Shown piece by piece: positions 1 through 58,000 of a stretch of DNA of 58,000 nt (within the stretch, counting starts at the first letter, position 1; the number at the start of each line of letters is the position of its first letter). Source of the DNA: an uncultured Bacteroidales bacterium (lineage in GTDB: Bacteria > Bacteroidota > Bacteroidia > Bacteroidales > CHK158-818); assembly GCA_949300615.1 (NCBI GenBank), contig CASGEW010000007.1, forward strand, positions 1-58,000, in the 5' to 3' direction. A program made the position numbers and the translations under genes. The notes under the pieces are model-generated. The model was not told the DNA's origin and made no database searches. It was given only the letters and a program-made list of their open reading frames with translations.

Positions 1-755
1 GGGATATACGCATCTCCCACCTGCACTTATGGCTTATCGCCATACAAATTTTCGGAAGTCTTCTGGTATTCTGGTTGTTTTATTTTCTCGATCCCATAGT
101 GGCCGAGGGGGCTTTTATCTGCATATTGGCTCCTACGGCTACGGCAGCAGCTGTCATTACCGGGATGTTGGGCGGAAGGGTTTCTACCTTGGCCACATAC
201 AGTCTGGTCAGTAGCCTGAGCATTGCGTTTGTCGCCCCTGTGATTTTCTCTTTTATTGGCACTCACAGCGAGATGGAGTTTGTGGATTCTTTCCTGTACA
301 TCTTCAAACAGGTGGGGAGCCTGCTTATCTTACCTTTTGTTTGCGCGCTGTTATTGCAAAAGACATTTCCCGCCGTACACCGGAAATTATACAATGCCCA
401 GATGCTCTCTTTTTATATGTGGTCTGTCTCGCTGGCTGTGGTAACCGGAAAAACGGTATCTTTCATCGCCGCACAAAACAGTGCCAACTATCAAAAAGAG
501 ATTTGGATTGCCTGCTGTGCTTTGGTTATATGCGTATCACAGTTTATCTTGGGCCGACACATCGGCAGACATTACAACAACACCGTTGCCGGAGGACAGG
601 GATTGGGACAGAAAAATACGATCCTTGCTATCTGGATGGCTCAGGTATATTTAAACCCGTTGGCTTCTATCGGGCCGGCCTCGTACGTATTGTGGCAGAA
701 CATCATCAACAGTTACCAATTATGGAAAAAACGCAAGAATGATCTTGTCGCATAG
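1..755 (+). CDS. Bile acid:sodium symporter (BASS)-like transporter, 5' end outside window
   Basis: This is the C-terminal part (about 250 codons, reading from base 3) of a polytopic inner-membrane protein. The frame is open to the window edge, so the true start lies upstream; the TTG at 75 is only an internal codon. Successive hydrophobic stretches are visible, including a segment with small residues (APTATAAAVITGMLGG) that resembles the core of bile acid:sodium symporter and arsenite-carrier-like proteins. A basic cytoplasmic tail (WKKRKNDLVA) ends the protein. Family members are usually a little over 300 residues, so roughly 60-80 are missing. The substrate cannot be told; many Bacteroidales members are simply called transporters. 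The stop TAG at 753-755 faces the convergent rlmB end at 836. Confidence 0.65.
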   Translation, partial: DIRISHLHLWLIAIQIFGSLLVFWLFYFLDPIVAEGAFICILAPTATAAAVITGMLGGRVSTLATYSLVSSLSIAFVAPVIFSFIGTHSEMEFVDSFLYIFKQVGSLLILPFVCALLLQKTFPAVHRKLYNAQMLSFYMWSVSLAVVTGKTVSFIAAQNSANYQKEIWIACCALVICVSQFILGRHIGRHYNNTVAGGQGLGQKNTILAIWMAQVYLNPLASIGPASYVLWQNIINSYQLWKKRKNDLVA

Positions 756-835
756 TCGCTTTCCCCGATACGTCTGACGTTTTACCCAACTTTTAACGGT
801 TGATATAGTACATATATAAGAGACAACCTTTGCTC

Positions 836-1573
836 CTATACCATTCGTTGGCGAACGGCTTCATAGATCATCACACCAGCAGCCACTGAAACATTTAAAG
901 AACCGATTGTACCGAACTGGGGTATCTTAACCATCTGGTCGCAGATTCTCAAACTGTCGGCCGAGATTCCAGCATCTTCCGCACCTAAAATAATGGCCGT
1001 CGGGTCTGCATAGGAGACCTCCGTGTAATTTTGGTCGGCTTTTTCGGTAGCCGCCACCAACTGAATCCCGCTGTTTTGCAAGAAACGGAGTGCCTCGTGC
1101 AGGCTACGTTCTCGGCAAACAGGCAATGTATGCAGAGCTCCTGCGGAGGTTTTTACGGCATCGGCATTTACGGTAACGCTGCCTCGCTGCGGGATGACAA
1201 TGGCATGAACGCCTGCACACTCGCACGTACGCGCTATGGCGCCGAAATTACGCACGTCCGTTACGCCGTCAAGTACAACCAGCAAGGGAACTTTTCCCTC
1301 CTCGTATAAACCGGGGATCAGATTTTCCAGCGATTGATAGGTTACCGATGAGATGAATGCCACCACTCCCTGATGGTTCTTTCGGGTAATGCGGTTCAAC
1401 CGCTCTACCGGAACTTTTTGCATCAAAACTCCGGCCTTTTTCAACACCGAAAAGAGCTCTTTTGCCAAATCGCCCTGCAACTCTTTTTTCACCAAAACTT
1501 TATCGATCTCTTTCCCGGCCTCTACCGCTTCGATAACGGCACGAATACCGAATATCATTTCATTTTTTTCCAT
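836..1573 (-). CDS. rlmB: TrmH/SpoU-family 23S rRNA (guanosine-2'-O-)-methyltransferase
   Basis: SPOUT-class RNA 2'-O-ribose methyltransferase, probably RlmB acting on the 23S rRNA peptidyl-transferase region. The N-terminal substrate-binding domain (GIRAVIEAVEAGKEIDKV) is followed by the SpoU catalytic domain with motif 1 (NFGAIARTCECAG), motif 2 (ILGAEDAGI) and motif 3 (IGSLNVSVAAGVMIYE), which form the knotted SAM site. I place the start at the ATG at 1573 (MEKNEMIFG), where family homology begins, giving 245 residues. An in-frame ATG at 1594 would add seven residues. Either start overlaps the 3' end of recN, so translation is probably coupled. It is the last gene of the dnaN-exonuclease-coaBC-recN-rlmB operon. 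SpoU paralogues are alike, so the exact target nucleotide is inferred. Confidence 0.88.
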   Translation of the reverse strand: MEKNEMIFGIRAVIEAVEAGKEIDKVLVKKELQGDLAKELFSVLKKAGVLMQKVPVERLNRITRKNHQGVVAFISSVTYQSLENLIPGLYEEGKVPLLVVLDGVTDVRNFGAIARTCECAGVHAIVIPQRGSVTVNADAVKTSAGALHTLPVCRERSLHEALRFLQNSGIQLVAATEKADQNYTEVSYADPTAIILGAEDAGISADSLRICDQMVKIPQFGTIGSLNVSVAAGVMIYEAVRQRMV

Positions 1574-3245
1574 GGTCTGCTTTTTGTTGTACATTTTTCA
1601 ATAGTGCCCGGGCATTATCCAAGGCTGCGGCAGTCATTTCTGCTCCACTCAACATCCTCGCAATCTCTTCGATACGCTCTGCTTCTGTCAATGCGACAAT
1701 ACGGGTAACGGTATGCTCGTCCTGGTCTGTCTTATATACCTTGTAATGTCTATTGCCTTTTACTGCTACCTGAGGCAAATGGGTAATAGCCATCACCTGC
1801 ATATAACGGGACATATCGCACATGATATTGCCCATCTTGTCGGCAATCTCCCCGGATACACCCGTATCTATTTCGTCAAAAATAATCGTAGGCAAGGCTA
1901 TTTTCCCGGCAATCAGCGCCTTTATACAGAGCATCAATCGGGAAATCTCTCCTCCGGAGGCCGTTTCTGAAACAGGCTGTAACGGCTGGTTCTTATTGGC
2001 GGAGAACATAAACTGAACATCCTCGGCTCCCGATTCATCAAAGGGTTTCGGAGAAAAGAGTAGATCGAACCGGATGTTGGGCATCCCCAACGGACGTACC
2101 ACCTGCGTCAACGACTCCCGGAACTCATCGGCTGCTTGATGCCGCAAAGCCGAAAGCTGTTCGGACAGCGCCTCTACTCTTTTGCGACACAGCGAAAGGG
2201 CTTTCTCACATTCGCTGATACGGATATCCGAATCGTCTATCAACAACAGTTTTTCGCCCCACTGTTCTTGCAGGTTCAACAATTCGGTTATGCTATTCAT
2301 CCGGTGCTTTTGCAACAGCGCATACAAGGTGTCCAGCCGCTCCTGCACATAGGTAGAACGTTCCGAATCGAAGGTAACGCGCTCCTGTTCATTATCAATC
2401 TCGGAGGCTATATCTTTCAGGTCAATGAGATCGGATTGCATCCGATCGGCCAACTCCGCTATTTTGGGATAAACTCGGGTTAGCGCCGATAACTTGTCGG
2501 ATGAATCTTTCAACGCATACAAAATGCCTCTCTCTTCTCCCAACAAGATTTCGCTGACCGAAAAGAGCGAATGTTTTATCTCTTCGGCGTGCGTCAATGT
2601 TTGCTGTTCATCTTCCAACTCTTCCAACTCGCCTTCTTGAAGGGAGGCTTCTTGCAATTGCTGGTATTGGAAACGGATGTAATCTTCTTCTTGGCGGGCT
2701 TGTGCCGCCTCTTCTTTCAGGATTTCCAATTGTCGGGACAACCGTTTATACTCGGCAAAAGCGACCTTATATTGCGGCAAAACGGTCTTATCTTGCGCCC
2801 AGATATCCAACACATTAAGCTGAAAACGAGTATCGCCCAGAAGCAAGTTTTGATGTTGAGAGTGGATATCGAGCAACCGGGAACCCAACTCTTTCATCTG
2901 GGCCAACGTTACCGGCGTATCGTTGATAAAGGCGCGAGATTTTCCCGTAGAGGTAAGCTCGCGACGCATCAAACAAATGCCTTGTTCGTATTCGAGATCA
3001 TTCTCTTCAAAAAAGGATTCTAATCCATAAGCTGCAAGATCGAATGTCCCCTCTATCAGGCAACGGGTTGCTCCGTTCTTGACACTTTTTGTATCGGCCC
3101 GCTGTCCCAGAATCAAACCGATGGCTCCCAGAATAATCGATTTACCGGCACCTGTCTCTCCCGTAACGACTGACAGCCCCTGATGAAACGCTATTTCCAG
3201 GCTATCGATCAAGGCATAATTCTGGATATATAATTTTTTTAACAT
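1560..3245 (-). CDS. recN: DNA repair protein RecN
   Basis: SMC-like ATPase that acts early in recombinational repair of double-strand breaks. The 561 residues match the normal length. The N-terminus starts with MLKKLYIQNYALIDSLEI and has a Walker A site (GETGAGKSI) near residue 30. The centre is long, charged and helical (coiled coil, about residues 150-380). The C-terminal half holds the ABC signature (TASGGEISRLML) and Walker B (TIIFDEIDTGVSG), followed by the His switch (THLPQVA). The gene lies 17 bp after coaBC and overlaps rlmB by 14 bp, a conserved order in Bacteroidales. All ATPase motifs are present, so it should be functional. Confidence 0.95.
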   Translation of the reverse strand: MLKKLYIQNYALIDSLEIAFHQGLSVVTGETGAGKSIILGAIGLILGQRADTKSVKNGATRCLIEGTFDLAAYGLESFFEENDLEYEQGICLMRRELTSTGKSRAFINDTPVTLAQMKELGSRLLDIHSQHQNLLLGDTRFQLNVLDIWAQDKTVLPQYKVAFAEYKRLSRQLEILKEEAAQARQEEDYIRFQYQQLQEASLQEGELEELEDEQQTLTHAEEIKHSLFSVSEILLGEERGILYALKDSSDKLSALTRVYPKIAELADRMQSDLIDLKDIASEIDNEQERVTFDSERSTYVQERLDTLYALLQKHRMNSITELLNLQEQWGEKLLLIDDSDIRISECEKALSLCRKRVEALSEQLSALRHQAADEFRESLTQVVRPLGMPNIRFDLLFSPKPFDESGAEDVQFMFSANKNQPLQPVSETASGGEISRLMLCIKALIAGKIALPTIIFDEIDTGVSGEIADKMGNIMCDMSRYMQVMAITHLPQVAVKGNRHYKVYKTDQDEHTVTRIVALTEAERIEEIARMLSGAEMTAAALDNARALLKNVQQKADHGKK

Positions 3246-3262
3246 AATGAATTGTCAAACAA

Positions 3263-4462
3263 TTACAAATGGAGTTTTTCTATGAGTTTATCGACAATAT
3301 CGCCAGCTACCTCTTTTTTGGATTTCAAACCAAATGTCTGTTTTTCTCCATCCCGACTCAGAATCGTGATGCGATTGGTATCGCAACGGAATCCGGCTCC
3401 GGGTTCTTGTAAGGAATTCAAAACAATGAAATCAAGATTCTTCCGCTGCATCTTAGAGAGGGCGTTCTGCTCTTCATTATCTGTTTCAAGGGCAAACCCT
3501 ACCAACAACTGCTCCGGACGTTTTATTTTTCCCAAAGCAGCAGCAATATCCGGATTGGGAACCAACGTCAAGGTCATATCGTCGGTATTCCGTTTTATTT
3601 TTTTCTCGGCTCTCTCTTGTGGTCGGTAATCGGCCACGGCGGCACACATAATGGCGGCGTCGGCATCGGGATACAGCCGGATAACGGCATCGTACATCTC
3701 TTGTGCCGACTCTACGTTTGTTCGGCGAATAGCCGGATGAACGGTTTTCAATGACACAGGCCCTGCCACCAGCTCGACCTCGGCCCCTCGTTCTGCACAA
3801 ACTTCGGCCAGGGCAAATCCCATTTTCCCGGATGAGTAGTTTCCGATGAAACGTACGGGATCTATCTTCTCATAAGTGGGACCGGCTGTTATAACAATCT
3901 TTTTTTTTTGTAATCGCTGCTCGGAAGCGAAAAAAGAGGATACGATTTCGACAATCCGATCGGGTTCTTCCATGCGGCCCTTGCCTTGCAAATGGCTGGC
4001 CAACTCGCCTTCGGCAGGTTCAATAATATGATTTCCGTACGACCGTAACAACTCCAAGTTCCGTTGTGTCGAGGGATGGGCAAACATATCCAGGTCCATG
4101 GCCGGAGCGATGAATACCGGGGCTTTACAAGAGAGATAACAGGTTACCAGCATATTGTCGGCTACGCCGTGGGCCATTTTCCCCAACGTATTGGCCGAAG
4201 CCGGCGCTATGACCATGGCGTCGGCCCAGAGGCCCAAATCTACATGGCTGTGCCACGTACCATCGTTGGCTGCAAAGAACTCACTTACAACGGGTTTACC
4301 GGTCAATGCTGACATCGTAACAGGAGTTATAAACTCTTTGGCCGATGGGGTCATGACCACTTGTACCTCTGCTCCTTTTTTTATAAAAGCCCGAACCAGG
4401 TAGGCGGCTTTATAGGCGGCGATACTTCCGGTAATGCCCAATACGATTTTTTTTCCTTTCAT
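3263..4462 (-). CDS. coaBC: Bifunctional phosphopantothenoylcysteine decarboxylase / phosphopantothenate-cysteine ligase
   Basis: Two consecutive steps of coenzyme A synthesis: CTP-dependent joining of cysteine to 4'-phosphopantothenate, then FMN-dependent decarboxylation to 4'-phosphopantetheine. The N-terminal flavoprotein (CoaC) domain covers about residues 1-185, with GITGSIAAYKAAYLVR and the active-site region around PAMDLDMFAHP. The CoaB domain follows, with ITAGPTYEKIDPVRFIGNYS and VLNSLQEPGAGF. The 399-residue length is normal for the fused enzyme. The ATG at 4462 gives the canonical N-terminus. It sits 8 bp after the exonuclease and 17 bp before recN in the same operon. Confidence 0.95.
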   Translation of the reverse strand: MKGKKIVLGITGSIAAYKAAYLVRAFIKKGAEVQVVMTPSAKEFITPVTMSALTGKPVVSEFFAANDGTWHSHVDLGLWADAMVIAPASANTLGKMAHGVADNMLVTCYLSCKAPVFIAPAMDLDMFAHPSTQRNLELLRSYGNHIIEPAEGELASHLQGKGRMEEPDRIVEIVSSFFASEQRLQKKKIVITAGPTYEKIDPVRFIGNYSSGKMGFALAEVCAERGAEVELVAGPVSLKTVHPAIRRTNVESAQEMYDAVIRLYPDADAAIMCAAVADYRPQERAEKKIKRNTDDMTLTLVPNPDIAAALGKIKRPEQLLVGFALETDNEEQNALSKMQRKNLDFIVLNSLQEPGAGFRCDTNRITILSRDGEKQTFGLKSKKEVAGDIVDKLIEKLHL

Positions 4463-4470
4463 AAATCCCG

Positions 4471-5145
4471 CTATTTGTTAAAATCCCGCAATTTGATACG
4501 GGTCAATACGTTTTTGGTATCCAATGCAAAGTCTCCCTGCATGATCCATCCATAATAACCGGTATCCGTACGCAAAACCTCGGCTACCGGACGCCCTTTG
4601 TATTTGCCGAAATTAAAAATCTCGACATGGTTGTCATCGTATATAAACCGACCGGCAAAATCGACATTCCGATTGTGAGAGGAGTATTCTGCCAACACAC
4701 CCATATCGTTTTCCAAATCGGGATAACGGTCCAGTTGGGCTTTCAACACTTCATACGTGGCCCGTGTATCGGCCTCGGCAGAGTGGGCATTGTCCAAATC
4801 AAGCCCGCAATAGAATTTGTATGCGGCCGAAAGGGTCCGCTGCTCTTTTTTATGGAATATCGTCTGTACATCTATCATTTTCCGCTTGGTCAGATCAATA
4901 TCGACTCCTGCCCGCAAGAACTCTTCTACCAACAACGGTATGTCGAAACGGTTTGAGTTGAAACCGGCCAAATCGCATCCCTCGATCTCATTGGCCAGAG
5001 AACGGGCAATCTGCTTGAACGTCGGACAATCGGCTACATCGGCATCGCTGATTCCATGTACACGCGTGGCCTCTTCCGGGATAGGCCGTTCGGGATTGAC
5101 CCGCATGGTTTTGGAGACTTCCGATCCATCAATGTTTACTTTCAA
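4471..5145 (-). CDS. DnaQ-like 3'-5' exonuclease lacking its N-terminal ExoI motif (probable pseudogene)
   Basis: The readable frame matches Bacteroidales DEDD-family 3'-5' exonucleases (proofreading-subunit-like) from the residues usually written ISYLKV onward. ExoII is present (GCDLAGFNSNRFDIPLL), as is ExoIII with its His and Asp (HSAEADTRATYE), then the C-terminal FGKYKGRPVAEVL extension typical of this family. What is missing is the first 25-30 residues carrying ExoI (the FDLETTG-type DxE metal ligands). The frame is closed by a TAA at 5158-5160, and dnaN ends at 5174, so no room remains for that segment in any frame. The only starts are a TTG at 5143-5145 or an internal Met. Two of the four catalytic carboxylates would be absent, so nuclease activity is unlikely. 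A local deletion is the simplest reading; an assembly error cannot be excluded. Confidence 0.8.
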   Translation of the reverse strand: MKVNIDGSEVSKTMRVNPERPIPEEATRVHGISDADVADCPTFKQIARSLANEIEGCDLAGFNSNRFDIPLLVEEFLRAGVDIDLTKRKMIDVQTIFHKKEQRTLSAAYKFYCGLDLDNAHSAEADTRATYEVLKAQLDRYPDLENDMGVLAEYSSHNRNVDFAGRFIYDDNHVEIFNFGKYKGRPVAEVLRTDTGYYGWIMQGDFALDTKNVLTRIKLRDFNK

Positions 5146-5173
5146 ATAGCTTGCTGTTTATTTTATTCCGGCA

Positions 5174-6301
5174 TTAAAAGTCATTCAACATCATGGGCAT
5201 CAACAACATAAGCAAATCTTCGTCGGGTTGGTTTTCCATCGGCAGAATCAATCCGGCACGAGAAGGATCGGACAATTCGATGGAGACCTCCTGCGAGGAG
5301 ATATTGTTCAATACCTCTACCAGGAACGTCGATTTGAACCCGATATTCATGTCATCGCCGTCGTAGCTGCACGTAATGCTCTCTTCGGCAGAGGTAGAAT
5401 AATCTATATCCTGTGCCGAAACCACCACCTGATTATTGCTAAGTTGCAACTTTACCAAATTGCTGGATTGGCTTGAAAATACAGAGACACGACGCAAAGC
5501 ATTGGTAAACGAGGAACGGTCTATAATGAGACGATTGGGGTTGTTTTGCGGTATCACCGACGCATAATTGGGATAACGCCCCTCGATCAACCGGCAGTTC
5601 AACTCGAAATTGGAGAGGGTAAACCGCGCATTGCGGTTATCGAAGGTAATAGTTACGTCTCCCTGTTCTTTCGGCAATATGTTTTTCAACAGATTGGCCG
5701 GTTTCTTGGGTAAAATGAATGCGGCATCGATGCCTGCTTTTACGGTTACATTTTTGTAACGCACCAATTTATGGCTGTCGGATGCTACAAAATAGGCATC
5801 TTCGGGATGAATATCGATGAAGATACCGTTCATAATCGGACGCAATTCATCGTCGGCCGTAGCAAACAGCGTCCGGTTAATACCATTCAATAAGGCCGAG
5901 GCGCTTAACGTAAGGGATACGGCTCCTTCGCCGAGTTCCGACTTGCGGGGATACTCATCGCCATTAACCCCGATAAAGTTATATTTCCCGTTTTGGAAAT
6001 ATAAAAAGATTTCCAGGTTGCTGTCGTTTATCTCAAAAGTAAGCGGTTGGTCGGGTAACTCTTTCAAGGGGTCCAACAGGATTTTTGCCGACACGGCGAA
6101 CATTCCTTCTCCTTCGGCTTCGATAACATCGATCTCGGTTGTCATGGTGGTTTCCTGGTCGGATGCGGTCATGGTCAACCTATTTCCCCGTAGATTAAAC
6201 AAAAAGTTATCAAGGATAGGCATGGTATTTTTCGAGTTAATCACTCGGCTGATTGCCTGTAAATGGGATAAAAGAGCTGTACTGGATACGATAAATTTCA
6301 T
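5174..6301 (-). CDS. dnaN: DNA polymerase III sliding clamp (beta subunit)
   Basis: Beta clamp, the dimeric ring that tethers DNA polymerase III to DNA. I start it at the ATG at 6299-6301 (MKFIVSSTALLSHLQAI), giving 375 residues; the 14 residues upstream in frame are not part of the family. Three clamp subdomains can be traced, ending in the characteristic hydrophobic C-terminus (EDLLMLLMPMMLNDF), which contributes to the partner-binding cleft. It is the first gene of the operon continuing into the exonuclease, coaBC, recN and rlmB. An inverted repeat lies in its upstream region. Confidence 0.96.
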   Translation of the reverse strand: MKFIVSSTALLSHLQAISRVINSKNTMPILDNFLFNLRGNRLTMTASDQETTMTTEIDVIEAEGEGMFAVSAKILLDPLKELPDQPLTFEINDSNLEIFLYFQNGKYNFIGVNGDEYPRKSELGEGAVSLTLSASALLNGINRTLFATADDELRPIMNGIFIDIHPEDAYFVASDSHKLVRYKNVTVKAGIDAAFILPKKPANLLKNILPKEQGDVTITFDNRNARFTLSNFELNCRLIEGRYPNYASVIPQNNPNRLIIDRSSFTNALRRVSVFSSQSSNLVKLQLSNNQVVVSAQDIDYSTSAEESITCSYDGDDMNIGFKSTFLVEVLNNISSQEVSIELSDPSRAGLILPMENQPDEDLLMLLMPMMLNDF

Positions 6302-6391
6302 AAGTATGTGTTTTAATTTTATTTTCTGGCTATAAATCCGCAAGTTGCCTTCGGAATTCTACATTGCGTTCAAAGTAGCAAATATAATTAT

Positions 6392-6436
6392 TTTTTACGA
6401 TTCTGGCTTTACAACGATGGATTATAATCGTAAAAA
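6392..6436. promoter_or_regulatory. 11-bp perfect inverted repeat upstream of dnaN
   Basis: TTTTTACGATT (6392-6402) is repeated in inverted form as AATCGTAAAAA (6426-6436) with a 23-nt spacer. It lies about 90-135 bp before the dnaN start and 76 bp before the divergent lipoprotein gene. A minus-strand TATATTTG box (6379-6386) adjoins it. It could be an operator or a transcribed hairpin; the sequence does not decide. Confidence 0.35.
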
Positions 6437-6512
6437 TAGACAGGGCCAGACCTTCCCCGAGTATAAACAAATCACGGACAAAAACGTTATACCGGGATAA
6501 GACAAAGGATTT

Positions 6513-6962
6513 ATGAAAACCAGATTATTTTTTGCTGTACTATTTATTTCGTTCATCTTTCTGAATATCATGCCTGCTTGCCAAAATCGGGAGAGGATAG
6601 CGCTAAAAGATTTGCCAGCAACGGCACAATCTTTTAGCGACGAATATTTCTCGCTTGATTCTATCTCCTCCATCACGCTCGACACCAAGGACAAAACATA
6701 CAAAGTAAACTTTCTTAACCAAGGAGAGATCTATTTCAACCCGCAAGGGCTCTGGCAAGAGGTTGACGTAAAAAGAAATCCTTTCCCGATAGCCCTATTC
6801 GATACATTACCGGCCGGAATATTCTCCTACCTCATCTCAACATACCCTACCAAACCGGTTACAATACTCCGAAGGACAACGCACGGATACGAAGTGGAAA
6901 TCGGATTCTCCTCAAAACAAGAGATTCTATTCGACACCAAAGGAAATGCAACGAAAAAATAG
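6513..6962 (+). CDS. Putative lipoprotein, PepSY-like family
   Basis: A 149-residue exported protein. The N-terminus is a signal peptide ending in a lipobox-like MPAC (Cys23), so it is probably lipid-anchored. The remainder resembles the small PepSY-like periplasmic proteins of Bacteroidetes: after the LP.A..F motif (DLPATAQSFSDEYF) come short strand-forming repeats of the type YKVNFLNQGEIYFNPQGLWQEV and YEVEIGFSSKQEILFDTKGN. The function of this family is not established. The gene stands alone, divergent from dnaN and convergent with the lipid kinase, with a shared hairpin terminator after it. The family assignment rests on pattern only. Confidence 0.6.
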   Translation: MKTRLFFAVLFISFIFLNIMPACQNRERIALKDLPATAQSFSDEYFSLDSISSITLDTKDKTYKVNFLNQGEIYFNPQGLWQEVDVKRNPFPIALFDTLPAGIFSYLISTYPTKPVTILRRTTHGYEVEIGFSSKQEILFDTKGNATKK

Positions 6963-6980
6963 ACGATATATAAATGTTGA

Positions 6981-7016
6981 AAGGCGTTTGTTTTACAACT
7001 CAAACGCCTTTCTATT
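6981..7016. terminator. Intrinsic terminator between convergent genes
   Basis: Perfect 10-bp stem AAGGCGTTTG (6981-6990) / CAAACGCCTT (7001-7010), with a 10-nt loop and a T-rich tail on the plus strand. It ends the PepSY-like gene; an A-rich 5' flank may let it serve the kinase on the minus strand too. Confidence 0.8.
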
Positions 7017-7020
7017 TTTC

Positions 7021-7992
7021 TTAAATTCCCAACTCTTGTTTTACTCCATCTATCTGATCCAGAATCGCCGTCTGGATAGGCTCTATGATCGACGGCTTCC
7101 GCTTTCGGTTTGAGACAAGCACGTTCAATCCTCCCGAGATACAACGGATATCTATCTTGTCGGGCATCAAAACAGGTTCGCCATCCAGATGCATCACTCC
7201 GGAACGTTCCCGGACAATCGTTACCTTGGAACTTTCAAACGTTTTTATATTCGTATTTCGATCGATGGTTTTGGTGAACAACTGTATCGCCAGAGTACCC
7301 ACTTCAAGGGGAGGAAAAGGTTTTACTACGGTAATGTCTATCTTGCCATCCTGCATATTGGCATGAGGGGCTATATAGGCGTTATTGCCATACTGCGAGG
7401 TATTGGCACAAGCAATCAAAAAAGCCTTTTCCCGAATAGCTCCCTCTTCGCTGATCAACTCGTACGTTTCGGGCTTATACCGTAAATACGACTCTATCAC
7501 TTTCTGTACGTAAGTCAATCCACCTCGACGTTTATCCTTGGCAAAACGCAAGCTGACCAGTGCATCGAACCCGACCCCGCAGGTACAAAAAAAGACCTGT
7601 TCATTGGCCAAACAATAATCTACGGTTACCGAATATTCTGCATTGACCAACTTTATGGCATCCTGCGTTTTCATGGGAATACCCAAATGCCGGGCCAAAC
7701 CGTTGCCCGATCCGGTGGGGATAATACCCAAAACCGTGTCGGTATGTATCAATGTTTTGGCAATTTCGTTACAAGTACCATCCCCTCCGACGGACAAGAC
7801 ATAGGCATATTGTCTCTCTACCGCCTGATTGCTTAACACCGTGGCATGTCCGGCATATTCGGTATAAACGATTTCCAAATCAAATTTATCCGAATCGATT
7901 TCATGCCGCAAGGCTTGCGGGATATCCGTTTTTGCCCTTGTCCCCGATATGGGATTAATGATCGCTAATACTTTTTTTCTCGACACACTCAT
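7021..7992 (-). CDS. Diacylglycerol kinase-family lipid kinase
   Basis: A 323-residue member of the DAGK_cat family (YegS/DgkB/sphingosine-kinase fold). Visible motifs are the N-terminal nucleotide-binding INPISGTRAK, the hallmark VGGDGTCNEIAKTL, and IIPTGSGNGLARHLG. The C-terminal beta-sandwich carries MQDGKIDITVVKPF and HLDGEPV. It transfers phosphate from ATP to a lipid hydroxyl; family members act on diacylglycerol, other glycerolipids or sphingoid bases. It lies divergent from serine palmitoyltransferase across a 236-bp shared upstream region, which makes a sphingolipid substrate worth testing, but the sequence alone does not show it. A minus-strand TATTTTTG box at 8027-8034 is a plausible promoter. 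Confidence 0.82.
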   Translation of the reverse strand: MSVSRKKVLAIINPISGTRAKTDIPQALRHEIDSDKFDLEIVYTEYAGHATVLSNQAVERQYAYVLSVGGDGTCNEIAKTLIHTDTVLGIIPTGSGNGLARHLGIPMKTQDAIKLVNAEYSVTVDYCLANEQVFFCTCGVGFDALVSLRFAKDKRRGGLTYVQKVIESYLRYKPETYELISEEGAIREKAFLIACANTSQYGNNAYIAPHANMQDGKIDITVVKPFPPLEVGTLAIQLFTKTIDRNTNIKTFESSKVTIVRERSGVMHLDGEPVLMPDKIDIRCISGGLNVLVSNRKRKPSIIEPIQTAILDQIDGVKQELGI

Positions 7993-8137
7993 AAAATCTG
8001 TTGTTGCTCGCCATTTTATTCCGGCACAAAAATAACACTATTTCCCGATATTCCTTATGATAGCCGTAAGAACAGAATACATATAACGAAACGCAAAAAA
8101 AGACAAGTAAAAATTACGACAAATAAAATAAAATAAC

Positions 8138-8145
8138 TACTTTTG
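8138..8145 (+). promoter_or_regulatory. Candidate -7 box for serine palmitoyltransferase
   Basis: TACTTTTG matches the Bacteroides -7 consensus TAnnTTTG and lies about 84 bp before the ATG. No clear TTTG -33 box was found at the usual distance. Confidence 0.4.
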
Positions 8146-8228
8146 CTGGCCTGTTTTGGTCTATATCTTTTCCAAGGCAAATTCTATTCATAATAACATA
8201 TGATAATCTGTAAATTGAGATCATAATC

Positions 8229-9413
8229 ATGAATTTACTGCAAACCAAATTAGCCAGATTCGACATACCTCAAAAGATAAAAGCGCAGGGTGTATATCCC
8301 TATTTCAGGGCTATCGAAAGCGATCAAGATACGGAGGTCATTATCAACGGGAAGAAAGTCCTGATGTTCGGGTCGAACAGTTATTTAGGCTTAACGAATC
8401 ATCCCAAAATCAAGGAAGCGGCTATTGCTGCCATCAAAAAATACGGAACAGGTTGCGCCGGGTCGCGTTTCTTAAATGGCACATTGGATATGCACCTGGC
8501 TCTTGAAAAAAGATTGGCCAAATTTGTAGGTAAGGAAGAGGCTATTATATTTTCCACCGGATTTCAGGTTAATTTGGGGGTAGTTTCCTGTTTAACGGGA
8601 CGTGAAGATTACATCATATGGGATGAACTGGATCATGCTTCAATTATTGAAGGGCGACGCCTTTCTTTCTCCACTCCCCTGAAATTCAAGCACAACGACA
8701 TGAATTCACTTGAAAAGGTACTGAAATCATGTCCGGAAGACAAAATAAAACTAATCGTAGTGGACGGTGTCTTCTCCATGGAGGGCGATGTTGCACCTCT
8801 GCCGGAAATCGTCAAACTGGCCAAACAATACAACGCATCGGTCATGGTTGACGAAGCACATGGTATCGGAGTATTCGGACGGCAAGGCCGTGGTACTTGC
8901 AACCATTTCGGGGTAACTAACGATGTGGACCTGATCATGGGTACATTCAGTAAATCTTTCGCTTCCTTGGGAGGATTCATCGCAACAGACGCCATTACAG
9001 CCAACTATATACGCCACAACGCCCGTTCATACATATTCAGCGCCAGCATTACCCCGGCATCGACAGCTGCGGTATCGGCTGCGTTGGACATCATGGAAAA
9101 CGAACCCGAACGTATTGCCCATTTGTGGGACATTACACATTACGCATTGGATGGATTCAGGAATATGGGATGTGAAATCGGAAACACATCCACTCCGATT
9201 ATTCCCCTGTTCGTAAGAAACAACGAAAAAACATTCCAAGTAACCCGCGACCTGTTTGAGGAAGGTATTTTTGTAAATCCGGTAGTGGCTCCTGCCGTGG
9301 CTCCGGACAGTACCCTCATCCGCTTCTCGTTAATGGCTACCCACACTTACGACCAGGTAAACATCGCTCTTGAAAAGATCAACAAATGTTTTAAACGGTT
9401 GAACATCATTTAA
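8229..9413 (+). CDS. spt: Serine palmitoyltransferase (PLP-dependent alpha-oxoamine synthase)
   Basis: A 394-residue alpha-oxoamine synthase that condenses serine with a fatty acyl-CoA to give 3-ketosphinganine, the first step of sphingolipid synthesis in Bacteroidales. Features: substrate entry region (NSYLGLTNHPKI), GAGSRF-like motif (GCAGSRFLNGT), the stacking His in DELDHASIIEG, the PLP-binding Asp/His in VDEAHGIGVFG, and the Schiff-base Lys near residue 242 in GTFSKSFASLGGF. Family paralogues include 2-amino-3-ketobutyrate CoA ligase and 8-amino-7-oxononanoate synthase. The N-terminus (KIKAQGVYPYFRAIES) and overall resemblance to the known Bacteroides Spt favour Spt. It is followed by an intrinsic terminator, so it is probably monocistronic. 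Confidence 0.85.
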   Translation: MNLLQTKLARFDIPQKIKAQGVYPYFRAIESDQDTEVIINGKKVLMFGSNSYLGLTNHPKIKEAAIAAIKKYGTGCAGSRFLNGTLDMHLALEKRLAKFVGKEEAIIFSTGFQVNLGVVSCLTGREDYIIWDELDHASIIEGRRLSFSTPLKFKHNDMNSLEKVLKSCPEDKIKLIVVDGVFSMEGDVAPLPEIVKLAKQYNASVMVDEAHGIGVFGRQGRGTCNHFGVTNDVDLIMGTFSKSFASLGGFIATDAITANYIRHNARSYIFSASITPASTAAVSAALDIMENEPERIAHLWDITHYALDGFRNMGCEIGNTSTPIIPLFVRNNEKTFQVTRDLFEEGIFVNPVVAPAVAPDSTLIRFSLMATHTYDQVNIALEKINKCFKRLNII

Positions 9414-9440
9414 AAACAACATACCCAACACATAACAAAA

Positions 9441-9475
9441 AAGAGGCGGAAGGAACATCCGTCTCTTTTTGTTTT
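9441..9475 (+). terminator. Intrinsic terminator after spt
   Basis: Stem AAGAGGCGGA (9441-9450) pairs with TCCGTCTCTT (9458-9467, one G-U pair), followed by a T-rich run. Confidence 0.8.
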
Positions 9476-9575
9476 ACGCTCCTCCTTTTACAAAAAAATC
9501 TTTCTCACCCCCATCGAAAACAAAAAAGATTTAATATACTCTATTTAGGGTGTTTTTCATAAACTTTATACTGTG

Positions 9576-9583
9576 TATCTTTG
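9576..9583 (+). promoter_or_regulatory. Candidate -7 box for cysK
   Basis: TATCTTTG matches TAnnTTTG and lies 32 bp before the cysK ATG. The -33 region is only T-rich (TGTTTTTC). Confidence 0.5.
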
Positions 9584-9614
9584 TATCCATAAATAGTCAA
9601 AACACATATTAAAG

Positions 9615-10562
9615 ATGACTTCTATTGCCAAAAATCTTACGGAACTGATCGGGAATACCCCGTTGTTGGAACTCACCCGATTCAATGTAAACAAAGGATT
9701 AAACGCCACCCTGATGGCCAAAATAGAGTTTTTTAATCCCGGAGGCAGCGTAAAGGATCGCATTGCTCTTTCCATGATTGAAGATGCCGAGACAAAAGGT
9801 TTATTAAAACCCGGAGCCGTTATCATAGAACCCACCAGCGGAAATACAGGGGTCGGATTGGCGTGGGTATCGACCGTAAAAGGATACCGTCTGATACTGA
9901 CCATGCCCGAAACCATGAGTGTAGAGCGTCAAAATTTATTGAAAGCATTAGGCGCCCAATTAATTCTGACCCCAGGAGCAAAAGGAATGAAAGGAGCCAT
10001 AGAAAAGGCAGAAGAGTTACGGCAATCCATCCCTGGCAGCATCATCCTGCAACAGTTTGAAAACCCGGCCAACCCGGCAACACACGTCCGGACAACTGCC
10101 GAAGAGATTTGGCGAGACACCGATGGAAAGATCGACATATTCGTGGCCGGAGTAGGTACAGGCGGTACATTATCCGGGGTAGGTGCCGGATTAAAAAAAC
10201 ACAATCCGAACATCCGTATCGTCGGTGTAGAACCGGACAGTTCTCCCGTACTATCGGGAGGAGACGCCGGAGCGCACAAGATACAAGGAATCGGTGCCGG
10301 ATTCGTTCCCAAGACATTCAACGCTTCCGTTGTGGACCAGATTATCCGGGTGAAGGACAACGATGCCATTCGTACCAGCCGAGAATTGTCGCAACAAGAG
10401 GGATTATTGGTAGGCATATCGGCCGGAGCAGCCACCTATGCAGCTGTACAATTAGCCCAACAGCCCGAAAACGCAGGGAAAAATATTGTTGTACTATTAC
10501 CCGATACCGGAGAGCGCTACCTGTCCACGGTGCTGTATGCTTTTGAAGAATATCCTCTTTAA
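9615..10562 (+). CDS. cysK: Cysteine synthase A (O-acetylserine sulfhydrylase)
   Basis: A 315-residue PLP enzyme that makes cysteine from O-acetylserine and sulfide in the cytoplasm. The PLP-binding Lys lies in [11 protein letters not shown] (about residue 46). The substrate/phosphate loops are [12 protein letters not shown] and [12 protein letters not shown], and the C-terminal PLP-pyridine contact lies in [12 protein letters not shown]. The start [20 protein letters not shown] is canonical. It is a single-gene unit between two strong hairpin terminators. CysM-type enzymes are related, but the motif wording is CysK-like. Confidence 0.95.
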
Positions 10563-10602
10563 CGGATATTCCGGACAAGTCTATCCCTCAATACAAAAAA
10601 CA

Positions 10603-10645
10603 TTTATACCCCCTCTCTGTTTTTCCAACAGAGAGGGGGTATAAA
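10603..10645. terminator. Long perfect hairpin, shared terminator of cysK and the thrE-like pair
   Basis: An 18-bp uninterrupted stem, TTTATACCCCCTCTCTGT (10603-10620) with its exact complement at 10628-10645, and a 7-nt loop. It sits between convergent genes and has A/T-rich flanks on both sides, so it can stop transcription from both directions. Confidence 0.8.
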
Positions 10646-10687
10646 TTAATCACCTTGATTTGTAGTATTAAAGAAAATAGATCGAGC

Positions 10688-11185
10688 CTATTTCAACAAA
10701 CGGGTCATCATAAACGACTGTTTATAGAAAATAAACATCGGAATAGCAGCTCCGATAACCAACGCAAAGAGAACAAATACGGTGGTAATGCCGTTTCGGA
10801 AAATATCGACCATGATAGCGGCCGAGGTATCATCGTTTGCATATTGCATAAATTTTACCAGTCCTAAAACGGTTTTATAGGCATACATCCCTGGTATCAT
10901 CGGCAATAATGAAGGGAAAGAAAAAACCTCGGCAGGACATCGGATGATCTTCGCAAACAAGATGCTAAGCAACCCGATAGCAAAAGCGGCAAAAAAAGAG
11001 GCCATCCCGATATCCAGGGAGGTGTTACGCATCAAAAAGAAGCGCAAACTGTGTCCCACCGCCGCCAAAAGGGCAGAGACATAAATTGCCTTTCGGGGTG
11101 GATTGGAGATTACGGAAAAACCGATAGCCGCTACCGCAGCAAACAATCCGTCAAAGATAACCGCTTCTAAAAATTCTATGTTCAT
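10688..11185 (-). CDS. ThrE-family threonine/serine exporter, small (C-terminal-type) subunit
   Basis: A 165-residue membrane protein starting at the ATG at 11183-11185 (MNIEFLEAVIFDGLFAAVAA). It has about five hydrophobic helices, and the segment FSFPSLLPMIPGMYAYKTVLG is typical of the ThrE_2/DUF3815 half of split threonine/serine exporters. Its start overlaps the stop of the upstream gene as ATGA, so the two are translationally coupled and probably form one transporter. In the single-chain ThrE of other bacteria both halves are fused. The exported substrate is inferred from the family only. Confidence 0.8.
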   Translation of the reverse strand: MNIEFLEAVIFDGLFAAVAAIGFSVISNPPRKAIYVSALLAAVGHSLRFFLMRNTSLDIGMASFFAAFAIGLLSILFAKIIRCPAEVFSFPSLLPMIPGMYAYKTVLGLVKFMQYANDDTSAAIMVDIFRNGITTVFVLFALVIGAAIPMFIFYKQSFMMTRLLK

Positions 11186-11955
11186 AATGAATCTATTCCT
11201 ATTAACAACAAAGTGGAAGAGAGCCCCACGGCAATACAAATAATGAGCATACATGCGTTCACAAACCTGGTAAATCCAACCAGGACATGACCTTCTATGA
11301 TGTCAATAATGGAGTTAATCAACGGGACACCCGGTATCAGATAGAGTACACTGGTGGCCAATGCTATCTGCGGCGTGGTACAAGCCGGTATAAAAATAGA
11401 CAAACTACCTATAAGCGAAGCGACAAAAGCAGACGTAACAAACACGAAATGATGATTGACATGATGCCGCATCATCTCCTGCCGGATAAAAAAGCCAACC
11501 AACGTGGCCACAAAAACCACTCCCATAGCCCAAACATCGCCCATAAACAATCGGCAAAACGCAGCATTGGCAAAACTGACCAAAATCAATACCCACCACC
11601 GCGACATATTTTTTTCGGCCATGATCTCGTTGTAAAGTTCCTTGATCCGTGGCAACGACAACTGTTCATCGTATGCACGCCAACTCAATGCACTCAGATT
11701 GGAATTTATGCGGAAATTAAGGGCCAGCACTTTGGTCCGTTTCACCGAACTGTACACCCGAAGACTCTCTTTGCTGCGAATACTCATAATAATCGTCTTC
11801 TGAAAGATAGTAATATCCGTTACATATCCGAAACGGGAGGCAATACGAGACGTATTCCGCACGATTCGGGAGGTATGCACACCAACTCCCATCAACGTAG
11901 TGGCATATTCCAATAAAAAATTCAATAAATCATGAACATCCGGTTGATCGCTCAT
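11182..11955 (-). CDS. ThrE-family threonine/serine exporter, large (N-terminal-type) subunit
   Basis: A 257-residue DUF1212/ThrE-type protein. The soluble N-terminal region (about 1-125) contains the conserved stretch YATTLMGVGVHTSRIVRN and RVYSSVKRT. About five transmembrane helices follow, with PGVPLINSIIDIIEGH, a signature of the family, near residue 215. Together with the coupled downstream gene it makes a complete split exporter. The pair has its own promoter (12123-12152) and an unusually long leader of about 160 nt. Confidence 0.82.
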   Translation of the reverse strand: MSDQPDVHDLLNFLLEYATTLMGVGVHTSRIVRNTSRIASRFGYVTDITIFQKTIIMSIRSKESLRVYSSVKRTKVLALNFRINSNLSALSWRAYDEQLSLPRIKELYNEIMAEKNMSRWWVLILVSFANAAFCRLFMGDVWAMGVVFVATLVGFFIRQEMMRHHVNHHFVFVTSAFVASLIGSLSIFIPACTTPQIALATSVLYLIPGVPLINSIIDIIEGHVLVGFTRFVNACMLIICIAVGLSSTLLLIGIDSL

Positions 11956-11989
11956 ACAAAAGCTCTTATTATGGTTGTTATTTCACTCA

Positions 11990-12088
11990 TAAATAGGCTC
12001 AAACCTATTCCCAACTTCGATTTCCTAACATTAAATGAAACGACACGGTTATAGATAAATTATTTTCAATTCGGTAACCCATCAACAT
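11990..12088 (-). promoter_or_regulatory. Leader of the thrE-like operon with a 27-codon upstream ORF and hairpin
   Basis: Downstream of the promoter the leader can encode a 27-residue peptide (ATG 12086-12088 to TAG 12005-12007). Its stop codon lies inside a small hairpin, AATAGG (11992-11997) / CCTATT (12004-12009), about 37 bp before the exporter start. No run of threonine or serine codons is present. Whether the peptide is made is unknown. Confidence 0.3.
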
Positions 12089-12122
12089 TTATCACAAATC
12101 ATACCCCCTCGTTTTTCAAACG

Positions 12123-12152
12123 CAAAGGTAGGCAATTTTTATTTACGGCAAA
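12123..12152 (-). promoter_or_regulatory. Promoter of the thrE-like operon
   Basis: On the minus strand, TTTG (12149-12152) and TACCTTTG (12123-12130) are separated by 18 bp, a near-consensus Bacteroides primary-sigma promoter. Confidence 0.65.
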
Positions 12153-12170
12153 CAGTCGCTATGACTGGAA

Positions 12171-12202
12171 ATAAAAATAGCCGATGATACATCGGCTATT
12201 TT
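12171..12202 (-). terminator. Intrinsic terminator of the DUF3078 gene
   Basis: Stem AAAATAGCCGAT (12174-12185) / ATCGGCTATTTT (12191-12202) with a 5-nt loop. Read on the minus strand it is followed by a T-rich tail, just after the stop of the DUF3078 gene. Confidence 0.8.
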
Positions 12203-12220
12203 CTATATTTTGATCCAACT

Positions 12221-14092
12221 TTACCACGTATAATTGAATCCGAAACTGAGCGTTTCATAAATTCTCGTATGTTTATACCGATGATCCGGTATCCAGGTAT
12301 CGTTGTATTCTGTATCGATATAGAACCGAGTAGATAATAATTTGGTTAATTGCAAATTGAATGTATTTCGGAAAAGGAAATTTACATATTCATAATTCGT
12401 ATTGTACTGCGACCACATATCCCATCTCAACGTCTTAAACATCTGCCACCCCCACGATGCTGAAATACTGGAACCAAATGCCTGAGACAAGTTCCCATGC
12501 GGAATTCCATGCCACTGGGGATTGATCTTATCCTTATCTTTATGCCTTACAAAGTTTAACTGATAGGATAACGGGTTACCAGTAATGGATATATTGAATT
12601 TCTGGTTCTTGGTTTGGTAATTGTACGTTAGCCCAAGGCCTAACGAGAAGAATCCGGGAGAAAGGAATCCAGATGTTTTATCCCGGGAATTGGTCGGATA
12701 GTCATTAGTGAACCGCGTACGGAAGGAAGACGAAAGAGTATAACTCCATCCCTTTAAAAACGCCTTCAAACCTAACGAAGTATTCATACTAAATTGATCG
12801 TTCCCTATTCGAATAGAACGGACCGTATCTCCTGCTGCCGTGGCCAGATTCAGGTTCCAGGTGGCATCCAAATGGAATTCTATTTTACTGAATGGATTAT
12901 AATCAAGCCGAAACACCTGAGAACTGGTAAGATTTATATAATCCTTATTTTTCCCGAAATTGGAAGTATAACTTCCTTGTGCGAATTGTAAACTACTGGT
13001 CATTTTGGTCTTCCAATAACTTACTGTTACTTTCTTGGTAGTAACAGGCTCCACTTTTACCTCTTTTTTCTGCACTTCGACATAATCCTGCAATGTCCCG
13101 GCAGCCTCCACCTGTTTGATCTCAGGAGCCTTGGGAGCAAAACGGGCATCGTATTTTACCGTAGAGGTAAAATAGTTAATGGCATATCGACGGATCTCTC
13201 TATTTACAGAATCCTGCCTCATACTCTTTTTCAACCAATCGGGGATAGGATCGTTCAAGCGATAAGGAGACTTATTTTCGTATCTTTTTTGTACGAAGTT
13301 TATAGTAGAATCCAACTCGTTCCCATTGAATGTCAATGGCAAAAACAACGGATTTACAATGATGGTATCTTCGTAAGAGGTATATCGTTCGTAACCTTCG
13401 GGGATATTGGGCCTATCCAAAATGGCTTGCATCTCGGGCGGCAGTTTTACCTCCTCGGGCAAGATGGTCATGTATTTCTTGACATCGTTGTATTTCATGT
13501 TCTTGGTAAAGTCTATCATGGCGGTATCTGCCTTTACGATAGAATCGGCCTTAATGCGCGCCAGGCGCTCTATTTCTGCCATCTGTTCGGCAGCACTCAT
13601 AACCGGAGCGGCCAAAGAATCTGATTTTTCGGGATGCGCAACCAGCACACCTTGTCCGCCCAGAATCGTATCATTCACTCCCACGACACTATCATGCAAG
13701 ACAATGATGCTATCATTTTTCACAGAATCGTCCAAAAGAGAGTCTCCTTGTACAATTATATCTTGAAAAGCTGAATCTTCTTGTATAGAATTATCATCTA
13801 TATAAATGATAGAATCGTCTTCTATGTAAAGAGGTGTATTTTTTTCTACTTCCCGCTTTAAACTGTCTATTATGGAGTCTTCATGGGTATATATATTCCC
13901 CTCGTCATCCAACAAAATAATTGTATCGGGCAGTGTCTCGTCAAAAAATAAAATGCCATCGTCCTCTTCGGTAACCGTAGAGTCGGGAACAACAGAAGGT
14001 AAATTATAATGCAAATGAGAATATCCGGCCAATGCTGCTTCCGCCCAATGCACCATACCGACAAAAAAGGTTACAATTAATACAGCTCTCAT
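12221..14092 (-). CDS. DUF3078-type outer-membrane protein with Asp/Ser-rich periplasmic region
   Basis: A 623-residue exported protein with an N-terminal signal peptide (about 1-20). Residues about 35-150 are low-complexity and acidic, with repeated DDS/DSI/DSII units. A middle segment (about 190-340) contains LPPEMQAILDRPNIPEGYERY. The C-terminal third is strand-rich and resembles DUF3078 (for example LSPGFFSLGLGLTYNY). The last residue set FGFNYTW ends in an aromatic, the usual signal for outer-membrane beta-barrel insertion. The function of the family is unknown. The acidic repeats are probably a flexible or cation-binding spacer (inference). It is a single gene with its own terminator; a minus-strand TATCTTTG box (14140-14147) lies 48 bp upstream. 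Confidence 0.75.
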   Translation of the reverse strand: MRAVLIVTFFVGMVHWAEAALAGYSHLHYNLPSVVPDSTVTEEDDGILFFDETLPDTIILLDDEGNIYTHEDSIIDSLKREVEKNTPLYIEDDSIIYIDDNSIQEDSAFQDIIVQGDSLLDDSVKNDSIIVLHDSVVGVNDTILGGQGVLVAHPEKSDSLAAPVMSAAEQMAEIERLARIKADSIVKADTAMIDFTKNMKYNDVKKYMTILPEEVKLPPEMQAILDRPNIPEGYERYTSYEDTIIVNPLFLPLTFNGNELDSTINFVQKRYENKSPYRLNDPIPDWLKKSMRQDSVNREIRRYAINYFTSTVKYDARFAPKAPEIKQVEAAGTLQDYVEVQKKEVKVEPVTTKKVTVSYWKTKMTSSLQFAQGSYTSNFGKNKDYINLTSSQVFRLDYNPFSKIEFHLDATWNLNLATAAGDTVRSIRIGNDQFSMNTSLGLKAFLKGWSYTLSSSFRTRFTNDYPTNSRDKTSGFLSPGFFSLGLGLTYNYQTKNQKFNISITGNPLSYQLNFVRHKDKDKINPQWHGIPHGNLSQAFGSSISASWGWQMFKTLRWDMWSQYNTNYEYVNFLFRNTFNLQLTKLLSTRFYIDTEYNDTWIPDHRYKHTRIYETLSFGFNYTW

Positions 14093-14281
14093 TTTTACAA
14101 AATCTAAATATTTGCAAATTTATAAATAATATCAGGTTACAAAGATAACCATTACGGTTTTAACATTTTTATATTTTTACGGATAATATACCTGATTATA
14201 TTGATTATTTATTGCCCGTTTATTTATTATAACTTAACGGATAATTTAAGGTGGATTTTCTCTTTTATGGAGTTTTTTTCC

Positions 14282-14289
14282 TATTTTTG
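14282..14289 (+). promoter_or_regulatory. Candidate -7 box for pyrG
   Basis: TATTTTTG fits TAnnTTTG, 45 bp before the GTG start; the upstream region is T-rich without a clear TTTG. Confidence 0.4.
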
Positions 14290-14331
14290 CGACTTAAAAT
14301 TATCTACGCAAACAAACGAACAAAATTATAA

Positions 14332-15933
<1,602 letters not shown>

Positions 15934-15939
15934 AATTTT

Positions 15940-15976
15940 AGCGGTAAAACCCACCGGTTTTACTGCTAATTTATTT
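15940..15976 (+). terminator. Hairpin terminator after pyrG
   Basis: Stem AGCGGTAAAACC (15940-15951) / GGTTTTACTGCT (15956-15967, one G-U pair), 4-nt loop, then AATTTATTTTT. Confidence 0.7.
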
Positions 15977-16020
15977 TTCAGAATCCCACAAAATCATATT
16001 ATAGACAACTTATAAATTTT

Positions 16021-17919
16021 ATGGAAAGAAATACCCTTTTCGGATTTTTACTTATCGGAATCGTATTGATCTGGTTCAGTTGGTTCAACCGCCCGACACC
16101 CGAACAGTTAGAAGCCGCCAAACAATACAACGACTCTGTTGCCGCCATAGAAGCGGCCAAACAGAACATTGCCGAGTTTGAAGCGGAACAGACGCAAGAG
16201 AATATTGCCAATCTGACGGAAATTCAATCCGACTCTGCCCGACAAGCGGCATTGGTAAACAAATTCGGCCCATTTGCTACGGTAGTAGAAGGGACAGAAT
16301 CGTTTACGGCCCTGGAAAACGACCTGATCAGATTAACCCTCTCCAATAAAGGGGGACAGATATGCCAGGCAATCTTGAAAAAATACAAAAGTTTTAACCG
16401 GGATACTTTGACCCTCTTTGAAGGAAAAGAAAACCGATATGGATTTTTGTTCAAAATCGGCAGCCGGTATATCAATACTACCGACCTCTTTTTTACTCCC
16501 ATCGCAACCGGGGACAACCAGGTAACCATGAGACTCGATTTAGGACAGAATCAATATTTCGACTTGGTTTACCGCCTCGACGCCGACAGCTACATGGTAA
16601 AAATGGACATCCAACAAAAAGGAATGGAACAAATACTTGCCAACAGTACCTCCGATCTGGATATGTTCTGGGAACAGACCGTACGCCGGCAGGAAAAAGG
16701 GAGGATGTTTGAAGAGAGAAACAGCGCCCTATACTACAAATATTTAGTGGATGACGTAGAGCGGCTGAGCGACTCGAAAGATGAAAAGAAGGAGGTCTCC
16801 AATGCATTAAAATGGATTGGATATAAGAACCAGTTCTTTTCCTCGGCGTTGATTGCGGACAACAAATTTGAATGGGCATCGATGGAGTCTTCCGTCATGC
16901 ACGAATCGCCCGAATACCTGAAAAAGATGTCTGCTACGGCCGTTATCCCCTACTCTCCCGACAGCGAAAACCCGGCCGGATTCCGCATCTTCCTGGGCCC
17001 GAACTCCTATCCGCTGCTGAAAAGCTACAACAAAAACGATGAAGATTACAAATTACAGTTAGACAGGCTTATCCCGTTAGGGGCCAGCATTTTCCGCTGG
17101 ATAAACACCGGAGTAGTCATCCCGATGTTCTCTTTCTTCGGCAAGTTCATCGACAATTACGGTATCATCATTCTGCTGCTGACCATCGTTATCAAGATTA
17201 TTATCTCGCCGCTGACCTATAAATCATACCTCTCATCGGCCAGAATGCGTGTATTGAAACCGCAGATAGATGAAATCAACGCCCGTTATCCGGGACAGGA
17301 CAAAGCCCTGGACAGACAACGTGCAACGATGGATTTGTACAGTCGAGCCGGAATCAACCCCATGAGCGGATGTATCCCGATGTTGCTGCAAATGCCCATT
17401 TTATTTGCCATGTTCGTCTTTTTCCCCTCCTCGATAGAGTTGCGCGGAGAATCGTTTTTGTGGGCCAAAGACCTCTCTTCATACGACGCCATTGTCAGCT
17501 GGGACACCTACATCCCGCTAATTACCCCCTATTTCGGGAATCACATCAGCCTCTTCTGTCTCTTGATGACCATCACCAATATCCTCTATACGAAAATCAA
17601 CATGGACAACAGCGGAGGTAGCCAACAGATGCCCGGTATGAAATGGATGATGTACCTGATGCCGTTGATGTTCCTGTTCATCTTCAACAACTACGCATCG
17701 GGATTAAGTTATTACTATTTTGTATCGACGTTGATCACCATCATCCAAACATACATATTCCGCAAATGTATCAACGAGGAAAAGGTTTTGGCTAAATTAC
17801 AGGAAAACCAAAAGAAACCCCGTAAAAAATCCGGTTTCATGGCTCGCCTGGAAGAGGCCCAACGGCAACAGCAGGCTATGTTGCGGGAACAGCAGAAACG
17901 GAAAAACAAAGGACGTTAA
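16021..17919 (+). CDS. yidC: Membrane protein insertase YidC
   Basis: A 632-residue Oxa1/YidC insertase that inserts and folds inner-membrane proteins, alone or with Sec. The N-terminal anchor is residues 5-23 (LFGFLLIGIVLIWFSWF). A large periplasmic beta-domain follows (about 70-355), then the conserved membrane core from about residue 380 (GIIILLLTIVIKIIISPLTY, with the Arg-containing cytoplasmic loop SSARMRVLKPQI). The basic C-terminal tail (KKPRKKSGFMARLEEA to KRKNKGR) fits ribosome contact. Length and layout are normal for Bacteroidetes. A strong hairpin terminator follows. Confidence 0.96.
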   Translation: MERNTLFGFLLIGIVLIWFSWFNRPTPEQLEAAKQYNDSVAAIEAAKQNIAEFEAEQTQENIANLTEIQSDSARQAALVNKFGPFATVVEGTESFTALENDLIRLTLSNKGGQICQAILKKYKSFNRDTLTLFEGKENRYGFLFKIGSRYINTTDLFFTPIATGDNQVTMRLDLGQNQYFDLVYRLDADSYMVKMDIQQKGMEQILANSTSDLDMFWEQTVRRQEKGRMFEERNSALYYKYLVDDVERLSDSKDEKKEVSNALKWIGYKNQFFSSALIADNKFEWASMESSVMHESPEYLKKMSATAVIPYSPDSENPAGFRIFLGPNSYPLLKSYNKNDEDYKLQLDRLIPLGASIFRWINTGVVIPMFSFFGKFIDNYGIIILLLTIVIKIIISPLTYKSYLSSARMRVLKPQIDEINARYPGQDKALDRQRATMDLYSRAGINPMSGCIPMLLQMPILFAMFVFFPSSIELRGESFLWAKDLSSYDAIVSWDTYIPLITPYFGNHISLFCLLMTITNILYTKINMDNSGGSQQMPGMKWMMYLMPLMFLFIFNNYASGLSYYYFVSTLITIIQTYIFRKCINEEKVLAKLQENQKKPRKKSGFMARLEEAQRQQQAMLREQQKRKNKGR

Positions 17920-17943
17920 TATATCCCTTAATTTCTATTAATA

Positions 17944-17972
17944 AAACGGCCGATAAATATCGGCCGTTTCTT
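17944..17972. terminator. Intrinsic terminator after yidC
   Basis: Perfect 11-bp stem AAACGGCCGAT (17944-17954) / ATCGGCCGTTT (17959-17969), 4-nt loop. Confidence 0.75.
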
Positions 17973-18078
17973 ATATCGACAGTATTGCAAATACTAAATT
18001 GGAGTCAGAAGATTTTATAATTGTTTGAGATTTGTAACATCTTCAACACAATATAACTTCCATTCTATATCTTTCCGT

Positions 18079-18843
18079 TCAGAATCCAAATAATCCATCG
18101 GATTCCGAATCATTTTCATCTTCTTTCCCTACATATTCCAGGAAAAGAGTTCCTGTATCACAGATCTGTTCAGAAGGTAATTTACTCCGTAAAGTTTCCA
18201 ACTGGTCAGGATCTTCAAAGCAGATGATAGCCCTGTATTGGTCATCTTCTTCAATAAACCAGACACCTGAATATTGGATTCCTTCCAACAAATGATATAA
18301 AGAAAAGCTGACTTCCGACAAGCCAATCTTACCCCGAAGGAATTTCAATTTGCCTGATTTGGGCGAAAGAGATTGAAATGCGTCTGGAAATTCTATTTTT
18401 TCTGATTCCTCTCCGGACAAGGACAGGAAATGACGTAAAACATCTTCTGCCTGTTTTCTTGCTTTTTTTGATCCGGAAGGAAACACCAACGAAACGTATT
18501 GACTACCGCATACGGTTTGCAACTGATAGGTGGAAAGACAATCTATACATCCTAACGTATCTGCTCGCTGACATCGAAATACGTGTAACGAATAAATACC
18601 ATACGCATCTTCCGGTGTTGGCATTTCATAGATTTCCAACGCATATTCTTCTCCTTCATACTCCAAATCATAAGCAGTAAGTTTCGTAACGCCATACTCT
18701 AAAAACTGTTCTGCACCGCCATTCATATAACCGTATAATCCGGTTCCGGTAAAAACGCGTTCACGCTTTACGGTTATCTCTTGTGCATTCAACCGGCATA
18801 CAGGAAAACACAACAAACAAACCAAAAGCAATCTTTTTATCAT
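18079..18843 (-). CDS. DUF6599-like exported protein
   Basis: A 254-residue protein with a signal peptide (MIKRLLLVCLLCFPVCRLNA, cleaved before QE). The mature part opens with a segment (YGYMNGGAEQFLEYGV) that I associate with DUF6599 proteins, followed by YALEIYEMPTPEDAYGIYS. The C-terminus is very acidic (EDENDSESDG). No catalytic motif is visible. Its ATG overlaps the stop of the upstream DUF362 gene as ATGA, so the two are made together. Family name is from pattern memory; function unknown. Confidence 0.6.
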   Translation of the reverse strand: MIKRLLLVCLLCFPVCRLNAQEITVKRERVFTGTGLYGYMNGGAEQFLEYGVTKLTAYDLEYEGEEYALEIYEMPTPEDAYGIYSLHVFRCQRADTLGCIDCLSTYQLQTVCGSQYVSLVFPSGSKKARKQAEDVLRHFLSLSGEESEKIEFPDAFQSLSPKSGKLKFLRGKIGLSEVSFSLYHLLEGIQYSGVWFIEEDDQYRAIICFEDPDQLETLRSKLPSEQICDTGTLFLEYVGKEDENDSESDGLFGF

Positions 18844-19985
18844 ACATTCAAATTTATTTCATGTAAATCTATTTTCTGTGGATCTGCGATACCCAAACCC
18901 AACGTTTCGGCCATTTCCATGAAAGCACGTGCTCCCTTCTGCTCCTCTTTTTGTACGCCTTCGGCGATTCGCTTTTCCAGAATCATTCGATAACCCACCA
19001 CATCAACAGCTACCGGATCTGTTCCCGCCAGTATGGAATTATACTGACAGATAAACTGTGGATTGGCGGCCGGTCCGCCATCAAAGCATCCAATCATTCC
19101 ATCCAAGATGTTCAATACCACCTTATCACGTAAAGGAGGGAAAGCACAAACCGAAGCACAAGTATCGTTCCACATTTGCCCATGTAGGCGAGCCGTATTC
19201 GTAATCGAGCCAAAAGCCAGGTTCTTCATGCAACCGGTAATCGTTGTTCCCGCATTTTTCAGAATAGGCACGTTGATGATTTTCGTAACCATCTCCGTAC
19301 AGATCTTCGTAAAATAAGAATACTTTCCGCCATTAATCATATAAGGCATGGTATAAGCATCGTATTCTCCTTCTATATCCACAAAGAAAAATTGTGATTT
19401 ATCTACTCGTTTTTCTCCATAAAACTTACCTTCGGAATCTACATAGCTACCGTTTTCATCCTGATATTCTGTCCCGACAATCTTAATTCCGGGATATTGT
19501 TCGGCTGTAAAACCGGCTTCACGCAAATCAACTTCCCTGCGGTCCCAGATGATTATTTGCTGACGGGAAATGCCTGCTTCTTCCAATTGTCGGACAATCG
19601 ACTTTGTCAAAGCATGTGAAGTTGACAATAACTTACCTGCTATTGGATTTACTTTCAACCCTATCACATCCTTCGGCCCTACAAACTGAGACCATGCCGT
19701 TTTCAGATCAGATGTACCGGTCAGGTCAAGTATGCAAGTTTTCAACATTTCGTATGCAATCTTTTCCGACGGGCGTCCATCTGCGATACAATCCGTATGA
19801 TGCACTTTTACCACTTTACCTGGATATTTACCAGGTATGGAGTGTGCCGTACGTGGAACAGCCAATGCATCCTTCAAGTTCGTTTTTGGTTTATTATCAG
19901 CTACTGGAACGGCTTTTGCTATCGGAGAAAAGACCATTCCGGCTCCACCCAAAGCCAACGAACGAAAAAAGATTCTTCGTTTCAT
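18840..19985 (-). CDS. DUF362 domain protein with twin-arginine-like signal
   Basis: A 381-residue exported protein. The N-terminus (MKRRIFFRSLALGGAGMVFS) carries a twin-arginine-like motif and hydrophobic core. The DUF362 region spans most of the rest: VIGLKVNPIAG, IIIWDRREVDL, NVPILKNAGTTITGCMKNLAFGSI and LAGTDPVAVDVVGYRMI are typical. Several cysteines are present, but no CxxCxxC ferredoxin cluster, which some DUF362 proteins have fused. The biochemical role of DUF362 is not settled. It is the first gene of a two-gene operon with DUF6599, driven by a good promoter at 20045-20076. Confidence 0.8.
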   Translation of the reverse strand: MKRRIFFRSLALGGAGMVFSPIAKAVPVADNKPKTNLKDALAVPRTAHSIPGKYPGKVVKVHHTDCIADGRPSEKIAYEMLKTCILDLTGTSDLKTAWSQFVGPKDVIGLKVNPIAGKLLSTSHALTKSIVRQLEEAGISRQQIIIWDRREVDLREAGFTAEQYPGIKIVGTEYQDENGSYVDSEGKFYGEKRVDKSQFFFVDIEGEYDAYTMPYMINGGKYSYFTKICTEMVTKIINVPILKNAGTTITGCMKNLAFGSITNTARLHGQMWNDTCASVCAFPPLRDKVVLNILDGMIGCFDGGPAANPQFICQYNSILAGTDPVAVDVVGYRMILEKRIAEGVQKEEQKGARAFMEMAETLGLGIADPQKIDLHEINLNV

Positions 19986-20044
19986 TTCCTCAATCTATTT
20001 ATATTAACGAACAAGTAATAAAACTCTTACAGATTAAATACACA

Positions 20045-20076
20045 CAAAAGTAAAAAAAACAATATACCAATCCAAA
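20045..20076 (-). promoter_or_regulatory. Promoter of the DUF362-DUF6599 operon
   Basis: Minus-strand TTTG (20073-20076) and TACTTTTG (20045-20052) are separated by 20 bp, an excellent match to the Bacteroides promoter consensus. The predicted leader is about 55 nt. Confidence 0.7.
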
Positions 20077-20154
20077 AGAAACAGGCAAAAGGGTTCTAGA
20101 CAGTATAAATATGGAATACGGGAACAAAGTAATCGGAATGGCAGCCAGGAAAGT

Positions 20155-20184
20155 TTTGATTTTCCGGAAATAAACGCTATTTTT
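20155..20184 (+). promoter_or_regulatory. Promoter of the metal-efflux operon
   Basis: TTTG (20155-20158) and TATTTTTG (20177-20184), 18-bp spacing, 14 bp before the first ATG. Confidence 0.6.
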
Positions 20185-20198
20185 GCCGACAGCATATT

Positions 20199-20630
20199 AT
20201 GAAAAGAGCGATATACATATTCTTCATATTGCTTGCCGATATGACCATATTGGCCCATACGGTCATACCCCATCACCACCACTACCGGAACAATATGCTG
20301 ATAACAGAAATAGACCTGTTTGACAGAAGTTCTTTTGACCTGTTTCATCGGCATTGCAACTATCCTAACAGCAAGGATACCGAAGAGTGTCCCATCAGCG
20401 ACACCATCGCCACGGTAACGCCCCAATCTCCCAAAGAGGAACGGTTTGATTCCGATTTCTTTAAACCGATTGAAGGGAATAGTCTTCTATGTATTGTTTC
20501 TGAAAATTGTTCTGTCTTTGAATGTACACACACGCAAAGTGTACCTTGTCTATTCAAACCATATCTCGAAAAGAGTCTCCTGAATGAAGACTTCTGCACG
20601 TCAGCCCTACGGGCTCCTCCTGTTTGTTAG
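20199..20630 (+). CDS. DUF6769-like small exported His-rich protein
   Basis: A 143-residue protein with an N-terminal membrane/signal segment (MKRAIYIFFILLADMTILAH) followed directly by a His cluster (VIPHHHHYRNN). Five cysteines lie in the second half. Small proteins of this type precede CusA/CzcA operons in Bacteroidetes and are catalogued as DUF6769; the family name is recalled, not searched. The His and Cys residues suggest metal sensing or periplasmic metal handling (inference). It is the first gene after the promoter, 85 bp upstream of the adaptor gene. Confidence 0.6.
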   Translation: MKRAIYIFFILLADMTILAHTVIPHHHHYRNNMLITEIDLFDRSSFDLFHRHCNYPNSKDTEECPISDTIATVTPQSPKEERFDSDFFKPIEGNSLLCIVSENCSVFECTHTQSVPCLFKPYLEKSLLNEDFCTSALRAPPVC

Positions 20631-20678
20631 TTCTCTATTGTTTTTCGCACACGAGTAATTATCTACTCGCGTAGAGAA
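20631..20678 (+). promoter_or_regulatory. Two-tier inverted repeat between DUF6769 and the efflux adaptor gene
   Basis: Outer arms TTCTCTA (20631-20637) / TAGAGAA (20672-20678) enclose inner arms CGAGTA (20652-20657) / TACTCG (20664-20669). It starts immediately after the DUF6769 stop and ends 37 bp before the adaptor ATG. There is no T-run, so it is more likely a processing or folding element than a terminator; it may set unequal expression of the genes. Confidence 0.35.
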
Positions 20679-20715
20679 TTTATCTATCATTATTTTAGAA
20701 CAAGCAAACAAACAG

Positions 20716-22236
20716 ATGAAAACTCCTTTTATACTCGCAGCACTGTTGGCGACAGCCGTTGCAACAGGCTGCCACAACCACGCCCATGACCCGAATGAAC
20801 ATGGGACAGAAGAAGAACACGTTCACGATGCCAAACTTCAACTGACGGCATACGACAACCAGTACGAATTATTTACCGTAGCCACCCCCTTCATCGCAGG
20901 AGAAGAGAGCGAAGTTTTGGCACACATCACCTTTCTTCAAAATTTCAAGCCACTCGAAGCCGGAAAAGTTACGGTAAACTTAACCGTAAATAACGAAGAA
21001 ATCCGCCAAACGCTCGACGCTCCGACCGAACCGGGTATCTACAAATTTGCCCTGACACCCAAACAGGCAGGAAGCGGGAAGATGGTATTCGACATCGAAA
21101 CGGCGGAAGGCACAACGCAAATCACCATACCCGACATTACGGTTTATGATGATGAACACAAAGCCTACCACGAGGCCGAAGAACAACAAGCCACCAGCAG
21201 CAACGGGGTTACATTCTCCAAAGAGATGAGCTGGACGGTCGATTTCTCGACAGAAGAGAGCCGGACAGAACCCTTCGGACAGGTTATCCGGACGATGGCA
21301 CAAGTACAACCCTCGCAAGGAGACGAACGGGTAATAACGGCCAAAACCAGCGGTATGGTGGTTTTCCCTGAAAACGGAATGATAGACGGGAAAGCGGTTC
21401 ATGCCGGACAAACACTCTTCTTTATCGAAAGTGATGATATGGCCGACAACAACCTGGCGGTACGTTACCGCGAAGCGGAAAGCAACTACAACCTGACGAA
21501 AAAGGAATACGAACGTAAACAAGCTCTGGCCAAAGATAAAATCGTCAGCGAAAAAGAGCTGCTTCAAGCCAAAACCGATTTTGAAACCGCAGAGGCTACC
21601 TACAATAACCTGCGCAAAAATTTTGCCTCGGGTCGTCAATCGGTAACAGCTCCTATCAGCGGATTCGTCAAACAACTGCTGGTACGCAACGGTGAATATG
21701 TCGAAGCCGGACAGCCGGTGGCCGCCGTCTCGCAAAACCGGAACCTGTTTATCAAAGCCGAGATTCAACCAAGATATTTCTCTTTGTTGGAAAACATTAC
21801 CGAGGCCAACCTGCGGATGCTAAACGATCCCACGGTCTATACGCTCGAAGAGCTGGGCGGACGCCTGGTTTCATACGGCAAATCGACCGAAACCGACAAC
21901 CCGCTTATCCCCGTCGTATTCCAGGTGAACAATTCGGCCAAACTGTTACCGGGATCGTTCGTCGAACTGTACATCAAAACCAGCAATTCCCAACCGGCGG
22001 TTACCGTATCCAACCTGTCATTGGTGGAGGAGATGGGTAATTACTTTGTTTTTGTACAACTTACCCCCGAATTTTTTGAAAAACGGGAAGTAAAAATCGG
22101 CAAAACAGACGGCATACGCACCGAAATCCTGTCGGGTATCCAGAGTGGAGAACGGATTGTCGCCAAAGGCGCCGTATTGGTAAAACTGTCGCAGGCAACC
22201 GGTACGCTCGATGCTCATTCGGGTCACGTCCACTAA
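20716..22236 (+). CDS. Heavy-metal RND efflux periplasmic adaptor (CusB-like)
   Basis: A 506-residue membrane-fusion protein linking the inner-membrane pump to the outer-membrane channel. The signal peptide ends in a lipobox (VATGC, Cys19) followed by a His-rich stretch (HNHAHDPNEHG), with another at the C-terminus (AHSGHVH). Domains in order: an N-terminal beta domain (about 40-150) not found in all adaptors, a barrel-sandwich/lipoyl-like half (TAKTSGMVVFPENGMI), a coiled-coil hairpin (about 245-305), the second half (VTAPISGFVKQLLVRNGEYV), then the beta-barrel and membrane-proximal domains. The His-rich ends fit a metal-transferring adaptor. The specific metal (Cu/Ag or Zn/Co/Cd) cannot be decided. 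Confidence 0.88.
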   Translation: MKTPFILAALLATAVATGCHNHAHDPNEHGTEEEHVHDAKLQLTAYDNQYELFTVATPFIAGEESEVLAHITFLQNFKPLEAGKVTVNLTVNNEEIRQTLDAPTEPGIYKFALTPKQAGSGKMVFDIETAEGTTQITIPDITVYDDEHKAYHEAEEQQATSSNGVTFSKEMSWTVDFSTEESRTEPFGQVIRTMAQVQPSQGDERVITAKTSGMVVFPENGMIDGKAVHAGQTLFFIESDDMADNNLAVRYREAESNYNLTKKEYERKQALAKDKIVSEKELLQAKTDFETAEATYNNLRKNFASGRQSVTAPISGFVKQLLVRNGEYVEAGQPVAAVSQNRNLFIKAEIQPRYFSLLENITEANLRMLNDPTVYTLEELGGRLVSYGKSTETDNPLIPVVFQVNNSAKLLPGSFVELYIKTSNSQPAVTVSNLSLVEEMGNYFVFVQLTPEFFEKREVKIGKTDGIRTEILSGIQSGERIVAKGAVLVKLSQATGTLDAHSGHVH

Positions 22237-22254
22237 AAAAGGGAGGAATGTTTT

Positions 22255-25200
22255 ATGGATTTTATCAACAGTATCATCCGATTCTCTTTAAAGAATCAAC
22301 TCTATATCCTGTTGGGAGCCATCCTGCTTGTTTTTGGCGGTATATACTCCTCGCAGAAAATGGACATCGACGTCTTTCCCGACCTGACGGCTCCGACGGT
22401 GGTCATTATGACCGATTCGCACGGTATGGCCTCCGAAGAGGTGGAACGGTTGGTTACTTTCCCGATCGAGACTGCGGTAAACGGCGCCACCAACGTACGC
22501 CGCGTACGCTCTGCCTCGATGTACGGATACTCGTTTGTCTGGGCTGAGTTCAACTGGGGGATGGACATCTTCCGGGCTCGCCAAATCATCAGCGAAAAGA
22601 TGGTAACCCTGAACGGGACTTTACCCGAAGGTATTACACCGGTACTGGCCCCGCAATCGAGCGTGATGGGTGAGATACTTTTCGTCGGTTTACAGGCCGA
22701 TACCACCTCAATGATGGAGCTACGGACATTGGCCGACTGGGTACTCAAACCGGCTATCCTGGCTACGGGCGGTGTATCGCAGGTAACCATCATCGGTGGC
22801 GACTATAAACAGTACCAGATTCTGGCCGACCCGCAAAGGATGGATGCATACGGCGTTACCTTATCTGAATTGGAAGCTGTGGGAAAATCTTTCAGTACCA
22901 ACTCGGTAGGTGGGGTTGTACGCGATTTCGGCAATGAATTTGCCCTACGGGGCATTGCCCGTACTACGGACCTGGATGAATTGGGAGCAACGTTGGTCAA
23001 GATGAATAACGGCAAACCCATTGTCGTATCAGATGTGGCAGAGGTGGTAATAGGCAGCGCCGTGAAAATGGGACACGCCTCGCAAAATGCCTCGCCTGCC
23101 GTGATCCTTTCTATCTCGAAACAGCCCAATATCAACACGCTCAATGTAACGGAAAAAATCGAGGCCAACCTGAAAGAGATTCAAAAATCGCTTCCGGCCG
23201 ACGTAAAAGTAGATACCCGGATTTTTCGGCAAGCCGATTTTATCGAGACCTCGGTAAACAATGTCGGGAGGGCCTTACTGGAAGGAGCCGTATTCGTCAT
23301 CATCATCCTGTTCCTTTTCCTGAACAGTTTCCGCACCACCGTCATCTCGGTCATCGCCATCCCCCTGTCGCTGCTCGGTACACTCGTGGTATTGAACCTG
23401 CTGGGTATGGATATCAATACCATGACGTTGGGTGGTATGTGTATCGCTATCGGATCGCTGGTGGACGATGCTATCATCGACGTGGAGAATGTCTATAAAC
23501 GATTGCGGCAGAACCATCGGAAACCGAAAGAGGAGCGGCAACCGGTTTTCAATATCGTTTTTGAGGCCTCGAAAGAGATACGCTCTTCAATCCTGAACGC
23601 CACATTTATCATCATGGTGGCCTTTATTCCGCTCTTTTTCCTCTCCGGTATGGAAGGACGGATGCTTAAACCACTGGGAATCGCCTATATCATCTCGCTG
23701 TTCATGTCGCTCATCGTGGCCATGACCGTTACTCCGTTGCTCTGTAAGAAGATGTTATCGGGAGAAGAATACCTGGCAAAAAACGAAAAAGAGAGTTGGA
23801 TTACACAAAAGTTGTCGGCCGGCTATTTCAACTCCCTGGCGTGGGTGTTGAACCATAAAAAAGCCATTGTGGGCTCTACATTAGCCGTTTTTGTAATAAC
23901 AATTATCCTGTTCTGTACAATGGGGCGCAGCTTCCTGCCCGAATTCAACGAAGGGTCTGCCGTTATCTCGGCAGTAGCCAAACCGGGTGTATCACTCGAA
24001 GTGAACAACGAACTGGGAAACCTGATGGAAAGGGAACTGCTCAAAATACCGGAAGTAACCGGAACGGCACGCCGGACGGGACGGGGCGAACTGGACGAAC
24101 ACTCGCAAGCGACTAACAGCGCCGAAATAGATGTTCAGTTTACCTTGAAAGACCGCAGCCGCGAAGAGGTATTCAACGATATGCGCAAACGGCTGGCAGG
24201 TATCCCGGGTATTGCCGCTACCATCGGACAACCGCTCGGACACCGTATCGACCATATGCTCTCCGGGACACGGGCCAATATCGCCATAAAACTTTTCGGG
24301 ACAGACCTGAGCCGGATGTTCATGATGGGGAATCAGATAAAAAGTGCCATCTCCGGAATAGAGGGACTGGTGGACATTGCTGTCGAACAACAGACGGAAA
24401 CGCCCCAGTTACAGATCAGGGCCAACCGTTCGGCCTTGTCCAAGTACGGCATCAGTATGGAAAGTTTCCACCAATTTGTAGAACTGGCCTTCTCGGGAGA
24501 TAAAATAGCCGACATCTACGAAGGTCAACGCAGCTTCGACCTGGTATTGCGCTTTAACAAGAACTACACCGAAAACATCGAATCGGTAAAAAAAGCCTTA
24601 ATAGACACCGGCGACGGGCGGAAAGTGCCACTCGAAGAGGTGGCCGAAATCGTATCGGCTGGTGGGCCCAACACCATCTCCCGCGAGAATGTACAGCGCA
24701 AGTTAGTTGTTTCGGCCAATACCTCCGGACGGGATGTAGGCAGCATCATCAAAGAGATACGGGAAACGGTGGACGAAAAGATTACTCTTCCCGAAGGTTA
24801 CCGCATCGAATACGGGGGGCAGTTCGAGAGTGCACAAAGTGCTTCGCGTACGTTATTCACGGCAACCCTGATTGCGATACTGGTCATATTTATTCTGTTG
24901 TATGGCGAATTCCGAAACATTTCACTCTCGGCAATCGTCCTGCTCAACCTGCCGTTGGCCCTTATCGGAGGTGTTCTAGCTGTCTTTTTCACCTCAGGCG
25001 TAATCAGTATCCCCTCCATTATCGGGTTTATCACGCTGTTCGGCATCGCTACCCGCAACGGGATATTGCTCATATCAAAGTACCAGCACCTGCAAAAGGC
25101 CGGCACACCGTTGCACGAAACGGTATTGCATGGTTCTATCGACCGGCTGAACCCGATCCTGATGACTGCTCTTACCTCTGCGCTGGCGTTGATTCCGCTG

Positions 25201-25356
25201 GTATTCAACGGAGACAAATCGGGTAATGAAATTCAAAGCCCGATGGCTGTCGTTGTATTGGGCGGACTGCTTACCTCCACATTGTTGAACATTTACCTGA
25301 TACCCATTGTATATGAATGGTTCGCAAAAAGGAAACTAAATAAAGAAACAAAATGA
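22255..25356 (+). CDS. Heavy-metal efflux RND pump, CusA/CzcA family
   Basis: A 1033-residue proton-driven inner-membrane RND pump of the HME class. Twelve transmembrane helices can be traced: one at residues 12-30, a cluster at about 340-540, one near 540-560, and a cluster at about 865-1025, with two large periplasmic loops between. TM4 contains GGMCIAIGSLVDDAIIDVEN, with acidic residues of the proton-relay type, and VFPDLTAPTVVIMT is typical of CusA/CzcA. It lies 18 bp after the adaptor and overlaps the TolC-like gene by 4 bp (ATGA), so the tripartite pump is co-made. Confidence 0.93.
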   Translation: MDFINSIIRFSLKNQLYILLGAILLVFGGIYSSQKMDIDVFPDLTAPTVVIMTDSHGMASEEVERLVTFPIETAVNGATNVRRVRSASMYGYSFVWAEFNWGMDIFRARQIISEKMVTLNGTLPEGITPVLAPQSSVMGEILFVGLQADTTSMMELRTLADWVLKPAILATGGVSQVTIIGGDYKQYQILADPQRMDAYGVTLSELEAVGKSFSTNSVGGVVRDFGNEFALRGIARTTDLDELGATLVKMNNGKPIVVSDVAEVVIGSAVKMGHASQNASPAVILSISKQPNINTLNVTEKIEANLKEIQKSLPADVKVDTRIFRQADFIETSVNNVGRALLEGAVFVIIILFLFLNSFRTTVISVIAIPLSLLGTLVVLNLLGMDINTMTLGGMCIAIGSLVDDAIIDVENVYKRLRQNHRKPKEERQPVFNIVFEASKEIRSSILNATFIIMVAFIPLFFLSGMEGRMLKPLGIAYIISLFMSLIVAMTVTPLLCKKMLSGEEYLAKNEKESWITQKLSAGYFNSLAWVLNHKKAIVGSTLAVFVITIILFCTMGRSFLPEFNEGSAVISAVAKPGVSLEVNNELGNLMERELLKIPEVTGTARRTGRGELDEHSQATNSAEIDVQFTLKDRSREEVFNDMRKRLAGIPGIAATIGQPLGHRIDHMLSGTRANIAIKLFGTDLSRMFMMGNQIKSAISGIEGLVDIAVEQQTETPQLQIRANRSALSKYGISMESFHQFVELAFSGDKIADIYEGQRSFDLVLRFNKNYTENIESVKKALIDTGDGRKVPLEEVAEIVSAGGPNTISRENVQRKLVVSANTSGRDVGSIIKEIRETVDEKITLPEGYRIEYGGQFESAQSASRTLFTATLIAILVIFILLYGEFRNISLSAIVLLNLPLALIGGVLAVFFTSGVISIPSIIGFITLFGIATRNGILLISKYQHLQKAGTPLHETVLHGSIDRLNPILMTALTSALALIPLVFNGDKSGNEIQSPMAVVVLGGLLTSTLLNIYLIPIVYEWFAKRKLNKETK

Positions 25357-26531
25357 AAAAAATCATACTTAGCCTATCCGCACTCTGGCTATCCGTTTCG
25401 GTTTGGGGACAAGACCCGTATGCCCCGGTACTGGAACAGATAGAACAGAACAGTACGACGCTGCGTGCCCTGCAAGAGAGCATGAAAGCGCAAAAACTGA
25501 GCAACAAGACCGGCCTTACTCCGGAAAATCCCGAGGTTGAATTCGGCTACCTGTGGGGAAGCCCTACCGGTATCGGTAACCGCCAGGATGTCAATGTGAG
25601 CCAATCGTTCGATTTTCCTACGGTATATGCGCACAAAAACAAACTATCCGACTTGCAGAACAACAGCGCCGAATACGAATATAAATCGCAACGGATGGAG
25701 TTGTTGCTCTCGGCCAAAACGACCTGCATCGAACTGGTCTATTACAACGGGCTGCACGACCTCTACTCCCGATTGCTCGACAACGCCCGACAAATTGCCG
25801 AATCGTACGAAAAGATGCAGGCAACGGGCGATGCCAACCGGTTAGATTACAACAAAGCCATGATCAACTATACCAACATGGAGAACGAAATCAAACGCAT
25901 CGCCATTGAACGCAACCGCCTGTTATCGGAATTGACCGTATTGAACGGCGGTATTCCGGTTTCATTCGACACAAAAGAATTCGGGACACCTGCATTGCCT
26001 CCCGATTTTGAAAGCTGGTACACGGCTGCCGAAGAGGGAAACCCGGCCCTGCAATACCTCAAATCACAAGTAGAGGTAAGCAACAAGCAGGTACAGCTCT
26101 CCCGGTCGTCCAATCTGCCGAAGTTTTCGATCGGTTATGCCGGAGAGTTCCTGGCCGAAGAAAAATTCCAAGGGGTTGCGGTGGGAATGTCCATCCCCCT
26201 CTGGGAAAACAAGAATCAGGTAAAACAGGCCAAAGCTGCGGCAATAGCTTCGCAACAGATGGAACAAGATGCCAAAATGCAATACTACAACCGGTTGAAA
26301 AACCTCTATGAACAGATATCCCAGCTACAAGAAAACATCGCCCGCTACAATACGGTATTGAACCAGAACAACAACGAAGAACTGCTGTTCAAGGCCTACA
26401 ACAGCGGCGAACTATCGTTGCTGGATTACCTGCTCGAAATCGAGTACTATTTCGATGCCTACGACAACCGGTTGCAAGCCGAACGCGACCTGGAACTGGC
26501 ATTGGCCTCGTTGAACGCTTACCAACTATAA
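25353..26531 (+). CDS. TolC-family outer-membrane efflux channel
   Basis: A 392-residue OEP-family protein completing the tripartite metal efflux system. The signal peptide (about 1-19, ending VWGQ) is followed by two OEP repeats of long helices and short strands; helical segments such as LYSRLLDNARQIAESYEKM and QQMEQDAKMQYYNRLKNL are clear. CzcC/CusC-type members are of this size. Its start overlaps the pump stop as ATGA. It is last in the operon and followed by a strong terminator. Confidence 0.9.
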   Translation: MKKIILSLSALWLSVSVWGQDPYAPVLEQIEQNSTTLRALQESMKAQKLSNKTGLTPENPEVEFGYLWGSPTGIGNRQDVNVSQSFDFPTVYAHKNKLSDLQNNSAEYEYKSQRMELLLSAKTTCIELVYYNGLHDLYSRLLDNARQIAESYEKMQATGDANRLDYNKAMINYTNMENEIKRIAIERNRLLSELTVLNGGIPVSFDTKEFGTPALPPDFESWYTAAEEGNPALQYLKSQVEVSNKQVQLSRSSNLPKFSIGYAGEFLAEEKFQGVAVGMSIPLWENKNQVKQAKAAAIASQQMEQDAKMQYYNRLKNLYEQISQLQENIARYNTVLNQNNNEELLFKAYNSGELSLLDYLLEIEYYFDAYDNRLQAERDLELALASLNAYQL

Positions 26532-26547
26532 ATTCAGTTCTCGACCT

Positions 26548-26588
26548 ATAACGGCAGAAAACGACGATTTTTCTGCCGTTATTTTTTA
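26548..26588 (+). terminator. Intrinsic terminator of the metal-efflux operon
   Basis: Perfect 14-bp stem ATAACGGCAGAAAA (26548-26561) / TTTTCTGCCGTTAT (26569-26582), 7-nt loop, then TTTTT. Confidence 0.9.
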
Positions 26589-26702
26589 TCCGTTGGAGGG
26601 AAATAGGGAATATGCTTCCCCAGCGGTCTCTCAACGAAAAAACGGTGTTGCACGGAAGAGCCAGAATCCTGTCCGTTTTTCTGTTTTTCAGCGAAATATT
26701 AC

Positions 26703-26710
26703 TACCTTTG
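26703..26710 (+). promoter_or_regulatory. Candidate -7 box for the S46-S9 peptidase genes
   Basis: TACCTTTG fits TAnnTTTG, 29 bp before the S46 ATG; the -33 position is only T-rich. Confidence 0.5.
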
Positions 26711-26739
26711 TCCGACACTAAACAAACCATCAATCAGAC

Positions 26740-28911
26740 ATGAAAATAAAAGCACTATTTATCGGAACGGCCTTTTTGTTAAGCACAATCACCGCCCGTG
26801 CCGACGAAGGGATGTGGCTGCTCCCCCTGTTAAAACAACAAAACAGCGAACAACTGAAAAAATTAGGGTTGAACTTAGACCCCGACCAGATATACAATCC
26901 CGACGGGACTTCGCTAAAAGATGCCATCGTAATCTTCGGCGGAGGATGTACCGGAGAGATCATCTCGCCCGAAGGGTTGCTAATCACCAACCATCACTGC
27001 GGATACGGAGCCATACAACAACACAGTACCGTAGAACATAACTACCTGAAAGATGGATTCTGGGCGATGAACAGAAAAGAGGAAATCCCCACACCGGGAT
27101 TAAAAGTCCAATTCATCGACAAGATAGAAGATGTTACCGATTACGTAAAAGAGGCGTTGGAAAACGATCCCGACCCCCATCCGGCCAAATTCCTGTCCGG
27201 CAGTGTTCTAAAAAATTTAGCCATTGCCCGTATCGGGAAAGAGTACCTCAACCAGAATCCGTGGATCGATGTAGAGATAAAGCCCTTTTACGGCGGGAAC
27301 AAATACTATATGTTTACCAAGAAGGTCTATTCGGATGTCCGGTTGGTAGGAGCCCCTCCCTCATCCATCGGCAAATTCGGCGCCGACACCGACAACTGGA
27401 TGTGGCCCCGGCACACCTGCGACTTCTCGCTTTTCCGGGTATATACCGACAAGAACGGAAATCCGGCTGAATACGCCGAAGACAACGTCCCCCTGAAACC
27501 CAAGAAATACCTGAACATCTCCCTGGCCGGGATAAAAGACAACGATTTTACCATGATTATGGGATTTCCCGGTTCTACCAACCGCTACTATACCTCGTGG
27601 GACATCAAACAGAGACGAGACATTTCGAACGCCGTCCGCATCGAGATGCGGGGCATCCGCCAGGAAGAGATGTTGGCCGAAATGTTGGCCGACCCCCAGG
27701 TACAGATTCAATACGCCGCCAAATACTCCGGTTCGAGCAACTACTGGAAAAACTCCATCGGGATGAACCAGGCCATAGACAAACTCGACCTGATTGCCAA
27801 GAAACAAAAAGAAGAAGCAGAATTCAAGGCATGGGCGCAACAACAGGGAAAAACCGAATATGCCAAAGCGCTGGACGACATCCGCGATGCCGTTGAAAAA
27901 AGAGATACCGTAAGTTACCAGATAGCCATGATAGACGAGGCGTTGTTAAACGGCGTCGAGTTCAGCCGCGTATCTCACGCCTTTAATTTCAAGGCGTTGC
28001 AGGAGGCTCTCCAACAAGACAACAAAGAGATTATCCAACAATTGCTGCAAGGACTGGAACTCTCATACCAAGCCTTTGCCAACAAAGACTACAACCAACA
28101 AGTAGATAAACGAGTATCCAAGGTGATGATAAAGGCCTATGCCGACCGAATCAAGGCACAGGACCGTCCGGAAATTTTTTCACTCATTGAGAAAAAATAC
28201 AAAAACAATTACGACAAATTCGTAGAGGATGTTTTCAAGAAATCTATCTTCGGGAGCGAGGCCAACCTGAAAAAGTTTATCAAACGCCCCTCGGTGAAAG
28301 CACTTCAAAACGACTTGATGATCAATTTTTCCAGATCAATTTTCGATAAACGAGTAGCATTGTCAGAAGAACAGATACCACTGAACCAACAACACAACCT
28401 GGCCTCAAAAACCTACATCGCCGGTTTGTTGGAAAAAGAGAAAGACCAAACGCCCTATCCGGATGCCAACTTCTCCATCCGTCTGACCTACGGACAGGTA
28501 CTACCCTACCAACCCAAAGACGGTGTCATCTACAAAAATTACACCACCCTGAAAGGGGTAATGGAAAAAGAGGATCCCGACAACTGGGAATTCATCGTCC
28601 CCGAAAAGCTCAAAACGCTCTACGACAACCGGGACTTCGGCCCTTACGCCCGCGATAACGGAGAAATGCCCGCCTGCTTCATCTCCAACAACGACATTAC
28701 GGGCGGCAACTCGGGTAGCCCCGTGATGAATGCCAACGGAGAATTGATCGGTCTCGCCTTCGACGGGAACTGGGAAGCCATGAGCGGCGACATCGTCTTT
28801 GAGCCCGACCTGCAAAGGTGTATCAACGTCGATATCCGGTACGTACTGTTTATTATCGACAAATATGCCGGAGCCAACCACTTAATAGAAGAAATGACTA
28901 TCGTAAAATAG
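26740..28911 (+). CDS. S46 family dipeptidyl-peptidase, DPP7-like
   Basis: A 723-residue periplasmic serine exopeptidase that removes dipeptides from peptide N-termini. The signal peptide ends at about residue 20 (TARADEGMW). The chymotrypsin-like triad is visible: His in LITNHHCGY (residue 85/86), Asp218 in DTDNWMWPRH and Ser658 in GGNSGSPV. The residue after FD in the S1-pocket segment FDGNWEAM is Gly676. In this family Gly at that site marks DPP7-type enzymes (hydrophobic P1), while Arg marks Asp/Glu-specific DPP11, so DPP7-like specificity is inferred. The S9 peptidase follows 6 bp downstream, suggesting joint peptide digestion. Confidence 0.92.
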   Translation: MKIKALFIGTAFLLSTITARADEGMWLLPLLKQQNSEQLKKLGLNLDPDQIYNPDGTSLKDAIVIFGGGCTGEIISPEGLLITNHHCGYGAIQQHSTVEHNYLKDGFWAMNRKEEIPTPGLKVQFIDKIEDVTDYVKEALENDPDPHPAKFLSGSVLKNLAIARIGKEYLNQNPWIDVEIKPFYGGNKYYMFTKKVYSDVRLVGAPPSSIGKFGADTDNWMWPRHTCDFSLFRVYTDKNGNPAEYAEDNVPLKPKKYLNISLAGIKDNDFTMIMGFPGSTNRYYTSWDIKQRRDISNAVRIEMRGIRQEEMLAEMLADPQVQIQYAAKYSGSSNYWKNSIGMNQAIDKLDLIAKKQKEEAEFKAWAQQQGKTEYAKALDDIRDAVEKRDTVSYQIAMIDEALLNGVEFSRVSHAFNFKALQEALQQDNKEIIQQLLQGLELSYQAFANKDYNQQVDKRVSKVMIKAYADRIKAQDRPEIFSLIEKKYKNNYDKFVEDVFKKSIFGSEANLKKFIKRPSVKALQNDLMINFSRSIFDKRVALSEEQIPLNQQHNLASKTYIAGLLEKEKDQTPYPDANFSIRLTYGQVLPYQPKDGVIYKNYTTLKGVMEKEDPDNWEFIVPEKLKTLYDNRDFGPYARDNGEMPACFISNNDITGGNSGSPVMNANGELIGLAFDGNWEAMSGDIVFEPDLQRCINVDIRYVLFIIDKYAGANHLIEEMTIVK

Positions 28912-28917
28912 ACAGGT

Positions 28918-31440
28918 ATGAAAAGAGGAATATTACTATCCACGCTCCTGTTATCGGGCGTTTGGGTGTCAGCACAGACAACAATGCCCGTAACAGGCAT
29001 GAAATATATGGAAAGCGTATCGCTGCGGGAACCCATCAAGAGCGATACCATCGACGTAAAAGGAAAATCGTACGAAACGGCCGCCTTATTGAAAAACACG
29101 GCAACCGGGATGTTCGACGAATCGGCTGCGGTGGTAAACGATGACCAAGGCCGTTACCTCATCGCCAAACCCGACAAGGGATATGCCTTGCACCGCTTCA
29201 AATTCAACATCATGCCCAACCGGTACTCTACCTTGAAAATCGAAATCAAGGCCCCCGGGATGTACGAAGTATATGTAAACGGAGAAAAAAAGGGAGATAA
29301 ATATACCCTCAATACCAAACTGTCGGATACGAAACAGACCCAACACACCATAACAGCCGAACCGGAAATGCAGGAGGTGATTATCAAATACCTCAACTCG
29401 GCCTCGATAGAGAGCGACGATTCGCTGTGGGTGGCCGTGAGCTGTCCGAAAGAGGACTCGCTCAGCCATCCCAACATTACGCCAGACCCGAGACATCCCC
29501 TCTATATCGACGATTTGCTGGTAGGGAAACGTCCCTCCTCAACCTCCATATCCCCCGACGGTAAATTCGTCCTGATCCAATACAGGACAACTTTCGCAGG
29601 CGGAGGAGGCTCAACGGAATCGGTACTCTACCGCATCGCTGACGGGCAACAACAATACATCAAAGAAGGATTGTCGTGGATGCCCTCCTCCCCGCTGCTC
29701 TACTACGTACGCAATACCGACAACGGGCGGGAACTCCGGACCATCGATCCCGAGAATATGCAAGAACAACTGTTGGCAAGCGGGTTGCCCGCAGGACATT
29801 TTACATGGAGCCCGGACGAAACCTTCTTGATCTACTCCGTTTACGAGAGCGCTCCCGAAAAGGGGAAACCCATTATCGAGATCATGGAACCGTCAGACCG
29901 CATAGATGGATGGCGAAACCGCTGCAACCTCTACAAATACGACCTGGCAAGCGGCGTCATGCAACGGCTTACGTTCGGATACCGGAGTACCAATTTATTA
30001 GATATCAGCGGAGACGGTACCAAGTTACTCTTCAACAGCAGTTATCCGAAACTGACGGAAAGGCCTTTCGGGGAAAATTCCGTATTCCTGTTAGACTTGG
30101 CAACCGGAAACATAGACACCTTGTGGCACAAAGACCCCTTTGCCGGAAATGCGCAATTCTCACCCGACGGAACCCAAATACTGATTGCCGCTCCCGCCGA
30201 AGCATTCGGTGGACTGGGATTGAACATCCAAGAGGGACAAACCTCCAATATGTACGATATGCAGGCCTATATCATGAACCTGGCCGACAAAAAGATTACC
30301 CCTATTACCCGACAATTCAATCCCTCGATCGAATCGGCCGTTTGGAACAACTTCGACAACCAAATCTATTTCAGATGCACCGACAAGGATTATGTAACGG
30401 TGTACAAATATTCTCCCACAAAAGAGGCATTTGAGAAGCTACCGCTGGAAGAGGATATTGTCCAATCGTTCCAACTGAGTAAAAATGCTCCCGTAGCCAT
30501 CTACCGCGGACAAAGTACCTCCTATGCAAACCGGGTGCACCTTTACAATACGAAAAAGAACAAATCGGAACTGATCGCCGACCCGCAGGCAGAACAGATG
30601 GCCCAACTGCGGCTGGCTCCTGTAACGGACTGGAATTTCCAAACAGAAGACGGGACTACCATCGAGGGGCGTTATTACCTGCCGCCCAATTTCGACGAAA
30701 ACAAACAATACCCCATGATTGTATATTATTACGGAGGGACCACCCCGACCGACCGTTCGTTCGAGATGCGCTACTCAGGACACTTGTATGCGGCCATGGG
30801 TTACGTGGTATATGTTATCCAACCCAGCGGGACGATCGGCTACGGACAGGAATTCTCGGCACGCCACGTCAATGCGTGGGGAATCAAGACCGCCGACGAC
30901 ATCATTACCGGAACCCAGAAATTCTGCGAGGCACATCCTTTCGTAAACCCCAAAAAGGTTGGTTGTATCGGTGCTTCGTACGGTGGATTCATGACCCAAT
31001 ACCTGCAAACGCAGACCGACATCTTCGCGGCAGCGGTATCGCACGCCGGTATCAGCAGCATTTCGAGCTACTGGGGAGAAGGTTATTGGGGCTACGGATA
31101 CAGCGCTGCGGCCAGTGCCAACAGCTACCCGTGGAACAACAAAGAGCTGTATGTAGAACAGAGCCCGCTCTTCCATGCCGACAAAATCAACACCCCGCTG
31201 TTGCTGATACACGGTACGGTAGATACGAATGTCCCGATAGGGGAAAGCATCCAGATGTTCGCCGCACTGAAAATATTGGGCAAAGAGGTGTCATTCCTGC
31301 AAGTAGAGGGGGAAAACCACGGCATCGCAGACTTCAAAAAACGGATGGCCTGGAAGAAAAGCATCTTCGCCTGGTTTGCCAAATGGCTGCAAGACGACCC
31401 CGCCTGGTGGGACAGTTTATATCCGGAAAAGACTTTATAA
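28918..31440 (+). CDS. S9 family prolyl oligopeptidase-type peptidase
   Basis: An 840-residue exported peptidase with a signal peptide (about 1-21). The first 550 residues form the beta-propeller/TolB-like part, with repeats such as SPDGKFVLIQY, SPDETFLIYSV and SPDGTQILIA. The C-terminal alpha/beta-hydrolase carries the nucleophile Ser687 in GASYGGFMT, Asp769 in HGTVDTNVP and His801 in GENHGIADF. The order and spacing are those of S9 (DPP-IV/acylaminoacyl peptidase-like). Exact specificity is not visible. It is the second gene of a two-peptidase unit with S46; a modest hairpin follows. Confidence 0.9.
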   Translation: MKRGILLSTLLLSGVWVSAQTTMPVTGMKYMESVSLREPIKSDTIDVKGKSYETAALLKNTATGMFDESAAVVNDDQGRYLIAKPDKGYALHRFKFNIMPNRYSTLKIEIKAPGMYEVYVNGEKKGDKYTLNTKLSDTKQTQHTITAEPEMQEVIIKYLNSASIESDDSLWVAVSCPKEDSLSHPNITPDPRHPLYIDDLLVGKRPSSTSISPDGKFVLIQYRTTFAGGGGSTESVLYRIADGQQQYIKEGLSWMPSSPLLYYVRNTDNGRELRTIDPENMQEQLLASGLPAGHFTWSPDETFLIYSVYESAPEKGKPIIEIMEPSDRIDGWRNRCNLYKYDLASGVMQRLTFGYRSTNLLDISGDGTKLLFNSSYPKLTERPFGENSVFLLDLATGNIDTLWHKDPFAGNAQFSPDGTQILIAAPAEAFGGLGLNIQEGQTSNMYDMQAYIMNLADKKITPITRQFNPSIESAVWNNFDNQIYFRCTDKDYVTVYKYSPTKEAFEKLPLEEDIVQSFQLSKNAPVAIYRGQSTSYANRVHLYNTKKNKSELIADPQAEQMAQLRLAPVTDWNFQTEDGTTIEGRYYLPPNFDENKQYPMIVYYYGGTTPTDRSFEMRYSGHLYAAMGYVVYVIQPSGTIGYGQEFSARHVNAWGIKTADDIITGTQKFCEAHPFVNPKKVGCIGASYGGFMTQYLQTQTDIFAAAVSHAGISSISSYWGEGYWGYGYSAAASANSYPWNNKELYVEQSPLFHADKINTPLLLIHGTVDTNVPIGESIQMFAALKILGKEVSFLQVEGENHGIADFKKRMAWKKSIFAWFAKWLQDDPAWWDSLYPEKTL

Positions 31441-31469
31441 CGATACAACTCATCGCATAATAAAACAAA

Positions 31470-31497
31470 GAGACAGGCTTTCAAACGGGCCTGTCTC
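31470..31497 (+). terminator. Hairpin after the S9 peptidase gene
   Basis: Stem GAGACAGGC (31470-31478) / GCCTGTCTC (31489-31497), 10-nt loop. The T-run is weak, so readthrough into the HAD gene is possible. Confidence 0.5.
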
Positions 31498-31521
31498 ACT
31501 GTTTCATAAAAACCTGTACAT

Positions 31522-32292
31522 ATGATTAAAGCGGCATTTTTCGATATAGACGGTACGTTGGTCAGTTTCAATACCCACCGGATACCCGACTCTACGGTAG
31601 AAGCCTTAAACGAACTTCGGGCAAAAGGAATCAAAACGTTTGTAGCAACCGGCAGGCACAAAGCCGTTATCGACAATTTGGGGGACTTGAAGTTCGACGG
31701 ATACATCACCTTAAACGGAGGAATGTGTTTAGTTGAAAACCAACCGATTTATAAACACAGTATCACGCAGGAAGATGTCAATAAGTTTATCCATTATCAG
31801 GAGAGAGCTCCATTCCCTACCATCGTCTTTACCGAGCAGGAGATGCATATCAATTACAGCAATCCAGAAGTAGAGAGTGTCCTAAAAATTCTCAACTTTC
31901 CGCATCTTCCCCAGAAAGATGTAGCAAAGTTCCAAGATAAAGAGGTGATGCAATTCGTCTCGTTCTTCCAGGCAAAACAGGAAAAACAAATCCTGCAAGA
32001 ATTACCACATTGCGAGGTTACCCGTTGGCATCCACTCTTTGCCGACATCATTCCACAAGGGAGCAGCAAGCAGGTAGGTATAGACAAAATAGCCGAATAT
32101 TTCGGTATCGGTATCGACGAATGTATTGCTTTTGGAGACGGAGGAAACGACATATCGATGTTACGGCACGCCGGGATTGGCGTAGCCATGGGAAATGCGA
32201 CGGATGAGGTCAAACAAAACGCCGACTATGTAACCGCTCCGATAGACGATGACGGCATACTATATGCCCTCAGACAACTCAACATCCTGTAA
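31522..32292 (+). CDS. Cof-type HAD-IIB phosphatase
   Basis: A 256-residue haloacid-dehalogenase phosphatase of the Cof/YbiV group. Motif I is FFDIDGTLVSF with the nucleophile Asp near residue 8. Motif II is FVATGRHKAV. The IIB cap lies at about 80-190. Motifs III and IV include SSKQVGIDKIAEYFG and AFGDGGNDISMLRHAGIGVA. It dephosphorylates small sugar or cofactor phosphates; the substrate cannot be predicted. It ends at a hairpin shared with the convergent gene. Confidence 0.9.
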   Translation: MIKAAFFDIDGTLVSFNTHRIPDSTVEALNELRAKGIKTFVATGRHKAVIDNLGDLKFDGYITLNGGMCLVENQPIYKHSITQEDVNKFIHYQERAPFPTIVFTEQEMHINYSNPEVESVLKILNFPHLPQKDVAKFQDKEVMQFVSFFQAKQEKQILQELPHCEVTRWHPLFADIIPQGSSKQVGIDKIAEYFGIGIDECIAFGDGGNDISMLRHAGIGVAMGNATDEVKQNADYVTAPIDDDGILYALRQLNIL

Positions 32293-32310
32293 AAACGATT
32301 ACCTAAAAAT

Positions 32311-32358
32311 AAAGCTGTATTCCAACGCTCTTTCATGCGATAGAATACAGCTTTTCTT
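32311..32358. terminator. Bidirectional terminator between the HAD gene and the beta-barrel gene
   Basis: Perfect 12-bp stem AAAGCTGTATTC (32311-32322) / GAATACAGCTTT (32343-32354), A-run on one side and T-run on the other. Confidence 0.8.
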
Positions 32359-32369
32359 ATCAGAAGTTC

Positions 32370-33512
32370 CTATTGAAAGCGCACCATACGGGCAAACCCA
32401 CTGTATGCCACCGACAGGCCTATATGGAATCCTTTTTCAAACAGGTCATAATCGGCATACGACACATAGGCCTTCATGCGCAACGAGGAGGTGTACATCT
32501 CCCTATGTCCGAACCAAGAGGAGGGATTAACCGACAACAACGTAGAAAACTTGTAATCGACGGCCAAACCTCCAATGACGTTAAAATCGTTCATGGCCAC
32601 TTTTACTTCGTTTCGCTGCTCCTGGCCCAAATCCATCACTTTGGAATATTGGCTCCAAACAACGCCGGCAAAGGGCATGACTCTGACTTTATGGGAGTCA
32701 TACACATCATACCCCAAACATAAATCTATCGTGGAATAGACCGTATGTTTATCCTTCTGCCACGTTATTCTCTCGTCTTTGTACGGAACTTGCATATCTG
32801 CCCTGTTACGGGTAAACCCACCGGCAAAATCAGCAAGGAAATGAGCTTTCTTATACACCAGGTCTATCCCTAAGCAAAATTGTCCGGATGGAGTAAAATA
32901 GTGCGCCAACGAGCCCGTAGGAAATTCGGTATTCATGCCCAAAGCAAATCCATACCCCAAATTACGGGGGACAAAACTGACCGGAACACTCGACGGGACA
33001 TTGTTCAACAAGCGGGCAATATGAGCCTCCCATTCTGCCAATTTTTTTTCATTGCGTCCCTCTACGGTCTCCTCGCGCATGGATTCGATCTGTTCGTCGT
33101 ACGTATTCAGGTAGTTTCGCAAGGCAGCCTCTATCTCGATGGAAGGCAAACCCTTGTCGATCTCTCTTTGCAAAAGCCGACAGTAATACTCCATCAAATC
33201 GAATACGGCCTGATTATACCGCAATGCCTCTTCGGTACGGTAGTCCGGATGGGTCCAGGTCCGGTCCAAATCGACGTATGTATATAATACCGGGTGATAA
33301 ACGGTTATATCATCCTGCTTCTCTTTGGTCTTCTTTACACCGATCCACGCACGCAAACCGGAAGTAACGCCTTTTTCGTCGGTCGATTCCTTGAAATCGT
33401 TCCACGTCAGCCGTCCGTCGTCCCACAATTTTATGTTCTGGGGCTCTGTGTCTGCGGCAAACGCCTGTACTACAAAACAGCTCAAAAGAATAAAGAGAGC
33501 GATGATTCTCAT
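32370..33512 (-). CDS. Exported two-part protein: DUF922-like N-terminus and C-terminal beta-barrel
   Basis: A 380-residue protein with a signal peptide (about 1-20, ending AFAAD). Residues about 25-150 resemble the DUF922-type predicted secreted protease pattern in its LTWNDFKE opening and a later helix (ALRYNQAVFDLMEYYCRLL), but the metal-binding HExxH-like site expected there is absent, so this part would be inactive. Residues about 185-380 are alternating aromatic/hydrophobic strands (YGFALGMNTEFPTG, FLADFAGGFTRNRA) and the protein ends SGFARMVRFQ, with a terminal-aromatic pattern of an outer-membrane barrel. It starts 13 bp after argF', at the end of the proline/arginine operon. The DUF922 link is my inference; otherwise unrecognised. 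Confidence 0.5.
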   Translation of the reverse strand: MRIIALFILLSCFVVQAFAADTEPQNIKLWDDGRLTWNDFKESTDEKGVTSGLRAWIGVKKTKEKQDDITVYHPVLYTYVDLDRTWTHPDYRTEEALRYNQAVFDLMEYYCRLLQREIDKGLPSIEIEAALRNYLNTYDEQIESMREETVEGRNEKKLAEWEAHIARLLNNVPSSVPVSFVPRNLGYGFALGMNTEFPTGSLAHYFTPSGQFCLGIDLVYKKAHFLADFAGGFTRNRADMQVPYKDERITWQKDKHTVYSTIDLCLGYDVYDSHKVRVMPFAGVVWSQYSKVMDLGQEQRNEVKVAMNDFNVIGGLAVDYKFSTLLSVNPSSWFGHREMYTSSLRMKAYVSYADYDLFEKGFHIGLSVAYSGFARMVRFQ

Positions 33513-33525
33513 AAAATCCGACAGA

Positions 33526-34479
33526 TTATAAATTTTCCAATATACGCTTTAAAACAACTTGTGCCGAGATTTCCCGGTTCGCAGCTTCGGGAATGACGAT
33601 GGAACGAGGGCTCTCGATGACTTCGTCCGTTACGATCATATTCCGTCTAACCGGCAAACAGTGCATAAAATAGGCATTGTTGGTAAGTGCCATCTTTTCG
33701 GCATCGACCGTCCAACGGCGATCTGTATTGATGACCTTCCCGTAATTGGGATCGGCATAGGCCGCCCAGTTCTTGGCATAGATAAAATCGGCTCCCTCAA
33801 AGGCTTTGCGCTGATCATATTCGATGCGGGCGTTACCGGTAAATTGGGGGTCCAGCTCATACCCTTCGGGATGGGTGATGACAAATTCATAATCGGTTTC
33901 ATTCATCCATTCGGCAAAGGAGTTGGGTACGGCCTGCGGAAGTGCCCGCGGATGGGGCGCCCACGACATGACCACCTTGGGCCGTTCTTTCTGCTTGTAC
34001 TCTTCGATCGTAATCAGGTCGGCAAACGACTGCAACGGATGGCGCGTGGCAGCTTCCATACTGAACACAGGCCGTCCCGAATATTGGATGAACTGCGACA
34101 ATATCTTTTCTTGATAATCGTCCTCCTTGTTTTCAAACTTGGCAAATGCCCTTACGCCGATGATGTCGCAATAATTGCCCATCACGGGGATGGCTTCGAG
34201 CAGGTGTTCCGATTTATCGCCGTCCATCACTACGCCTCGCTCTGTTTCGAGCTTCCAGGCCCCCTGATTTACATCGAGCACTATCACGTTCATGCCCAGA
34301 TTCATGGCTGCTTTCTGTGTACTTAAACGGGTACGGAGACTGGAATTGAAAAACAACATCAACAGGGTTTTATCCTTCCCCAGGTGTTTATAGGCAAATC
34401 GGTTCTTTTTTACTTCAAGTGCCTCTTTGACGGCCTCTTTCAGATTTCCTAAATCTTTTACATTGGTAAAATGACGCAT
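33526..34479 (-). CDS. argF': N-succinylornithine (or N-acetylornithine) carbamoyltransferase
   Basis: A 317-residue transcarbamylase of the acylated-ornithine group, used in Bacteroidales arginine synthesis in place of ordinary ornithine carbamoyltransferase. The carbamoyl-phosphate motif is FFNSSLRTRLSTQ. The family-specific loop KLETERGVVMDGDK, the second-substrate region FSMEAATRHPLQSFADL and the C-terminal MHCLPVRRNMIVTDEV are all present. The specificity residue after DGDK is Ser90; from memory the characterised B. fragilis enzyme has Pro there and acetylornithine enzymes have Glu. Ser is compatible with N-succinylornithine. It sits 18 bp after proA. Confidence 0.9.
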   Translation of the reverse strand: MRHFTNVKDLGNLKEAVKEALEVKKNRFAYKHLGKDKTLLMLFFNSSLRTRLSTQKAAMNLGMNVIVLDVNQGAWKLETERGVVMDGDKSEHLLEAIPVMGNYCDIIGVRAFAKFENKEDDYQEKILSQFIQYSGRPVFSMEAATRHPLQSFADLITIEEYKQKERPKVVMSWAPHPRALPQAVPNSFAEWMNETDYEFVITHPEGYELDPQFTGNARIEYDQRKAFEGADFIYAKNWAAYADPNYGKVINTDRRWTVDAEKMALTNNAYFMHCLPVRRNMIVTDEVIESPRSIVIPEAANREISAQVVLKRILENL

Positions 34480-34497
34480 ATCTTTTACGGTTTATGT

Positions 34498-35748
34498 TTA
34501 ACTCCTAATTTGTCCGTTGCCGGTTATCTGGTATTTGTAGCTGGTCATCTCGGGCAATGCCATCGGCCCGCGGGCGTGCAGTTTCTGGGTACTGATACCG
34601 ATTTCTGCCCCAAAGCCAAATTGTCCGCCGTCGGTAAAGGCGGTAGAGACATTGCTATATACACAAGCTGCATCGACCTCCTTGAAGAAACGGGCGATGT
34701 GTTGCGGATTTTCGCTGACAATGGCTTCACTGTGTTTGGAGGAATAGCGAGCAATGTGCTCGATGGCTCCGTCCAAACCATCGACTGTTTTTACAGCCAT
34801 CTTGTACGACAGGAACTCGGTGCCGAAACTCTCCGGCACAGCATGTTCCAACAGCGTCGACGGATAGCCTCCCTGCAAGGCAGCAAAGGCCTCCTCGTCG
34901 GCATATATCACCACCTGGCTATCGGCCAACGGTGCGCACAATTGGGATAAATCGCCCAGGCGACTCCGGTCTATCAACAGGCAGTCCAACGCATTGCAAA
35001 CGCTTACCCGGCGAGTTTTGGCATTGTTGACGATGGCCTGACCCTTGGCAAGATCGCCTTCGGCATCGAAATAGGTGTGGCAGATGCCGGCACCGGTTTC
35101 TATGACAGGAACTTTTGAATTGTTACGGACATAGTTGATAAGGGCTTGACTGCCGCGCGGAATAATCAGATCAACCCACTCTACGGCTTGCAACAGTTGG
35201 GCGGTTGCCTCTCTGTCGGCCGGCAACAAGACTACGGTACGGGGATCTATACCGAAAGTTATCAACACCCTGTTGATAACCTCAACAATGGCCCGGTTGG
35301 AGTTATGGGCATCGTGGCTCCCTTTCAAAATACAGGCGTTTCCCGATTTCAGACAAAGGGAAAATACATCGAAACTGACATTGGGCCGCGCTTCGTAAAT
35401 AATACCCACGACCCCGAAAGGTACAGATACTTTGGTAATCTCCATCCCATTGGGACGTACGGTCTTACTCAACACCTTTCCCAGCGGAGAGGGTAATTTC
35501 GCTACCTGGCGCATATCGGCGGCAATAGCCTGTATCCGCTCCCGGGTCAGTTTCAACCGGTCGTATTTCGGGTCGGAAGGTTCCATGAGGGCCAAGTCTT
35601 TGGCATTCTCGGCCAATATATCGGCGGCAGATTTCTCCGCTTCGTCGGCCACGGCACAAAGGAGGCTGTTTATGGTTTTCTCGTCTATCAGATTCAGTTT
35701 GCGAGAGGCAACCTTTACCGCCCGGAAAGTATCATTCAAACAATTCAT
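34498..35748 (-). CDS. proA: Glutamate-5-semialdehyde dehydrogenase (gamma-glutamyl phosphate reductase)
   Basis: A 416-residue NADPH-dependent enzyme making glutamate-5-semialdehyde, the second step of proline synthesis. Aldehyde-dehydrogenase fold with the conserved [30 protein letters not shown], and the catalytic Cys region in [14 protein letters not shown]. The C-terminal part ([19 protein letters not shown]) is typical. It lies 68 bp after proB with a candidate promoter between them, and 18 bp before argF'. Confidence 0.95.
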
Positions 35749-35768
35749 TCGTATTCTTTTAGGTTGTA

Positions 35769-35776
35769 CAAAAGTA
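35769..35776 (-). promoter_or_regulatory. Candidate internal -7 box between proB and proA
   Basis: Minus-strand TACTTTTG fits TAnnTTTG and lies 20 bp before the proA ATG. No TTTG partner is seen, so a separate promoter is only possible. Confidence 0.3.
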
Positions 35777-35816
35777 CGTTTTTCTTTTCAATAACGTTTT
35801 GTATCGGTTATGAAAT

Positions 35817-36899
35817 TCAATCCAAATAGAGGTAGTCGTAATGAACCAACGCCTTGGCCCCCTTGCGACCGATAACGGCCCGGGCACGCATACTGTCCAG
35901 GCTGACACGTCCTACTCCGATCTGCTCGTTCCGAGGATTGAAGATGCGCACGATGTCGTCTTTTTCAAATTCGCCCACGATGTGCGTTACGCCAATGGGC
36001 AACAGACTGGTGGCCTTGTCGGACAACAGGGCCTGGGTGGCGTTTTCATCGATATGAATCTCGCCTTTGGCAAATCCTTCGGAATGGGCAATCCACTTTT
36101 TCATGCTCGACGTGGGTTTGTCCGAAGGGACAAAACGGGTACATACCACATCGGAATCTTCCCGCAACAGGTCAATCAAGATGTTGTCTCTTTTTCCGTT
36201 GGCGATAAATACGGTGATTCCTTCGTCGGCTACTTTGCGGGCGATGTTGCATTTGGTGATCATCCCGCCCCGCCCGAAAGAGGATTTCCGGGTCTGGATA
36301 TATCCGGACAGATCATCTCTTTGGCCCTCTATCCGACGGATCACCGACGACAAGGGACTGGACGGGTCACCGTCGTATATCCCGTCGATGTTGCTCAGGA
36401 TAATCAACGCCTCCATCCCCATCATGGCGGCAATCAACCCCGACAATTCGTCGTTGTCGGTAAACATCAACTCGGTGATAGAGATGGTATCGTTCTCATT
36501 AACGATAGGGATTACTCCGTTTTCGAGCATCACTTCCATACAATGTTTCTGGTTGAGATAGTGCAGGCGGGTGGCAAAGTTCTCTTTCATGGTCAAAACT
36601 TGCCCGCAGGCGATGCCGTGATCCCTGAAAAGCTCGAAATAGCGGTTGATCAGCTTGGCTTGTCCTACGGCCGAAAAGAGCTGACGGGACGATACGGCGT
36701 CGAGTTTGCGCGACAGCTTCAACTCACTACGTCCGGAAGCTACCGCCCCGGAAGATATCAAGACAACCTCTACGCCGGCGTTGTGCAACTCGGAAACCTG
36801 ATCGACCAAAGCCGACATACGGGTTATGTCCAACGTGCCGTCTTTACGGGTCAATACGTTACTGCCTATCTTGACGGCTATTTTTTTGTATCGATACAT
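35817..36899 (-). CDS. proB: Glutamate 5-kinase
   Basis: A 360-residue kinase that phosphorylates glutamate in the first step of proline synthesis. The amino-acid-kinase domain (about 1-255) has KIGSNVLTRKDG, VVLISSGAVASGR, PIVNENDTI and FGRGGMITK. The C-terminal PUA domain (about 275-360) contains ATQALLSDKATSLLPIGVTH and AVIGRKGAKALVHYDYL. Proline feedback is usual for this enzyme. It starts 11 bp after the DUF695 gene and shares the operon with proA and argF'. Confidence 0.95.
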   Translation of the reverse strand: MYRYKKIAVKIGSNVLTRKDGTLDITRMSALVDQVSELHNAGVEVVLISSGAVASGRSELKLSRKLDAVSSRQLFSAVGQAKLINRYFELFRDHGIACGQVLTMKENFATRLHYLNQKHCMEVMLENGVIPIVNENDTISITELMFTDNDELSGLIAAMMGMEALIILSNIDGIYDGDPSSPLSSVIRRIEGQRDDLSGYIQTRKSSFGRGGMITKCNIARKVADEGITVFIANGKRDNILIDLLREDSDVVCTRFVPSDKPTSSMKKWIAHSEGFAKGEIHIDENATQALLSDKATSLLPIGVTHIVGEFEKDDIVRIFNPRNEQIGVGRVSLDSMRARAVIGRKGAKALVHYDYLYLD

Positions 36900-36910
36900 A
36901 CGGATATGTT

Positions 36911-37336
36911 TTAAGTAAGCGAAAAACGGGACAACATCTCTTTGTATTCATGCCACGACGGGTCCAAAGCGGCACCCACCTGAATAGGCAGCGGGGGATA
37001 TTTCCCCAGCGTTTTGTCCAACCGGCCGGAAAAGGCATCGATGTCCCGGGTATAATAGACGAATACGGCACATCCGCCTCCGATGTGGATAGCGGTCAGC
37101 CATGCCAACCGGTCTTCTTCCATCGCCTCGCACAACGAATTCATGGCATCGTCCATACGGACGGTCTCGTCCGGTAGAGGCATTGCGGTTTGATCGGGTT
37201 TATATTGCCAGACAATCTCAACCCGCATCTTATATACCGATTTATCAGGTGCAGCCGGAAACATCCGACCACGCGTAACGATACGACCGCTGTCCGATTC
37301 GGCCTCGCCCACAAACCACTCAATATTTTTCTCCAT
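36911..37336 (-). CDS. DUF695-like protein
   Basis: A 141-residue cytoplasmic protein resembling the DUF695 family in its opening (NIEWFVGEAESDSGRIVTRG) and its C-terminal pattern (VFVYYTRDIDAFSGRLDK). No signal peptide or catalytic motif is seen. It is the first gene before proB (11-bp gap), which suggests co-transcription with the proline genes but gives no function. Assignment is by pattern. Confidence 0.65.
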   Translation of the reverse strand: MEKNIEWFVGEAESDSGRIVTRGRMFPAAPDKSVYKMRVEIVWQYKPDQTAMPLPDETVRMDDAMNSLCEAMEEDRLAWLTAIHIGGGCAVFVYYTRDIDAFSGRLDKTLGKYPPLPIQVGAALDPSWHEYKEMLSRFSLT

Positions 37337-37356
37337 ACTTCGTTCGGTTTAAGACA

Positions 37357-37395
37357 AACAGAGTGCGGTACCTTTTTGCAATAAGCACCGCACTC
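37357..37395 (-). terminator. Hairpin terminator of the XRE-acyl-CoA synthetase operon
   Basis: Perfect 9-bp stem GAGTGCGGT (37361-37369) / ACCGCACTC (37387-37395), 17-nt loop. Read on the minus strand it is followed by TGTTTGTCTT. Confidence 0.5.
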
Positions 37396-37416
37396 CGGTA
37401 AAGGGTTATTATGCGA

Positions 37417-39078
37417 TTACTCGGATTGCTTGTCTTTATCGCGTATCTCTACCCGGCGGATTTTCCCGCTGATGGTTTTCGGAAGCTCATCGACAAACTC
37501 TACCACACGGGGATATTTGTAAGGTGCGGTAACGTGTTTTACGTGATCCTGTATCTCCTTCACCAACTCGTCGCCAGCCTTATCCTTGTATGCGGCAGAC
37601 AATACGATGGTGGCTTTTACCACCTGACCGCGTACTTCGTCGGGGACTCCCGTAATGGCACACTCTACTACTGCGGGATGCGTCATCAAAGCGCTTTCCA
37701 CCTCGAAAGGGCCAATGCGGTAACCGGAGGATTTTATCACGTCGTCGGCTCGTCCCACAAACCAGAAGTAGCCGTCTTCATCGCGCCAGGCTACATCGCC
37801 GGTATAATAGATATTGTCGTGATAGGCCTCCCGTGTCTTTTCGGCATCGCGGTAATACTCTTTAAACAGGCCGAGCGGTTTACCCTTATCGGTACGGATG
37901 ACAATTTGTCCCTGTTCGCCGTCTTCGGCCCAACGGCCGTCGTTGGTCAACAGTGCCACATCGTACTGGGGATTGGTTACGCCCATGGAACCCGGTTTGG
38001 GCTCTACCCACGGATAGGTGGCAACGGTCAGGGTGGTTTCGGTCTGCCCGAAGCCTTCCATCAATTTGATACCGGTTATCCGGAAAAACTCTTCGTACAC
38101 TTTCGGATTCAACGCTTCCCCGGCAATCGTACAATATTTGAGTGAGGAGATGTTGTATTTGCTCAAATCTTCGCGGATCAGGAAACGAAAGACGGTAGGC
38201 GGCGCACAGAACGAGGTGATGTGGTATTTTTCAATCATTATCAGTACATCGGCCGGCGTAAACTTGTCGAAATCGTAAACGAACACGTTTGCTCCGGCAA
38301 TCCACTGTCCGTACAGTTTTCCCCACACGGCTTTTCCCCAACCGGTGTCGGCCAAGGTAAGGTGCAGGCTCTGTTCATTCAGGTTGTGCCAGAACGAACC
38401 GGTGATGATGTGCCCCAGGGGATAGGTAAAATCGTGGGCCACCATCTTCGGATTTCCGGTGGTTCCGGAGGTGAAATAGAGCAGCGATATGTCGTCGTTG
38501 CTGTTGGCGTGTTCGGGACGTACAAAGGCCGGCGCCGAATCGATTCCCTTGTGGAAATCTTCCCAACCTTCGGGAACGGACGGTCCTACCGACACCCGAT
38601 ACTTCAACGACGGGGAGTCGGCTACGGAACGATCGACGTGCCCGGTAACAATGTCTTCGCCCACGGCTACAACCATTTTTATGTCGGCGGCATTACACCG
38701 GTAAATGATATCTTTTTCCGTCAACAGGTGCGTTGCCGGGATACATACGGCCCCGATCTTGTGCAATGCAATGATTGAGAACCAGAACTCGTAACGGCGT
38801 TTGAGTATCAACATAACCATATCGCCGTGCCCTATCCCCAGCTGCTGGAAATAGGAAGCTGTTTTATCACTCTCTCTTTTGATGTCGGCAAAAGTAAAAT
38901 CGATGTGTTCGCCTTTATCGTTTGTCCAACAAAGGGCTTTTTTGTCGGGAGCCTCTGCGGCCCACCGGTCCACCACGTCGTATCCGAAGTTGAAATCGAC
39001 CGGGACTTTCACTTTAAAATTAGCCATGAAATCAGCTTGTGAGCTGAATGTGGTCTGGTCTAAAAAGTTCTCTAACAT
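37417..39078 (-). CDS. AMP-forming acyl-CoA synthetase (acetyl/medium-chain type)
   Basis: A 553-residue ANL-superfamily ligase that activates a carboxylic acid via acyl-AMP to acyl-CoA. The AMP-binding P-loop is [13 protein letters not shown]. Further motifs are [27 protein letters not shown], the hinge region [17 protein letters not shown] and the C-terminal catalytic Lys in [10 protein letters not shown]. Similar to AcsM/medium-chain ligases rather than classical Acs (no long N-terminal extension). It lies 19 bp after the XRE-cupin gene, a pairing often seen in gut Bacteroidales, suggesting the regulator senses a related acid or acyl-CoA (inference). Confidence 0.9.
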
Positions 39079-39097
39079 ATTTTCTTCTTTGTTATCT

Positions 39098-39664
39098 TCA
39101 TTTCTGGGGAGCGATTATCATCGCCAAAAACTTAACGGTTTTGCCATCGAGCGCTTTCATGCCATGCGGCAGCGACGAGTCGAAATAGATGCTGTCGCCC
39201 GTCTCCAAAATCAACTCCTTGCCGTTGATCGAAAGCATCATGCGCCCCTCTATCATCATATTGAACTCCTGACCGGGATGGGTATTCAAATGAATCTCCG
39301 TATTTTCCGGTTTGGGATCTACCGTAACCAAAAACGGATCGGCCAGACGGTTCATAAAACCGGCAGCCAACGACTGGTATTTATAGGCTTTTACCCGCTC
39401 TACGGCGGCTCCTTTATCCTTGCGGGTGAGGAAATAGGCATTCATACGGGGTTCGTCGCCAAACATCAGGGTAGAGAGCTCGATGTTGTAGCGTTTGGCT
39501 ATCCGGTACAGGAGGCTGACCGAAATATCGACCGTTCCCGACTCCAAAGCGATGTATTCGGCTTCGGACACTCCGCAGACCTCTGCCATCTGGGCTGTTG
39601 TTATATCCAACACGTCGCGCAGCCCTATCAACCGCTGGGCTATCTGTTTTATCTGTTCGTTCAT
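39098..39664 (-). CDS. XRE-family transcriptional regulator with C-terminal cupin
   Basis: A 188-residue one-component regulator. I place the start at the ATG at 39662-39664 ([15 protein letters not shown]) because a TAACTTTG promoter box (39685-39692) lies between it and the farther upstream ATG at 39703. The helix-turn-helix covers about residues 18-62 ([20 protein letters not shown] and [13 protein letters not shown]). The cupin covers about 110-185, with [16 protein letters not shown] and [10 protein letters not shown]. Such proteins bind a small ligand in the cupin. The acyl-CoA synthetase follows directly, so the pair is probably self-regulated. Confidence 0.88.
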
Positions 39665-39684
39665 AATGATACTGTTTTGATGGA

Positions 39685-39692
39685 CAAAGTTA
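39685..39692 (-). promoter_or_regulatory. Candidate -7 box of the XRE-cupin operon
   Basis: Minus-strand TAACTTTG matches TAnnTTTG, 20 bp before the chosen start; no clear -33 box. Confidence 0.4.
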
Positions 39693-39739
39693 CAAAAATC
39701 CATGGAATAACCTCGCGGAAGATGCAGATAAGTCTGCTG

Positions 39740-39772
39740 AATTAAAAAATAAACCGTTCATAATAGAACGGT
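39740..39772 (-). terminator. Intrinsic terminator of the nuclease pair
   Basis: Stem ACCGTTC (39753-39759) / GAACGGT (39766-39772), 6-nt loop. On the minus strand it is followed by TTATTTTTT. It lies 37 bp after the PD-(D/E)XK gene and isolates the insert from the XRE operon. Confidence 0.75.
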
Positions 39773-39808
39773 ATTATCAAAAATAATATAAAAGAAGAAA
39801 CAATGATT

Positions 39809-40693
39809 TTACATATTAAGATATCTTTGGTACAAATACTTTATCCATTCTTTTTGTTTGGTAGAAGTAAAATACAGACTCATCGTTTCAAATAAACTCT
39901 CATACGTCAAATCTATAAAACTATCTTTCCCTTTTTGCGAAAGCAATGCCTTATATTCAGGTATTGCATATTGATGAAAATGTGTATTCCCTTGTGGATA
40001 GAGATGAATATGATGAAAATGTTGTATATCCCCCCTATCAACCATAGAATATCCTAATAAATGATTTCGCCATATTTGACGTAAATGATGTGCTTTTATA
40101 AACATCTCTATATCTAAATCAGCTATGAAATAGCCTGATTTGATTGTCATTTTCCGATATAGGCCATTGATATCTTTTATATCTTCTTTTTCTTTTTCCT
40201 TTATTGAATAACTGTTTTCTGTATATTTTACTTCTATCCCAATCGCTCCTCTTTGGTTATCATCATCCATATATTCAACATACACATCAAAAGATGTACC
40301 ATCATTCAAATACTTAGATCTATCCGTATATCCGGCAAATTCTATGCAAATGCGGCAAATATCAGAGATGCCGCCTCCTATAATTTTATTAAACAACAAT
40401 TTTGTATTACACAAATCTTCTTCCATGGGAACAAATATGTTGAATGGTATATGCTCACTACGCAACATATTTGAAAACAAAGCCGAGGTTCCAAATTTTT
40501 CAACTTTTTTCAATATCAAATCTCTATATATATCACAAAATATCAACCCGCGTTGGGATGCATCTGGACTAAGTATGACTTGTGGATTCTTTTCCTCATA
40601 ATGATCATTTAGAACATTATCACGAAAAGCGAATTGATGTGCTCTGGCTTTTGCCTTAAAAGCATCATCGTGGCGATATATTTTATCTTTCAT
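39809..40693 (-). CDS. PD-(D/E)XK-type putative restriction endonuclease
   Basis: A 294-residue protein with no signal peptide or membrane segment. The nuclease core is visible as Asp136 in TSFDVYVEY followed by Glu154-x-Lys156 in GIEVKYTE, the classic PD-(D/E)XK arrangement. It resembles the stand-alone putative restriction endonucleases named after P. gingivalis PGN_0703 (recalled, not searched). N-terminal residues 1-30 are basic. The gene is strikingly AT-rich (about 28-30% G+C in lines I counted, against 45% or more in neighbouring core genes). It lies 9 bp after the GIY-YIG gene in one transcript. There is no methyltransferase nearby. Function as defence, transposition-linked or repair nuclease is open. 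Confidence 0.7.
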   Translation of the reverse strand: MKDKIYRHDDAFKAKARAHQFAFRDNVLNDHYEEKNPQVILSPDASQRGLIFCDIYRDLILKKVEKFGTSALFSNMLRSEHIPFNIFVPMEEDLCNTKLLFNKIIGGGISDICRICIEFAGYTDRSKYLNDGTSFDVYVEYMDDDNQRGAIGIEVKYTENSYSIKEKEKEDIKDINGLYRKMTIKSGYFIADLDIEMFIKAHHLRQIWRNHLLGYSMVDRGDIQHFHHIHLYPQGNTHFHQYAIPEYKALLSQKGKDSFIDLTYESLFETMSLYFTSTKQKEWIKYLYQRYLNM

Positions 40694-40702
40694 ATTTAAT
40701 AA

Positions 40703-41473
40703 TTAATTATCCCTCACTGAAATATATCTAACTGACGATCCTCTCCCAAAAGGATAATCACTTACATCTTTATTGAGATAGGGTGAATCTGTAACCAATG
40801 TACCATAAAAACAACATCTTTCTTTTTTAAAACAAACTTTCTTTTCTTCATCATAGAGAGTCCATTCATAACCATCAACCCTAAGAACAGACCGCACAAT
40901 TCCTCGATATACACCTAATACGTAATCTATTTGGGCTGCACGTTGCTTTGCTATCTTCCAATATTGACGCGTTTTTTCATAAATATTTATTCGTTTATAT
41001 ACACCATAAGCTTTTGTATCATCAAAACTTTGATTCAAACAAACCAATAACAAATGATTTTTGGAATTTACCTCAATTTTTTCACAATCGTAAATAGCTC
41101 TGATTTCATCTACGGTTTTAATGCCCTCATCCCATTGATGATATCCTCTTGCTATATTGGTCAATACTTGTTCCGTATTAAATTTTGGATATGTGAGAAA
41201 ATCTATAAGGACGGATTCTATTTGAAAAGCTTCTTTTTTTGACAGTTTATGGCGAAGTATAAAATGTTCAACCTTTGATCCAGAAGCAATAATATCACGA
41301 ATCAAATTAAGTTTCAGAGATTCTTCATCTTCTTGAAGAGCAGCCTCACAATGTTGGAAGACCCTATTTCCACTGCCCTTTCCAATATAGAATATCTTAT
41401 TATTTCGAGGGTCTATCAACGAATAAACATAAAAGCCAAGTTCTTCTATGCATTTATTACTGAATTTATTCAT
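40703..41473 (-). CDS. GIY-YIG nuclease (LEM-3-like) with unknown C-terminal domain
   Basis: A 256-residue protein. The GIY-YIG nuclease domain occupies about residues 13-110: YVYSLIDP as the GIY part, FYIGKGSGNRVFQH as the YIG part with Arg37 and His41, and the metal-binding Glu86 in AFQIESVLID, with Asn106 in TNIARGYH. This layout is that of the LEM-3/Ankle1-like subgroup. The C-terminal half (about 125-256) contains IDYVLGVYRGIVRSVL and a Cys-containing end; it recalls PUA/EVE-like folds but I cannot assign it. AT-rich like its partner. It has its own promoter (41497-41528) and is followed 9 bp later by the PD-(D/E)XK gene. Confidence 0.72.
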   Translation of the reverse strand: MNKFSNKCIEELGFYVYSLIDPRNNKIFYIGKGSGNRVFQHCEAALQEDEESLKLNLIRDIIASGSKVEHFILRHKLSKKEAFQIESVLIDFLTYPKFNTEQVLTNIARGYHQWDEGIKTVDEIRAIYDCEKIEVNSKNHLLLVCLNQSFDDTKAYGVYKRINIYEKTRQYWKIAKQRAAQIDYVLGVYRGIVRSVLRVDGYEWTLYDEEKKVCFKKERCCFYGTLVTDSPYLNKDVSDYPFGRGSSVRYISVRDN

Positions 41474-41496
41474 AAATCAATATTATCTTTTATAAA

Positions 41497-41528
41497 CAAA
41501 AGTATTTCATTCTGCCTATTCAAACAAA
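41497..41528 (-). promoter_or_regulatory. Promoter of the nuclease pair
   Basis: Minus-strand TTTG (41525-41528) and TACTTTTG (41497-41504), 20-bp spacing, 23 bp before the GIY-YIG ATG. Good consensus match, so the inserted genes carry their own Bacteroides-type promoter. Confidence 0.65.
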
Positions 41529-41928
41529 AATATTTAAATTTAAAATACAACTTACACACTTCCCACATGAATTATTTAAACAAAATTCGAAACAACATAT
41601 AAGAAACAATATGTTTTCCTAATCTTTTTCCTAAAATTAAATTCTTCTCCCTGCATCTTTTATGAGACAAAGAGAGGAGCTCAGTATCACAAAAACAGAC
41701 AAATCATAAATCCGCAGAGCATAGGAATCTCCTTATAACAAATTTTGTTTCCCGGCCTGTCAATCCTCTGAGAGGATTAGGTTTTAGCAGACACTCCATC
41801 AACAATCTCAATATCAAAAATTTGGGCTCAAATTAACACAAAAAAACATACACAAACACCCAAGCGTCCAGCAACAAAAACAAAAAAAAGTAGTATCTTC
41901 GCTCGTCGCATCAATACGTTATACAAGA
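41529..41928. other. 400-bp AT-rich non-coding stretch between the nuclease pair and murF
   Basis: No supported gene. It contains a short palindrome AATCCTCTGAGAGGATT (41762-41778) and a degenerate plus-strand -7-like TATCTTCG (41894-41901), 27 bp before the murF GTG, which may be the murF promoter. The left part has the same AT-rich composition as the nuclease genes, so it probably belongs to the insert. No direct repeats matching the other edge near 39740 were noticed. Confidence 0.5.
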
Positions 41929-43212
41929 GTGGATATACAAGCGTTATACCAACTATTCCGACAGCATCCGTCCATTACGACCGACAGCCGCAACTGTCTG
42001 CCCGGATCGATCTTTTTCGCCTTGAAGGGTGAAAACTTCGACGGAAACAAGTTTGCATTACAGGCGTTCGAACAGGGTTGCGCCTACGCGGTAATAGATA
42101 ACCCCGCCTACAAGGCGAACGACCGTTGCATCGTAACCGAGAACTGCTTGCAGACGTTGCAACAACTGGCCAACTACCACCGGAACGTACTGAAAACGCC
42201 CGTCATCGCCATTACCGGAACAAACGGCAAGACAACTACGAAAGAGCTGACGGCTACGACCCTGGGCTGCAAGTACCGGGTTCTCTATACGCAAGGGAAT
42301 TTCAACAACCACATCGGCGTACCGCTTACCTTGCTCAAACTGACCGAACAACACCAAATGGCCATCATCGAAATGGGTGCCAACCACCCGGGAGAGATAC
42401 GGACATTGGTGGAAATTGCTGAACCGGATTACGGCGTAATTACCAACGTGGCACGTGCCCACCTCGAAGGATTCGGATCGTTCGAAGGGGTGATCCGCAC
42501 CAAAAGCGAATTGTACGATTTTTTGCGGCAAAACGGCAAACACGTCTTTGTCAATCGCAACAATCCTTACCTATACCCCCGAACTGCGGGGATGGAACGC
42601 ACCGAATACGGGACACAACCGGGTGCTTCGCTTTTCGGCCAACTGACAGATTGCAACCCATATCTCTCGTTCTGGTTCGAGCATCGCGGCGAACGGTTTG
42701 AGGTCCATACCCATTTAATCGGGAATTACAACCTGGAAAATGCGTTGGCTGCCATCTGCATCGCAACCTACTTCGAGATAGATGGCCAAGCGATTGCCCG
42801 GGCCATCAGCGCATACACCCCCCAGAACAGGCGCTCGCAACTGCAAAAAGGTGAACGGAACACGCTCATTATCGACGCTTACAACGCCAATCCCACCAGT
42901 ATGGCGGCAGCCATCTCGAACTTCGCACAAATGGAGGTCGCTCCCAAAGCGCTGTTGTTGGGCGACATGAGAGAACTGGGTACGGAAAGCGCGGCGGAAC
43001 ACCAAAAGATTGTCGATTTAATCAGGTCGTTCCAGTTCGACCGCGTATATCTGGCCGGTTCGGAATTTTCGGCCACAGCTCACGGATTACCCTCATTCCC
43101 CGATACCGACAGCCTGCTGGATTTTTTAAAGGCGGAGCCGCTAAGCGGCTACCACATCCTGATAAAGGGGTCGAACTCCATGCACATGGAGAGATGTATT
43201 GATTTACTTTGA
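41929..43212 (+). CDS. murF: UDP-N-acetylmuramoyl-tripeptide-D-alanyl-D-alanine ligase
   Basis: A 427-residue cytoplasmic Mur ligase that adds D-Ala-D-Ala to the peptidoglycan precursor. GTG at 41929 is chosen because it gives the family N-terminus (MDIQALYQLFRQHPSITTDS) and no ATG is available. Motifs: ITTDSRNCLPGSIFFALKG (UDP-binding domain), ATP P-loop AITGTNGKTTTKEL, IIEMGANHPGEI, NVARAHLEGFGS, and the C-terminal DAYNANPTSM and LGDMRELG. The M24 peptidase follows 23 bp downstream. Confidence 0.95.
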   Translation: MDIQALYQLFRQHPSITTDSRNCLPGSIFFALKGENFDGNKFALQAFEQGCAYAVIDNPAYKANDRCIVTENCLQTLQQLANYHRNVLKTPVIAITGTNGKTTTKELTATTLGCKYRVLYTQGNFNNHIGVPLTLLKLTEQHQMAIIEMGANHPGEIRTLVEIAEPDYGVITNVARAHLEGFGSFEGVIRTKSELYDFLRQNGKHVFVNRNNPYLYPRTAGMERTEYGTQPGASLFGQLTDCNPYLSFWFEHRGERFEVHTHLIGNYNLENALAAICIATYFEIDGQAIARAISAYTPQNRRSQLQKGERNTLIIDAYNANPTSMAAAISNFAQMEVAPKALLLGDMRELGTESAAEHQKIVDLIRSFQFDRVYLAGSEFSATAHGLPSFPDTDSLLDFLKAEPLSGYHILIKGSNSMHMERCIDLL

Positions 43213-43235
43213 ACCAACTTAATTTTTCTATATTT

Positions 43236-44411
43236 ATGTACACAGCTCAGCTATTGCCAGAATTACAACTGCGTTGGGAAAAGATGCAGACAGCCATACA
43301 GGCTGCCGGAGCCGACGCCCTGCTGATCAGCACGAACGTAAACCTCTATTATGCCTCGGGGCGGGTATTCATGGGATACATCTATCTACCGGCCAGCGGC
43401 GCTCCCTACTTCTTTGTCAAGCGTCCGGTAGGGCTGAATGGAGAGAGGGTCGTATATATACGCAAACCCGAGCAGATAGCCGACTACCTGACAGAACACG
43501 GCATCGCGATGCCGAAAACGTTGTTTCTGGAAACCGACTCGGTATCATACAACGAATACATCCGGCTGACCCATATATTCTCGCCCGAACAGGTCTTAAA
43601 CGGTACCGCCCTGATACGGGCGGCACGGACCATCAAAACCGATTACGAACTGAACCTGATACGGAAATCGGGCCAACAACACGCAGCCCTCTACCGGCGT
43701 GTGCCGTCGGTTTACCAGGAGGGGATGACCGACCTCGAATTCTCGATCGAGATAGAACGGCAGGCCCGCTTGTTAGGTTCGCTGGGGATATTCCGGGTAT
43801 TCGGCCCCTCGATGGAGATTTTCATGGGAAGCGTCGTCTCGGGAGAAAATGCCGATACCCCCTCCCCTTACGATTTCGGGTTAGGCGGCGAAGGATTGGA
43901 CCCGTCGCTGCCGGTAGGCTGCAACGGCTCTATCATAAAACCGGGTATGACCGTATTGGTGGATATGGGCGGTAACTTTACCGGATACATGACGGATATG
44001 TCCCGTACATACTCGCGTGGCAACATCGGTGATTTGGCCGTAAAAGCCCATCAAACCGCCCTGGAAATACAGGAAGCTGTAATTGCCGCCGCCCTGCCGG
44101 GAGCTGCGGCTGCCGACCTCTATTGCATCGGGACGGAAATCGCCGCAAAAGCCGGACTGGAAGCCTACTTCATGGGACATCACCAACAGGCTGGATTCAT
44201 CGGACACGGCGTGGGTATCGAAATAAACGAGGCACCGGTCATCGCTCCCCGCTCAAAAGATATTCTGAAACCGGGAATGGTATTTGCCCTGGAACCAAAA
44301 TTCGTTATTCCCCACGTAGGGGCGGTGGGGGTGGAAAATACCTTCATCGTAACGGAATCGGGATGCGAAAAGGTTACTCCGGGCAAGGAGGAGATCGTAT
44401 CGCTCACATAA
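43236..44411 (+). CDS. M24 family metallopeptidase (Xaa-Pro aminopeptidase-like)
   Basis: A 391-residue pita-bread-fold peptidase. The start is the ATG at 43236 (MYTAQLLPELQLRWEKMQ), since the upstream alternative overlaps murF and gives a non-family N-terminus. The N-terminal creatinase-like domain is about 1-130. The catalytic domain has two-metal ligands: Asp residues in VLVDMGGNFTGYMTDMSRT, His in GFIGHGVGIEINE, and Glu residues in ALEPKFVIP and VENTFIVTE. It would cleave Xaa-Pro bonds or related dipeptides in the cytoplasm. Co-transcribed with murF; ends at a strong hairpin. Confidence 0.9.
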   Translation: MYTAQLLPELQLRWEKMQTAIQAAGADALLISTNVNLYYASGRVFMGYIYLPASGAPYFFVKRPVGLNGERVVYIRKPEQIADYLTEHGIAMPKTLFLETDSVSYNEYIRLTHIFSPEQVLNGTALIRAARTIKTDYELNLIRKSGQQHAALYRRVPSVYQEGMTDLEFSIEIERQARLLGSLGIFRVFGPSMEIFMGSVVSGENADTPSPYDFGLGGEGLDPSLPVGCNGSIIKPGMTVLVDMGGNFTGYMTDMSRTYSRGNIGDLAVKAHQTALEIQEAVIAAALPGAAAADLYCIGTEIAAKAGLEAYFMGHHQQAGFIGHGVGIEINEAPVIAPRSKDILKPGMVFALEPKFVIPHVGAVGVENTFIVTESGCEKVTPGKEEIVSLT

Positions 44412-44433
44412 TGTATCCCGACATATCAAACAA

Positions 44434-44483
44434 GAACCGGCCTTTACTCTCTGAGAGAGGGAAAAGGCCGGTTCCTGTTTTTT
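44434..44483 (+). terminator. Intrinsic terminator after the M24 peptidase gene
   Basis: Perfect 12-bp stem GAACCGGCCTTT (44434-44445) / AAAGGCCGGTTC (44463-44474) with an inner CTCTCTGAGAGAG palindrome, then TGTTTTTT. Confidence 0.9.
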
Positions 44484-44500
44484 AAGGACGACTACGCCCT

Positions 44501-44568
44501 AAAAAGAAAAAGGTTGTCATCGCGACAACCAATCTTCGTTAACCTTAAATCTAATACCATGAAAAACA
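44501..44568 (-). ncRNA. Candidate small RNA of about 65-70 nt
   Basis: On the minus strand a near-perfect promoter (44574-44605) is followed within about 40 nt by a textbook intrinsic terminator: stem GGTTGTC / GACAACC (44512-44518 and 44524-44530) and a U-rich tail (44501-44511). The transcript between them would start near 44568 and end near 44501. It lies just downstream of nspC on the same strand, but the promoter is 36 bp past the nspC stop, so it is an independent unit. The body (GTATTAGATTTAAGGTTAAC) resembles a sequence I recall recurring in Bacteroidales intergenic regions. A 25-codon ORF (from MFFMVLDLRL) can be read across it but has no obvious ribosome-binding site and its codons run through the terminator. 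Confidence 0.6.
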
Positions 44569-44573
44569 TAGTG

Positions 44574-44605
44574 CAAATGTAATAAACATACACTACCTAA
44601 ACAAA
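44574..44605 (-). promoter_or_regulatory. Promoter of the candidate small RNA
   Basis: Minus-strand TTTG (44602-44605) and TACATTTG (44574-44581) with 20-bp spacing, matching the Bacteroides primary-sigma consensus in both boxes. Confidence 0.7.
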
Positions 44606-44640
44606 TCTCACGAAGAAATAGGTCACGCTTTTAACTCATT

Positions 44641-45777
44641 TTAAGCCATCCGGTTTTTATAATCCTCGTAACCGAAGCGTCGCCACACCACCAATGTATC
44701 GTCCTGTGTCCACAACGCGATACCGGGATGGGGAATCCCGTTGAACATATTGGTTTTGACGATTGTATAGTGAATCATATCTTCAAAGATGATTTTATCG
44801 CCGACGTGCAACTCGTGTTCAAAACACCAATCGCCCATAAAGTCGCCACTCAAACAGGAGTTACCGCCTATGCGGTAAACGGGACGGTGTCCGTCGGGTT
44901 CTACGGCCCCTCTGATGGCCGGTTTGTAGGGCATCTCCAAACAGTCGGGCATGTGGCACGTAAACGATACATCTACGATGGCGGTCTTTATGCCGTGATT
45001 CTCCACGACATCGACCACCGAAGCCAACAAGAAACCGGTTTGCCAGGCAAACGCGCTGCCGGGCTCCATAATCAGTTCCAGATGAGGATGCTTTTCCCGG
45101 AAGGCCTTCAAAACCCGAATCAGGTGCTCTACGTCGTACCCTTGGCGGGTCATCAGATGGCCACCCCCCATGTTGAGCCACTTGACCTGTTGCAAATATT
45201 TTCCGAACCGTTTCTCCACTACGTCGAGTGTCTCCTCCAATTCGTACGAGGTAGATTCGCACAAGGTATGGAAATGCAACCCTTCAATCCCCTCGGGCAA
45301 CAAGTCGGGCAACAAGTCGGCAGTTATCCCCAACCGGGAACCGGGGGCACAGGGATTGTACAAATCTGTCTCGACGGCCGAATATTCGGGATTGATACGA
45401 ATGCCGCACGATACCTTCCGCCCCGAACGGAGTACCGCGGGATAGAAATAATCAAACTGCGAAAGGGAGTTGAAGGTGATGTGGCTGCTATATTTCAAAA
45501 TCTGGGGGAAATCCTTGTCGGTATAGGCGGGCGAATAGGTATGCGCCAGAGAGCCCATTTCCTCGAATGCCAACCGGGCTTCGTGGATGGAACTGGCCGT
45601 TGAACAGGGAATGTATTCGCGCACAATGGGGAAAGCCTTCCACAAAGCAAAAGCCTTGAATGCCAAAATGATATTCACCCCCGAACGCTCCTTGACCGAT
45701 TTTATCAGCGAGAGGTTGCGACGGAGCAGTTTCTCCTCCAACACGTAACACGGTGTTTCTATTTGGTTGATATCCAT
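44641..45777 (-). CDS. nspC: Carboxynorspermidine/carboxyspermidine decarboxylase
   Basis: A 378-residue PLP enzyme of the fold-III (alanine racemase/ornithine decarboxylase-like) group that removes CO2 from carboxynorspermidine or carboxyspermidine in the alternative polyamine pathway. The PLP Lys lies in ILAFKAFALWK (about residue 41). Other motifs are GLHFHTLCES, WLNMGGGHLMTRQGYD, IMEPGSAFAWQTG and, near the C-terminus, GDWCFEHELHVGDKI. The start MDINQIETPCYVLEEKLL is canonical. It lies 11 bp after the UvrD-type helicase and is probably co-transcribed with it. Confidence 0.92.
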   Translation of the reverse strand: MDINQIETPCYVLEEKLLRRNLSLIKSVKERSGVNIILAFKAFALWKAFPIVREYIPCSTASSIHEARLAFEEMGSLAHTYSPAYTDKDFPQILKYSSHITFNSLSQFDYFYPAVLRSGRKVSCGIRINPEYSAVETDLYNPCAPGSRLGITADLLPDLLPEGIEGLHFHTLCESTSYELEETLDVVEKRFGKYLQQVKWLNMGGGHLMTRQGYDVEHLIRVLKAFREKHPHLELIMEPGSAFAWQTGFLLASVVDVVENHGIKTAIVDVSFTCHMPDCLEMPYKPAIRGAVEPDGHRPVYRIGGNSCLSGDFMGDWCFEHELHVGDKIIFEDMIHYTIVKTNMFNGIPHPGIALWTQDDTLVVWRRFGYEDYKNRMA

Positions 45778-45788
45778 CGTTCTATTGA

Positions 45789-48119
45789 TTATGATATGAT
45801 TGTAAATTTTGCGAATTTCAACAACAGCTGCTTTTTGCCCACATGGTCAAACTCGACAGTTATTTTCCGGTTGTCGCCGGCCCCCTCGCTCTGGGTAACG
45901 GTTCCTTTCCCGAAACGGTCGTGTTGGATGCGGGTTCCTACCGAAGGGCCTTCGCCCGAGGGGGTATGGGAGGGAGACGAGGAGGATCGCAAGGTATCTA
46001 TTTTCAATAACCGTCCCCGGGTAGCGGGTTGTTTCCATACCGGCTCGGTATCCGGAGCGGGAACGGATTCCCTGCGTTTTTCACCCCATCCGGCCACCGA
46101 GCGGGCGGCAAATGCCTGTGCCCGCCGATTGACCTGTTCGCTCAACGAAGCGTCCATGGGCAACGACAGGTAAGCCGGGTCTATATCTTTCAGGAAACGG
46201 CTGGGGGGCAGTGCCGTGGTCTGCCCGTTGCGATAACGGGTCGAGGCGTAAGAGAGGATACAGTTTTGACGTGCCCGGGTAATGGCCACGTAAAACAGCC
46301 TCCGCTCCTCCTCTACCTCCTGTTCCGACCCTTTGCTCATGGCCGAGGGGAAGAGGTCCTCTTCCAGCCCCACCACAAAAACGTGGTTAAATTCCAGCCC
46401 CTTGGAGGCGTGCACGGTCATCAGCGTCACCTGGTCGGCATCTTCCCCGTCGGTATTGTCCTGGTCGGTAGCCAGCGAAACTTCCGACAAGAAATCGGTC
46501 AGCAAAATATCGTCGCGCCCCTCTTCCTGACGGGAGAGACAAAACTCCCGGATACCGTTCATCAACTCCTGGATGTTCTCCTGCCGGCTCAGGTTTTCGG
46601 TAGAGCGATCGGCGTAAACCTCTGTCAGGATGCCGGACTGTTTGACAATCTGTTCGGACAGTTCCAACACGTTCTTTTCGGACACAAGGGCATGGAAGCC
46701 GGCTATCAGCTCCTTAAAGGTACTCAGTTTGTTGGCCGTCCCGCTGTTTACGGACAGGCCCGAACCTACGGGATCGACCAGCACCTGCCACATACTGCTG
46801 TTCTGCACGTTGGCGCACTGCTGAATCTTTCCCACGGTTGTATCGCCGATGCCCCGCGCCGGGTAATTGATAATCCGTTTCAGGGCCTCCTCATCGCTGG
46901 GATTGACCGCCATGCGGAAATAGGCGATAATATCTTTGATCTCTTTCCGCTGATAAAAGGAGAGCCCCCCGTATATCCGGTAGGGGATGTTGCGTTTGCG
47001 CAACGCCTCCTCGAAGATACGCGACTGGGCATTGGTACGGTACAGGACGGCAAAATCGGAAAACGGGCAACGGTATTTCATGCGCATCTCCGTGATTTTG
47101 CCGGCTACCAGATAACCCTCCTCAAAGTCGGAATAGGCGTTCAGCACCGCCAACTTGTCGCCCTCCTCGTTTTCGGAATAGACCTTTTTGTGTATTTGCT
47201 CCTTATTCTTTTGTATCAGGCTGTTGGCGGCATTGACGATGGTCTGGGTAGAGCGGTAGTTCTGTTCCAGCTTGAATATCCGGCAATCGGGATATTCGTT
47301 GCGGATGTTCAGGATGTTGCGTATCTGGGCCCCCCGGAACGAATAAATGCTCTGGGCATCGTCGCCCACCACGCACAATTTGTTGTTCCCCTTGGCCAGT
47401 TGACGTACAATCAGGTGTTGGGCAAAATTGGTATCCTGGTACTCATCGACCAGGATGTATTGGAAGAGCTCGCGATAGCGGGCCAGCACCTCGGGAAAAT
47501 CGCGGAACAGGATGTTGGTATAGAGCAGCAGGTCGTCAAAATCCATGGCCTCGGCCGTAAAACAGCGGTTCCAGTAGGTGCGGTAAATATCTTTTATTTC
47601 GGGACGCTTCGACTGCACATCGGCCGCTACGATCTCGCCGTTAGCGGCATACGCCTGGGGGGTAATCAGGGCATTTTTGGCATTGGAGATAACAGCCTGT
47701 ACCGTGGCCGGCTTATAGACCTTGTCGTCCAATCCCCGCTCTTTGATAATGGCCTTTATCAGGCTGCGCGAGTCGGAGCTGTCGTAGATGGTCAGGTCTT
47801 TGGTAAAACCGAGCAAGTCGGCATGGACACGCAGAATACGCAAGAAGATGGAGTGAAAAGTCCCCATCCAGAGGCGCGAAGCGGCACTGCCGCCTACCAG
47901 CCGGGCAATCCGCTCTTTCATCTCCCGGGCCGCCTTGTTGGTAAAGGTAAGCGCTATGATGTTATAGGGCTGGTACCCCTGTTGCAACAGATAGGCAATT
48001 TTATAGGTCAATACCCGCGTCTTGCCCGACCCGGCCCCGGCTATTACCAAAGCCGGCCCGTCGTTGTACAACACCGCCTGTTTTTGGCTTTCGTTCAGAT
48101 CTTCTAATATCTCTTTCAC
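45789..48119 (-). CDS. UvrD/PcrA-type ATP-dependent DNA helicase
   Basis: A 776-residue superfamily 1A 3'-5' helicase for nucleotide-excision/mismatch repair and removal of recombination intermediates. Motif Q/I: LNESQKQAVLYNDGPALVIAGA continuing into GAGSGKTR. Motif Ia: LTFTNKAAREMKERI. Motif II: DEYQDTN. Motif III: GDDAQSIYSFRGA. Motif IV: LEQNYRSTQTI. Motif V: VTLMTVHASKGLEF. Motif VI: RRLFYVAITRARQN. The C-terminal tail ends in a small Tudor-like segment (VGTRIQHDRFGKGTV), typical of PcrA. Its full length and motifs are intact. nspC follows 11 bp downstream. Confidence 0.94.
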   Translation of the reverse strand: MKEILEDLNESQKQAVLYNDGPALVIAGAGSGKTRVLTYKIAYLLQQGYQPYNIIALTFTNKAAREMKERIARLVGGSAASRLWMGTFHSIFLRILRVHADLLGFTKDLTIYDSSDSRSLIKAIIKERGLDDKVYKPATVQAVISNAKNALITPQAYAANGEIVAADVQSKRPEIKDIYRTYWNRCFTAEAMDFDDLLLYTNILFRDFPEVLARYRELFQYILVDEYQDTNFAQHLIVRQLAKGNNKLCVVGDDAQSIYSFRGAQIRNILNIRNEYPDCRIFKLEQNYRSTQTIVNAANSLIQKNKEQIHKKVYSENEEGDKLAVLNAYSDFEEGYLVAGKITEMRMKYRCPFSDFAVLYRTNAQSRIFEEALRKRNIPYRIYGGLSFYQRKEIKDIIAYFRMAVNPSDEEALKRIINYPARGIGDTTVGKIQQCANVQNSSMWQVLVDPVGSGLSVNSGTANKLSTFKELIAGFHALVSEKNVLELSEQIVKQSGILTEVYADRSTENLSRQENIQELMNGIREFCLSRQEEGRDDILLTDFLSEVSLATDQDNTDGEDADQVTLMTVHASKGLEFNHVFVVGLEEDLFPSAMSKGSEQEVEEERRLFYVAITRARQNCILSYASTRYRNGQTTALPPSRFLKDIDPAYLSLPMDASLSEQVNRRAQAFAARSVAGWGEKRRESVPAPDTEPVWKQPATRGRLLKIDTLRSSSSPSHTPSGEGPSVGTRIQHDRFGKGTVTQSEGAGDNRKITVEFDHVGKKQLLLKFAKFTIIS

Positions 48120-48285
48120 CGACTAAAAAAATTTCGCAAACGAAGGTAACGCTTTTTTTCAAAAGAGCGAGTCTGCCCGCAAAATTCTTTATCAACAAAC
48201 GGCTATCTCCCCGAGCCAGACATTTCCATCGAAACGGACGAAGGTTTTCCGGGCAGCATCCGCTGCCATCCATCCTATTTTCCAC

Positions 48286-48326
48286 GCAAAAAAGAGGTAC
48301 GACGGGGTTTTCGACCGACGCACCTC
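48286..48326 (-). terminator. Hairpin terminator of the ABC permease gene
   Basis: Imperfect 12-bp stem, GAGGTACGACGG (48294-48305) with CCGACGCACCTC (48315-48326). Read on the minus strand it is followed by TTTTTT (48288-48293). Confidence 0.7.
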
Positions 48327-48350
48327 CCGGAAACCGGACAAGCCGGCAAA

Positions 48351-50711
48351 CTACTTCAACGACTCAATCGGGTTTTCATGGGCGATTCGCCAGCTCAATA
48401 CCGTTACCGTTGTAGAAACCGTCAATAACAGAATAACCAGTGCTACGGCAAATACCCACCAGAAAACCGGAATGTGATAGGCAAAGTTTTGCAACCAGAG
48501 GCTGACTATTTGGTAGGTTATCGGGATGGATATGACAAAACAAATCAGCAACATCCTTATATAGGGTTTATTGAACAGATACAGGATTTGAGACTCGGAA
48601 GAACCGAATACCTTACAAATACCCATCTCCCTGCGACGGGCCTGTGCTTCAAAAATAATCAACCCGCACACATCCACCACCGAGATAAAAATCGCCAAGA
48701 AAGAGAAAAGTGTTACCAGGAAATTTTGCCGGCGTTCCCGTTCGTAAAGATTTTTCAGCATCGCATCGAACGGTTTTACCGCCGAATCGAAATTCGTCTC
48801 GGGAGAGAGTTCCTGACAAACCGAACGGATGTAACGGGATACCTGATTCATGTCGGCTCCGGCTTTTACCCGGACGGTCGCCTTATAATCCTGAATACCC
48901 CAATTCTCCTTACCCCATACATAAAAGGCCATAGGGGTAACGGCCCAACGAAACGACTGGAATTTTATATCGGGTATAAACCCGATAATCTCTCCGGTTG
49001 CATTTATCACATCGCCTACCTCCAAATTATACTTCTTTTTTGCGGCCTGATTAAAAATAAATTTCCCATATTGGTTGTCTGCATCTTCTTGCCTGAAATC
49101 TCTCCCTTCCAACACATCGATACCCATTACCTTCAAATAGTTATAGGTAACCGGCAATACCTGAAAATTAATCATCTCTCCTTTGGAGGTATTACGCCCC
49201 CAACCCATGAAGGCATCGCTCTCTCCAATAGCTCTCTCTATAAAACCTACATCTTCTATAAAAGGGTTCTGTTTTAATTTACTGATAAAAACCTCCGGTT
49301 GATCAATCCGGATTTTGCTATTCATCTGCACGTTCACCAATTGGTCTTTATCAAAACCCATCGACCCGTTTATCAGAAAATAGTTTTGCAATCCCATAAA
49401 CAATACGACGGCTACTACAATCAACGAAACGGTAAATTGAAACCCGAGCAATCCGTTGCGCAATGCCCTGCCTTGCGGCGAAAGGGCAAACGACCCCTTC
49501 ACAACCATTGCCGGAGGGAACGAAGTAATATAATATGCCGGATAAAGACTCGAAAAGATACCGGTTGCAACGGCTACCAGAAACGAAATGAGAACCAAGT
49601 CTGGCTGACTGGACAACCGCATATCTCCGTCCAGTAAAGAGGTGGCGGTCGTACGGGAGAGCAGGAATATCACCAGCAACGATAACAAGAATGAGAAAAT
49701 CGTCAAGAAAACAGCCTCTTTCAGCAGGGAAAAACGTAACTGTTTAACCGACGCACCCAGTACCATTCGAGTATTGATACCTTTTATCTTGGTAGGTACC
49801 AATGCAATCGAGAAATTCAAAAAATTAATCCCGGCAACGAACACGACCAATAACGCGATAGACAACAACAACCGGGTTACCCACCTGTTTCCATGCAAGG
49901 AAATGTCTTCACCCAAAACGTCTGTGGTATAGTAGATGTCTTTCAACGGTCTTAGGTAGAGTTTTTCGTCAGCTTCCTCCCAATCGGACTTAGTTATTAT
50001 TCGTCCGCTTCCTGTTTGCAGTTCTATCTGATCGAACAGATGTTGGGGATCGGCCCCTTCCCGCAATTTAAAATAGGCAAAATAGTTACTATTGGTCCAA
50101 TCATTCAGGAGGTTATTCATTTGTCCTTCATTCGGAATCTGATACACATGATTACCAAGCATGGAGTTTTTAGGAAAATCGCGGTACACCCCTCCTACCC
50201 GCAGCGTCCAAGATTGTCCGTCGCCAAACTCTTCGTTCAGATACGACTTACGCTTCCCGTACACCTTCTCTGCCAGACTGAGCGGAATGATGGCCAGATT
50301 TTCATGCTGCAACGAATCGACCGTACCCTCTATCATATCGAACGTAAATACTTTGGCATATCCCGGAGTAATCCAGCAAAAACTCCACGAGACAAAATGC
50401 TGCCCTCCATCTTCGACCTTGCTGATAACACCATCCCGAGGATAGGACCAGATTCCGGCACTTTCGATGTCGGGCGAGGCGTTTATCAATTGGTTCAACA
50501 TCGGGTATGTATATACCGCACTCTTTGAATCGGAGGTATGGCTCTCCAACCGGTAAATTCGATCGGCGCCTTCATGGAAACTGTCGAAACCCCAGTCAAA
50601 ACGAACCTGCACCATCAAAATGTAAAATACGGCAAAAGCAATGGTCAGCCCCACGATATTCAACAAAAACGATACCTTGTACTTTTTAAACGAATATAAA
50701 AAACTTTTCAT
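48351..50711 (-). CDS. FtsX-like ABC transporter permease (MacB type)
   Basis: A 786-residue inner-membrane protein with the 2x(MacB_PCD + FtsX) layout common in Bacteroidetes. TM1 is about residues 13-35 (VSFLLNIVGLTIAFAVFYIL). A periplasmic domain (about 40-265) and three TMs (about 280-420) follow. A second set begins with TM at about 430 (LLGFQFTVSLIVVAVVLFMG), a second periplasmic domain and three C-terminal TMs, ending in WRIAHENPIESLK. No ATPase gene is adjacent, so its ATP-binding partner is elsewhere. Upstream sequence shows a sigma-54-type promoter and two tandem palindromes. The substrate is unknown; such permeases often handle antimicrobial stress or lipoprotein traffic. Confidence 0.88.
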   Translation of the reverse strand: MKSFLYSFKKYKVSFLLNIVGLTIAFAVFYILMVQVRFDWGFDSFHEGADRIYRLESHTSDSKSAVYTYPMLNQLINASPDIESAGIWSYPRDGVISKVEDGGQHFVSWSFCWITPGYAKVFTFDMIEGTVDSLQHENLAIIPLSLAEKVYGKRKSYLNEEFGDGQSWTLRVGGVYRDFPKNSMLGNHVYQIPNEGQMNNLLNDWTNSNYFAYFKLREGADPQHLFDQIELQTGSGRIITKSDWEEADEKLYLRPLKDIYYTTDVLGEDISLHGNRWVTRLLLSIALLVVFVAGINFLNFSIALVPTKIKGINTRMVLGASVKQLRFSLLKEAVFLTIFSFLLSLLVIFLLSRTTATSLLDGDMRLSSQPDLVLISFLVAVATGIFSSLYPAYYITSFPPAMVVKGSFALSPQGRALRNGLLGFQFTVSLIVVAVVLFMGLQNYFLINGSMGFDKDQLVNVQMNSKIRIDQPEVFISKLKQNPFIEDVGFIERAIGESDAFMGWGRNTSKGEMINFQVLPVTYNYLKVMGIDVLEGRDFRQEDADNQYGKFIFNQAAKKKYNLEVGDVINATGEIIGFIPDIKFQSFRWAVTPMAFYVWGKENWGIQDYKATVRVKAGADMNQVSRYIRSVCQELSPETNFDSAVKPFDAMLKNLYERERRQNFLVTLFSFLAIFISVVDVCGLIIFEAQARRREMGICKVFGSSESQILYLFNKPYIRMLLICFVISIPITYQIVSLWLQNFAYHIPVFWWVFAVALVILLLTVSTTVTVLSWRIAHENPIESLK

Positions 50712-50758
50712 AACAATATTTGTTTGGATGTTAGCTAAATTATCACCGTATAATCTAT

Positions 50759-50774
50759 ATCAAATCCCGTGCCA
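50759..50774 (-). promoter_or_regulatory. Sigma-54-type (-24/-12) promoter of the ABC permease
   Basis: Minus-strand TGGCACGGGATTTGAT fits the consensus TGGCACG-N4-TTGC with one change (A instead of C at -12) and exact GG-N10-GA spacing. The predicted start lies near 50748, giving a leader of about 37 nt to the ATG at 50711. Confidence 0.6.
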
Positions 50775-50829
50775 ATCCACACAACATCCTGATAAACAAG
50801 AAACAAAAAAAATACCCCGACTTGCCATC

Positions 50830-50867
50830 TGTCTATTTTTTAGACAACGTTGTCTTATTTTTAGACA
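50830..50867. promoter_or_regulatory. Two tandem 17-bp palindromes, candidate enhancer-binding-protein sites
   Basis: TGTCTATTTTTTAGACA (50830-50846) and TGTCTTATTTTTAGACA (50851-50867). Both are TGTCT-N7-AGACA. Their centres are 21 bp apart, two helical turns, so both face the same side. They lie about 90 and 111 bp upstream of the predicted sigma-54 start, the usual place for an NtrC-type activator. Confidence 0.65.
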
Positions 50868-51044
50868 CTGCATACACCATCTTTTCTACCCCGGAAACTC
50901 CGGCATAGAACTTTTCGGGGGTAATAAACGTTATAATCTATAATATGCCTCGATACGTTTTTCAAAAAAAATTTTTCAACGAGAAAACATTTTGACAAAC
51001 TTAATCGTTATACAATAAACAACCGACAATAAATAAAGAAAAAG
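50868..51044. other. Remainder of the permease-sodB intergenic region
   Basis: The gap between the two genes is 333 bp. Besides the sigma-54 promoter and palindromes, it holds an imperfect hairpin TACCCC (50887-50892) / GGGGTA (50917-50922) without a T-run. There is also a TTGACA (50993-50998) near TATACAAT, with spacing too short for a standard promoter. The sodB promoter was not recognised. Confidence 0.35.
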
Positions 51045-51623
51045 ATGAAGTTTGAATTACCGCCTTTACCCTATTATCTGGACGCACTCGAACCGGTTAT
51101 CAGCGAACGGACACTCAGTTTCCATTACGGGAAACACGAACAAACGTATATCAATAACCTGAATGGCTTGATTATCGGTACTCCGTTTGAAACGATGTCG
51201 CTGGAAGAGATCGTCAAAACATCCGAAGACGCCATATTCAACAATGCGGCCCAAGCGTGGAATCACATCTTTTATTTCAACTCGTTCGCTCCGAATCCTC
51301 CCAAAGGGCCGAAAAACGAATTAAAAAAAGCCCTGGAAGAGCAATGGGGAGAGGTGGAGACTTTCAAGAAAGAGTTTGAAAAAGCCGGCGCCGGACTATT
51401 CGGATCGGGTTGGGTATGGTTGGCTAAAAAACAGGACGGCAAATTGGAAATCATCTCCAAACCCAATGCCGGAACTCCGCTGACCGACGGATATACCCCG
51501 CTGTTGACATTCGACGTCTGGGAACACGCCTATTACCTGGATTACCAAAATCGACGGGCCGACCAGTTAAAAGCTCTCTGGGAGATTGTAAACTGGGACG
51601 CGGTCGAAGCAAGATACTTATAA
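51045..51623 (+). CDS. sodB: Superoxide dismutase (Fe/Mn)
   Basis: A 192-residue cytoplasmic enzyme dismutating superoxide. All four metal ligands are visible: His in LSFHYGKHEQTY, His in QAWNHIFYFNSF, and Asp and His in TFDVWEHAYYLDY. Length and the sequence FGSGWVWLAKK are typical of Fe/cambialistic enzymes from Bacteroidales. No signal peptide. Stands alone, divergent from the ABC permease and followed by a terminator. Confidence 0.96.
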   Translation: MKFELPPLPYYLDALEPVISERTLSFHYGKHEQTYINNLNGLIIGTPFETMSLEEIVKTSEDAIFNNAAQAWNHIFYFNSFAPNPPKGPKNELKKALEEQWGEVETFKKEFEKAGAGLFGSGWVWLAKKQDGKLEIISKPNAGTPLTDGYTPLLTFDVWEHAYYLDYQNRRADQLKALWEIVNWDAVEARYL

Positions 51624-51700
51624 TTCGCACTTTTCTAACAGTAGCGCGTGATGCGTAACTCTATCTAGCACTTTAAATAAGCATAATGTGATGAATTCTA

Positions 51701-51743
51701 AAAGAGAGGAATACTATGTGAATAGGCCCTCTCTTTGCTTTTT
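51701..51743 (+). terminator. Intrinsic terminator after sodB
   Basis: Perfect 9-bp stem AAAGAGAGG (51701-51709) / CCTCTCTTT (51728-51736), then GCTTTTTT. Confidence 0.75.
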
Positions 51744-51858
51744 TATATCCTTATGGGAGATCCCTTCATATGGACGAAGGAGAAAGATTCGGCCCAATGA
51801 CTTCCGGTATATCCGGCCAAGATAAGACGAATGTGTGTAAAAATCCGGATAAAATCAT

Positions 51859-51866
51859 TACTTTTG
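51859..51866 (+). promoter_or_regulatory. Candidate -7 box for rpiB
   Basis: TACTTTTG fits TAnnTTTG, 24 bp before the chosen rpiB ATG. It lies downstream of the farther alternative start at 51831, which supports the ATG at 51891. Confidence 0.45.
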
Positions 51867-51890
51867 CCTCCGCTTAACGAATTGAATGAA

Positions 51891-52352
51891 ATGAAAGATA
51901 CAACAGACAACCGTCCCGTAACAGGTTTAGCCTGCGACCATGCCGGATTTGAATTGAAACAATATGTCAAAAACTGGCTGGAAGAGAGAGGCATCGAATA
52001 CCAAGATTTCGGATGCTACTCAACCGACAGTTGCGACTATCCTGACTTCGCCCATCCGTTGGCCGAAGCGGTGGAAAACGGGGCCTGCTATCCGGGCATT
52101 GCCATTTGCGGAAGCGGAAACGGAATAAGCATGACCCTGAACAAACACCAAGGTATCCGCGCAGCCCTCTGCTGGACCGATGAAATAGCCCACTTGGCCC
52201 GATTACACAACGACGCCAATATTCTGGTAATGCCGGGACGTTTTCTTTCAACAGAAACAGCATCGACCATTCTAAACGAATTCTTCCATACCGAGTTTGA
52301 AGGAGGCCGACACATCCGGCGCATCGAAAAGATTCCGCTAAAAAAAGATTAA
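51891..52352 (+). CDS. rpiB: Ribose 5-phosphate isomerase B
   Basis: A 153-residue RpiB/LacAB-type isomerase interconverting ribose 5-phosphate and ribulose 5-phosphate. The start is the ATG at 51891 (MKDTTDNRPVTGLACDHAGF). Motifs: ACDHAGFELKQ, GCYSTDSCDYPDFAHP, the active-site Cys and phosphate loop in ICGSGNGISMTLNKH, and the RLHNDANILVMPGRFLS segment. Its terminator overlaps the 3' end of the convergent crp-type gene. Confidence 0.94.
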   Translation: MKDTTDNRPVTGLACDHAGFELKQYVKNWLEERGIEYQDFGCYSTDSCDYPDFAHPLAEAVENGACYPGIAICGSGNGISMTLNKHQGIRAALCWTDEIAHLARLHNDANILVMPGRFLSTETASTILNEFFHTEFEGGRHIRRIEKIPLKKD

Positions 52353-52373
52353 ATTTTGAAGAATGATATATAA

Positions 52374-52416
52374 AATAAGCAGGTTCGTATCTATCCGAAT
52401 CTGCTTATTTTTTTAA
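52374..52416. terminator. Bidirectional terminator overlapping the crp stop codon
   Basis: Stem AATAAGCAGGTTCG (52374-52387) / CGAATCTGCTTATT (52396-52409), one G-U pair, followed by a T-run on the plus strand. The last crp codons and stop (52391-52393) lie inside the hairpin, so the two convergent genes share one compact end. Confidence 0.75.
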
Positions 52417-53092
52417 GTTGTTCTTCGTTGATGATTTTTATCTTCCGACCATCCACGATGATCAGTTTTTCGTTGCAAAAGCTGGACAGGGTACGGATGG
52501 CGTTGGAGGTAGTCATGTTGGAAAGGCTGGCCAAATCGTCGCGCGACATATAGATGTTGATAGTGGCATTGTCTTCTTCCAAACCGTAACTCTCCTTCAA
52601 ATGCAAGAGCGATTCGGCCAAACGGCCCCGGATATGTTTTTGCGTCAGATTGACCGTACGGGTATCCGACTTGCCAAGCCCTACCGATAGCTCTTTGATA
52701 AAGAAATAGGCAAATTGGTTGTTTTGCTTGATCAACCGTTCGATAAGGTCCATGGGAACCAACCCGATGGTAGCTGCCTCGAAAGCACACGCCGAGGTAC
52801 CGTAACTCTCCCCGGCAAAAAAGGCCCGGTAACCGAAATATTGCACCGGCCGGATGAGCCGGATGATTTGGGGACGCCCCCCGATCCCGTCTTTATAAAT
52901 CTTTACTTTCCCTTTCAACAGGCACATCAGGTGCGTGGGGGTATCGCCTTCGCAATAAATCAGGCCGTTCTTCTTGAAAGTCTGTACTTGAAAGTTCTCT
53001 AAAAGCAATTTCTTTTCACTGCTCTCCAAAATCTCCCACATTTGAGACATCTCTTCTCTCAAAACAGACTCTGTCGTTGTTCGTTTCACCAT
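52391..53092 (-). CDS. Crp/Fnr-family transcriptional regulator
   Basis: A 233-residue regulator with start at the ATG at 53090-53092 (MVKRTTTESVLREEM). The ATG at 53155 is rejected because a promoter box lies between. The cyclic-nucleotide-binding-like domain is about 30-150 (YCEGDTPTHLMCLLKGKVKI, FFAGESYGTSACAF). The dimer helix follows, then the winged helix-turn-helix at about 170-225 (MSRDDLASLSNMTTSNAIRT and NEKLIIVDGRKIKII). There is no N-terminal Cys cluster, so it is not an Fe-S Fnr. The ligand is unknown. A 23-bp near-perfect palindrome lies just upstream, suggesting autoregulation. Confidence 0.88.
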   Translation of the reverse strand: MVKRTTTESVLREEMSQMWEILESSEKKLLLENFQVQTFKKNGLIYCEGDTPTHLMCLLKGKVKIYKDGIGGRPQIIRLIRPVQYFGYRAFFAGESYGTSACAFEAATIGLVPMDLIERLIKQNNQFAYFFIKELSVGLGKSDTRTVNLTQKHIRGRLAESLLHLKESYGLEEDNATINIYMSRDDLASLSNMTTSNAIRTLSSFCNEKLIIVDGRKIKIINEEQLKKISRFG

Positions 53093-53100
53093 TACTAATT

Positions 53101-53123
53101 GCTGTATAACAATGTTGTACAGC
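53101..53123. promoter_or_regulatory. 23-bp near-perfect palindrome at the crp-type gene start
   Basis: Half-site GCTGTATAACA (53101-53111) is mirrored by TGTTGTACAGC (53113-53123), 10 of 11 pairs matching, centred at 53112. It lies between the promoter box (53125-53132, minus-strand TACATTTG) and the ATG at 53092, overlapping the predicted transcription start, as expected for a repressor or autoregulatory operator. Confidence 0.6.
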
Positions 53124-53124
53124 A

Positions 53125-53132
53125 CAAATGTA
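53125..53132 (-). promoter_or_regulatory. -7 box of the Crp/Fnr-type regulator gene
   Basis: TACATTTG on the minus strand fits TAnnTTTG, 32 bp before the ATG; no clear -33 box. Confidence 0.45.
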
Positions 53133-53248
53133 TAAAAAAAAGAATACATTATCACCTAATTTTTACAAAAAGAAGTATCCATCGTTTTTTTTTTCATGCA
53201 GCAAGCTCTAATTTTAACCTTTATAATAGGAATACACCCGAAAAGTAT

Positions 53249-53256
53249 TATCTTTG
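53249..53256 (+). promoter_or_regulatory. Candidate -7 box for the first GH92 gene
   Basis: TATCTTTG fits TAnnTTTG, 76 bp before the chosen ATG at 53333. It lies inside the long upstream open frame, which argues against a farther start. Confidence 0.5.
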
Positions 53257-53332
53257 TGGCGATTTAATCCTGGATGAAACATCAGAACCTAACCCTAAAA
53301 TTCAAACACTTAATCAAAATCAAAATAACACA

Positions 53333-55639
53333 ATGAAACACATCTTTATTTTTTCAGCCATTTGTTTCTTGTTATCATCGTGCGGAGGAGGGGCCCCAAA
53401 TACGCCTACCGTCGAGTATGAAAACAAGAGCTTTGTTGACTATGTAAACCCGTTAATGGGTACGGACTCGAACATAGCCCTCTCTACCGGGAATACCTAT
53501 CCGGCAATAGCCCTGCCCTGGGGGATGAACTTCTGGACACCCCAAACCGGCAGGAATGGCGACGGATGGGCCTACACCTACAACAGTACCCACATCAGAG
53601 GGTTCAAACAGACTCACCAACCCAGCCCGTGGATCAACGATTACGGACAATTCTCCATCATGCCCGTCAAAGGGATGAAAATAGACCAGCGGCAACGCAG
53701 CAGCTGGTTCTCACACAAAGCCGAGATTGCCAAACCGAACTATTACAGCGTATATCTGGCAGACCACGACATTACGACGGAAATCACGCCGACCGAACGG
53801 GCTGCCATGTTCCGCATCACCTTCCCCGAATCGGACAGTTCCGGCGTTGTTATCGACGCTTTTGACCGGGGTTCATCCATCAAGCTCATTCCGGAAGAGA
53901 GAAAAATCATGGGATACACCACCCGCAACAGCGGGGGTGTACCTGAAAACTTCAAAAACTACTTCATCATCGAATTCGATAAAGATTTCGATTACTCAAC
54001 CGTATGGAGCGACGGAAAACCCAAAGCCGGGAAAGAACTTACCGACAACTACGTAGGCGCTTACGTACAGTTCAAGACCCAACGCGGCGAACAAGTCCAT
54101 GCCCGCGTCGCTTCCTCGTTCATCAGCTACGAACAGGCGGCTTTAAACATGAAAGAGTTGGGCAACAAATCGTTCGACCAACTGAAACAGGCCGGAGCCG
54201 ACCGTTGGAACGACGTACTGGGACGTATCGAAGTAACCGGATCGGACGCTAAAAAACAGACCTTCTACTCCTGTTTGTACCGTTCGGTACTCTTCCCGCG
54301 GATGTTTTACGAATTCAACGAAAAGGGAGAAGTAGTGCATTACAGCCCGCACACCGGCGAAGTGCTGCCCGGGTATATGTTTACCGATACCGGGTTCTGG
54401 GATACGTTCCGTTGCCTCTTCCCGTTCGTAAACCTGGTATATCCCTCTATGGGCGAAAAGATGCAGGCCGGCTTACTGAACACTTATAAAGAGAGCGGAT
54501 TCCTGCCTGAATGGGCCTCTCCGGGCCATCGCGGATGTATGGTGGGTAACAACTCCGCCTCGGTTGTCAGCGACGCTATCCTGAAAAACATCACCGACAA
54601 AGCTATCGTGGAAGAGCTTTACCAGGCCATGCTCAAAACAGCCAACAGCGTTCACCCGCGCATCAGCTCGACCGGACGCCTGGGGTACGAATACTACAAC
54701 AAACTGGGATATGTGCCCTATAACGTCGGCATCAACGAAAGTGCCGCCCGTACGTTGGAATACGCTTACGACGACTGGTGCATCGCACAAGTAGGGAAAC
54801 TGTTGAACCGTCCCCAGGAAGAGATAGACCTCTACATCGCCCGCAGCCAAAATTACCGGAACCTGTACGACCCCGAACATAAACTGATGCGGGGCAAGAA
54901 CGAAGACGGAACGTTCCAATCACCCTACAACCCGCTGAAATGGGGCGACGCCTTTACCGAAGGAAACGCCTGGCACTACACCTGGTCGGTATTCCACGAT
55001 GTACAAGGACTGATCGACCTGATGGGCGGTAAAAAAGAATTCATCCAGATGATGGACTCCGTATTCAGCGTTCCGCCGATCTTCGACGACAGCTATTATG
55101 GCGGCGTTATCCACGAAATCCGCGAAATGCAAATCATGAACATGGGGAACTATGCACACGGAAACCAACCCATCCAACACATGATTTATCTGTATAACTA
55201 TGCCGGCGAACCGTGGAAAGCCCAATACTGGTTGCGCGAAACCATGGATAAACTCTACACGGCAACGCCCGACGGATACTGCGGCGATGAAGACAACGGA
55301 CAAACCTCTGCCTGGTACGTATTCTCATCCATGGGATTCTATCCTGTTTGCCCGGGAACAGACCAATATGTAATGGGATCACCCCAATTCCCCCACATCG
55401 TACTGCACCTCGAAAACGGCAAAGAGGTCATTATCGACGCTCCCGACAACAACAAGGCCACCCGTTATGTGGAAAGCGTACAGTTGAACGGTCAAAACTA
55501 TACGAAAAACTACATCAACTACCAAGACCTGTTGAACGGCGCCACCTATACGTTCAAAATGTCTGATAAACCCAATGCGAGCAGAGGAACCAGCGAAGAA
55601 GACGCCCCCTACTCATATTCTTTACACGACAAGAAATAA
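53333..55639 (+). CDS. GH92 alpha-mannosidase, lipoprotein
   Basis: A 768-residue glycoside hydrolase family 92 exo-alpha-mannosidase. The start at 53333 gives a lipoprotein signal (LLSSC, Cys17); the open frame reaching back to 53099 crosses the promoter box. The N-terminal beta-sandwich starts SFVDYVNPLMGTDSN. The (alpha/alpha)6 barrel holds the likely catalytic acid Glu in FTEGNAWHYTWSVFHD and the catalytic Asp pair in CGDEDNGQTSAWYV. Enzymes of this family trim alpha-linked mannose from host or fungal glycans, calcium-dependently. Linkage specificity is not predictable here. A second GH92 gene follows after a hairpin. Confidence 0.9.
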   Translation: MKHIFIFSAICFLLSSCGGGAPNTPTVEYENKSFVDYVNPLMGTDSNIALSTGNTYPAIALPWGMNFWTPQTGRNGDGWAYTYNSTHIRGFKQTHQPSPWINDYGQFSIMPVKGMKIDQRQRSSWFSHKAEIAKPNYYSVYLADHDITTEITPTERAAMFRITFPESDSSGVVIDAFDRGSSIKLIPEERKIMGYTTRNSGGVPENFKNYFIIEFDKDFDYSTVWSDGKPKAGKELTDNYVGAYVQFKTQRGEQVHARVASSFISYEQAALNMKELGNKSFDQLKQAGADRWNDVLGRIEVTGSDAKKQTFYSCLYRSVLFPRMFYEFNEKGEVVHYSPHTGEVLPGYMFTDTGFWDTFRCLFPFVNLVYPSMGEKMQAGLLNTYKESGFLPEWASPGHRGCMVGNNSASVVSDAILKNITDKAIVEELYQAMLKTANSVHPRISSTGRLGYEYYNKLGYVPYNVGINESAARTLEYAYDDWCIAQVGKLLNRPQEEIDLYIARSQNYRNLYDPEHKLMRGKNEDGTFQSPYNPLKWGDAFTEGNAWHYTWSVFHDVQGLIDLMGGKKEFIQMMDSVFSVPPIFDDSYYGGVIHEIREMQIMNMGNYAHGNQPIQHMIYLYNYAGEPWKAQYWLRETMDKLYTATPDGYCGDEDNGQTSAWYVFSSMGFYPVCPGTDQYVMGSPQFPHIVLHLENGKEVIIDAPDNNKATRYVESVQLNGQNYTKNYINYQDLLNGATYTFKMSDKPNASRGTSEEDAPYSYSLHDKK

Positions 55640-55653
55640 AAAAACTATTCATA

Positions 55654-55699
55654 AAGGAAACCGGCAAAAGCTCTTCACTTTTGCTGGTTTCCTTGTTTT
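55654..55699 (+). terminator. Strong hairpin between the two GH92 genes
   Basis: 17-bp stem AAGGAAACCGGCAAAAG (55654-55670) with CTTTTGCTGGTTTCCTT (55678-55694), one G-U pair, 7-nt loop, then GTTTT. It could terminate or attenuate transcription before the second gene, whose ATG follows 25 bp later. Confidence 0.75.
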
Positions 55700-55719
55700 A
55701 CCACCAAAACACCCCAACA

Positions 55720-57954
55720 ATGAAAATCAAAAACTGGATGACAACGTTGGCCGCCATCTCCATATTGACGGCCTGCCAAGAGGCCAAAAGCCCGGTTGAC
55801 TATGTCAATCCCTATATGGGCAATATGAGCCATATGCTGGTACCGACATACCCGACCGTGCACCTACCCAACAGTATGCTGCGTATCCGCCCCGAACGGG
55901 ACAACCACACCAGCGACTATATGTACGGGCTGCAACTATTGATGCCCTCGCACCGCAGCGGATCCCTGTTCCGGTTATCGCCCGTTCAAAAATCGGAAGG
56001 AGAGGCCATAAGTGGCATAGAAACCTATACATGGGATAACGAAAAACTGACCCCCTACCGGCACCAAATCTATCTGGACAATCAACAAATAGGCGTAGAT
56101 TTCGCCCCGTCGCACCAATCGGCCATTTACGAAATCTCGTTTCAAGGGAACAACCCGGCAGAAAACATCTTGGTTTTCCACTCCGGACGCGGTACTTTGC
56201 AAATAGAGGGTAATACCGTATCGGGATTCCAACGGCTGGGTGGCGAAACAACGGCCTACATCTATATGGAAACCGATGTAAAACCCGAAAAAGTAGGATA
56301 CCTGGAAAAAGGCAAATTGGTCGTATCTGAAAACGGACAAGTAGCCCCCCACGGGAATGTTGCCATGACATTCGGTACAAACGACGGTAAAGTAGCCATC
56401 CGTTACGGTATCTCGTACATCGACGTGGAACAGGCCAAAAAGAACCTGGCTCGTGAGATAACCGACTTCAACGTAGAGAGAGTAGCCAACGAAGGACGAA
56501 AAATCTGGAACGAAACACTGGGTAAAATCAAAGTAGAAGGCAGCAGCGAGAACAACAAGACCATCTTCTACACCTCCTTGTACCGAACCTACGAACGGAT
56601 GATCAACATCTCCGAAGACGGACGCTATTTCAGCGGATCGGACAAACAGGTACACAACGACGAAGGGGTGCCCTTCTTCACCGACGACTGGATCTGGGAT
56701 ACCTACCGCGCCGTACACCCGTTGCGTACGATCATCGAACCGACCATGGAAGGCCAGATGATCAACTCATACGTACGAATGGCACAACAGTCGGGTAAAA
56801 ACTGGTTGCCTACCTTCCCCGAAGTAAACGGCGACTCGCACCGCATGAACGGCAACCACGGCATCGCCGTCATTGCCGATGCAGTAGCCAAGAATATCGG
56901 AGGATTCGACCTGCATGCGGCTTACGAAGCCGGCAAGAACTCGGTTATGACGGAAACACAAGCTCCCTGGTCGAGAAGAGAGGCCGGAGCATACGACCAA
57001 CACTATAAAGATCACGGCTACTTCCCGGGATTGAAAATCGGGGAACAGGAGACACTGCCCGAAATCAACGGCGGAGAACGCCGGCAATCGGTAGCCGTTA
57101 CCTTGGCAGCCGCTTACGACGACTGGTGTCTCTCGCAAATCGCCCAAAAACTGGGTAAAAAAGAGGATGCGGATTTCTTCGGGAAACGCGCCTTCAATTA
57201 CCGGAACCTCTACAACAGCGAAACAGGATTCTTCCACCCGAAAGATTCGGAAGGAAATTTCATTGAACCGTTCGACTACAAATTCTCCGGTGGCATGGGA
57301 GCCCGCGATTACTACGACGAAAACAACGGATGGACATACCGTTGGGATGTCCCACACAACATACCTGACCTGATTGCCCTAATGGGCGGAAACGAAGCGT
57401 TCTGCCGCAACCTGGACCAACTCTTCAACGAAGATCTGGGCAAAATAAAATGGGATTTCTGGGCTCAACTTCCCGACCAGACCGGAAACGTGGGACAATT
57501 CTCCATGGGGAACGAACCCTCGCTGCACATCCCCTACCTGTACAACTACGGCGGGCAACCGTGGAAAACGCAAAAACGGATTCGCCGGCTGATTGAACAA
57601 TGGTTCCGGAACGACCTGATGGGGGTACCGGGCGATGAAGACGGCGGCGGAATGTCGGCATTCGTGGTATTCTCCGCCATGGGATTCTATCCCGTAACTC
57701 CGGGAACCGGCCTCTATACCATCGGTAGCCCGATGTTTGAAAAGACTGTTATCACGCTCGAAAACGGCAAGACATTCACCATAAAAGCCCCCAACTGTTC
57801 ATACGACAACAAATATATCCAATCGGCTACGTTAAACGGGAAACCGTTCAACAGCCTGATGATCTCCCATCAAGACATTGTCAACGGAGGCGAATTGGTA
57901 TTGGTTATGGGCGACAAGGCAAACCCTCAATGGGGAACCGATGGAATAAGATAA
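55720..57954 (+). CDS. GH92-family glycosidase, lipoprotein, divergent active-site loops
   Basis: A 744-residue GH92 protein; the start at 55720 gives a lipoprotein signal (ILTAC, Cys19). The N-terminal sandwich begins SPVDYVNPYMGNMSHML, without the usual GTD after YMG. In the barrel, the acid-Glu segment reads YDENNGWTYRWDVPHN, so Glu and Trp are kept but the usual GNAW becomes NNGW and the HD after VP becomes HN. The Asp pair is kept in GDEDGGGMSAF, but the usual Gln-x-SAW is changed. These are substrate-pocket positions, so the specificity probably differs from the upstream paralogue. No promoter was seen; it may depend on readthrough of the hairpin. Confidence 0.85.
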   Translation: MKIKNWMTTLAAISILTACQEAKSPVDYVNPYMGNMSHMLVPTYPTVHLPNSMLRIRPERDNHTSDYMYGLQLLMPSHRSGSLFRLSPVQKSEGEAISGIETYTWDNEKLTPYRHQIYLDNQQIGVDFAPSHQSAIYEISFQGNNPAENILVFHSGRGTLQIEGNTVSGFQRLGGETTAYIYMETDVKPEKVGYLEKGKLVVSENGQVAPHGNVAMTFGTNDGKVAIRYGISYIDVEQAKKNLAREITDFNVERVANEGRKIWNETLGKIKVEGSSENNKTIFYTSLYRTYERMINISEDGRYFSGSDKQVHNDEGVPFFTDDWIWDTYRAVHPLRTIIEPTMEGQMINSYVRMAQQSGKNWLPTFPEVNGDSHRMNGNHGIAVIADAVAKNIGGFDLHAAYEAGKNSVMTETQAPWSRREAGAYDQHYKDHGYFPGLKIGEQETLPEINGGERRQSVAVTLAAAYDDWCLSQIAQKLGKKEDADFFGKRAFNYRNLYNSETGFFHPKDSEGNFIEPFDYKFSGGMGARDYYDENNGWTYRWDVPHNIPDLIALMGGNEAFCRNLDQLFNEDLGKIKWDFWAQLPDQTGNVGQFSMGNEPSLHIPYLYNYGGQPWKTQKRIRRLIEQWFRNDLMGVPGDEDGGGMSAFVVFSAMGFYPVTPGTGLYTIGSPMFEKTVITLENGKTFTIKAPNCSYDNKYIQSATLNGKPFNSLMISHQDIVNGGELVLVMGDKANPQWGTDGIR

Positions 57955-58000
57955 AAAATAAAATATACGGCTTTTATTACCCCCCAAATCCTGTTCTGTG

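What the first reader, a model, noticed from the sequence alone, without database searches (positions are those of the whole stretch)
39740..41528. Two-nuclease cassette (GIY-YIG plus PD-(D/E)XK) in an AT-rich insert with its own promoter and terminator
Two genes 9 bp apart encode nucleases of unrelated folds, both with their catalytic residues intact (GIY-YIG Arg37/Glu86; PD-(D/E)XK Asp136/Glu154/Lys156). Composition is far more AT-rich than the flanking core genes. The unit is bounded by a consensus promoter (41497-41528) and a terminator (39740-39772). No methyltransferase, helicase or immunity gene is present, so it is not a known restriction-modification layout. It may be a compact defence module, for example one acting on modified or recombining DNA, or a selfish element. 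The GIY-YIG protein has an unassigned C-terminal half that could be the recognition domain.
Basis: partly seen in the sequence, partly recalled or inferred. Interest (0 to 1): 0.72.

Follow-up and report, generated by a model that had tools for sequence, protein, structure and literature searches.

The report
CMoRE-type restriction gene beside unrelated nuclease
An AT-rich insert in a Bacteroidales genome carries a recognisable member of a known anti-phage enzyme family that cuts DNA with modified cytosines, next to an unrelated restriction-like nuclease; the pair is a local arrangement of one lineage and not a new conserved two-gene system.

Summary
In detail: two genes 9 bp apart at 41473-40703 and 40693-39809 (minus strand), ~31% GC against ~50% in the flanks, with a Bacteroidetes-type promoter and a hairpin terminator. 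A sister species has the empty site. The interpretation changes. The GIY-YIG protein is a full-length homologue of PD-T4-3/CMoRE, a structurally solved single-gene type IV restriction enzyme that cuts 5hmC/glucosyl-5hmC phage DNA. It keeps the GIYxY-YIG motif, catalytic Arg37/Glu86, a four-acid loop (EDEE) and the Tyr aligned with Tyr127, whose backbone contacts 5hmC. Its 'unassigned C-terminal half' is the known modification-sensing domain. The second protein is a PDDEXK_13/REase-ARP family nuclease with an intact D136/E154/K156 motif and unknown substrate. The two families do not form a conserved unit: among 80 best CMoRE loci, 79 viral CMoRE loci and 74 PDDEXK_13-only loci, they are neighbours only at this one site in two sister genomes, one with a frameshifted GIY gene. 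Most likely: a horizontally gained CMoRE gene beside a second, independently spreading restriction-like nuclease; ordinary in kind.

The parts
40703..41473 (-). GIY-YIG protein, 256 aa, CMoRE/PD-T4-3 family: N-terminal nuclease domain (Y15, Y17, Y29, R37, acid loop 48-51, E86) and C-terminal modification-sensing domain (from about residue 104; Y128)
   Evidence: PADLOC PD-T4-3 7.2e-43; PDB 9u7u 2.5e-27; Foldseek top four hits are CMoRE chains
39809..40693 (-). PDDEXK_13 / REase-ARP family nuclease, 294 aa, catalytic D136, E154, K156 intact; substrate unknown
   Evidence: PF20796 1.6e-59, PF22558 9.2e-26; invariant residues
41497..41528 (-). Bacteroidetes-type promoter TTTG-N20-TACTTTTG upstream of the GIY-YIG gene
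   Evidence: pattern match
39753..39772 (-). Terminator-like hairpin ACCGTTC-loop-GAACGGT followed by a T-rich tail
   Evidence: fold z-score -4.0 and scan
39699..41871 (.). Interval absent from sister genome G002 (about 215 bp there, about 2.2 kb here)
   Evidence: L034 alignment
39098..39703 (-). Flank: HTH-cupin regulator, conserved in G002, not part of the insert
41929..43212 (+). Flank: murF, conserved in G002, not part of the insert

Best explanation
This Candidatus Gallibacteroides lineage carries a single-gene type IV (modification-dependent) restriction enzyme of the CMoRE/PD-T4-3 family, probably gained by transfer, and the same spot holds an independently spreading PDDEXK_13 restriction-like nuclease, probably on the same transcript. 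The GIY-YIG protein most likely oligomerises, uses its C-terminal domain to recognise modified cytosines (5hmC, glucosylated 5hmC or a related mark) in incoming phage DNA, and cuts nearby with its N-terminal GIY-YIG domain, while an acidic loop keeps it off unmodified host DNA. No methyltransferase or immunity gene is needed because the target mark is absent from the host. Shown here: homology over both domains, intact motifs, gene order, empty site in a sister, lack of conserved pairing. Inferred from the E. coli enzymes: substrate, cleavage and anti-phage effect. Inferred with less support: the PDDEXK_13 protein is also a restriction nuclease that acts on its own; its substrate is unknown.
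For: PADLOC PD-T4-3 7.2e-43. PDB CMoRE structures 9u7u/9u75 at 2.5e-27 and 5.1e-27 by sequence and as the only Foldseek hits with E<0.001. CMoRE biochemistry and distinctive features from PMC12923530: GIYxY-YIG, Arg/Glu, acid loop, Tyr127; all have counterparts (Y15, Y17, Y29, R37, E86, E48-E51, Y128). Full-length colinear alignment with E. coli, Bosea and Serratia-phage homologues. PD-T4-3 restricts Tevenvirinae phages in a native E. coli host (PMC12409345). Gain by transfer: 79-80% identity to genes at other sites in other Bacteroidales, whereas the SpoU methylase beside the 79% copy is only 50% identical to its best match in the window's genome; empty site in G002; low GC. Independence of the two genes: of 80 genome CMoRE loci only L071, the sister genome, has PDDEXK_13 in the stretch held; 79 viral CMoRE loci have none, and 74 PDDEXK_13-only loci have no GIY relative in the stretch held; in 393 genomes of the order PDDEXK_13 is in 51 and full-length PD-T4-3 in 7, adjacent only in G000 and G001. 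Solo copies of the closest relatives: GIY 53% between aroC-like and purN-like genes (L024), PDDEXK 59% after a fucosidase-like gene (L025).
Against: No activity was measured; identity to the E. coli homologue is about 35-38%, so the exact modification recognised may differ. The 9 bp spacing and shared promoter and terminator would also fit functional coupling in this lineage. Both genes look under purifying selection between G000 and G001 (dN/dS about 0.13-0.14 on few differences), and PDDEXK is kept open in G001 where the GIY gene is frameshifted.
Confidence: 0.78

Rival explanations
1. The two nucleases are one functional two-component defence system: the CMoRE-like protein recognises and nicks or cuts modified DNA and the PDDEXK_13 protein completes the destruction.
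For: 9 bp spacing, one promoter and one terminator; both genes appear under purifying selection; CMoRE relatives are sometimes followed by other nuclease-like genes (DUF2779 with weak Cas4-like match in 4 of 80 loci, a GIY-YIG-like gene in L070).
Against: No second lineage shows this pairing; E. coli CMoRE works alone (PMC12923530); the sister genome keeps PDDEXK with a broken GIY gene.
Confidence: 0.1
2. The insert is a selfish or homing element that uses the GIY-YIG nuclease to spread.
For: Mobile distribution, low GC, insert absent in a sister species; some phage relatives are annotated 'putative homing nuclease'.
Against: The protein has the sensing domain and motifs of a restriction enzyme; relatives sit at many unrelated sites with no recurrent target; no clear duplication at the borders.
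Confidence: 0.04
3. The GIY-YIG protein is a housekeeping repair or recombination nuclease of the LEM-3/ANKLE1 kind and not a defence enzyme.
For: Pfam names the domain LEM-3_GIY-YIG (8.8e-15); animal LEM-3/ANKLE1 cut branched DNA (titles and abstracts).
Against: Much stronger match to PD-T4-3; sparse, scattered distribution (6 of 99 and 14 of 393 genomes, partial matches included); gene absent in a sister species and broken in another.
Confidence: 0.05

Closest known systems
CMoRE / PD-T4-3 type IV restriction endonuclease (E. coli APEC O1 and O157:H7; PDB 9u7u, 9u75, 9u7z)
   Same: Two-domain order, GIYxY-YIG motif, catalytic Arg/Glu, acidic loop, aligned Tyr127, no methyltransferase partner, similar length (256 aa against 262-residue crystal chains).
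   Different: About 35-38% identical to E. coli homologues; extra residues near 97-103 and 150-160; followed 9 bp downstream by a PDDEXK_13 gene, whereas published CMoRE systems are single-gene.
PDDEXK_13 (PF20796) / REase-ARP (PF22558) family
   Same: Full-length match with invariant D131, D136, E154, K156 and conserved Q206/R209.
   Different: No member with a solved structure found by sequence and no PADLOC match for any member scanned; relatives have varied neighbours and no dominant partner, here it follows CMoRE.
MspJI, PvuRts1I and other modification-dependent restriction enzymes
   Same: Same working principle: a modification-sensing domain plus a nuclease domain (PMC12923530 and general knowledge).
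   Different: Different nuclease and sensing folds (general knowledge); not members of the same family.

Membership tests
CMoRE / PD-T4-3 | Sequence relation to PD-T4-3 over nuclease and sensing domains | tested here: met
   PADLOC 7.2e-43 over 2-200; PDB 9u7u 2.5e-27 over 2-204; colinear to the C-terminus in alignment A2
CMoRE / PD-T4-3 | GIYxY-YIG motif with a third tyrosine | tested here: met
   Y15, Y17, Y29 invariant in the aligned relatives
CMoRE / PD-T4-3 | Catalytic Arg and Glu of GIY-YIG | tested here: met
   R37 and E86 invariant
CMoRE / PD-T4-3 | Negatively charged inhibitory loop between helices 2 and 3 | tested here: met
   EDEE (48-51) aligned with DDDE of CMoRE; these positions vary across relatives
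CMoRE / PD-T4-3 | Sensing-domain residue aligned with Tyr127, which contacts 5hmC by its main-chain oxygen | tested here: met
   Y128 in the window protein, Tyr in 56 of 58; a main-chain contact cannot be proved from residue identity
CMoRE / PD-T4-3 | Same fold of both domains | tested here: met
   Only Foldseek hits below 0.001 are four CMoRE chains, prob 1.00, aligned over both domains; global TM is low (about 0.35) and rmsd high, which I attribute to domain placement in the model
CMoRE / PD-T4-3 | Cleaves 5hmC/glucosyl-5hmC DNA but not plain or 5mC DNA; restricts T-even phages | not testable with these tools
   needs purified protein or a plating test
CMoRE / PD-T4-3 | Single-component system | tested here: inconclusive
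   a second nuclease gene lies 9 bp downstream, but the pairing is not conserved in relatives
PDDEXK_13 (PF20796) | Full-length profile match above the curated cut-off | tested here: met
   202 bits against cut-off 27, profile 2-289 of 290
PDDEXK_13 (PF20796) | PD-(D/E)XK catalytic motif | tested here: met
   D136/E154/K156 invariant in 13 members
PDDEXK_13 (PF20796) | PD-(D/E)XK fold | tested here: inconclusive
   model mean pLDDT 62; top hits are restriction enzymes BstEII, EcoO109I, MspI but with E > 0.001
Conserved two-gene GIY-YIG + PD-(D/E)XK defence system | Recurrent adjacency of the two families in unrelated genomes | tested here: not met
   adjacent only in G000 and G001, the same site in sister genomes
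Type II restriction-modification system | Cognate DNA methyltransferase next to the nuclease | tested here: not met
   genes beside the pair are an HTH-cupin regulator, an AMP-binding ligase and MurF; no methyltransferase among them; the rest of the genome was not searched

The most novel reading that the evidence does not exclude
In this lineage a CMoRE-type modified-cytosine restriction enzyme and a PDDEXK_13 nuclease work together as a two-nuclease anti-phage operon, the PDDEXK_13 protein adding a second activity (its own modification range, or destruction of the fragments). It would be a two-component variant of a system described only as single-gene, and one of several in which CMoRE teams with different nucleases.
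Probability: 0.1. Interest if true: 0.45.

Novelty: new member of a known kind. Interest (0 to 1): 0.25.

Why it matters
It places a recently solved type IV restriction family in Bacteroidales as a mobile accessory gene, which suggests that phages of these bacteria carry modified cytosines or similar marks. It also points to an untested, scattered family (PDDEXK_13) as a candidate solo restriction enzyme. The pair itself is not a new system.

Tried and rejected
Obligate pair: rejected by neighbour counts. Homing or selfish element: no clear target-site duplication, integrase or recurrent site. LEM-3/ANKLE1 repair nuclease: weaker match than CMoRE and sparse distribution. A fixed partner of PDDEXK_13 was looked for and none dominated; only small recurrent neighbours, such as a WYL-like regulator (judged from sequence) in four loci. 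A PDB relative of PDDEXK_13 was not found by sequence, and the fold comparison of its low-confidence model was inconclusive. Literature on PF20796, PF22558 and 'REase-ARP' was searched without result in the open library, so what ARP stands for stays open. Viral-contig scans for PDDEXK_13 gave very few relatives.

Full report
Observation. GC is 0.29-0.33 over the insert and 0.47-0.55 in the flanks. A Bacteroidetes-type promoter (TTTG-N20-TAnnTTTG) lies at 41497-41528 (-) and a hairpin with a T-rich tail at 39772-39753 (-), z = -4.0. The flanks are core-type genes: an HTH-cupin regulator and an AMP-binding ligase on one side, murF on the other.

Origin of the insert. Both carry the pair at the same site. 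A third genome of the genus, G002, has the same two flanks but only about 215 bp between them in place of about 2.2 kb; no relative of either gene was found in its assembly, which is about 90% complete. That is gain in one branch or loss in the other. The low GC and the 79-80% protein identity to copies in other Bacteroidales at other sites, against 50% for the one neighbouring protein compared (a SpoU methylase), favour gain by transfer. No clear target-site duplication was seen. In G001 the GIY gene has a 2-bp insertion in an A-run that breaks the frame; this may be real decay or an assembly error.

What the GIY-YIG protein is. PADLOC gives PD-T4-3 at 7.2e-43 and PHROGs family 5356 at 3e-46. 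The best PDB relatives are the crystal structures of PD-T4-3, renamed CMoRE (9u7u 2.5e-27, 9u75 5.1e-27). An AlphaFold2 model from 54 relatives (mean pLDDT 87) has only CMoRE chains as hits below E = 0.001, aligned over both domains; the global TM-score is low, which I attribute to the relative placement of the two domains. CMoRE is a type IV restriction enzyme that cuts 5hmC and glucosyl-5hmC DNA and protects E. coli against T-even phages (PMC12923530); PD-T4-3 also restricts Tevenvirinae phages in a native E. coli host (PMC12409345). The features reported as distinctive are present: the third tyrosine (Y15, Y17, Y29), R37 and E86, four consecutive acids in the loop (EDEE 48-51), and Y128 aligned with Tyr127, whose backbone oxygen contacts 5hmC. 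That this particular protein cuts modified DNA is an inference from homology at about 35-38% identity.

What the second protein is. It matches PF20796 PDDEXK_13 over its whole length (1.6e-59) and PF22558 REase-ARP (9.2e-26). D131, D136, E154 and K156 are invariant in 13 members. No relative has a solved structure by sequence; a low-confidence model gives only weak similarity to type II restriction enzymes. Function is inferred: a restriction-like nuclease, substrate unknown.

Are they a system? In the 80 best CMoRE loci from a collection of 84,980 species genomes, only the sister genome has PDDEXK_13 within the stretch held. In 79 viral-contig CMoRE loci there is none, and 74 PDDEXK_13-only loci (some of them overlapping fetches of one place) have no GIY relative in the stretch held, which for many is only about 1.5 kb on each side. 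In 393 genomes of the order, PDDEXK_13 occurs in 51 and full-length PD-T4-3 in 7; four of these seven also have a PDDEXK_13 match, and only the two sisters have them side by side. The closest other relatives stand alone: the 53% GIY copy between aroC-like and purN-like genes, the 59% PDDEXK copy after a fucosidase-like gene (names judged from sequence). CMoRE neighbours elsewhere include genes that look like mnmE and conjugative-element integrases, and a SpoU methylase.

Most likely mechanism. The GIY-YIG protein surveys incoming DNA for modified cytosines with its C-terminal domain and cuts with its N-terminal domain, while the acid loop limits damage to host DNA; no immunity gene is required. 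The neighbour is probably a separate restriction-like nuclease sharing the transcript. Both appear under purifying selection between the two sister genomes on a small number of differences (dN/dS about 0.13-0.14), so both are probably used.

Verdict. A sound observation of an ordinary kind: a new member of a known family beside an unrelated nuclease. Interest is limited to the spread of CMoRE in Bacteroidales and to the untested PDDEXK_13 family.

Noticed in passing
L031:1721-2074 (+), L196:1170-1493 (-), L099:3462-4970 (+): The CMoRE C-terminal sensing domain also occurs without the GIY-YIG part: as small stand-alone proteins (118 and 108 aa) and at the N-terminus of a 503-aa protein with a long Ala/Glu/Lys-rich stretch and a repeat-containing C-terminal part (PD-T4-3 positions 140-254, 5.9e-12), which lies directly before a CMoRE gene. 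The CMoRE paper reported no homologues of this domain; Pfam finds no family in the two small proteins.
   Followed up: partly
L102:5724-7193, L103:2135-3595, L106:1687-3210, L111:5925-7451 (+): Four of 80 CMoRE loci are followed directly by a DUF2779 gene (three scanned, with weak Cas4-like matches; the fourth by similarity); possibly a recurrent pairing worth a count.
   Followed up: partly
L070:5789-6313 (+): The CMoRE copy 80% identical to the window's is followed within a few bases by a gene whose sequence looks like another GIY-YIG protein (175 aa); Pfam and PADLOC give no match.
   Followed up: partly
L023 near 4017 (G001:C193); window 41016: The sister genome's GIY gene has two extra A in an A-run, breaking the frame after about residue 159; real decay, phase variation or assembly error.
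   Followed up: no
L160, L170, L171, L174: Four PDDEXK_13 relatives have a gene that looks like a WYL-type transcription regulator 5-9 bp away (judged from sequence only).
   Followed up: no
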